The notes beneath the pieces were generated by a model. It was not told the DNA's origin, ran no database searches, and saw only the letters and a program-made list of their open reading frames with translations. DNA of 31,272 nucleotides from a virus, in the IMG/VR virus record IMGVR_UViG_3300033150_002199, positions 1 to 31,272 of that record; one strand, given 5' to 3'. The position numbers and the translations under genes were made by a program. Shown one piece after another: positions 1 to 31,272 of this stretch; position 1 is the stretch's first letter, and each line of letters starts with the position of its first letter.

Positions 1-657
1 TGCATATTGTTTTTGTAAAAACATTACACTATCAAAATCAGGCGTTGTACCATCAGGATATGTATAATCAGAAAATAAGGTCTTTAAGAACTCTCTATCA
101 AATATCGATACGTTTGTAAAGGGACTATTATGACAAAGAATCCCATTGGATGCAAAGAAATTTTCGTTCGTATCTACGCTAATATCATAGACATACTCGG
201 GTTGTTGCTCATCGAAAGCTTTTACGGATGCAACAACATCTTCAACTCCATCACCCAACATCACTGAAAATCGATTTGATTCGTGTGGTGCCGCGGTAGA
301 TAAAGATCCATCATTATTTTTATAGAATAAACTATGATCCTCGGTAACATTAATACTCCGTCCATCAACAAATTCAACCCGCACAACAGGATTATTCCGC
401 TCATGTCTAATTCCAGCGGTAACCCGTCGCATTTCCACATTACCATTTTGCCTGTTCGCCGATGCGACATATATTTCTTCGGTAATCGGTCCGGTGTTTG
501 CATCAACAAATTCGCCAATTGGTATTTCTTGTGCTTCTAATTGAGTTATTTCGACATCAAATTCATCGTCGCCACATACATCTTCAAATTCACCATTTGA
601 ATAGAAGAAACGAAACTTATTATTACTAAGAGGCGATACACTCACAATCTCCGGCAT
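1..657 (-). CDS. nrdD: Intein C-fragment fused to C-terminal part of class III ribonucleotide reductase (partial, runs off window)
   Basis: This is the second half of a fractured nrdD gene. Residues 1-177 are an intein C-terminal fragment and residues 178 onward are reductase, starting SPFTNVSIFDREFLKTLF, a stretch typical of NrdD. The gene continues past base 1, so the glycyl-radical end is outside the window. The start is ATG at 657 with an AAGGAAG-type ribosome site just upstream. The frame is closed by a TAA seven codons upstream of that ATG, so this is not simply a continuation of an earlier ORF. The start overlaps the end of the HNH gene by 32 bases, which suggests translational coupling. 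NrdD reduces ribonucleoside triphosphates using a glycyl radical made by NrdG; no nrdG is seen here. The protein must presumably trans-splice with the product of 1972-2853. Confidence 0.9.
   Translation of the reverse strand, partial: MPEIVSVSPLSNNKFRFFYSNGEFEDVCGDDEFDVEITQLEAQEIPIGEFVDANTGPITEEIYVASANRQNGNVEMRRVTAGIRHERNNPVVRVEFVDGRSINVTEDHSLFYKNNDGSLSTAAPHESNRFSVMLGDGVEDVVASVKAFDEQQPEYVYDISVDTNENFFASNGILCHNSPFTNVSIFDREFLKTLFSDYTYPDGTTPDFDSVMFLQKQYA
127..657 (-). other. Split intein, C-terminal fragment (177 residues)
   Basis: Hint/intein signatures are visible in this reading frame. IPIGEFVD at residues 45-52 resembles the strand after block A. A block B-like VTEDHSLF lies at residues 104-111 and holds the TxxH histidine. 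The C-terminal splice region reads VYDISVD then NFFASNGILCHN at residues 156-177, ending in the His-Asn pair needed for Asn cyclisation. The next residue is Ser, a valid +1 nucleophile, and it starts the NrdD extein. No endonuclease domain is embedded. With the 40-residue partner the total is about 217 residues, in the range of a mini-intein with some extra sequence. Confidence 0.88.
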
Positions 658-1909
658 ACCTTTTCTTCCTTTCAGTTAGTAATTCTATAAAATACTCTGT
701 ATTTTTGCAATTTGTTTTGCTGTGGCAACTATTACATAACCACACCAAATTGTCTGGATTATTATTTCTCTTATTATAATCAATATGATGCAAATGAAAC
801 TTCCCAGAATAATTATTATAATGAACCCCACATAATGCACATTGAAAATTTTGTTCTTGCAACAATTTCAGCCTCATATTAGCGTTGCGAAACTCAGGAT
901 CATAACCACCGGCGCGATAATGCTTTGCATATTCATAAAATTCTTCTTTTGACTTTATTTGTTTATGCCAATGCATCTTGGCATATGCCTGCAATGCTTC
1001 TAACTCCGTATCATATCTTTTCTTAAACCAATCCAACGAATACTGCCCTTTAAGTTTATTCAAAAAAGATTGCCATCGTCTTCTTCCCTCCTCTTCACCA
1101 TATTTTTCAATAAGCGTCTCTTTGGACAAGTAGACTGCGCGCTTTGTTTCCTTATATTTGCGTGTTCCCTCTACTACTCCATATCTATTAATATACTTTT
1201 CCAGACTCCAACCACACTTCTCGGAAATTGTTTTGATACGTTGTTTATATAAAATTCTTGCAATGTCTGTGTCCCCATATTTGTTTATATATGCTTGAAG
1301 CCGAGGACTACATGCCATGCGCATCGCCTCATATCGTCTTCTTCCCTCCTCTTCACCATATCTTTCGATAAATCCCTCTTTACTTAGTGCTCGGCGTATT
1401 TTGGCACATTGCTCCATATACCTCTTTGGCCCGAGGGCGGAGCCATATTTAGATATAAAATATTTAAGGCTACCACGATCATATATTTTTGAATTAAATC
1501 GTTTCGTTCCTTCTTCAACTCCATATCTATCAATATAACCGCTCAGGGACGCCGCATATGACTTATTTACACGCATCAGCATACGTCGGTTTAGACCTTC
1601 TTTTTCTCCATATCTATCTATATACCATTTCCGGGTGCCTACACCTGACATTATCTTGCTCATCAAATCGCAATAGTCTTTATCACGCACCCACGTCGCT
1701 GCACTACATGAAATATTCCCACATGTTCGCCAATATCCGCGCGTCAATCCATCAAATCGGCATTTCTTACCACATTTTGGACAATATTCAACCTCGCCCA
1801 TATATTTGAGATAATAATCCTCGACTGTTATATTATGTGTTCGAGTTAAATGGGTAGCCAATTTTTCAAACGTTTTGCCACATATTTCGCATTTAATTTT
1901 GTTCTTCAA
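626..1909 (-). CDS. HNH homing-type endonuclease with zinc fingers and YG repeats, lying inside the nrdD break
   Basis: This is probably a free-standing homing endonuclease. The N-terminus has a C2H2-like finger (CEIC at 7-10, then His20 and His25) and a second cysteine cluster (CPKC at 43-46, C50, C63, C68). The middle holds about eight repeats of the form Y-I-x-R/K-Y-G-x-E-E-G-x-x-R, spaced roughly 25-32 residues, near 96, 125, 151, 180, 207, 239, 266 and 294. These probably read DNA. The C-terminus is an HNH nuclease: CALC at 357-360, HLHH at 372-375, NPDN around 384 and CNSCH at 392-396. The start is TTG at 1909, with AAGGAG about 8 bases upstream; no ATG lies near. It sits between the two nrdD halves and overlaps the second by 32 bases, so it most likely spreads the fractured arrangement. 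The target site is not known. Confidence 0.9.
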   Translation of the reverse strand: MKNKIKCEICGKTFEKLATHLTRTHNITVEDYYLKYMGEVEYCPKCGKKCRFDGLTRGYWRTCGNISCSAATWVRDKDYCDLMSKIMSGVGTRKWYIDRYGEKEGLNRRMLMRVNKSYAASLSGYIDRYGVEEGTKRFNSKIYDRGSLKYFISKYGSALGPKRYMEQCAKIRRALSKEGFIERYGEEEGRRRYEAMRMACSPRLQAYINKYGDTDIARILYKQRIKTISEKCGWSLEKYINRYGVVEGTRKYKETKRAVYLSKETLIEKYGEEEGRRRWQSFLNKLKGQYSLDWFKKRYDTELEALQAYAKMHWHKQIKSKEEFYEYAKHYRAGGYDPEFRNANMRLKLLQEQNFQCALCGVHYNNYSGKFHLHHIDYNKRNNNPDNLVWLCNSCHSKTNCKNTEYFIELLTERKKRYAGDCECIAS

Positions 1910-1971
1910 AGTAATTTCTCCTTTTTAGGTATAAATTAGCCCTTCCGAACTAATCAGGAGAAATTCTTAAA
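1910..1971 (-). promoter_or_regulatory. Short spacer between nrdD N-half and HNH gene
   Basis: The 62-base gap carries a weak imperfect hairpin (ATTAG...CTAAT on the minus strand) and, close to the HNH gene, an AAGGAG ribosome site. There is no run of T after the hairpin, so a rho-independent terminator is not supported. The spacer would let the HNH gene be read on the nrdD transcript. Confidence 0.4.
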
Positions 1972-2853
1972 TTATTTCACAATAACTATTTTATTTCTAT
2001 TCCGATATTCCTCATAGATTTCCTTTGCAGTAGAACGTCGTCTAATTGTATTACGAGGAAAATAGAATGTAATTTTCTCGCGAGGCGCCAAGCTCTGGGC
2101 ATTTCTAAACGGCCAATTAACGGAAAAAACAAAATTCTGTAATCTATTTTTTACCCATTTACCAAGAGTGCTATCTTGTGCATTTCCAGAAGAAAATATT
2201 GATGCATCCGCATCCCATCTATCCCTATATTTCTCTCCAAACTCTTTACGTAGAAAATAATCCAAATCAATAAGAAATGTTGGCAGTGCAACAGCTCCGG
2301 CAATCTGATTTGAGATATATGCTACCATTTGGATTACGATATTAATATATGAGTCTGGGTGTTGTGCAGGTTTAACATCAAACATTCCTACAGCAAACGA
2401 CACGCCCTCATATAACAGTGGTTGAAGTGAAAAGGCATAGCAATATGGACGGGTTGGATAAGTCCAAAAATCATTAACGAATATTTCCCCAGTTATAAGT
2501 TTTTCTATAATACGCTTTGCTCGCTCGGAGCCTTCTGCCTTCATAATTTGCTTATAGAGATAAAAATATGCATTAATATTTTGATGTGCTTTTGATATTT
2601 CGGTAGAAAATTGATCTACCGTCTTCTCTTTAACATTTGCATTAGGATCTACAGAGATATCAGCAACCGCACCGCTGTTATTAAAAAAGTCTTTCGAAAA
2701 CGACACAATATCAAGTTGCGATTCAGATATTCCACTTATTTTTAATAGTTCTTCTCCATGTTGTCTTCCTATTTTTGCAATATATTCTAAGAATGATTGC
2801 ATTCCGCGGCGAAGAACTTCATCAGAATGTATATTGATATTTTTATACATCAA
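1972..2853 (-). CDS. nrdD: Class III ribonucleotide reductase, N-terminal part, fused to split-intein N-fragment
   Basis: Residues 1-253 are the N-extein of an anaerobic ribonucleoside-triphosphate reductase. Recognisable stretches are NDFWTYPTRPYCYAFSLQPL (holding the conserved active-site cysteine region), VIQMVAYISNQIAGAVALPT and FVFSVNWPFRNAQ. In intact relatives the last of these runs directly into (Q)SPFTNVS. Here the reading frame leaves the reductase after Gln253 and continues for 40 intein residues to a TAA. The matching SPFTNVS appears only in the ORF at 1-657. The gene overlaps the RNase H gene upstream by 11 bases and is probably in the same operon. On its own this protein cannot be an active reductase, because it lacks the glycyl-radical half. 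Confidence 0.9.
   Translation of the reverse strand: MMYKNINIHSDEVLRRGMQSFLEYIAKIGRQHGEELLKISGISESQLDIVSFSKDFFNNSGAVADISVDPNANVKEKTVDQFSTEISKAHQNINAYFYLYKQIMKAEGSERAKRIIEKLITGEIFVNDFWTYPTRPYCYAFSLQPLLYEGVSFAVGMFDVKPAQHPDSYINIVIQMVAYISNQIAGAVALPTFLIDLDYFLRKEFGEKYRDRWDADASIFSSGNAQDSTLGKWVKNRLQNFVFSVNWPFRNAQSLAPREKITFYFPRNTIRRRSTAKEIYEEYRNRNKIVIVK
1975..2094 (-). other. Split intein, N-terminal fragment (40 residues, Ser1)
   Basis: The last 40 residues of the NrdD N-half, starting SLAPREKITFYFPRN and ending NRNKIVIVK, do not belong to the reductase. They begin exactly at the position where the extein resumes in the other ORF (NAQ before, SPF after). The layout, a nucleophile followed by Leu and then a beta strand, fits intein block A with Ser in place of the usual Cys. 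The fragment stops before block B, so it is far shorter than the roughly 100-residue N-fragment of canonical split inteins. The block A match alone would be weak; the junction and the clear C-fragment carry the call. Confidence 0.8.
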
Positions 2854-3961
2854 TATCTCCTACTCTATGCCTTGCCTCTGGCCGAAAGCGCCATATATCT
2901 TCCAGTAATGTAGGCAATTGAAAAATCCCACACCTACCTTCTAAATGTATAAAATCAATCTCATCAATTCTATGTGCTGGTATATCTTCTATATTATTAT
3001 AAGACTTTATTATTTCTTCTTTAAATTTCGCTGGTATCTTTCTAAAATCTATCAATGTTGTATTTGCTTCTACTTTTGTTTTGATTTCTGGAGATTTGAG
3101 CATATCATTTATTTCACCGCTTTCTATTAGTTTTTCTGCGCGTTTCGGCCCCACCCCCTTTGCAATGGAAGATATATTATCTGTTTTATCCCCTATCAAT
3201 ATATGCTGAAGGAGCAAATGCTCCACTGTTATATTTAATTCATCTCGTGTACCGGCTGCTACGATATTACATTTATTAGGATATATTTTATGTAGTAAAG
3301 TTGATCCACATCGCCGCGCATATAAGTTATTTGTAGTTGGAAGTAGTATTCGAAATTTATTATGAAGCGGATCTTTTATGATAACATCATCATATCGTAA
3401 TAATTGATTGTAATCTTTGTCACCCGCAATGATTATAGCTATGCGTACTGTATTATGCTCTTCTATGGAAAGATCCATATGGCGGGTTTGTATCCCGACA
3501 GCTATAATATCATCTGCTTCGCATTCTGGAACTATTAGTGGTTGAAGTGGGGTTGAAGTATTCACCAAGTCCTTAAAATCATCAAACCATTTATATAGTG
3601 CATTCCAAGCAATAGGAAAACTCTTACTCTTACTTCGACGATTATATTTATATGGTTTAAGGAAATCCTTTCTCCAGCAATTTGGCGAATCAAAAGCCAG
3701 AAAGATGTTTTGGATACTACATCCAACCCCCAACCTGGAGAATATATTATTAGGATTATGATTATCAAATAAAGTTACAATATCCCGTAATTCTTTTATG
3801 AGCGATGTTAATATTAATTTTCCAAGAAATCCAAAATCATCTATAGGCCCAGTATTATCCCAGGATTTCTTGAGCACATTAACATGCACAAATAAATTCC
3901 GAAATGCCATATGATTAAAATCGATATATACATCAATTGGTATTAACATCTTTTTCATCAT
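2843..3961 (-). CDS. rnh: 5'-3' exonuclease / flap nuclease, T4 RNase H type
   Basis: This enzyme removes RNA primers and flaps from lagging-strand fragments. FEN-family motifs appear in order: IDFNHMAFRN near the N-terminus (first metal Asp), AFDSPNCWRKDFLKPYKYNR (Asp and basic clamp), PECEADDIIA, IIAGDKDYNQLL, and a helix-three-turn-helix region ILIGDKTDNISSIAKGVGPK. The length of about 372 residues is somewhat above T4 RNase H. The start could be GTG 3967, ATG 3961, ATG 3958 or ATG 3949. 3961 is chosen because GGTGGA lies just before it, but this is uncertain. The gene overlaps the end of the PDDEXK gene upstream and the start of nrdD downstream, in one operon. Confidence 0.9.
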   Translation of the reverse strand: MMKKMLIPIDVYIDFNHMAFRNLFVHVNVLKKSWDNTGPIDDFGFLGKLILTSLIKELRDIVTLFDNHNPNNIFSRLGVGCSIQNIFLAFDSPNCWRKDFLKPYKYNRRSKSKSFPIAWNALYKWFDDFKDLVNTSTPLQPLIVPECEADDIIAVGIQTRHMDLSIEEHNTVRIAIIIAGDKDYNQLLRYDDVIIKDPLHNKFRILLPTTNNLYARRCGSTLLHKIYPNKCNIVAAGTRDELNITVEHLLLQHILIGDKTDNISSIAKGVGPKRAEKLIESGEINDMLKSPEIKTKVEANTTLIDFRKIPAKFKEEIIKSYNNIEDIPAHRIDEIDFIHLEGRCGIFQLPTLLEDIWRFRPEARHRVGDIDV

Positions 3962-4472
3962 TTCCACCAGTATAAAACCCAGAACGTTTAACCAAATCTA
4001 TCAACACATCCAATGCCACTAAAACAAAATCACCAATGCGCATATATGCTAAATTATCATTTTCATTGATTAGTGTTATAAAATGGTTATATGCGGTAGC
4101 CGCCATAATAGGCGTCCTATTAAACTTAAATATCAATAAATAATGTTTATTGGCAAATTTAGCATCAGATTTAACTTGTCCAAGCCAATTTAACAATAAT
4201 TTACTATTTGATTTAAATAATGAAAATGGTTTAATACCATCCTTATAATACTTACATTCTATAACATATGGAAACTCTGGTGGACATATTATATCGCCTA
4301 CAACCTGATTTTTTAATCGGTCCGGCAAATCATTTCGAATTTTCTGGTTTTTACCACCTGTATATGCTCCAGAATTTGGTACTCGTATAAATTTCTCATT
4401 GAATGCGGTTTCGAGAATATTTGCCACCCTGCGCTCGAATGCTTTTCCTTTTTGCTTTGAATACTTAGGCAT
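3933..4472 (-). CDS. PDDEXK-type nuclease, possible Holliday junction resolvase
   Basis: This 179-residue protein opens with KQKGKAFERRVANIL, the helix with a conserved Glu found at the start of archaeal Hjc-like and RecU-like nucleases. It then carries VGDIICP followed by YVIECKYYK, which matches the D...ExK core of the PDDEXK fold. A basic patch (GGKNQKIRN) precedes the core. No T4 gp49-type resolvase is seen in the window, so this enzyme may process branched recombination DNA, but that role is inferred from fold and neighbours (RNase H, UvsW, UvsY, gp46/47). A GGAG ribosome site precedes ATG 4472. It overlaps its upstream neighbour by 8 bases. Confidence 0.75.
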   Translation of the reverse strand: MPKYSKQKGKAFERRVANILETAFNEKFIRVPNSGAYTGGKNQKIRNDLPDRLKNQVVGDIICPPEFPYVIECKYYKDGIKPFSLFKSNSKLLLNWLGQVKSDAKFANKHYLLIFKFNRTPIMAATAYNHFITLINENDNLAYMRIGDFVLVALDVLIDLVKRSGFYTGGNDEKDVNTN

Positions 4473-4899
4473 TATAGCGCAGCTCCTTTATTAATATATC
4501 GACAAACTCATCCTCGGTGATGCCTGCCTCTTCAAGCCGATTCCTAAACTCAACATAAATTTGCTTAGCCGCAACAAGTTTCTTTGTTCGCTCTATTAAT
4601 TCGGCGTCACTCATTGGTATTAGTTGTGTTTCGCGTAGCAAATACCCCACGGTCAATAATTTAAGCTTAGGGCCGCCGATAAGTCGCTTTATCTTAAAAA
4701 TTAATCGTTTATACAGCGAAAGCGCGCGTTTTTCTTCTCTTGTCTTCGGCTCTCTTAATATTACGCCGTCCTTATCTACTAAACCCAAATTATATGCCTC
4801 TGTTTTTCTAATCGGCTTAAGCAAATCTGCTACAAATTTTGCCAAGAAAAGTCCATCAAAAACTCTACCTTCAATTACAATTTCTTTTTGACTACTCAT
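4465..4899 (-). CDS. Conserved phage protein of unknown function
   Basis: The protein has 144 residues, is mixed in charge and is probably all alpha-helical. A central stretch, EAYNLGLVDKDGV followed by EEKRALSLYKRL and KIKRLIGGPK, resembles a pattern seen in small conserved proteins of T4-like phages whose role is not established. No catalytic motif, signal peptide or membrane segment is visible. The start ATG 4899 has GGAG a few bases upstream, and the ends overlap both neighbours, so it is a real operon member. It may be a replication accessory or a virion protein; nothing here decides between these. Confidence 0.75.
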   Translation of the reverse strand: MSSQKEIVIEGRVFDGLFLAKFVADLLKPIRKTEAYNLGLVDKDGVILREPKTREEKRALSLYKRLIFKIKRLIGGPKLKLLTVGYLLRETQLIPMSDAELIERTKKLVAAKQIYVEFRNRLEEAGITEDEFVDILIKELRYNA

Positions 4900-5341
4900 T
4901 GAAAATCTCCTCTACAACTCGAGCCACCGATTTATTTTGCATAAGTTCATTCCGCATCTCAGGCGTCATTAGAAATTGCTTAACTCTGGCGCCCTTTTTA
5001 TATACCGTTTCGAACCGTGACGGTGGATTTTTACCAAATCCATATAATGAGAATATTTCTTTTAGTATAATCCGCACTTCCGCAAACATTTTTCTATCAT
5101 ATAAAATAAGACATACATGCTTAAATCGCTCAAGAAAATCTTGACCGCTGCGGTCTCGCTCAATGACACGGTCAATAGCATTAGCAATATCGGAAAATGA
5201 TAATGGGTCGGTTACCTCGGCAATGGGCTCTTTAACTTTTATAGGATGTATTATCCGAGGCCGATATGATTTCTTCGCTTTTTGTATTTTGATAACATTA
5301 TCGATATTTGCCAGTAACGCCTTTATATCTCTATGTGCCAT
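4892..5341 (-). CDS. Hypothetical protein
   Basis: The protein has 149 residues and is not recognised. The N-terminal third is basic (IKIQKAKKSYRPR), followed by a proline and valine linker and a helical region containing DRVIERDRSGQDFLERF. No metal-binding or nucleotide-binding motif is visible. The start ATG 5341 shares one base with the UvsW stop codon (TAATG), with GGAGG about 11 bases upstream. It overlaps the next gene by 8 bases. Placement between UvsW and the nuclease genes suggests a DNA-metabolism role, as inference only. Confidence 0.7.
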   Translation of the reverse strand: MAHRDIKALLANIDNVIKIQKAKKSYRPRIIHPIKVKEPIAEVTDPLSFSDIANAIDRVIERDRSGQDFLERFKHVCLILYDRKMFAEVRIILKEIFSLYGFGKNPPSRFETVYKKGARVKQFLMTPEMRNELMQNKSVARVVEEIFNE

Positions 5342-6825
5342 TATAACGTGACCTCCGAATTAGTAATGTCAAAATCATTCTGTATGTAATATTCAACTCG
5401 CGCTGTTATTCTTTTTTGGGCATATGGCAAAAGATCGGCGAGGTCATAAATAATAACCTGTTTTTTTGATTTATGCGTCCTCAAACCCCTGCCTATACTC
5501 TGAAGAGTACGGATTTTACTTTTTCCCGCCATAGCAAAAAGTATAACATGTAGTTTTCTAATGTTTATGCCTAATTGATAAACACCATATGTTGCAACGA
5601 TAACTCTACCCGTCGATGATTCCATCCCCAATCGTATCTTTTCTCGTGTACTTACTGGCATTGCACCATGCACAAAGTCACACTCAATCCCAGCCTCTGT
5701 CAATGATTCCATTAATTTGCGACCATGGTCGAGTTTTTCTACCAATATTAATGAATTTTCCCCACGAGAACAATGTGGAACTATTAGTTTCTTTATTAAT
5801 TTATTTCGAATCGGATGCTCCTCAATAAACTTTTGCTCTAAAGCATATGCTTTATTACCTGGGGCATCTTTCTTAATCTTCTTTAGATTTAAACTATCGT
5901 TTGAGGAATATTTAATATTTACTACTATGACTTTAACATCGCTTAAGTAACCCTCATTAATCAATGAGGCCGTCTTTTCAATATCAATTATCGGGCCCGT
6001 TAATCCTAAAATTAAATATTTATCCGCCTCGACATCCGGTAGAGTACCAGTAACACCATATCTAAACTTAGCAGCTGAGATGCTCTCTAATACACCACGT
6101 AATACCTTAGCCTTAACTTGATGTGCTTCATCAACAAAAACGCATTCCTTTTCTTTGAGCCATTTATTTTTTCGACCATTAAGCGATTGCCAGGTCGAAA
6201 CTAATATCGGCCGCGTCTCTTGATGAATCCCGCCATAAAACATACCAATGTCATTGCTATCAAACCCAGCGGCTATGAGCTCTTGCCTAAATTGTTCTAC
6301 GAGCTGAATTCGAGGTACAATAATAATAGAATTTTGTACGTCATGTAAACGACGTAAACAGCTCAAAATCAACGATATCAAATATGACTTGCCCGACCCC
6401 GTCGCATGAATGATATTGCCACGCCGATGTTGTAATGCTGCAAAGGCCGCACGCAATTGATACTTCCTTGGTTTCATTGTAGTTAGATCAAGCCCTCGTA
6501 TACCATAAACAAACTCTTCCCTGGTTATTGGCTGTTGCCCTAATACATCCTCTCGCAAAATATGGTCGATATTAAAAACTATATCACCATCATACTCCGT
6601 ATTAAGTTTATCTACAACCTCCGGAACCAAACCAGTATATATCGTCCCGTTTGATCTAAAGAATCGGATATGCCCATCCCAAATCCCCCTTCGATATGAT
6701 GGCATATACCAATATCCATCCACCGGAACACCAAATGCATCATATAGAAAACCGAGAATATGCGGCTCGGCCGTTACTTTACTATAAATAGTGTTTACGG
6801 GTGTTATATCTACATATTGTGTCAT
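5341..6825 (-). CDS. uvsW: UvsW-like superfamily 2 DNA/RNA helicase
   Basis: The protein has 494 residues, close to T4 UvsW. An N-terminal region with YRRGIWDGHIRFF precedes the helicase core. The core has Q-motif-like RKYQLRAA, Walker A ATGSGKS at 141-147, motif Ia VPRIQLVEQF, motif II VDEAH around 231-235, motif III VTGTLPD, and in the second lobe GVYQLGINI and motif VI QSIGRGLR. In T4, UvsW remodels branched DNA and R-loops and helps switch replication from origin to recombination mode. It follows the UvsY-like gene by 9 bases, the same pairing as in T4. Confidence 0.93.
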   Translation of the reverse strand: MTQYVDITPVNTIYSKVTAEPHILGFLYDAFGVPVDGYWYMPSYRRGIWDGHIRFFRSNGTIYTGLVPEVVDKLNTEYDGDIVFNIDHILREDVLGQQPITREEFVYGIRGLDLTTMKPRKYQLRAAFAALQHRRGNIIHATGSGKSYLISLILSCLRRLHDVQNSIIIVPRIQLVEQFRQELIAAGFDSNDIGMFYGGIHQETRPILVSTWQSLNGRKNKWLKEKECVFVDEAHQVKAKVLRGVLESISAAKFRYGVTGTLPDVEADKYLILGLTGPIIDIEKTASLINEGYLSDVKVIVVNIKYSSNDSLNLKKIKKDAPGNKAYALEQKFIEEHPIRNKLIKKLIVPHCSRGENSLILVEKLDHGRKLMESLTEAGIECDFVHGAMPVSTREKIRLGMESSTGRVIVATYGVYQLGINIRKLHVILFAMAGKSKIRTLQSIGRGLRTHKSKKQVIIYDLADLLPYAQKRITARVEYYIQNDFDITNSEVTL

Positions 6826-6834
6826 AACAACCTA

Positions 6835-7317
6835 CTATATAAGATCGTGTTTTTTCATATCAATAGCATTTCGTATAGCAAAACTGCGTTGTTGAAATAA
6901 TTTAACAGTTCGCTCCAAAAATGCCACAAGTGATTCCTGTTGATCAATGGCATTCTGTAGCCGCATATACGGCCCATATTTTTCTATCGCAGCATCTATA
7001 TCTCTTTCCGACAGTAGTCTCTCACTGTTTATCCGCAAAAATATTCGCAACTGAGATTTTAATCTACGCATAAGTAGCTTAAGTTTCTTGCACTCTTCCT
7101 CTGCAGTCATCAACAGCGTAGAGTATCTGTGGGTCTTACTAATATTATTTATATTTTCAGATGCAAGGTTCACATCATTAATTTCAACAATATCGGCTAA
7201 AACCCGGTCTTTCAGCTTTTCGAGGGTCGGCGCATCAATTTTAATTTGATTGATAATATCGACCGTCGTAGCAATGTCTTCTTTAGACACCCGAAATCCT
7301 ATACTTTGAACTGCCAT
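6835..7317 (-). CDS. uvsY: UvsY-like recombination mediator (inferred)
   Basis: The protein has 160 residues, is mostly helical and has a likely coiled coil (EEECKKLKLLMRRLKSQL). Its C-terminus, QRSFAIRNAIDMKKHDL, resembles the C-terminus of T4 UvsY (SRGFAIKHIQDMRAF). T4 UvsY is 137 residues and loads UvsX recombinase onto gp32-coated single-stranded DNA. It sits directly upstream of uvsW, as in T4, and both uvsX and gene 32 homologues are in this window. Ribosome site AAGGAAC precedes ATG 7317. Identity rests on the tail motif, size and position; overall similarity looks low. Confidence 0.65.
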   Translation of the reverse strand: MAVQSIGFRVSKEDIATTVDIINQIKIDAPTLEKLKDRVLADIVEINDVNLASENINNISKTHRYSTLLMTAEEECKKLKLLMRRLKSQLRIFLRINSERLLSERDIDAAIEKYGPYMRLQNAIDQQESLVAFLERTVKLFQQRSFAIRNAIDMKKHDLI

Positions 7318-7331
7318 GATGTTCCTTTCAA

Positions 7332-7358
7332 ACTTTTTTAAAAAAGTAGAACTTTTTT
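7332..7358. repeat. Overlapping palindrome and inverted repeat in uvsY leader
   Basis: ACTTTTTT, AAAAAAGT and ACTTTTTT occur in series at 7332-7339, 7340-7347 and 7351-7358. The first two form a perfect 16-bp palindrome. The last two can form an alternative 8-bp hairpin with a 3-base loop. The block ends a few bases before the uvsY ribosome site on the minus strand, so the two folds could expose or hide it. Confidence 0.6.
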
Positions 7359-7445
7359 CAATTTTTTGGGCAATTTTGCTTCAAAACTCATATATCTATT
7401 TATGAGCTTTCGAGCTAAAATACTATTATGGACAAATGCCCGTAA

Positions 7446-7479
7446 CACAATTTTTATTCCTGTTTGTATACAAATTGTG
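7446..7479. repeat. Perfect 8-bp inverted repeat after gp46 stop codon
   Basis: CACAATTT (7446-7453) and AAATTGTG (7472-7479) flank an 18-base loop. The right arm overlaps a separate 12-bp palindrome at 7463-7474. The hairpin lies just downstream of the gp46 stop on the minus strand. There is no trailing T run, so it may protect the mRNA end or bind a protein and is probably not an intrinsic terminator. Confidence 0.55.
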
Positions 7480-7492
7480 ATAAAAAATGATT

Positions 7493-9295
7493 TTAATTTA
7501 ATTTTGGGTTTGAAGATAGTTCGACGAACTGTAGGTTACTGAACCCATTCCTCTTCTCAACAGTATATATTCTATCAAAACGAGCATCTGTACTAAGTTC
7601 ATCCCTATGTGTAATTAGAAATATAGCAATATTTGGATCATCTAATGTACGGTGGTGAAGAATATCTAGAAACCGGGAAATGCCATCGTAGTCAAGGCTT
7701 GAATCTAACACTTCGTCTAAAACCAACACATTTGAGTTTAGGCTATTTTCCATCTTAACTAAATCAATAAATGTTAGTAGTAACGCTAAATCAACGCGGC
7801 GCTTTTGACCGCCACTTAAGTTATGATATTTGTACTGATGTTGTTTTCTATACCTTATCGTAGCATCAAAAGTAGTGTTGAATTCTAAATCAAATTCCAA
7901 ACCAAGCTTGCGTAGATATGCTTTTAGTCTCATATTAATAATAGGTAATACCTTCCGAAAAACATACGAGCGTACGCCAGAATCAGATAATATCTGAGTT
8001 ATGAATTCGTAATATACATTCTCTTCACTAGTGATTTTTAATTGTTCTTTTGCTACATTCAATTCTGTTTGTAATTGGTGATATTCTTGCATATCGACGA
8101 TCTCATAGCTGCTGCGACGCTGTTTTTCTTCCTTGAATCGACTTATATTGACTTGGATGCTATCATCGATGGTTTCAATTTGTGATTCCAAAATTTTTAG
8201 TTGTTGTTTTTGAGTATCGAGATTTGACCGCTTAGTCACAATATCTTGTAGTTGTTTCTTCAATATTTCTTCTTTTTTCTTGTAGAAATCTAATTTTTGC
8301 GTTAAATTTTCAATCATGACACGATATTTTTTAATTTGTGCCTCAAGTCGATTTTCTTCTTTCAAATTTATACCACATTGAGGGCATCTTTCATTGGAAA
8401 GTAGATTTCGTAGATATTCCTTAAAAGTAGTAATATTGTGTTTAAGTAATTTACACTCAGTTGTACATGCAGCTAATTGTTTTGACCGGCGGCGCTCTTG
8501 TCCGACAATGGTATCATAATTCTCGAGGTTATTTTTAATATTGCTTATTTTTCTTAGTGTAGCGGCTCTCTCGGCCCTGAGTTCCTTAACTCGGTTCTTT
8601 ATTTCTTTCAATGAATCTCTGATACGTTGCAATTGTTCTGCTTCTTTGCTCGTTTGGTATTTAATATTATTACGCAATGATGTTATGTGTCTATTGAGAT
8701 GAGCGATATCAGATTCCAATATTTTCATTTTATCGGCTTGTTCTTTTTTAATGCTACGTACCAAGATCCACATATCACTATAAATGGTTATACCTAATAA
8801 ATTCTCAATGACGGTGCGTTTATCGTTAAGAGATAGGTCTAAAAAGGGTTTATTGTAATTTAATGATAATATATTAGTATTTTTATAGATACCTGGGCCG
8901 CAGCGAAGAATGTCTCGTATCCTTCGCTCGAGTTCGCGTTTATTGCTATAATCTTGCTCTTCACCATCAATATATAGGGCTACTGTATTTGGATTTAATG
9001 TTCTAACTATTTGATATTGTGTGCCTTTAATATTGAATTTTATGGAGCTTTCGCAATTTCTACCATTTACCTTGTTTATTATGTCATCCAAGTTAATTTT
9101 CCGTAGCATTGTTCCAAACAACGCAAACATTAAACCATCACATAGAATAGCAGATTTACCACAACCATTTGCACAATCATCATCGTAATTATATCCGGTT
9201 ACTAGATGAACCCCCGGGGGAAATTCTACAACCTTTTCCCGATTACCTATAGATAGAAAATTTCTGAGCCTCAATTCTTCAAATTGTATTTTCAT
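7493..9295 (-). CDS. 46: gp46-like SbcC/Rad50-family recombination nuclease subunit
   Basis: This is the ATPase subunit of the phage Mre11-Rad50-type complex that resects DNA ends for recombination-dependent replication. Its 600 residues show an N-terminal Walker A (NGCGKSAIL, about 43-51), a long coiled coil with the zinc hook CPQC near its middle, then the ABC signature LSGGQKRRVDLALL and Walker B VLVLDEVLD in the C-terminal ATPase half. Its start overlaps the gp47 stop by 4 bases, which couples the two subunits. The order 55-47-46 is the same as in T4. Confidence 0.95.
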   Translation of the reverse strand: MKIQFEELRLRNFLSIGNREKVVEFPPGVHLVTGYNYDDDCANGCGKSAILCDGLMFALFGTMLRKINLDDIINKVNGRNCESSIKFNIKGTQYQIVRTLNPNTVALYIDGEEQDYSNKRELERRIRDILRCGPGIYKNTNILSLNYNKPFLDLSLNDKRTVIENLLGITIYSDMWILVRSIKKEQADKMKILESDIAHLNRHITSLRNNIKYQTSKEAEQLQRIRDSLKEIKNRVKELRAERAATLRKISNIKNNLENYDTIVGQERRRSKQLAACTTECKLLKHNITTFKEYLRNLLSNERCPQCGINLKEENRLEAQIKKYRVMIENLTQKLDFYKKKEEILKKQLQDIVTKRSNLDTQKQQLKILESQIETIDDSIQVNISRFKEEKQRRSSYEIVDMQEYHQLQTELNVAKEQLKITSEENVYYEFITQILSDSGVRSYVFRKVLPIINMRLKAYLRKLGLEFDLEFNTTFDATIRYRKQHQYKYHNLSGGQKRRVDLALLLTFIDLVKMENSLNSNVLVLDEVLDSSLDYDGISRFLDILHHRTLDDPNIAIFLITHRDELSTDARFDRIYTVEKRNGFSNLQFVELSSNPKLN

Positions 9296-10392
9296 TTATT
9301 AAAATCCTCTACGTAGTTATATTGATATGATCCGGGTTCTGATGCTTTCTCATGTATATATTCTATCATACTTACTAGTTTATTTAAGTCTATGTGTTTC
9401 GGAAGCTGTATTGTTTTTATAAATTCAATCAATAGTTCACGTGGACCCTCGGTAATTTCAAAACCATCTGCCAATTGGGGTATATTTTCAAACTCCGATT
9501 CAATCGAGCATGACATAATATCACAGGACTCAATCTTTGTTTTTAACTTTAGGAGATCGGCTTCGCTTATATCATTATCGATGATTATTTTAATAAAGTG
9601 CCCGGTTAAGGTTGAAAAGTCTTGTTCTGCCTGGCTGGTGTAAATCTTAATGTGTTTGGGTGAAATTTCATTCGGAATAAACTTTTCTTCCATATTTCTA
9701 AGATTAACAATATACACTCCCTTTTGATTGCCGGCGTCATTCCATGTAATTTCATATGGCGATCCCACATATGTAACATTTCCTTTGGTATCACGTAGAT
9801 GAAAATGGCCCGCAAATGTCCGTACTGGAAAAATCTCTTGTAGTAATCCGTTACGTTCTTGGTAATGTCTAACCATTTCAAAATTGTTGATTGAGTTGTG
9901 TGTTAGAATTAAGTCGATATCATTCTCTTTTGCCGATTTGATTGCTGATATTGCAGCTTCTCTATCCTCTGCCGTTTGGATCCATGGAATTAATAGTATT
10001 TTTCGATTATCGATGGCAATGGTAGAAATATCTGAGTAAACCGCAACGGTATCAAAGATATTGAATATATCTAAGGAGTGGATCTTTTTGGACTTGGTAT
10101 AGTATACGTCGTGGTTGCCAAGTAAACAATGAATTCTTACTCTTTCGGAAAGATGTTGGAAAATCCTCAGGGCCAAATTGATGGTTTTGACGTTTAGTAT
10201 GTTTCTATTGTCAAAGACATCGCCGAGAATAAACAAATCTGATATTTCAGGATTTTTTTCTAGAATTTTGTATAGAAAAATATTAAAATATACATCCTGG
10301 ATGTTTTGATAAAGCTGTTTGTTACTATGATGTCCGAAGTGAACATCACCTATTATAGCTATTTTTCGTATGGGATTTGGATTATTTGACAT
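9292..10392 (-). CDS. 47: gp47-like SbcD/Mre11-family recombination nuclease subunit
   Basis: This is the metallophosphoesterase nuclease partner of gp46. All five phosphodiesterase motifs are present: IIGDVHFGHH, LGDVFDNRN, LLGNHDVYY, LTHNSI and FAGHFHLRD. The 366-residue length is close to T4 gp47 (about 340). The C-terminal part, after about residue 240, is the less conserved region that in the family contacts the Rad50-type coiled coil. GGAG lies upstream of ATG 10392, inside the end of the sigma-factor gene. Confidence 0.95.
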   Translation of the reverse strand: MSNNPNPIRKIAIIGDVHFGHHSNKQLYQNIQDVYFNIFLYKILEKNPEISDLFILGDVFDNRNILNVKTINLALRIFQHLSERVRIHCLLGNHDVYYTKSKKIHSLDIFNIFDTVAVYSDISTIAIDNRKILLIPWIQTAEDREAAISAIKSAKENDIDLILTHNSINNFEMVRHYQERNGLLQEIFPVRTFAGHFHLRDTKGNVTYVGSPYEITWNDAGNQKGVYIVNLRNMEEKFIPNEISPKHIKIYTSQAEQDFSTLTGHFIKIIIDNDISEADLLKLKTKIESCDIMSCSIESEFENIPQLADGFEITEGPRELLIEFIKTIQLPKHIDLNKLVSMIEYIHEKASEPGSYQYNYVEDFNK

Positions 10393-10395
10393 TAA

Positions 10396-10788
10396 TTATG
10401 CTACTCCTTCGGACCCATGTTTACTTTTCTTATCATACAACTCTTTACGAAGATTTTTAAGTTTTGTTTCGGACTTAATTACTTGAAAAAAGGCATTTTT
10501 GGCGATTTGTGTACAATAAGCAAATGCATTTGCGTGTTTATAAGATGGGTCGAAGTTATGCGCATATTGTATAAGTAGCATTAGTGCGTGTTCTTTCATT
10601 TCATCCACAAACGGATAGTTTCGGAAACACGCTTTCGCACCCAATTCATCAACGAGTAATCTAAACATGTTATATAATTTTTCGGATATATCGGCAACTT
10701 GGCCACCTGCGGCCCTCCAAGCAATTAGCTCTGCGCGTAAATTGCTACGATTTAGATAGTTTCGTTGTTTCTTTTTGTGAGGAAGCAC
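10396..10788 (-). CDS. 55: gp55-like late-transcription sigma factor
   Basis: The C-terminal half carries HNFDPSYKHANAFAYCTQI then AKNAFFQVIKSETK, which matches T4 gp55 (HNFDETKYKNPHAYITQA, then AFVQRIKKE) and sigma region 2. In T4, gp55 directs host RNA polymerase to TATAAATA late promoters and contacts the sliding clamp. GTG 10788 is chosen as start because GGAG lies 8 bases upstream; an in-frame TTG at 10809 would place that site inside the gene. From GTG the protein is 130 residues, shorter than T4 gp55 (185). Its tail, KHGSEGVA, lacks an obvious clamp-binding motif. It is the first leftward gene after the divergent promoter. Confidence 0.8.
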   Translation of the reverse strand: MLPHKKKQRNYLNRSNLRAELIAWRAAGGQVADISEKLYNMFRLLVDELGAKACFRNYPFVDEMKEHALMLLIQYAHNFDPSYKHANAFAYCTQIAKNAFFQVIKSETKLKNLRKELYDKKSKHGSEGVA

Positions 10789-10882
10789 GTTATAATCTCC
10801 GGAGTTCAAAATATTTCAAAAAATGACTTACATTATTATATAATTAAGTACAGTAAGTTTTTGGTGTTAGGAAGGAGAAAAA
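10789..10882. promoter_or_regulatory. Divergent promoter region between leftward and rightward operons
   Basis: The gap separates the gp55 and queD starts. It contains an AT-rich core with TATAAT on the plus strand at 10839-10844 and, overlapping it on the minus strand, TATAAT read from 10840 to 10835. A weak -35-like TTCAAA lies 18 bases upstream of the plus-strand box (10815-10820). The two -10 boxes share bases, so polymerase may choose one direction at a time. A good AAGGAG ribosome site for queD lies at about 10871-10876. Promoter strength is a guess. Confidence 0.5.
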
Positions 10883-11323
10883 ATGTTTAGGATTCGAAAG
10901 CGCTTTAGGATAGAATATGCGCATGTTTTGGAGAGCTCTTATACTGAAAAATGCCAATCTATCCATGGCCATTCTGGAATAATTGATGTATATTTAACGT
11001 CAGCACAATGCAATAAAGATGGTATGGTTGTGGATTTCGGCAAAGTTAAAGAGGCTATTAGTAGTATAATAGATAAATATGATCATGCACTTTTGCTTCA
11101 CGAAGATAAGGTTGATAAGTACAAAAGCCAACTATCAGATAGCAAAAAGATTGTTTCTGTGCCTGGAAACCCAACGGCAGAATTATTGGCATGCCTTTTG
11201 TTTATGGAAATAAAAACAGAATTGTTACGCATGGAAACATTGGATCCAGATGTAAATAATGTTCGGTTGGAGCGAGTTCGATTTCATGAGACCGAAAGTG
11301 GCTGGGCAGAATACTGGCAATAG
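10883..11323 (+). CDS. queD: QueD, 6-carboxy-tetrahydropterin synthase
   Basis: This enzyme converts dihydroneopterin triphosphate to 6-carboxytetrahydropterin, the second step towards preQ0. Its 146 residues show zinc ligands H14 (EYAH) and H28/H30 (IHGHS), catalytic C24, the VVDFG segment at 49-53, DHA at 67-69, PTAE, and a C-terminal HETESGWAEYW region. AAGGAG sits ahead of ATG 10883. It is the first gene of the rightward operon, and folE and dpdA follow, pointing to 7-deazaguanine synthesis for DNA, not folate. Confidence 0.93.
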   Translation: MFRIRKRFRIEYAHVLESSYTEKCQSIHGHSGIIDVYLTSAQCNKDGMVVDFGKVKEAISSIIDKYDHALLLHEDKVDKYKSQLSDSKKIVSVPGNPTAELLACLLFMEIKTELLRMETLDPDVNNVRLERVRFHETESGWAEYWQ

Positions 11324-11338
11324 AAAGCGAGATAGAAT

Positions 11339-11929
11339 ATGATAAATCCCGCACATGAAAAGACGACGTCAATAAATAAAAGTCGCATAGCAGGGCTAAT
11401 GCGGCAGATTATCGAAACTGGACTTGGTTTGGATATAAAAGACCCTAATCTTAGGGAAACTCCTGAACGTATAGCAAAGATGTATATTGATGAATGGTTT
11501 AGATCGTTATATGAGGATCCACCCAAAATAACTGTTTTTCCGAACGAAGATAATTATAATCAAATGATTGTATCTGGGCCCATCCATGTCAAATCAGTTT
11601 GCTCGCATCATTTTGTTCCATTTACGGGAATTTGTTATGTTGGATATATTCCAAAGAATTTTTATATTGGACTTAGCAAATTAAGTAGAATTGTGCATTA
11701 CTTTATGCGCATGCCACAGCTCCAGGAGCGAATGACAGACCAAATAGCTACATTTTTAGATACTACAGTGTCGCCTCTTGGCTGTGGAGTTTATATCAAA
11801 GCCCAACATGCTTGCATGACTACACGTGGTGTAGAAGAGCCAGATGCGTTTATGATTACTACGGCACTCAAAGGTATTTTTCTTGAAAATCCCGCAGTAA
11901 AGCAAGAATTTTTATCATACACCAAATAA
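11339..11929 (+). CDS. folE: GTP cyclohydrolase I
   Basis: FolE opens GTP to dihydroneopterin triphosphate, the first step of both folate and 7-deazaguanine synthesis. The family signatures are clear: RETPERIAKMY at 39-49, SVCSHHFVPF at 86-95 with zinc ligands C88 and H91, GLSKLSRIV at 111-119, PQLQERMTDQIA, and AQHACMTTRG at 155-164 with the third zinc ligand C159. Length (196) is typical. The ribosome site is weak (a GCGAGA stretch), so translation may depend on queD, which ends 15 bases upstream. Confidence 0.95.
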   Translation: MINPAHEKTTSINKSRIAGLMRQIIETGLGLDIKDPNLRETPERIAKMYIDEWFRSLYEDPPKITVFPNEDNYNQMIVSGPIHVKSVCSHHFVPFTGICYVGYIPKNFYIGLSKLSRIVHYFMRMPQLQERMTDQIATFLDTTVSPLGCGVYIKAQHACMTTRGVEEPDAFMITTALKGIFLENPAVKQEFLSYTK

Positions 11930-11944
11930 TACAAGGGGAATTGA

Positions 11945-13189
11945 ATGAAAAATCTCATTTATGTGCCATCTATAAGTGTTGGAACAATGGTTCTGTGTAT
12001 ACGTGGAGACCGTAGGTTTGCCAATGAACGATTTCGTTTTTATAATAAAGGATCCAGTCCAATTTATCATCCGCACATAATGATTTCCATGGCTTATTGT
12101 TTCGATCTTCATGGAAAAAATCTTAGAGATGTTTATAAAATGGATGAGGATGTTGTAGTATATGGAGATAGTGGTGGATTTCAAGTAATCTCATCATCCA
12201 AAGATACATTAAAAAATTTAACACCAGAAAATATATTAAATATGCTTGAGACGCATTGTAATATTGGATTGATATTGGATATTCCCCCAAAACGACCATG
12301 GAATCATGATAGCAGTGAGATTGAATATTATAATTATGCACTACAAACGACATATAATAATGCTAAGTACTTTTATGAAAATAGACAAGGTAAATGTAAA
12401 TTATTGAATGTTCTCCAAGGCCGACCTGGAGCCGGACTTAAAAAGTGGTATCATACCATGAAGAATTTTGATTTTGATGGATGGGCAGTAGCAGCAAATG
12501 AGACCTTGTCCGTAAAATCTATTCAGAAACCACAAACGGCGGCATTAACAGGAACTCAGAAAACGGACGGCCACGTACTTGCAGATATATTTTATCTAAT
12601 GCAAAATGGAGAGTTTGAAAAGTCAAATAACAAATACTTGCATATTCTCGGCGTTGGATCAATGTATCATATTGTGACTTTTATATTTTTCCAACATATG
12701 TTAAACCGAATGGGATATGATATACAAGTCACGGTTGACGCATCTAATGTAAGTTTGATATCCGGATATGGTAGGGCAATTATTGCCGATGCTGTGGTTA
12801 ATATGATTCGATATGATAGTTGTATCGATTATAGCTCAGTATATGACATGCCGTTGCCTTGCGATTGCCCTGTATGCCGCGACCTCTTAATAAGTGATAT
12901 ATCAGATTTTGGAACTCATCAATATGCGTACATCACACTTCATAATCTGTATGTCCAGCTCCGGCGCATCGAATTCTTTAATAGATTTTTTGATATAACA
13001 ACGCGCCTTGGAGAGTCGGGATTTGGTATGCTTACGAATATATCGAATAAGACAGTAAAGAAACTTAGGCTGATCTCAGAGGCAATACAATCGAAAACAC
13101 CATATGATACCTTTATAGCCAATGCGTCTGAAGTATTTAGGACCACAGAATCTGTGCAAACCAACATTGATACGAGTAGTTTGTTTTAA
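11945..13189 (+). CDS. dpdA: DpdA-like DNA guanine transglycosylase (7-deazaguanine insertion into DNA)
   Basis: This is a homologue of tRNA-guanine transglycosylase of the phage DpdA type, which exchanges guanine in DNA for a preQ0-derived base. Visible features are YGDSGGFQ at 73-80 with catalytic D75, LDIPP near 111-115, LLNVLQGRP near 153-161, VTVDASN at 262-268 with a candidate second catalytic Asp, and a zinc site CDCPVC at 306-311 followed by His around 325-335. The 414-residue length fits phage DpdA. queD and folE lie upstream, but queE and queC are not in the window. The polymerase gene starts 13 bases downstream. The last residues are DTSSLF, a possible sliding-clamp tag shared with three other proteins here. 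Confidence 0.85.
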   Translation: MKNLIYVPSISVGTMVLCIRGDRRFANERFRFYNKGSSPIYHPHIMISMAYCFDLHGKNLRDVYKMDEDVVVYGDSGGFQVISSSKDTLKNLTPENILNMLETHCNIGLILDIPPKRPWNHDSSEIEYYNYALQTTYNNAKYFYENRQGKCKLLNVLQGRPGAGLKKWYHTMKNFDFDGWAVAANETLSVKSIQKPQTAALTGTQKTDGHVLADIFYLMQNGEFEKSNNKYLHILGVGSMYHIVTFIFFQHMLNRMGYDIQVTVDASNVSLISGYGRAIIADAVVNMIRYDSCIDYSSVYDMPLPCDCPVCRDLLISDISDFGTHQYAYITLHNLYVQLRRIEFFNRFFDITTRLGESGFGMLTNISNKTVKKLRLISEAIQSKTPYDTFIANASEVFRTTESVQTNIDTSSLF

Positions 13190-13202
13190 GGAAATAAAGT
13201 AT

Positions 13203-15863
13203 ATGTATGCTGACGTTTATTATGATCGACATAGTAGTTCCATAATGTATGTCGATAAATCAAAGGGCGGTTCTGAATATAAAGTAGAAGCATTTGTGCC
13301 AGATTTCTATGTCCCGACACATAGAGAGCCCTGCGCGTATGGGATATACGGTCAGCCACTTGAACGCATAGCACCGCGCACATATCATGAATTTTTTGAC
13401 CTAAAACAAAATTACGTGGATAAGAATATTTCGACGTTTGAAGCTACCATAGATCCAAGAACAAAATTTATTCAGAAAACATATCCTGATAATAATGTAG
13501 AAAATCTTAAATTAAATTTGAATATTTGTTATTTGGATATTGAAACTGAGCAAGAAAAGGAATATGGATTCCCCAACCCCACCATTCCTCATGAGCGTGT
13601 ATTATCAATATCGTTATTAATAGTAGAAGATAATATAGAACATGCTTATGTCTTGGGGTTGGATAGAGAGTATACGGGGCCCGGTAAGTTTAGCTACCAG
13701 CGATGCTCAACAGAAGTAGAGTTGTTTGAAAAATTAATAGCATTGCTTAACAGACACCAAGTTGATATAATTACGGGATGGTATATAGAACTATTTGACA
13801 TTCCGTATATTATTAATAGGATGGAGGTCTTAGAAAGCGGATTTTCGAAGAAATTATCACCGTTTGGTCGAATTAGTAAGCGAACCCGGAGTCTAAAATA
13901 TAAAAAGGTTGTAAGTTATGAAATTGTAGGCCGTGTAGATCTGGATTATCTGCAAATATATAAAGTGTTTTGCCAGAGGGATCGTGAAAATTATACTCTC
14001 GATTATGTAGCGCAATATGAGTTGGATGAAAAGAAGGTACAGCATTCTTCATTGAAATCATTATACAGGAATAATTGGAATAAGTTTATTGAATATAACT
14101 TTAGAGATGTGGAGCTTGTTAGGCATCTTGATGAAAAACTTGGATATATTAGTATTGTCGTACTTCTTGCATATCTTTGTGGTATTCCCTTTAAATCAAC
14201 GCTAACTACTATAGCAAAAGTAGATGGAGCATTATTAAAACATATTAAAACTAACTTTGATGAGAAAATACGGCTTCCCGATGTCTATGATGCTGAAAAT
14301 TTCAATGTATATGAGGGTGCCTTTGTTATGGAGCCGCAGCGTGGTATCTATGATTGGATGGCGGTTCTAGATGTTGTTAGTCTGTATCCAAGCTTGATAA
14401 TGCAATTTAATATATCTCCAGAGACGCATTTGCTCACAATCAAATCTCAGCATATTGTAGATGCAATTTTCAATAATAATTGGGATTTGTCATCATTAGA
14501 AAATACGGAGATAAAAGTAGAAGCCGCGAGAACCGGGGCGACATATACCACAGAGGCATTGCCTTTATTGCAGAAGATTAAAGAAAATTCAAATTATATT
14601 CTTCTCTCAAATGGTGCGGTATTTGAGCGAGATACCGATACCAATATTGGTATAGTTCCTTCGATGCTAAAAAGCTTTTTCGATTTACGCAGGCAAATAA
14701 AGGCAAAAGCCACTATTGCGCGAAGTAAAGAGGGCCCGGATAGCCCCGAATATATTCGGAATGATAAGTTACAATATGCGTTAAAGATTTTTATTAATTC
14801 CGTTTATGGCGCTCTTGGTTCCTCATATTTTAGATTATATGACAGGGACGGGGCAGAGGCAGTTACAACGACAGGTAAGTTTTTCCTACAACATTCAATA
14901 CAATCAATTAATACATTTTATACACAAAAATGGCCCAATGTTGCGCGCAAACATACACAGACGGATGTCACTATATCACCAAAAGAAAAAATCGTTAAAT
15001 ATGCTGATACGGATGGAGTATGTATCCATATAGGGGCATTACTAAAGTCCTTGGTTGGAGACATAACGCTAAGTACTCAAGCGCAATTTAACTATGTATC
15101 AAAATTAGTGCCCCTTATAGAATCCGTTATAAACACAAGCGTTAAGACATGTTTATTTAACCAATTTGGTATAAACCAAGATGATTGTCATATTAAATTT
15201 GAGTATGATATATTAGCCAAAAGAATGCTTTTAATTCAAAAGAAACGGTATGTTTTTATAGAAGTTGATAAAAACACTGGTAAAGAATTTGGTGATATAA
15301 AGCATTCTCTACGAGCAAAAGGAGTGGAAATTGTTCGCAGCTCTACTCCACATATTATTAGAGATGTCTTAAGGCAAATTTTCTATAAGCTTTTGGAAAC
15401 ACAAGACAGCAATGTTATTAATGATATGCTACTTGAAGTATATAAAAATTTTATGGCTATGTCTATAGATGAGATCGCTTTTCCCAGAACGGTTAGTAAT
15501 ATTAATAAATTTTTGAGGAAATCGGATAAAATATATGGATGGAGAAAGGGCACGCCCATCCATGTTAAAGCAGCTATAGCATATAATAAGTTATTGTCAT
15601 ATTTTAGACTTGATACTAAATATGAAAAACTTTATGATGGTGACAAGATGAAATTTGTTTATCTTACGCCAAACAACCCATTTCGAATATCAGTATTGGG
15701 GTTCAAAGATAATTTTCCATCCGAATTTGGTTTAGATGCATATGTTGATTATAAAACAATGTTTGATAAAATTATAATTTCACCACTAGAGCATGTATAT
15801 TCAATATTACATTGGGGAGCGGTTCCCAGGTTTGATGAAGTTCGATTGGATAACTTATTCTAA
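13203..15863 (+). CDS. 43: Family B replicative DNA polymerase (gp43-like)
   Basis: The 886-residue protein has a proofreading exonuclease followed by the polymerase domain. Exo I is YLDIETEQ (D112, E114), Exo II is ITGWYIELFDIPYIINR, and Exo III includes TLDYVAQ and NFRDVELVRHL. Polymerase motif A is LDVVSLYPS starting at D390, motif B is KIFINSVYG at 528-536, motif C is YADTDG with D602 and D604, and KKRYVFIE follows. Start ATG 13203 is chosen because AAGGAA precedes it and it lies just after the dpdA stop; the longer in-frame reading to 13122 would overlap dpdA by 68 bases. Exo II has Tyr where many relatives have Asn (GWN). No intein is present. It ends RLDNLF, fitting a C-terminal clamp-binding peptide as in T4-type gp43. 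Confidence 0.96.
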   Translation: MYADVYYDRHSSSIMYVDKSKGGSEYKVEAFVPDFYVPTHREPCAYGIYGQPLERIAPRTYHEFFDLKQNYVDKNISTFEATIDPRTKFIQKTYPDNNVENLKLNLNICYLDIETEQEKEYGFPNPTIPHERVLSISLLIVEDNIEHAYVLGLDREYTGPGKFSYQRCSTEVELFEKLIALLNRHQVDIITGWYIELFDIPYIINRMEVLESGFSKKLSPFGRISKRTRSLKYKKVVSYEIVGRVDLDYLQIYKVFCQRDRENYTLDYVAQYELDEKKVQHSSLKSLYRNNWNKFIEYNFRDVELVRHLDEKLGYISIVVLLAYLCGIPFKSTLTTIAKVDGALLKHIKTNFDEKIRLPDVYDAENFNVYEGAFVMEPQRGIYDWMAVLDVVSLYPSLIMQFNISPETHLLTIKSQHIVDAIFNNNWDLSSLENTEIKVEAARTGATYTTEALPLLQKIKENSNYILLSNGAVFERDTDTNIGIVPSMLKSFFDLRRQIKAKATIARSKEGPDSPEYIRNDKLQYALKIFINSVYGALGSSYFRLYDRDGAEAVTTTGKFFLQHSIQSINTFYTQKWPNVARKHTQTDVTISPKEKIVKYADTDGVCIHIGALLKSLVGDITLSTQAQFNYVSKLVPLIESVINTSVKTCLFNQFGINQDDCHIKFEYDILAKRMLLIQKKRYVFIEVDKNTGKEFGDIKHSLRAKGVEIVRSSTPHIIRDVLRQIFYKLLETQDSNVINDMLLEVYKNFMAMSIDEIAFPRTVSNINKFLRKSDKIYGWRKGTPIHVKAAIAYNKLLSYFRLDTKYEKLYDGDKMKFVYLTPNNPFRISVLGFKDNFPSEFGLDAYVDYKTMFDKIIISPLEHVYSILHWGAVPRFDEVRLDNLF

Positions 15864-15876
15864 GGAGAATATCTAC

Positions 15877-16875
15877 ATGGAGGATATATTTGATACCTTA
15901 AATAGTCTTGGCTATGGTGAGAAAGTTACAAAAGAGCAAGTTCCTCGTATTTCTACAGGAATATATGCGCTCAATAAAATAATTTCGGGGTCGATTTATG
16001 CCGGCATCCGTGGCGATAAAATGCTGGCGTTAGCTGGGCCAAGCAATTCAGGTAAGAGCTATGTGCTTGCTAACTTAGTTCGAGAAGCCCAGGCATCTGG
16101 CCTTCTTCCAATATTATTCGACTCTGAAAGTGCTGTAGATGGTGAGTATTATGAGCGGATTGGTGTAGATCTGGATAAATTATATCGAGTCCCCGTTATG
16201 ACAGTGGAAGAGATAAAGTTTCGATTTGTGGAAATAGTTGATGCAATAATGGAAAAGCATCCTGGGGTTAAGCTATTTGTGGGACTTGATAGCCTTGGTA
16301 ACATGCCATCAAGCAAAGAGATATCTGACTCTGTTAGCGGCAATCCTGCAGGAGATATGGGTACACGTGCTAAGGCAATAAATAGTTTATTTAGAGTAAT
16401 TGGGGCATATATGGGAAAGTATAAATTTCCGTTTGTATTTATAAATCATGTCTATATGGATCCATCATCGATGTCATCTCGGGGCATAATGTCAGGGGGC
16501 ATGCGACCGATATATAATAGTTGGGTGATATTATATTTTACGCGCAAAAATTTAAAGCGGGGATCGGATAGAGTTGGGTTGACAATGAAAATAGTCGCAA
16601 CAAAAAATCGTGATGTACCGGAAGAGCAACCAGTCGAAATTGAAGTAAACTTTAAAAATGGTATAAGTCCATATTCGGGATTACTCGACGATGCTAAGCG
16701 ATTTGGATTAATAAAAGCGCATGGAGCATGGTACACAAATATTAAAGAAGAAAAGAAGTATAGACGCGATGATCCGGAATTGTGGTTGCCTATTATAGAT
16801 GAGTTAGATAAAAAGCTCCGAGCGGAAAACCAATATAGTATTACGAATATTGATAATATAACGGATGGTGAATGA
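15877..16875 (+). CDS. uvsX: UvsX-like RecA/Rad51 family recombinase
   Basis: This is the strand-exchange recombinase for recombination-dependent replication and repair. Walker A is GPSNSGKS at 54-61. A Walker B-like strand reads LFVGLDSLGNM, and a later FPFVFINHVYM strand matches the motif following the L1 region. An L2-like glycine-rich stretch is SRGIMSGGMRP. Length from ATG 15877 is 332 residues, near T4 UvsX (391) but shorter. That ATG has AAGGAG upstream that overlaps the polymerase stop (TAAGGAG); a longer in-frame reading to 15793 lies within the polymerase gene and is rejected. Confidence 0.93.
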   Translation: MEDIFDTLNSLGYGEKVTKEQVPRISTGIYALNKIISGSIYAGIRGDKMLALAGPSNSGKSYVLANLVREAQASGLLPILFDSESAVDGEYYERIGVDLDKLYRVPVMTVEEIKFRFVEIVDAIMEKHPGVKLFVGLDSLGNMPSSKEISDSVSGNPAGDMGTRAKAINSLFRVIGAYMGKYKFPFVFINHVYMDPSSMSSRGIMSGGMRPIYNSWVILYFTRKNLKRGSDRVGLTMKIVATKNRDVPEEQPVEIEVNFKNGISPYSGLLDDAKRFGLIKAHGAWYTNIKEEKKYRRDDPELWLPIIDELDKKLRAENQYSITNIDNITDGE

Positions 16876-18254
16876 TGCCAGATTCCCTTGAGGAATTTGA
16901 ATTTGATACTGATTTTGAAATTTTAATATTGGCTGGGGTGCTAAGGCATTCCAGATACTCTAAGCGTGTTATTTCGAAATTAAAAAATACATACTTCGAA
17001 AATGTTAATATTGGTAGATTGGTAGAAATAATTCGAGATTACGTCGATGAATATAGCAAGCTACCACAAGCTAAAATGTTAGTAGTAATGCTGAAGAATG
17101 CCTTTGATAATGAGCAACTTCTCAAGGAGCATTTTCAAGTCTTACATGAAGCAATGACCGTGGATTTTAATTTTGATAATGGATTTGATTGGCTCTTAAA
17201 TAAAACAGAAAAATTTATACAGCTATCCGCACTAAAATTGGCTATTATCAAAAGCTTTGATTATATAGAAAAGGGCAAATTAACTGCCATAGAACCCGAG
17301 ATTAGAGATGCACTCTCGATAACATTTGATGAGAATATCGGAATACATTATTTCAATGATGTAGTGACTCGGTATGAAAAGAAGCATGAAACAGAGCGAG
17401 TTATTCCGACGGGGTTGATAAATCTTGATAAGATAATCCGAGGCGGTTGGCATGAAAAAAGTTTGGCTGTTATTACTGGGGCGACAAGTGCAGGGAAAAC
17501 TTTGATTATGCATAATTTTGCAACTGCTGTTGCATTGAAAGGATTTGATGTAGTGTATCTTTCCCTGGAGTTATCGGAAGATGAACTAAGCCAGAGAATC
17601 GATGGTCGAGTCGCGAATATTGCTATCAAAAATTTGATAGATTGCGAGGAACAGGTTATACAGCGCATTATGTCTCGTGGAAAACATGCTGGTAATTTTG
17701 TTATAAAGGAATTTCCACCAGGATGCCTGACAACAACTGATATCGATGGTTATTTAGCGGACTTGGAACTTAAGGCTGGTTTTAGGCCGGATTTAATTTT
17801 TGTGGATTATATTGGTTTGATGCTGCCTTCACGACCCACAAAATATTCTAATAGTTATTTTGATATGAAGCGAGTAGCGGAAGAGTTACGTGGGTTATCG
17901 GTCCGATATAAAGTGCCAATAATAACGGCAAATCAAGTTAATCGTGGTGGTTATGGGGGAGATATCCGCCTCGAGCATGCAAGTGATAGCATGGGAATTC
18001 CAATGACTGCGGATATTGTAATTTCGGTATTTGAAGATGATGACAATGATGATATAATTATAGGCAATGTTAATAAAAATCGTTTTGGTAGAAAGGGGAA
18101 GCATTTCAAAATGTTAGTAGACTGGGATACGTTAACAATTGTTGATGCTGATGACGATATTTCGGTGTCGGAAAAGCAGATTACTGATAAGGTGCATAAG
18201 TTACTAAGCACCGGGACGCCATCGAGAAAAACTATTGATGAGGAAATTATATAA
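16872..18254 (+). CDS. 41: gp41-like replicative DNA helicase (DnaB family)
   Basis: This is a RecA-fold hexameric 5'-3' helicase that unwinds DNA at the fork. The N-terminal domain (1-160) is helical. The motor domain has ERVIPTGLINLDKIIRGG leading to Walker A GATSAGKT at 203-210, a DnaB-type VYLSLELSEDELSQRI, Walker B LIFVDYIGLM, PIITANQVNR and an arginine-finger segment NKNRFGRKG. Length (460) matches T4 gp41 (475). It overlaps uvsX by 4 bases (ATGA). The next gene starts on its stop codon. No intein interrupts it, although helicases of this family are frequent intein sites. Confidence 0.95.
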   Translation: MMPDSLEEFEFDTDFEILILAGVLRHSRYSKRVISKLKNTYFENVNIGRLVEIIRDYVDEYSKLPQAKMLVVMLKNAFDNEQLLKEHFQVLHEAMTVDFNFDNGFDWLLNKTEKFIQLSALKLAIIKSFDYIEKGKLTAIEPEIRDALSITFDENIGIHYFNDVVTRYEKKHETERVIPTGLINLDKIIRGGWHEKSLAVITGATSAGKTLIMHNFATAVALKGFDVVYLSLELSEDELSQRIDGRVANIAIKNLIDCEEQVIQRIMSRGKHAGNFVIKEFPPGCLTTTDIDGYLADLELKAGFRPDLIFVDYIGLMLPSRPTKYSNSYFDMKRVAEELRGLSVRYKVPIITANQVNRGGYGGDIRLEHASDSMGIPMTADIVISVFEDDDNDDIIIGNVNKNRFGRKGKHFKMLVDWDTLTIVDADDDISVSEKQITDKVHKLLSTGTPSRKTIDEEII

Positions 18255-18550
18255 TGACTAATGAAAGAAGTCCATTGAAAAAAATGGTGATAAGCGAAAT
18301 CGCAGAGAGATTTAATACGACACCATCAACGGTATCGCTAACAATTTCGGCTGGTATAAATCATATGGTTGAAAAATTAATGTCGGAGTTTGATATTTTC
18401 GATATTGTAATTGCGTTGGCGTTATATTTAGGAACCGACGTCGAAAAGATATATAAGAAGTTAGATAATGAAAAGAAACGTTTACTTCGAATAGAAGCAA
18501 CGAAAATCTTTGGACTCGATGATGATGCGGGAGATGGAGATCTATTTTAA
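18254..18550 (+). CDS. Small helical protein in the gene 33 position, possible late-transcription coactivator
   Basis: The protein has 98 residues. The N-terminus has a helix-turn-helix-like stretch (ISEIAERFNTTPSTVSLTI). The middle, MVEKLMSEFDIFDIVIALAL, vaguely resembles T4 gp33 (IIEKMVEEFGMSYLEATTAF). The C-terminus is acidic and ends GDGDLF. In T4 the order is 33-59-32, and here this gene is followed by gp59-like and gp32 genes. T4 gp33 links RNA polymerase to the sliding clamp by a hydrophobic acidic C-terminus, which this tail would imitate. The alternative is a DsbA-type DNA-binding protein. Start and stop codons overlap both neighbours (TAATG). Confidence 0.55.
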   Translation: MTNERSPLKKMVISEIAERFNTTPSTVSLTISAGINHMVEKLMSEFDIFDIVIALALYLGTDVEKIYKKLDNEKKRLLRIEATKIFGLDDDAGDGDLF

Positions 18551-19182
18551 TGACGGTTTACGATGTATATGTTGCTTATTATCAGGCTCGGTGGCAAACT
18601 GGCCGAGTTCCATCTGTTGATGCGTTCAATAATAGAGCGGATAGGTCAATATTTAGTCGATTATATTATAAATGTTTAAAAAACAACATAAATACACCAG
18701 AAAAACTTCGAAGATTTTTTGGGCGAATTGCTAATGATATAAGATCGGATGAGAATGCTAATTGGTATCCAAGAAAGTTCTTATCAGATGAATACTTTAA
18801 GAAGCAAAATGAACATACATCGCTCCAAACCCTCAACAAAAAATATTATAATCTCCTTAGAAAATCGCAAAGATTTATCAATGAATATATTATAATTAAT
18901 AACATATCTATACGAGAATATTTTGCCCCACCATCGCGGGTGAGGTTGCCGGATTTTGTTTATCACTATAAGCAAGGGCATATAATGGAAGAATTTATAG
19001 TGTGGTATGGCGGGTTAGATACTGCACGCAGTATTCCTATAGCAAAGCAATTATTAAAACCACTTTTTAAAAAGGAGTCTATTATTATTGACCGGATAGA
19101 GACCGATCCTCAAATAAAAGATATAGTAGATAGCTTTAATAAAAGCAGAGTACATATCGTACAGGAGGTGCAAAATGGTTAA
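18550..19182 (+). CDS. 59: gp59-like replicative helicase loader
   Basis: The protein is basic and helical, with 210 residues; T4 gp59 has 217. Shared elements are FGRIANDIRSDENANWYPRK near the middle of the N-terminal half (T4 LVANQDAWIGD), SIREYFAPPSRVRLPDFVYH (T4 SAFKEIFEYNPKVQSSYIF) and HIMEEFIVWYGGL (T4 IISFETFILLDSF). gp59 loads gp41 onto gp32-coated forked DNA. Position between the gp33-like and gp32 genes is the same as in T4. It starts on the stop of the preceding gene and overlaps gp32 by 8 bases. Similarity is recognised by eye and is modest. Confidence 0.7.
   Translation: MTVYDVYVAYYQARWQTGRVPSVDAFNNRADRSIFSRLYYKCLKNNINTPEKLRRFFGRIANDIRSDENANWYPRKFLSDEYFKKQNEHTSLQTLNKKYYNLLRKSQRFINEYIIINNISIREYFAPPSRVRLPDFVYHYKQGHIMEEFIVWYGGLDTARSIPIAKQLLKPLFKKESIIIDRIETDPQIKDIVDSFNKSRVHIVQEVQNG
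19163..19170 (+). promoter_or_regulatory. Strong ribosome binding site for gp32
   Basis: AGGAGGTG ends a few bases before ATG 19175 and is the best Shine-Dalgarno match noticed in the window. High translation fits gp32, which is needed in stoichiometric amounts to coat single-stranded DNA. Confidence 0.75.
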
Positions 19183-20203
19183 GTCGTTTTTGGATAACTT
19201 TGATGTTCTTAAGGCCGACCTGAAAAAGCAAGCCGAAAAGAAGCAAGGGGCAACTGATGACCGAATGTGGAAGCCGGTTTTGCCTAAAGGTGAATCTCAA
19301 GTCGAATATCTAATACGGTTTTTGCCATATGACACTGGTATTGGAGGCTTTGAAAGCGGGCAACCATGGATTCGCAGATTTGTGCATTTTATTCGAGCAA
19401 ATCCATTGGATAAGCAAGGCCCGGTGATGTTTCAACTTTGTCCTAATACTTTTGACATGGAATGCCCAATTTGCAATTATGCGCGGCGGCTGTATAATAC
19501 TGGAAATCCCGTCGATGAGAAAAAAGCAGGGGCTTGGTATCGAAAACGTCGGTACGCTGCGAATATACTAATTATAGATGATCCGGTTAACCCGGAAAAT
19601 AATGGTAAGGTATTTATATATGAATTTGGCACAAAGATACACGACATATTAGTTGCTGCTATAAAAGATGACTTGTGCTTCTTTGATTGGCTGGAAGGCC
19701 GCAATATGAAGTTGGTATTAGCAGAGGTTGGTGGGTTCAATAATTATGGCTCATCTCGGTTTGCTGTTAATAATAGTGCGGTTGCGGATGGCGATGAGGA
19801 AGATATAGCAAAAATTGCGGATCAGCGCTATGATCTTATGAAGATTTTCTGTGATATTAACTCTCTTGAAGATTACTCTACCATTGAGCAAGCCTTTAAT
19901 GCATTTATTGGAATATCTTCCGCGGAGGCCAATGTACAAAGGAAGCAAGATAAGCAAAACCAAAAAGATGATGATGTGGTAGAAATACTTGAAAATGAGT
20001 TAGAGTCTCTGTTAACTAGAACGGGTGATAACACCGATGATAATAAAGCCACAGAAGGAATATCATCAGAGGTAGAGTCTGATGAGTTTGATAATAATGA
20101 TGATAATGATGATAATGATGATGATAATGATAATGATGATGCATTTTCCATGGATATTGACGCCCTTGCCGCGGAAATTGAAAATATTGACCTAGATGAT
20201 TAG
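19175..20203 (+). CDS. 32: gp32-like single-stranded DNA-binding protein
   Basis: This protein coats single-stranded DNA during replication and recombination. The basic N-terminus (LKADLKKQAEKKQ) serves cooperativity in the family. The zinc site H71, C89, C97, C100 (FVHF, LCPNTFDMECPIC) matches the T4 gp32 pattern H64, C77, C87, C90. A conserved core follows (YRKRRYAANILIIDDP). The C-terminus from about residue 275 is very acidic, with a long Asp/Asn run (EFDNNDDNDDNDDDNDND) and a final IENIDLDD. It acts as the partner-binding tail. The 342-residue length is slightly above T4 (301), mostly through this tail. Confidence 0.93.
   Translation: MVKSFLDNFDVLKADLKKQAEKKQGATDDRMWKPVLPKGESQVEYLIRFLPYDTGIGGFESGQPWIRRFVHFIRANPLDKQGPVMFQLCPNTFDMECPICNYARRLYNTGNPVDEKKAGAWYRKRRYAANILIIDDPVNPENNGKVFIYEFGTKIHDILVAAIKDDLCFFDWLEGRNMKLVLAEVGGFNNYGSSRFAVNNSAVADGDEEDIAKIADQRYDLMKIFCDINSLEDYSTIEQAFNAFIGISSAEANVQRKQDKQNQKDDDVVEILENELESLLTRTGDNTDDNKATEGISSEVESDEFDNNDDNDDNDDDNDNDDAFSMDIDALAAEIENIDLDD
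20086..20141 (+). repeat. GAT/AAT low-complexity tract in gp32 tail
   Basis: The DNA here is built almost only of GAT and AAT codons in short tandem units. It encodes the Asp/Asn run in the gp32 acidic tail. Such tracts can vary in length by slippage without breaking the frame. Confidence 0.8.
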
Positions 20204-20215
20204 GATGGTTATATA

Positions 20216-20914
20216 ATGTCTGGTAACACTAAATGGAAATCTTTGCATGAAAAAATATTTAAGGCGGCATGCAAATGTAGAGCATGTGACCTTTGCAAAT
20301 TTCGCGCGCAAGTTGTACCGGGGACATATAATACATCTACGAATTCCAAACCCACTATAATGTTTATAGGGGAGGCCCCGGGGAAAAACGAAGATGCTCA
20401 GGGTCAACCTTTTTGTGGTCGCGCAGGTGAAATCCTCACAACCGTTCTTAAGGATGTAGATTTAATACCTAAGAGCGCAAGCAATTGGGCGGCCGCCACT
20501 AATTCTTCTATTTATATTACTAATGTTGTTAAATGCCGCCCTCCAAAAAATCGTACGCCACGAGATGAGGAAATTTTGCAGTGCTCTACGTTTTTGCGAA
20601 TGGAGTTCCAATTAATACGACCTAAGCTTGTTGTTTTGCTTGGAACAACGGCAGTGACCGCCATTAAATTAGCGTTTAATGCAGTAGGTAAATTTAAGCG
20701 GGATATACTTTACCGACATATAGACCTATCTTATAATGGAAAGAAAATAGGAAGATTTCCCATAATACATATTTATCATCCAGCATATGTATTGCGCAAA
20801 GGTGGTGCCTCAGAGGTCTTGTCGGTACCTTTAAACCAAGCACTCGTTGACTTAAACTTAAAACCCAATGATATGAAGGGAGATGTTGAATGTCTACTGG
20901 AAAATCTGTTTTAG
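20216..20914 (+). CDS. Family 4 uracil-DNA glycosylase with iron-sulfur cluster
   Basis: This enzyme removes uracil from DNA. Motif 1 is GEAPGKNEDAQGQPFCGRAG at 52-71, the FeS-binding cysteines are probably C24 and C27 (with C21 nearby), C107 in NVVKCRPPKNR and C123, and the C-terminal motif is HPAYVLRKG. A strand VVLLGTTAV lies between. The 232-residue length is normal for the family. It sits between gp32 and the sliding clamp, where T4 has no such gene. It ends CLLENLF, a likely clamp-binding tail; clamp binding is known for archaeal glycosylases of this type. The gene overlaps the clamp gene by 25 bases. Confidence 0.92.
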   Translation: MSGNTKWKSLHEKIFKAACKCRACDLCKFRAQVVPGTYNTSTNSKPTIMFIGEAPGKNEDAQGQPFCGRAGEILTTVLKDVDLIPKSASNWAAATNSSIYITNVVKCRPPKNRTPRDEEILQCSTFLRMEFQLIRPKLVVLLGTTAVTAIKLAFNAVGKFKRDILYRHIDLSYNGKKIGRFPIIHIYHPAYVLRKGGASEVLSVPLNQALVDLNLKPNDMKGDVECLLENLF

Positions 20915-21675
20915 ATTGGAAGGCTATATTTAAAGATGACAAAGCAATACAGAACTTTACTTATGCGCTTAGTTGGTTAGATAGTATTATAAGGGGCGCC
21001 GGTATAATCTTAAATATTACTAAGGATAAAATTTTCATAAATGCCAAAGATATAACCGGGACTGTATGGTGTCATGTTGGATTTGATCCTTCATTAATAT
21101 TTGATATATACGAACTTAGCGGCAACGACATTTTGAAAATAGGGATTTATAAGCTTGGTGAATTTGCTAATTTATTGCGGCTATTTGGAGGCAAAACTAC
21201 TATTAGCTTTAAAGGAAATATGTTCTTGGTATCTGATAATAATAATGGTAGTGCGCTTAAATATCTTGCATCGCATAAAAATATTATTGATGAAGGCAGA
21301 GATCCAGCCGATGTAAATCCTAAAAAAATTGGATGGTGGAGCGAACAATTTGTACTTGAAGATTCCATAAAATCTAAAATTGCGAGTAGTATGAATGCTA
21401 TGGCATCAGATACGATAAATATTTGTTCCGAAGATGGAAATAGTGTAATATATGAAATTACCAGTGCGGGGGCCATGTCCAATATAATGCGAATCAACTC
21501 AGATACTCAATGTGGTGGCACTGGGCAAACGTGCTTTAAGACGTTGTCCATCCAAGATGTATTGAAAGCCGCATCTCACATGGAAGTTAGATTGGGAAGC
21601 AAGGGCGGTATGTTTGTAATAGAGTTATCGGAAATTTGCCATGTTAGAGTTCTAATTCCGGCGAGTATCCAATAG
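20890..21675 (+). CDS. 45: gp45-like sliding clamp
   Basis: This is the DNA polymerase processivity clamp, also a late-transcription activator in T4. It has 261 residues (T4 gp45 has 228), and the sequence is a run of predicted beta strands and short helices (TKDKIFINAKDITGTV, GIYKLGEFANLLRLFGG, KTTISFKGNMFLVSD) in two similar halves. No catalytic motif is expected. Identity rests on this pattern and on its place directly before the two clamp-loader genes, as in T4 45-44-62. GGAG precedes ATG 20890, inside the glycosylase gene. Confidence 0.85.
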   Translation: MSTGKSVLDWKAIFKDDKAIQNFTYALSWLDSIIRGAGIILNITKDKIFINAKDITGTVWCHVGFDPSLIFDIYELSGNDILKIGIYKLGEFANLLRLFGGKTTISFKGNMFLVSDNNNGSALKYLASHKNIIDEGRDPADVNPKKIGWWSEQFVLEDSIKSKIASSMNAMASDTINICSEDGNSVIYEITSAGAMSNIMRINSDTQCGGTGQTCFKTLSIQDVLKAASHMEVRLGSKGGMFVIELSEICHVRVLIPASIQ

Positions 21676-21689
21676 AGATAGGAGCGACA

Positions 21690-22610
21690 ATGCAATCGAT
21701 TGGAATATGGAATGAGAAATATCGGCCGATGTGTATAGATGATGTTGTGTGTAATGAAGCCCACAAGGCTCAATTTAAATCTTATATTCAATCGAGGACA
21801 TTACCACATTTGCTATTCTCTGGAATCCAGGGGGCTGGGAAATCAACAACAGCAAAAATATTGGCAAATAATATTACAAATGCCAGTCTCTATATTAATG
21901 CATCGGATGAGACAGGCATAGATGTTGTGCGAAATAAGATTAAAGACTTTGTCACGACCCAATCTCTTGACGATATCCAGATTGTAATTCTAGATGAATT
22001 TGATTATTTTACCGTCCATGCACAAGCCGCGCTTAGAGATGTCATGGAGCGGTTTCATGGTAATTCTAGATTCATATTAACTTGTAATTATATTCAGCGT
22101 GTCTTAGACCCGATAATATCGAGATGCCAGGTATATGAGTTTACTGGTGGAAGCAAACGTGATGTAGCCAAGCGATGTTTGCAAATTTTGAAATCTGAAA
22201 AGGTAGAGTATGAGGCTGCCAACGTTGCGGATATAATTTCGGCATATTTTCCAGATATTAGAAGCATTATTAATGCATTACAGCAATTATCGGTACCAGA
22301 TAAAACTGGGCGACTTATTTTGCGTCCACATAAAGAGATGCATGAGAAAACGGATAGGTTTATAGCATGGATTAAAGGAAAAAATCTAACAGCAATTCGA
22401 ACAGAATTGGCAAGCCGCAATTATAGTTATCCCGAGTTATATCGGTATATCTTTGACCACGTTTCTGATATTGTTAGCGATAGACATAAGCAACTTGATA
22501 TGTATGTGGTCATAGCCGAGTATATGTTTAGAAATTCTCAAGTAGTTGATCCGGAAATTAACTTTTCCGCGTGTATGATAGAAATCATGAGGATATTAGG
22601 TAATGAGTAA
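21690..22610 (+). CDS. 44: gp44-like clamp loader ATPase subunit
   Basis: This RFC/DnaX-type AAA+ ATPase opens the sliding clamp. It starts with the RFC box EKYRPMCIDDVV, then LPHLLFSGIQGAGKST (Walker A at 45-52), Walker B ILDEFDYF at 100-107, LTCNY sensor 1 and the SRC arginine finger at 144-146 (IISRCQVYEF). The 306-residue length is close to T4 gp44 (319). AGGAG precedes ATG 21690. It overlaps the gp62-like gene by 8 bases. Confidence 0.95.
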   Translation: MQSIGIWNEKYRPMCIDDVVCNEAHKAQFKSYIQSRTLPHLLFSGIQGAGKSTTAKILANNITNASLYINASDETGIDVVRNKIKDFVTTQSLDDIQIVILDEFDYFTVHAQAALRDVMERFHGNSRFILTCNYIQRVLDPIISRCQVYEFTGGSKRDVAKRCLQILKSEKVEYEAANVADIISAYFPDIRSIINALQQLSVPDKTGRLILRPHKEMHEKTDRFIAWIKGKNLTAIRTELASRNYSYPELYRYIFDHVSDIVSDRHKQLDMYVVIAEYMFRNSQVVDPEINFSACMIEIMRILGNE

Positions 22611-23010
22611 GAAAAAAAATCCATTATTTGAGGTTTTGGATGATATAACGCGCCATAAGCGAGGCGATAAGGTAGAAGAAGTATCTTCAAACGCTGTTAG
22701 CCAATATATGTTGCTACGTTTTTTATCTATGGATGCGTCGTTGTTGAGTGTAGTATCGTTCCTTAATAAATATCAGGGGCTTTTAACCGATGTCCAAATG
22801 TATCGGTTGTTGTTGGCTATAATCCCAAAATATCGACAGAAGAAGTATTTTAAGTACATTCGCCGATTTCATGCCAAAGATGATAAATTGATAGAATTGT
22901 TGGCGAAGCATTTGCGAATATCGAATAGTAAGGCGCGAGAATATATGGATTTATTATCTACGGCTAAAAAAGAGGAAATTAGGCAGTGGTTTGGTGGAAA
23001 AATAGATTAA
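22603..23010 (+). CDS. 62: gp62-like clamp loader small subunit
   Basis: This 135-residue protein is the non-ATPase partner of gp44. The segment YRLLLAIIPKYRQKKYFKYIRR is the recognisable core (T4 gp62 has LMAAVPRGKRYGKWAKL), preceded by a helical QYMLLRFLSMD region. The protein is shorter than T4 gp62 (187). It ends KKEEIRQWFGGKID, and the DNA for this tail exists a second time, decayed, beyond the methyltransferase gene. Position after gp44 supports the call. Confidence 0.8.
   Translation: MSKKKNPLFEVLDDITRHKRGDKVEEVSSNAVSQYMLLRFLSMDASLLSVVSFLNKYQGLLTDVQMYRLLLAIIPKYRQKKYFKYIRRFHAKDDKLIELLAKHLRISNSKAREYMDLLSTAKKEEIRQWFGGKID
22933..23005 (+). repeat. Left (intact) copy of the gp62 3' end
   Basis: This stretch of the gp62 gene recurs at 23970-24056. 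The best-conserved part, 22957-23005 against 24007-24056, differs by about four substitutions and one inserted base by eye. The two copies are direct repeats flanking the methyltransferase gene. Confidence 0.8.
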
Positions 23011-23066
23011 TTGATATGGAAAAATACCGCGGATATGGAATTATACGAAAGTAAAGTAAGAGGGGA

Positions 23067-23897
23067 TTGAATTTGTGCATTGACGAAATCTATTTGGGAG
23101 ATTGCGTAGAGGGCATGAAAAAACTTCGCGCAGAAACTGTATCGCTGATTATTGCCGATCCCCCCTTCGGTATTGATTTTAAGGCGAAGCGACGTACTTA
23201 TAGTCGTACGGAATCACACGTACTCAAGGGATATAGGGAGATAGCACCTACAGATTATTTCACCTTTACGAAGAAGTGGATGAAGGAGGCGTTTAGGCTC
23301 CTTAAGGAATCAGGTAGTATGTTTGTATTCTCGGGGTGGAACCGCCTCCGAGATATTCTAAATGCCCTTCATGAAACCGACTTCATTACAATCAATCATA
23401 TTATCTGGAAATACCAGTTTGGTGTAGCGACACGCCGGAGATTTGTTACATCACACTACCATTGTTTGTACGTTTGTAAAAACGATAAGAAACGTAAGTT
23501 CTTTCCTTATGTAAGATTCGGCAAAGAAGAGCGTGACGCCAATGGTAAAAGTCTCCACTATCGCGACAAAGAGGACGTTTGGCAAATAAAGCGCGAATAT
23601 TGGCATGGGAGTTTGACGACCCCGACTAAACTTCCCTTAGAGCTTATTAAGAAAATTATACTCTACACCAGTGAGGAGGGGGATTTGGTTTTGGATCCAT
23701 TTTTGGGTTCCGGCCAGGTTGCCGTAGTGAGTAAGATGCTGAAAAGGCACTACCTGGGCTTTGAAATAGTAAAGGAATATTATGATTTCGCAAGGGCGAG
23801 GTTGGAATCGGACGCATACCGTATAGCATCGATTCCAGAGGGGCAAACATGTGTGAAGACTTCCGACCTCTTTGGTACTACAGAAAACGCATTATGA
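23067..23897 (+). CDS. Beta-class DNA methyltransferase (adenine-N6 or cytosine-N4)
   Basis: The protein has 276 residues if it starts at TTG 23067. TTG 23073 is better spaced from the AGGGGA ribosome site; no ATG is near. The catalytic motif DPPFGID is at 31-37 and the cofactor motif DPFLGSGQVAV at 210-220. This order (IV before I) defines the beta class. A KRHYLGFEI strand follows. No restriction endonuclease lies beside it, so it is an orphan modification enzyme; the target base and site cannot be read from the sequence. It interrupts the T4-like 62-regA order, looks less AT-rich than its neighbours, and is bounded by a duplicated gp62 end, all pointing to acquisition. TSDLF occurs near its C-terminus but 7 residues remain after it. 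Confidence 0.9.
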   Translation: MNLCIDEIYLGDCVEGMKKLRAETVSLIIADPPFGIDFKAKRRTYSRTESHVLKGYREIAPTDYFTFTKKWMKEAFRLLKESGSMFVFSGWNRLRDILNALHETDFITINHIIWKYQFGVATRRRFVTSHYHCLYVCKNDKKRKFFPYVRFGKEERDANGKSLHYRDKEDVWQIKREYWHGSLTTPTKLPLELIKKIILYTSEEGDLVLDPFLGSGQVAVVSKMLKRHYLGFEIVKEYYDFARARLESDAYRIASIPEGQTCVKTSDLFGTTENAL

Positions 23898-24112
23898 TAG
23901 AGGAGATAAGCAAGTTCTAATATTCGAACATCACTATCTTGCTATGGACTTGTACTTTGAATTATTATTGCGCACGAATATATGAATTTACTATATACAT
24001 AATACGTCTACGTCTAAAAAAACAGGAAATTAGGCAGTAGTTTGGTGGAAAAGTAGGTCAGATAAAACATATATAATATTAGTATGTGGTATTAATAATG
24101 TAAGGGGATGAT
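23898..24112 (+). other. Non-coding stretch holding a decayed gp62 fragment
   Basis: This 215-base gap follows the methyltransferase. Its first part has a 6-bp inverted repeat (AGCAAG...CTTGCT, about 23908-23935). The second part is the gp62-like remnant. An AGGGGATG site at the end serves regA. No ORF with a credible start is seen. Confidence 0.6.
23970..24056 (+). pseudogene. Decayed duplicate of the gp62 3' end
   Basis: The sequence matches 22933-23005, with an insertion of about 14 bases near 23992-24005. It has an extra A in the A-run that shifts the frame, and the TGG of the QWFGG stretch is now TAG. It cannot be translated as gp62. It marks the right border of the inserted methyltransferase segment. 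Confidence 0.75.
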
Positions 24113-24559
24113 ATGAAAAACACTGAGGATATAAAACTATTTGAGAGCAAAGCAAGAGGAATTGAGGTTAATCTTTTGGCTGATTTTTCTATAGTTCGTG
24201 AAACTCTTGAAAGAGTGGGCATAAAGAATGAGAACAAGAAAACCTTATATCCATCATGTTATATTATTTCTGAAATCGATGATGAGGGTGAGACCCGATA
24301 TTTTGTAGTACATTTTAAGCAGTTATTCATACGAGATGGAAAAGAGGATACTCTTAGCGAGCATGACATTCTACGGCTAAAGACCATCGTTTATTTGCTT
24401 GTCCAATGGGGTCTTGTAGAAGTTGTTGACCCTAATAGTATTGACGTTATTCTTAGGGATAAGATAGACGTTATTTCGCATAAAGAAAGAAATGAATATA
24501 ATATCGTGCACAAATATGTATTTACAAGAAAAGTGGATGCGTCTGAGATAGAACAATAA
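24113..24559 (+). CDS. regA: RegA-like translational repressor
   Basis: RegA binds start-codon regions of early phage mRNAs and blocks translation. This 148-residue protein aligns by eye along most of T4 RegA (122 residues): SIVRETLERVGIKNENKKTL with KVKETLTRMGIANNKDKVL, YFVVHFKQLFIRDGK with YYIVHFKEMLRMDGR, and VYLLVQWGLVEVVDP with AWLLEDWGLIEIVPG. The extra length is an N-terminal extension and a short insertion (EIDDEGETR). The start ATG 24113 has GGGG upstream. Its T4 place is right after gene 62; here the methyltransferase lies between them. Confidence 0.9.
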   Translation: MKNTEDIKLFESKARGIEVNLLADFSIVRETLERVGIKNENKKTLYPSCYIISEIDDEGETRYFVVHFKQLFIRDGKEDTLSEHDILRLKTIVYLLVQWGLVEVVDPNSIDVILRDKIDVISHKERNEYNIVHKYVFTRKVDASEIEQ

Positions 24560-24582
24560 CATCATATATTGTTGGTACACAA

Positions 24583-25668
24583 ATGAAAATTCTACAAATA
24601 TGTCCTGTAAATCTTAGTAAGGCATTCTTTAAGCAAGTAGTTCCGGATGCAATAGGTAATCCCTCTCATGGGCGCTGCCCCATTTGCGGCGATAGCCGGT
24701 ATAATAAGAAAAAGCGTAGAATGTATTTATTAGTAGATCGGCAGAAGAATTTGGTTACTGTTTTCTGCCATAATTGTGGTTATTCTCGACGCTTCGACTT
24801 ATTTCTGAAAGAGAATTTTCCACAACACTATGATAGATATATTAGAGACGTTCGCGCGATACATCTCAGTTCGGCGATAGGAAATTATACAACTCCTCGA
24901 TCCAAACAACAGCCTTTTGAAGTATCAGAAATAAAAAAATTACAGAAGACGTTTACGGCGGAAAAACATTTAGCGCAATTTGGGCATCCATTAACACAAT
25001 CTCCCACGACACCCCAAGCAAAAAAAATTCATGATCTCGCGATTAAAATGCTTAAGTCTCGCAATTACCCTAAAGAGGTATTTGAAGAGGCAAAATTAAA
25101 GTTTAAGTATTGTATAGATGGCCAATATGCAGGTAGATTGATATTACCATATTTCACATCTGATGCTCAGATTTATTATTTTCAAGCTCGAGATGTGACA
25201 GGGACTAAATGTGTTCGATACCTATCTTGGCACCGAACCGATGCCGAAAAGAAAATAATTCCGCCTTATATTCCATATAATTGGTTTAATATTGATAGAA
25301 ATAAGGTAGTTTATGTCCTGGAGGGAATATTGGACGCCCTTTATTTTCCAAATGCTATAGCAACCGCAGGTGTACCGATCGGTCGGTTACAATATAATTT
25401 TATTACCCAAAACTTAGATCGAAAGAAGGTAGTATATATATTTGATAACGATAAAGCTGGCCATCGCGAAGCAGAGGTACACGCAAAACGTGGGGGTTTT
25501 GTTTTTATTTGGCCCAAAAAATGGAAAGACTTTAAGGATATGGGCGAGGTCTTTTCATCAAATGAATTTGATAAAGAAATATTTACCACGGCGATATCTA
25601 TGGGTGATGTTGCACTAACAAAACTTAAAATGAATAAAACTCTAAAAACTATATTGAGCTGCCCGTAA
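24583..25668 (+). CDS. 61: gp61-like DNA primase (DnaG type)
   Basis: This enzyme makes RNA primers for lagging-strand synthesis together with gp41. The N-terminal zinc-binding domain has C32, C35 (RCPICGDSR) and C62, C65 (FCHNCGYSR). A TOPRIM domain follows, with the acidic VYVLEGILDALYF and the FDNDKAGHREA motif. The 361-residue length is close to T4 gp61 (342). The ribosome site is weak (GTTGGTACACAA before ATG 24583), so expression may be low, as befits a primase. Confidence 0.9.
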   Translation: MKILQICPVNLSKAFFKQVVPDAIGNPSHGRCPICGDSRYNKKKRRMYLLVDRQKNLVTVFCHNCGYSRRFDLFLKENFPQHYDRYIRDVRAIHLSSAIGNYTTPRSKQQPFEVSEIKKLQKTFTAEKHLAQFGHPLTQSPTTPQAKKIHDLAIKMLKSRNYPKEVFEEAKLKFKYCIDGQYAGRLILPYFTSDAQIYYFQARDVTGTKCVRYLSWHRTDAEKKIIPPYIPYNWFNIDRNKVVYVLEGILDALYFPNAIATAGVPIGRLQYNFITQNLDRKKVVYIFDNDKAGHREAEVHAKRGGFVFIWPKKWKDFKDMGEVFSSNEFDKEIFTTAISMGDVALTKLKMNKTLKTILSCP

Positions 25669-25679
25669 AGGAGAACGAA

Positions 25680-26069
25680 ATGAAATATTTTTTGACTGCA
25701 TTCTTAGTATTGGCCCTGGTTCTAGGCGCAGGATGCGCCAATTGCCCACAAACAGCCGAAGATACTATTACACAATGGCAAAAATTACCAATTGGTAAAA
25801 AGCTGGCAGTAATTCAAGAGCAAATAGTACGAACGGCAGGCTTGATTGATGAAATCCATGCAGCTGGGGTACTTGATGCGGAAAAATATGAAGAAGCCAA
25901 GGATAGATTAGTCGAGGCCGTACGAATATATAATGTGGCCGTTTCATTGTATGAATTAGACCAACCCGATCTGTCCAGTGAGCAGGCCGATGCCGCGGAA
26001 GAGGCATTGGATATATTAACAGATCTACTGGCTACATATTTAGCAAATACAAACACTAACGATTCTTAG
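25680..26069 (+). CDS. Small predicted lipoprotein
   Basis: The protein has 129 residues with an N-terminal signal (MKYFLTAFLVLALVLGAGC). Cys19 is the probable lipidated residue; the lipobox is slightly off consensus (GAGC with Leu one place early). The mature part is helical and acidic (DQPDLSSEQADAAEEALDIL) with no known motif. A GGAG site precedes ATG 25680. Lipid anchoring would place it in the host envelope, possibly for superinfection exclusion. A spanin role is possible, but no partner inner-membrane spanin or lysis genes are near. Function unknown. Confidence 0.75.
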   Translation: MKYFLTAFLVLALVLGAGCANCPQTAEDTITQWQKLPIGKKLAVIQEQIVRTAGLIDEIHAAGVLDAEKYEEAKDRLVEAVRIYNVAVSLYELDQPDLSSEQADAAEEALDILTDLLATYLANTNTNDS

Positions 26070-26079
26070 GAGTTAAATG

Positions 26080-26274
26080 ATGTCAAATACAAGTAAAGAT
26101 ATTAGCGAACTTCTATATGTTATATTATTATTAGTCCGAGAACTTCATAATATCGGAGATCTAATATCTAAAGCTTATGAGCTACCGGAGCCTGCGCGGC
26201 TACCAGAAGATTTTGATGCTATTCTGGAAATGCATAAATCCCAAAAAGCATCAAAGGATGACGTGGAGCAATAA
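26080..26274 (+). CDS. Small hypothetical protein
   Basis: A 64-residue protein, helical, with a hydrophobic stretch (LLYVILLLVRELHNI) too short and interrupted for a sure membrane helix, and an acidic end. AGGAG is 7 bases before ATG 26080 (4 before ATG 26077), so 26080 is preferred. It fits tightly between the lipoprotein and the DHH gene, so it is probably translated. Not recognised. Confidence 0.55.
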   Translation: MSNTSKDISELLYVILLLVRELHNIGDLISKAYELPEPARLPEDFDAILEMHKSQKASKDDVEQ

Positions 26275-26275
26275 A

Positions 26276-27238
26276 ATGGACCCGTCTATTGTTAATTTTA
26301 CACATTATGATTTGGATGGCGTGGGGGCATCACTTGCCATTCGTGCAGCATTTCCCCAATCGCAAATACTCTCAATTATACCCTGCGCTTATGGAGTGGG
26401 TTCAACGAATTTAAACACTCGTATTGATAAATTTATATCCGCGGGTCTTTATAAAAAGTATAATTTAATTTTTGTTACCGATCTATCTCTATGTGATGAT
26501 GTGTATGCCAGATTAAAGGATGTCGATTCCCCATCTACACGGATCTACTATATCGATCATCATTTAAATGAAAACCGACCATCTATTAAAAGTAAGAATT
26601 TTATGTCTGTTATTTCATCTGAAAATAAAGCGAGTGCTGCGTTATTAACATTCAACCTATTAAGGTCCATCATACTAAAAAATAATGATATTGATATTTC
26701 GAAGGTGTCGCGATTTATACAAATTATTGATGATTATGACCGGTGGGTGATGTCCGAGCCGGCGTCGATTCCTCTAAATATACTATTTTTTCATTATGGT
26801 TTTTGGACATTCTATGCCCGTTTTTGTAACTTTGACCTGAATCTTATGCAAAAAGAGATTGATCTGGTTAAACATGAACTTAAATTGATAGAACAATACA
26901 AACGGCAATCTCTTGAAAATTGTTATTTAATTGAGCCTACGAATATTGTATTGGTACCTCATATGAAGAAGTATGCAAACGAAGTAGGCGATTATATAAT
27001 GAAAAATGGATATGACGCAGTTATTATGCTCGTAGACCAAGATGACACATCTACACGTTTATCTATTAGAACATCGCAGCGACTTTCGTGGAGAGACGAT
27101 CTCGATTTGGGTTGTTTTCTTCAAACGCTCGGAGGCGGTGGAGCAAAAAGCGTTGGCGGAGTAATATGCAAAACAGAAGAATTAAAGGATGTGGTAGAGA
27201 ATATAGCCCTATATTTGGATAAGATGAAAGAAGGATGA
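26276..27238 (+). CDS. DHH-family phosphoesterase
   Basis: The protein has 320 residues from ATG 26276, which has GGAG 8 bases upstream; the longer in-frame reading would run into the preceding small gene. DHH motifs are THYDLDGVGAS (D12, D14), VTDLS (D69) and YIDHHLN (D94, H95, H96), with ASAALLTF after and IIDDYDRW carrying a further Asp. The C-terminal substrate-binding motif, usually GGGH-type, reads GGGGAKSVGG, so its histidine is missing. The family includes oligoribonucleases and pAp phosphatases (NrnA) and RecJ. Substrate here is unknown; the altered motif argues for an unusual one. Confidence 0.85.
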   Translation: MDPSIVNFTHYDLDGVGASLAIRAAFPQSQILSIIPCAYGVGSTNLNTRIDKFISAGLYKKYNLIFVTDLSLCDDVYARLKDVDSPSTRIYYIDHHLNENRPSIKSKNFMSVISSENKASAALLTFNLLRSIILKNNDIDISKVSRFIQIIDDYDRWVMSEPASIPLNILFFHYGFWTFYARFCNFDLNLMQKEIDLVKHELKLIEQYKRQSLENCYLIEPTNIVLVPHMKKYANEVGDYIMKNGYDAVIMLVDQDDTSTRLSIRTSQRLSWRDDLDLGCFLQTLGGGGAKSVGGVICKTEELKDVVENIALYLDKMKEG

Positions 27239-27239
27239 C

Positions 27240-27749
27240 ATGATTGGTGAAAGGGCTTTAATTAAAGTGACGTGGCAAGAAGTTCAGGCAGCAGTGCATG
27301 ATATTGTCAAAAAACTCTTAGTGTTGGAAGGTTATTCAAAAATAGATTTTGATGATATTCATGCAATTGTATACATTCCCCGGGGAGGAGCAATTCCAGC
27401 GGCTATGTTAGCGCGGGATCTGTATGCACGTCACCGGCTCGCTGGGGAAATGTTACCGATTATGGATATAAATACTTATGAGCAACTAATAGCAGTCGGT
27501 AACAACGGAAAGTGTTTGTTAGTTGACGATATTATAGAGCGCGGCGATGCTTTCACCCGGGCATTGCAGAGTTGTACAGATGCAATTCCGGTGGCACTGT
27601 ATAAGAAATGTAGTAAAGACGCTAAAGAAATTCCAGATGTAATTGTAGGACGACAATTACCAAGTGGAAAATATTGGTTGGTTTTCCCTTGGGAAAATAT
27701 AAGTGAAGAGGAGATTCGCTCTAATGTCTACTACGAGACGGATGAGTAA
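27240..27749 (+). CDS. Type I phosphoribosyltransferase-like protein
   Basis: The 169-residue protein has the type I PRTase frame: VYIPRGGAIPAAMLARDL (a substrate and pyrophosphate loop) and the PRPP-binding stretch CLLVDDIIERGDAFTRAL at 92-109. The usual D-S/T-G-x-T form is changed to E-R-G-D-A. Relatives join a purine or pyrimidine base to PRPP, and some only regulate. The start is one base after the DHH gene stop, and its end overlaps the metallophosphoesterase gene by 26 bases. The base is not known; a role in salvage during infection is inference. Confidence 0.8.
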   Translation: MIGERALIKVTWQEVQAAVHDIVKKLLVLEGYSKIDFDDIHAIVYIPRGGAIPAAMLARDLYARHRLAGEMLPIMDINTYEQLIAVGNNGKCLLVDDIIERGDAFTRALQSCTDAIPVALYKKCSKDAKEIPDVIVGRQLPSGKYWLVFPWENISEEEIRSNVYYETDE

Positions 27750-28725
27750 AACACTTATCTATCCTTCGAAAATACTAAAGGGGTCTAGAAACGTTGGAAA
27801 TATAAAAGAATATTTGAATATAGATATTCCCCGCGCACCGTTATGCGTGCAAGTCAAAACTATACGGTTTGCTGACGTATCTCATCGGTTCGAATCTAAT
27901 CTGGATCTTCAATCTGTTTTGCCGGATGATAAATGTATAGTTTTCATATCGGATCTTCACCTAAACAGTAATACTGGTAAAGATGACTTTACGCCACAGA
28001 AGCTATTATTTCTTGATTTTCTTAGGGCCTTGGATATAGATAGTGTAGAGTTAATTGTATTGTTGGGGGATATTTTTGACATATGGGAAGAGCCAAATGT
28101 ACTACAAATTTTAATCAATAATGCATATACTATAAAACAATTATTGGCATTTAATTGGGTGTATGTATATGGAAACCACGACGACACCATGGATTTAGTA
28201 TGTAAATCTGATATTTTATCGATATATGGTAAAATTTTTGCATATCATGGCCACCAGGAAGATCCATCATGTTGTAAAAATAGTCTCCTTGGTAGATGCG
28301 CGTCGTGGTTATGGGCAGGGCTCCAATGTATGGGGATAGAAAAGTGGGGATTTATAAAAGAGATTAAACGTAGAGTAATTCTTTGGAATTCAAGACGATT
28401 ATCATCGGGGCGGACATATAGTAGTAGCCCCACGATGCAAAAAATTCCAGATGCCTATTATAATCGCTTTAGGCAAATAGCAGAGCCTATAGCAATATTC
28501 GGGCATACACATGTACCTGCCCTTGAAGTGAAATATTATCCGTTTGCCAGCTGTACCGCTGGGGATACAAATATCTTTGGTCGAACTAAAGTTATAGCAA
28601 ATTGTGGAAGTTGGACGACCAACCATCAAGGATCGGCGATTTTTCTATGGAATGATAGAATTGAGTTGAGAATATATAAAGAAAGGATTTATGGTGAGAC
28701 GGCCGTTCAAAAATCCGCCGATTAG
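27724..28725 (+). CDS. Calcineurin-like metallophosphoesterase (LpxH-like)
   Basis: All metal-binding motifs of the fold are present: ISDLHL (D77, H79), LLGDIFDIW (D116, D119), YGNHDD (N151, H152), AYHGHQ and FGHTHVP. The DxH...GD(x)xD...GNHD...H...GHTH layout and the FDIW segment resemble UDP-2,3-diacylglucosamine hydrolase. An N-terminal extension of about 70 residues before the first motif is unusual for that enzyme. The start may be ATG 27724 (GAGGAG 10 bases upstream) or ATG 27742. Roles could be lipid A precursor, nucleotide or protein dephosphorylation; undecided. Confidence 0.85.
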   Translation: MSTTRRMSKTLIYPSKILKGSRNVGNIKEYLNIDIPRAPLCVQVKTIRFADVSHRFESNLDLQSVLPDDKCIVFISDLHLNSNTGKDDFTPQKLLFLDFLRALDIDSVELIVLLGDIFDIWEEPNVLQILINNAYTIKQLLAFNWVYVYGNHDDTMDLVCKSDILSIYGKIFAYHGHQEDPSCCKNSLLGRCASWLWAGLQCMGIEKWGFIKEIKRRVILWNSRRLSSGRTYSSSPTMQKIPDAYYNRFRQIAEPIAIFGHTHVPALEVKYYPFASCTAGDTNIFGRTKVIANCGSWTTNHQGSAIFLWNDRIELRIYKERIYGETAVQKSAD

Positions 28726-29818
28726 AACAGACATTAAAAATCCTGGAGATATATATCCAATAGTAGCGTTTCCTGCAGATACTGGCGGCTGCGGGTTCTA
28801 TAGAATTAGATTTCCACTATCTATAATAACGGCTCTTAGATATGCGTCTGTTACGCTAAGCGATTATTTTTACAGAGATATTCGTGACTTAGCAAAATTT
28901 AATACAGTCGCATTTCAAAGGCAATGTTCTCGACTAAATGTTTTACAATTGGAGAAACTTTTAGAGTATCGAAGCTCTATAAAAAAGAAGATACTAGTAA
29001 CTTATGAATTAGATGATAATGTTCATGTTATACACCCAGCAAATCAATCATCTAAGTTTTACGGCCCCGTCGAAAGACAAAATATCATTACTATGATGAG
29101 TATGGTTGATCGTGTTTCATTTTCCACTGAGCCATTGCGGCAATTCTACTATGCTGCTGGTATTAAAAATTCAGTTGTTATACCTAATTACTTGCCCTTT
29201 TCTATGTGGGGTGGGTTTGAACAAAGGACATCTTTACCGCCAACTAAAAAATCGCGTAAAAAGCCCCGTATATTATGGACAGGTAGTTCTACTCATCATG
29301 GAAATAAAAATGATACTATGGTATTAAGGCATTTAGTGAATGAAACTAAACATAAATATATCTGGATATTTCAAGGGTCAATTGACCCAGAGATTCGAAG
29401 CATCCCGGGAGTTGAATTAGAATTATATCCATGGGTGGGCATACATTTGTATCCATCATATATGTATAATATATTACCGGATTTAGCGGTCGTGCCGCTG
29501 ATTAAATCGGATTTTAACTATGCAAAATCCGATCTAAAACTCTTAGAGTTGGGGGCATGTTATATTCCTGGTGTTTTTTCAGATATTGGGCCCATGGGGC
29601 CATATAAATTAGCTCCATATAAGATTCCACATGATGCAGATGTAAAAACTTGGGAAAAATATATCAAAGATCTTATAAATAATATAGAGAAATATAAAGA
29701 GGTTCGTAGGAAACAAATTGGTATTGTCAATGAGCGTTGGTTGGAAGATCCTAAAAATATTTTTAAATGGTGCAAGTTCTATGGAATTGATTTAAAAATG
29801 GGAGGAACGAATACATGA
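28691..29818 (+). CDS. Glycosyltransferase-like protein
   Basis: The protein has 375 residues with GT-B-like features: an N-terminal DTGGCGFYRIRFPLSIITA loop, YELDDNVHVI, VSFSTEPLRQF, and a C-terminal domain starting PRILWTGSSTHHGNKND, with PDLAVVPLIKSDFNYAKSD and LKLLELGACYIPG, the usual place of nucleotide-sugar binding. The acceptor is not known. In T4-like phages such enzymes can glycosylate DNA bases, or host surface or virion glycans. GAAAGG precedes ATG 28691, inside the end of the phosphoesterase gene (35-base overlap). It sits just before the virion-like genes. Confidence 0.8.
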   Translation: MVRRPFKNPPIRTDIKNPGDIYPIVAFPADTGGCGFYRIRFPLSIITALRYASVTLSDYFYRDIRDLAKFNTVAFQRQCSRLNVLQLEKLLEYRSSIKKKILVTYELDDNVHVIHPANQSSKFYGPVERQNIITMMSMVDRVSFSTEPLRQFYYAAGIKNSVVIPNYLPFSMWGGFEQRTSLPPTKKSRKKPRILWTGSSTHHGNKNDTMVLRHLVNETKHKYIWIFQGSIDPEIRSIPGVELELYPWVGIHLYPSYMYNILPDLAVVPLIKSDFNYAKSDLKLLELGACYIPGVFSDIGPMGPYKLAPYKIPHDADVKTWEKYIKDLINNIEKYKEVRRKQIGIVNERWLEDPKNIFKWCKFYGIDLKMGGTNT

Positions 29819-30318
29819 AGGGAGTTTTCGAAAATAAAACATCAAGGCCAATTCGTTTGATGGTAGAACCGAATGGTGCCACTTTGATTAAGCCTGGAGG
29901 TGTTGTGGTTGGACCTATAAATTTACTAAAACACATGCCAAGCTTGGAGTTCATAGGATATCCTATGAAAGAGTCTATAGAAGGGGTTCCGGATGACGTT
30001 ATCCAACTATATAATTCCGTGGAAAATATACCAATGGACGATTTGCCAGATATTGACGATACTATAGAACTGAAAAAAGCAAAAACGACATCTACAGGAA
30101 TGACAATTCTACGTGAAGAATTAGTAACCTCACCACGTAGATTGGTTGAATGGGGCGTATTTGACCCACTGGAAAGAACAATAAATACTAAAAAACTTAA
30201 GCTACGTAAGGTGACGGTTAACGAACTGCGCTTTCTATTAGATATTTTAGATATAGATTATAGTGATGATGAGAACAAATGGGATCTTAAGAAGAAGTTG
30301 TTTGCCGCTACTACATAG
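29815..30318 (+). CDS. Hypothetical protein, possible virion protein
   Basis: The protein has 167 residues. The first 60 (SRPIRLMVEPNGATLIKPGG, then VVVGPINLL) look like beta strands of a small structural domain. An acidic linker follows (DDLPDIDDTIELKK), and the C-terminus has a SAP-like helical pair (VTVNELRFLLDILDIDYSDD, then KWDLKKKLF). It overlaps the glycosyltransferase stop by 4 bases. Its place next to the neck-like protein suggests a capsid or tail role, as inference only. Confidence 0.65.
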   Translation: MKGVFENKTSRPIRLMVEPNGATLIKPGGVVVGPINLLKHMPSLEFIGYPMKESIEGVPDDVIQLYNSVENIPMDDLPDIDDTIELKKAKTTSTGMTILREELVTSPRRLVEWGVFDPLERTINTKKLKLRKVTVNELRFLLDILDIDYSDDENKWDLKKKLFAATT

Positions 30319-30363
30319 GAGTAATTGTTAGGTAAACAGAACTAATTTACGAGGATTTCGATA

Positions 30364-31086
30364 ATGGCATCAATGACAAAATCCGAATTAAGAGACTATA
30401 TAAAGCGGCAATTAGGGTGTCCGCCACTCGAATGTGAACTTACTGATGACCAATTGAATGATGCTATAGATGAAGCCGTTGATTGGTATGCGGATTATGG
30501 GTTTGATGGAAGCGAACGAAAAATTTTACTTATAAACGTTAAGAGTGGCGCAACTAATTATGATGTAAGTGAAGATGTTCTATCTGCAATTCGCCCAGTT
30601 GCCAGTACTATTGTAACGGGGCATGGTATAAATACATTATTTACCGCGGCGAACGCATTTTGGTATAATGGTACAATGGCGGGACAGAGTGTTGCAGATG
30701 TTGACTTAGTTAGTTATTCGATGATGCGAGATTATATTGAGTTGCTTGACCAAAAAATGATTGGTGATATGATAATAGAATTACTTGAAGAAGATAGTCA
30801 AATACGAATATATCCAACACCAATATCTTCCGGTACCGTGGCAGCGGAAGTGTATATGAAAGCAGCAGATACCTATTTATATACGGTGAATTGGGTACGT
30901 CGATATGCAACTGCGGCGGCCAAAATGATATGGGGCGCCATCGGCTCTAAATTTGATGGAGAGTTGCCAACAGGGGCAACTCTTACAATAAGAGAATATT
31001 ATGACCGCGGCAAGGAAGAAAAACAAGAATTACTAGAGGAATTGACCGAACGATGGACCGCGCCAGTTCCATGGTTAATGGGATAG
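30364..31086 (+). CDS. Predicted T4-like virion structural (neck-region type) protein
   Basis: The 240-residue protein starts MTKSELRDYIKRQLGCP, then ELTDDQLNDAIDEAVDWYADYGFDGSE. This opening, a small helical domain with D-D-Q-L-x-D-A-I-D-x-A, recurs in structural proteins of T4-like phages, often encoded beside head-tail connector genes. The central part is beta-rich (ILLINVKSGATNYDV, QIRIYPTPISSGTVAAEVYM) and the C-terminus is helical. The exact virion position is not certain. The 45-base gap before it holds a possible GAGG site (ACGAGGATTTCGATA). Confidence 0.6.
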   Translation: MASMTKSELRDYIKRQLGCPPLECELTDDQLNDAIDEAVDWYADYGFDGSERKILLINVKSGATNYDVSEDVLSAIRPVASTIVTGHGINTLFTAANAFWYNGTMAGQSVADVDLVSYSMMRDYIELLDQKMIGDMIIELLEEDSQIRIYPTPISSGTVAAEVYMKAADTYLYTVNWVRRYATAAAKMIWGAIGSKFDGELPTGATLTIREYYDRGKEEKQELLEELTERWTAPVPWLMG

Positions 31087-31096
31087 GAGAAATAAG

Positions 31097-31272
31097 ATGC
31101 CCTCTAATATAATAGTATCTTTTGCAAAGAAAACCGGGAAATCCGTGGCTGAAGTCGAAAAGCTCTGGGATAAAGCAAAAGAAGCGGCAAAGAAAGAATA
31201 TCCAAATGTTAAAGAAGATAGCGAACAATTTTATAAGATAGTCGTTGCTATACTTAAAAAGATGTTAGGAAT
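31097..31272 (+). CDS. Small phage protein, partial at window end
   Basis: Translation from ATG 31097 gives SFAKKTGKSVAEVEKLWDKA, then a lysine-rich helix and FYKIVVAILKKMLG, running off the window. This helical pattern recurs in small phage proteins and as a domain next to prohead-protease or structural genes; its function is not established. TAGGAG lies just upstream, overlapping the preceding stop. The C-terminal part is missing from view. Confidence 0.65.
   Translation, partial: MPSNIIVSFAKKTGKSVAEVEKLWDKAKEAAKKEYPNVKEDSEQFYKIVVAILKKMLG

Follow-up and report, generated by a model that had tools for sequence, protein, structure and literature searches.

A fractured phage nrdD gene with an HNH gene in the break and a candidate atypically split Ser1/Ser+1 intein

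We analyzed a 31,272-base stretch (hereafter 'the window') that starts at base 1 of a virus record 67,579 bases long, and found at its beginning a fractured gene for NrdD, the oxygen-sensitive reductase of the oxygen-free class (class III) that makes DNA building blocks. The two halves of the gene are separated by an HNH endonuclease gene and carry intein fragments on their facing ends. Judged from the sequences, NrdD is probably restored by trans-splicing through an atypically split Ser1/Ser+1 intein, after fracture of nrdD by the HNH gene; protein trans-splicing through oxyester intermediates is a likely explanation of the locus, and the most economical one.

The locus comprises three open reading frames (ORFs) on the minus strand, here termed the N-ORF (1972–2853), the HNH ORF (626–1909) and the C-ORF (1–657, cut by the contig end), none of which contains a frameshift or internal stop. 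Their features, in the order in which they would be read, are as follows.

1972–2853, minus: N-ORF, 293 residues (NrdD residues 1–253 and a 40-residue tail)
2095–2853, minus: NrdD N-extein, 253 residues, C-terminal end NWPFRNAQ (PF13597, PRK08271)
2092–2094, minus: codon AGC for Ser1, the predicted nucleophile, directly after the extein Gln (compare the same-site Ser1 relatives)
1975–2094, minus: candidate intein N-fragment (IntN), 40 residues, SLAPREKITF...KIVIVK, from fixed-register intein similarity; stop codon at 1972–1974
1913–1965, minus: predicted RNA hairpin enclosing the HNH Shine–Dalgarno sequence aaggag (arms 1913–1928 and 1950–1965; −19.9 kcal/mol, z −3.1)
626–1909, minus: free-standing HNH gene, 427 residues, TTG start, encoding a Ros/MucR-like zinc finger at the N-terminus, then eight repeats, and an HNH domain at the C-terminus
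1–657, minus: C-ORF, 219 codons, open at the contig end; 177 residues (127–657), then extein (1–126)
469–657, minus: surplus C-ORF residues 1–63, with a beta meander (1–30), a block-A-like stretch D26-VCGDDEFDV and the sequence IPIGEFVD (AF2, PSSM, codon usage)
127–468, minus: core of the intein C-fragment (IntC), Hint residues 64–177, ending ILCHN (PF14890, TIGR01443, Foldseek)
403–411, minus: motif NX, Ile-Arg-His (Arg84-His85), with Glu75 (433–435) in the preceding strand (from sequence)
334–345, minus: motif N3 (block B), Thr-Glu-Asp-His, aligned with VTEDHSLF of the L107 intein
184–186, minus: motif C2 (block F), Asp158 in YVYDISVD, conserved in related aligned inteins
124–132, minus: C-terminal splice site, His176-Asn177/Ser+1 (AHN/SAF in L035 and L118 at the same NrdD site)
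1–126, minus: first 42 residues of the NrdD C-extein, SPFTNVSIFDR... (PRK08271 profile positions 222–266)

Both halves of the gene belong to the NrdD family. The N-ORF matches PF13597 (E 1.6e-21) and PRK08271 (E 1.8e-45; profile positions 10–232, with the match overlapping the first few residues of the tail), and up to residue 253 its extein shares 38–39% identity with intact NrdDs of phages. On the C-ORF the PRK08271 profile resumes at position 222 and extends to 266 (E 6.7e-13), the match taking in the last few residues of the intein. Relative to intact homologs, the halves are complementary to the residue at the extein junction (NAQ/SPFTN), with nothing lost or duplicated. The intact NrdD of phage ProddE reads gap-free across the junction (...NWEFRGNQSPFTNVSLYDR, here ...NWPFRNAQ/SPFTNVSIFDR), and the same gap-free continuity is seen in most of the 66 NrdD loci that we fetched. 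The remainder of NrdD past the 42 C-extein residues, which is most of the protein, lies beyond the contig end. Pattern scans of viral contigs for HN/SPFTN returned chance matches only, and single-sequence scans for close relatives found none. A previous sequence-only reading of this DNA had proposed an N-half ending NWPFRNAQ followed by a 40-residue Ser1 tail, a 427-codon HNH gene with eight repeats in the break, and a third ORF with 177 intein residues to ILCHN before SPFTNVSIFDR, such that removal of the intein parts joins NAQ to SPFTNVS; each of these elements is borne out by the coordinates and the extein alignment.

Ser1 inteins occupy the same Q/S site of NrdD in three other genes (L118, L035 and L107), and these are among the closest sequences to the intein described here, with which they share the insertion site, Ser1 and motif NX. 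L118, from a Spirochaetia MAG, holds a contiguous Ser1 intein with a LAGLIDADG region and the junction AHN/SAFSNLS; L035, a viral contig, holds a Ser1 LAGLIDADG intein whose frame is broken ahead of the C-terminal block; and L107, also a viral contig, holds a Ser1 intein at RGGQ/SIKGCETIYVYN... with Thr at +1. Each of the three inteins forms a single piece that includes a LAGLIDADG-type endonuclease region and no HNH gene, whereas the intein in the window is split and accompanied by an HNH gene. The NrdD inteins of Lak-A1, L003 and L091 were set aside as same-site relatives, as they sit at another site (SSC/C...).

The C-ORF scores 57 bits against PF14890 (cut-off 35.8) and also matches TIGR01443, in agreement with the earlier assignment of its 177-residue fragment to an intein. 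All 50 Foldseek matches listed for its AlphaFold model, which is of low confidence (mean pLDDT 58), are inteins or intein-like, and include the VidaL structure 6vgv. The IntC core compared with the L118 and L107 inteins gives z values of 14–15. That assignment needs a qualification regarding its extent: about 114 residues complete the Hint domain, but residues 1–63 are surplus and in part resemble a second copy of an intein N-terminus.

Profile searches, which recover the C-terminal fragment, did not do the same for the 40-residue tail, which on its own has no family match in curated profiles, and relatives were therefore needed for comparison. Aligned from Ser1 in a fixed register and without gaps, the tail is identical to the L107 intein at 11 of 40 positions (p = 1.8e-4 against 11,290 peptide windows); p ranges from 1.8e-4 to 1.2e-3 across the L107, L119 and L126 NrdD inteins, and from 5e-4 to 3e-3 for the Ser1 inteins of L119, L120, L121 and L126, which lie at another NrdD site (MH/S). 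Gapless comparison with the L118 or L035 inteins was not significant, and short-fragment tblastn searches with the tail and with C-ORF residues 1–38 gave nothing significant. The codon usage of the tail is coding-like.

Joined end to end, the tail and C-ORF residues 64–177 make a 154-residue intein that aligns without gaps to the first 95 residues of the L107 intein (28 of 95 identical), placing the split between block A and block B. IntN thus holds block A and the C-ORF holds blocks B, F and G, an atypical arrangement in which the split precedes block B instead of falling between blocks B and F, the canonical endonuclease site (a position that is typical, not essential). No class 1 catalytic residue is missing, and the two fragments together display the signs of a class 1 intein of the Ser1/Ser+1 type: a Ser after the N-extein, motif NX, TEDH, the block F Asp and LCHN/S. 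Motif NX (Lys/Arg-His, with a Glu in the preceding strand) is specific to Ser1/Ser+1 inteins (PMC10189870), and the Arg-His pair and strand Glu found here fit the Ser1 on the N-ORF and the Ser+1 on the C-ORF.

The protein encoded in the break matches phrog_8048 (E 2e-11) and HNH_3 (E 2.7e-5; 24.2 bits, just below the 24.8 cut-off), and its eight repeats are of the type Y/F-I-x-R/K-Y-G and about 28 residues each. The gene is present in a single copy in the virus record, has few relatives among phage records and is less adapted in codon usage than its neighbors, as expected of a mobile gene. A hairpin over the ribosome-binding site, as predicted here, is a known feature of T4-type homing endonucleases and has been reviewed for I-TevI-III, segB and Aeh1 mobE (PMC2988022).

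Under the trans-splicing explanation, an ancestral phage nrdD would have contained a contiguous Ser1/Ser+1 intein at the Q/S site, and a free-standing HNH homing-endonuclease gene would have fractured that intein-bearing gene. Ser1 and the opening strand and helix of the Hint fold would come from IntN on the N-half; motif NX, blocks B and F and the C-terminal His-Asn would come from IntC residues 64–177 on the C-half, whose extein begins with Ser. The two fragments would associate, the N-extein would acylate Ser1, the acyl group would pass to Ser+1 and Asn177 would cyclize, leaving NrdD ligated as ...NAQ-SPFTNVS.... The HNH gene would persist as a homing element, with the hairpin over its ribosome-binding site damping translation. 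The sequence itself shows the complementarity of the exteins and intein parts, the full set of catalytic residues, the same-site relatives and the lack of a recognizable intron; we infer the order of these events, as well as the association, splicing, homing and regulation and the need of NrdD for splicing. Trans-splicing is likely rather than certain, because the C-ORF carries its 63 surplus residues with an apparent second N-terminal copy.

The first 30 of those residues are modeled fairly confidently as a beta meander (pLDDT 75–84) that by eye resembles DUF2442, to which there is no profile match; the codon usage of residues 1–26 is coding-like. Residues 26–35 resemble block A with Asp in place of the nucleophile (PSSM p = 5e-4), most closely the block A of Pol-type Ser1 inteins; both results are leads from a reference set of which only part consisted of fetched sequences. 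The IPIGEFVD that follows resembles a helix motif of the L118 and L035 inteins. A second AlphaFold run, on residues 26–219 with aligned block A rows, left residues 26–48 strandless with a pLDDT of about 30 (46 overall, which is low); the two runs, with confidences of 58 and 46, used different shallow alignments. Residues 1–63 may represent an added beta module and a second, nucleophile-less copy of the intein N-terminal region, in which case an N-terminal Hint region may already be present in IntC and impede the docking of IntN. As a pair of intein fragments, the tail and C-ORF residues 64–177 complement each other without a gap, with 63 partly redundant residues in addition on the C-ORF. A complete cis-intein within the C-ORF, beginning at Asp26 or Cys28, was rejected: it has no nucleophile at position 1, and residues 26–48 are unfolded in the second (low confidence) model.

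These observations bear on an alternative in which no ligation occurs and the C-ORF is an autonomous Hint domain that lacks a nucleophile (with Asp26 at position 1) and cleaves only at Asn177/Ser, with the NrdD chains either associating non-covalently or not working. The block-A-like stretch does lie at the right distance from IPIGEFVD, and in Aeh1, where mobE splits nrdA, the separate chains are active; yet the Ser1, motif NX and block B residues for N-terminal activation have all been retained, the 40-residue tail is significantly intein-like and the gapless complement of residues 64–177, and modeling with block A rows produced no Hint strands at residues 26–48 (again at low confidence). We consider this explanation doubtful. 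An overlapping-fragment split intein, in which IntN would provide Ser1 and residues 1–40 while IntC would keep a nucleophile-dead N-terminal copy behind the beta module, with IntN having to push this copy aside before splicing, is unlikely.

Decay of the locus, in which insertion of the HNH gene inactivated nrdD and left a remnant without upkeep, is quite improbable: the untidy head of the C-ORF and the position of the remaining NrdD past the contig end are compatible with it, but the catalytic motifs are intact, the three ORFs are unbroken, and the codon usage of the N-extein, IntC and C-extein is what genes of this phage typically show.

One reading of the block-A-like strand was a complete intein interrupted directly behind its codon 1, and for that reason we tested whether the 1.5-kb insertion is an RNA intron, with the HNH gene, nested in the intein, such that RNA splicing would restore a contiguous Ser1 intein. 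In other phages this point of nrdD is indeed interrupted by group I introns, in L051 (81.6 bits), in L091 (35 bits, which is under the gathering score) and, with HNH genes and recognized by GACTA...TAGTC pairing, in L095, L073 and L009; furthermore, joining CAGAGCT/TGG...GATG/TATGT would yield S-L-C-G-D-D-E. An intron is nevertheless most unlikely, as Rfam searches of the whole region and each flank with lax filters gave no group I or group II match, the P7 motif pair, which each of the five control introns displays (Rfam being positive for L051 and L091, the motif for the other three), is missing at a workable distance, its two elements lying 370 bases apart inside the HNH ORF, both flanks are coding-like, and all but about 65 bases of the gap lie within ORFs.

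The trans-splicing arrangement can be compared with several known systems. In 2009 Dassa and colleagues reportedly described, in GOS data, fractured genes that combine split inteins with a free-standing homing endonuclease (gp41-1, gp41-8, NrdJ-1 and IMPDH-1). These are said to share with the present locus the complementary gene halves, an intein fragment on each and a nuclease gene between them, and to have Cys1, the usual endonuclease-site split and an IntN of about 90–100 residues, in contrast to the Ser1, the split before block B, the 40-residue IntN and the class III reductase found here. AceL-TerL (in a terminase gene) and VidaL are atypically split inteins that have, like this one, a short IntN and a long IntC, and that use Cys1 where this one has Ser1. 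PolB16 OarG is similar in its Ser1/Ser+1 chemistry, its atypical split near the N-terminus, its long IntC and its motif-NX His, and differs in having an IntN of 15 residues (versus 40), an IntC of 168 residues, a DNA polymerase host gene and no surplus head in its description (PMC10189870). Aeh1 mobE is an HNH homing endonuclease gene inside a phage nrdA, with a hairpin over its ribosome-binding site (PMC2988022), and so likewise splits a phage ribonucleotide reductase; there, however, no intein is involved and the chains assemble without ligation, whereas here both halves bear intein fragments. Of 104 Jug phage genomes, 95 have a fragmented nrdD with inserts of the endonuclease or Intein_splicing kind, a likeness to the present case; many of those breaks are group I introns, of which none was recognized here (PMC12363816).

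Our literature search did not find a description of a Ser1 atypically split NrdD intein with contiguous same-site relatives, nor of the oversized C-fragment. Atypical splits, fragmented nrdD genes and split ribonucleotide reductase genes are already known, as reportedly are fractured genes that combine split inteins with a nuclease gene in the gap; what looks new is the serine-based, unusually cut example at the NrdD site. The novelty suggested by the sequence-only reading is therefore partial, in that a Ser1 atypical split of NrdD was not found described, but fragmented nrdD genes with endonuclease or intein-domain inserts are on record (PMC12363816).

Naturally split Ser1/Ser+1 inteins are very rare (PMC10189870). 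They are wanted as protein-ligation tools, and the locus offers a candidate with an atypical split and an N-fragment of 40 residues. If the overlapping-fragment arrangement were true, it would place an oxygen-sensitive reductase under a self-capped trans-splicing switch. Mobile elements of three kinds converge on a short stretch of nrdD, namely inteins, group I introns and a free-standing HNH gene, and the contiguous and split inteins at a single site form a pair for studying the origin of split inteins.

The insertion point of the window's split intein in NrdD, between Gln and Ser (Q/S; slash, splice junction), is also occupied in comparison loci from other contigs (L-numbers):

L118:2967-6284, Spirochaetia MAG contig, contiguous Ser1 LAGLIDADG intein in NrdD
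L035:6835-8195, viral contig, NrdD intein at the Q/S site
L107:544-5436, viral contig, NrdD with two inteins

The L118 intein lies at the identical site and is contiguous, whereas that of the window is split. The LAGLIDADG part and the C-terminal block of the L035 intein lie in different reading frames; this intein is either split as well, or its frame is broken by a frameshift or by an error in sequencing. One of the two L107 inteins sits at RGGQ/S, with Thr as the +1 residue.

Other genes also carry split or probably split inteins:

L031:3596-4997, viral contig, clamp-loader gene whose overlapping ORFs carry the N- and C-terminal intein fragments
L106:4935-5906 and L110:4932-5933, DNA polymerase C-parts, each with an N-terminal Met and short C-terminal intein fragment

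The clamp-loader intein is a canonical split, without a nuclease gene between its ORFs. The short polymerase fragments (EYVYDIS...HN/S or HN/T) are likely to belong to split PolB inteins.

Elsewhere in the window, adjoining a T4-type replication set, is a row of genes that likely represents a 7-deazaguanine pathway:

10883-13189, consecutive QueD-like, GTP cyclohydrolase-like and TGT-like genes

The TGT-like gene, the only one of the three compared by profile, gave a weak match.

In other phages, the part of nrdD encoding RGxQS is a group I intron hot spot:

L051:6641-6888, group I intron
L091:6555-6809, group I intron

Such introns also occur there in L095, L073 and L009; these three contain HNH ORFs and were not detected by the Rfam search. 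Further NrdD inteins lie nearer the N-terminus, close to MPY:

L043:5890-9213, NrdD intein
L049:4897-8199, NrdD intein

Both end in QHN/CF or QHN/CY, at a site distinct from Q/S, and additional inteins occupy the SSC/C position in L002, L003 and L091. Phage NrdD has at least three intein sites.
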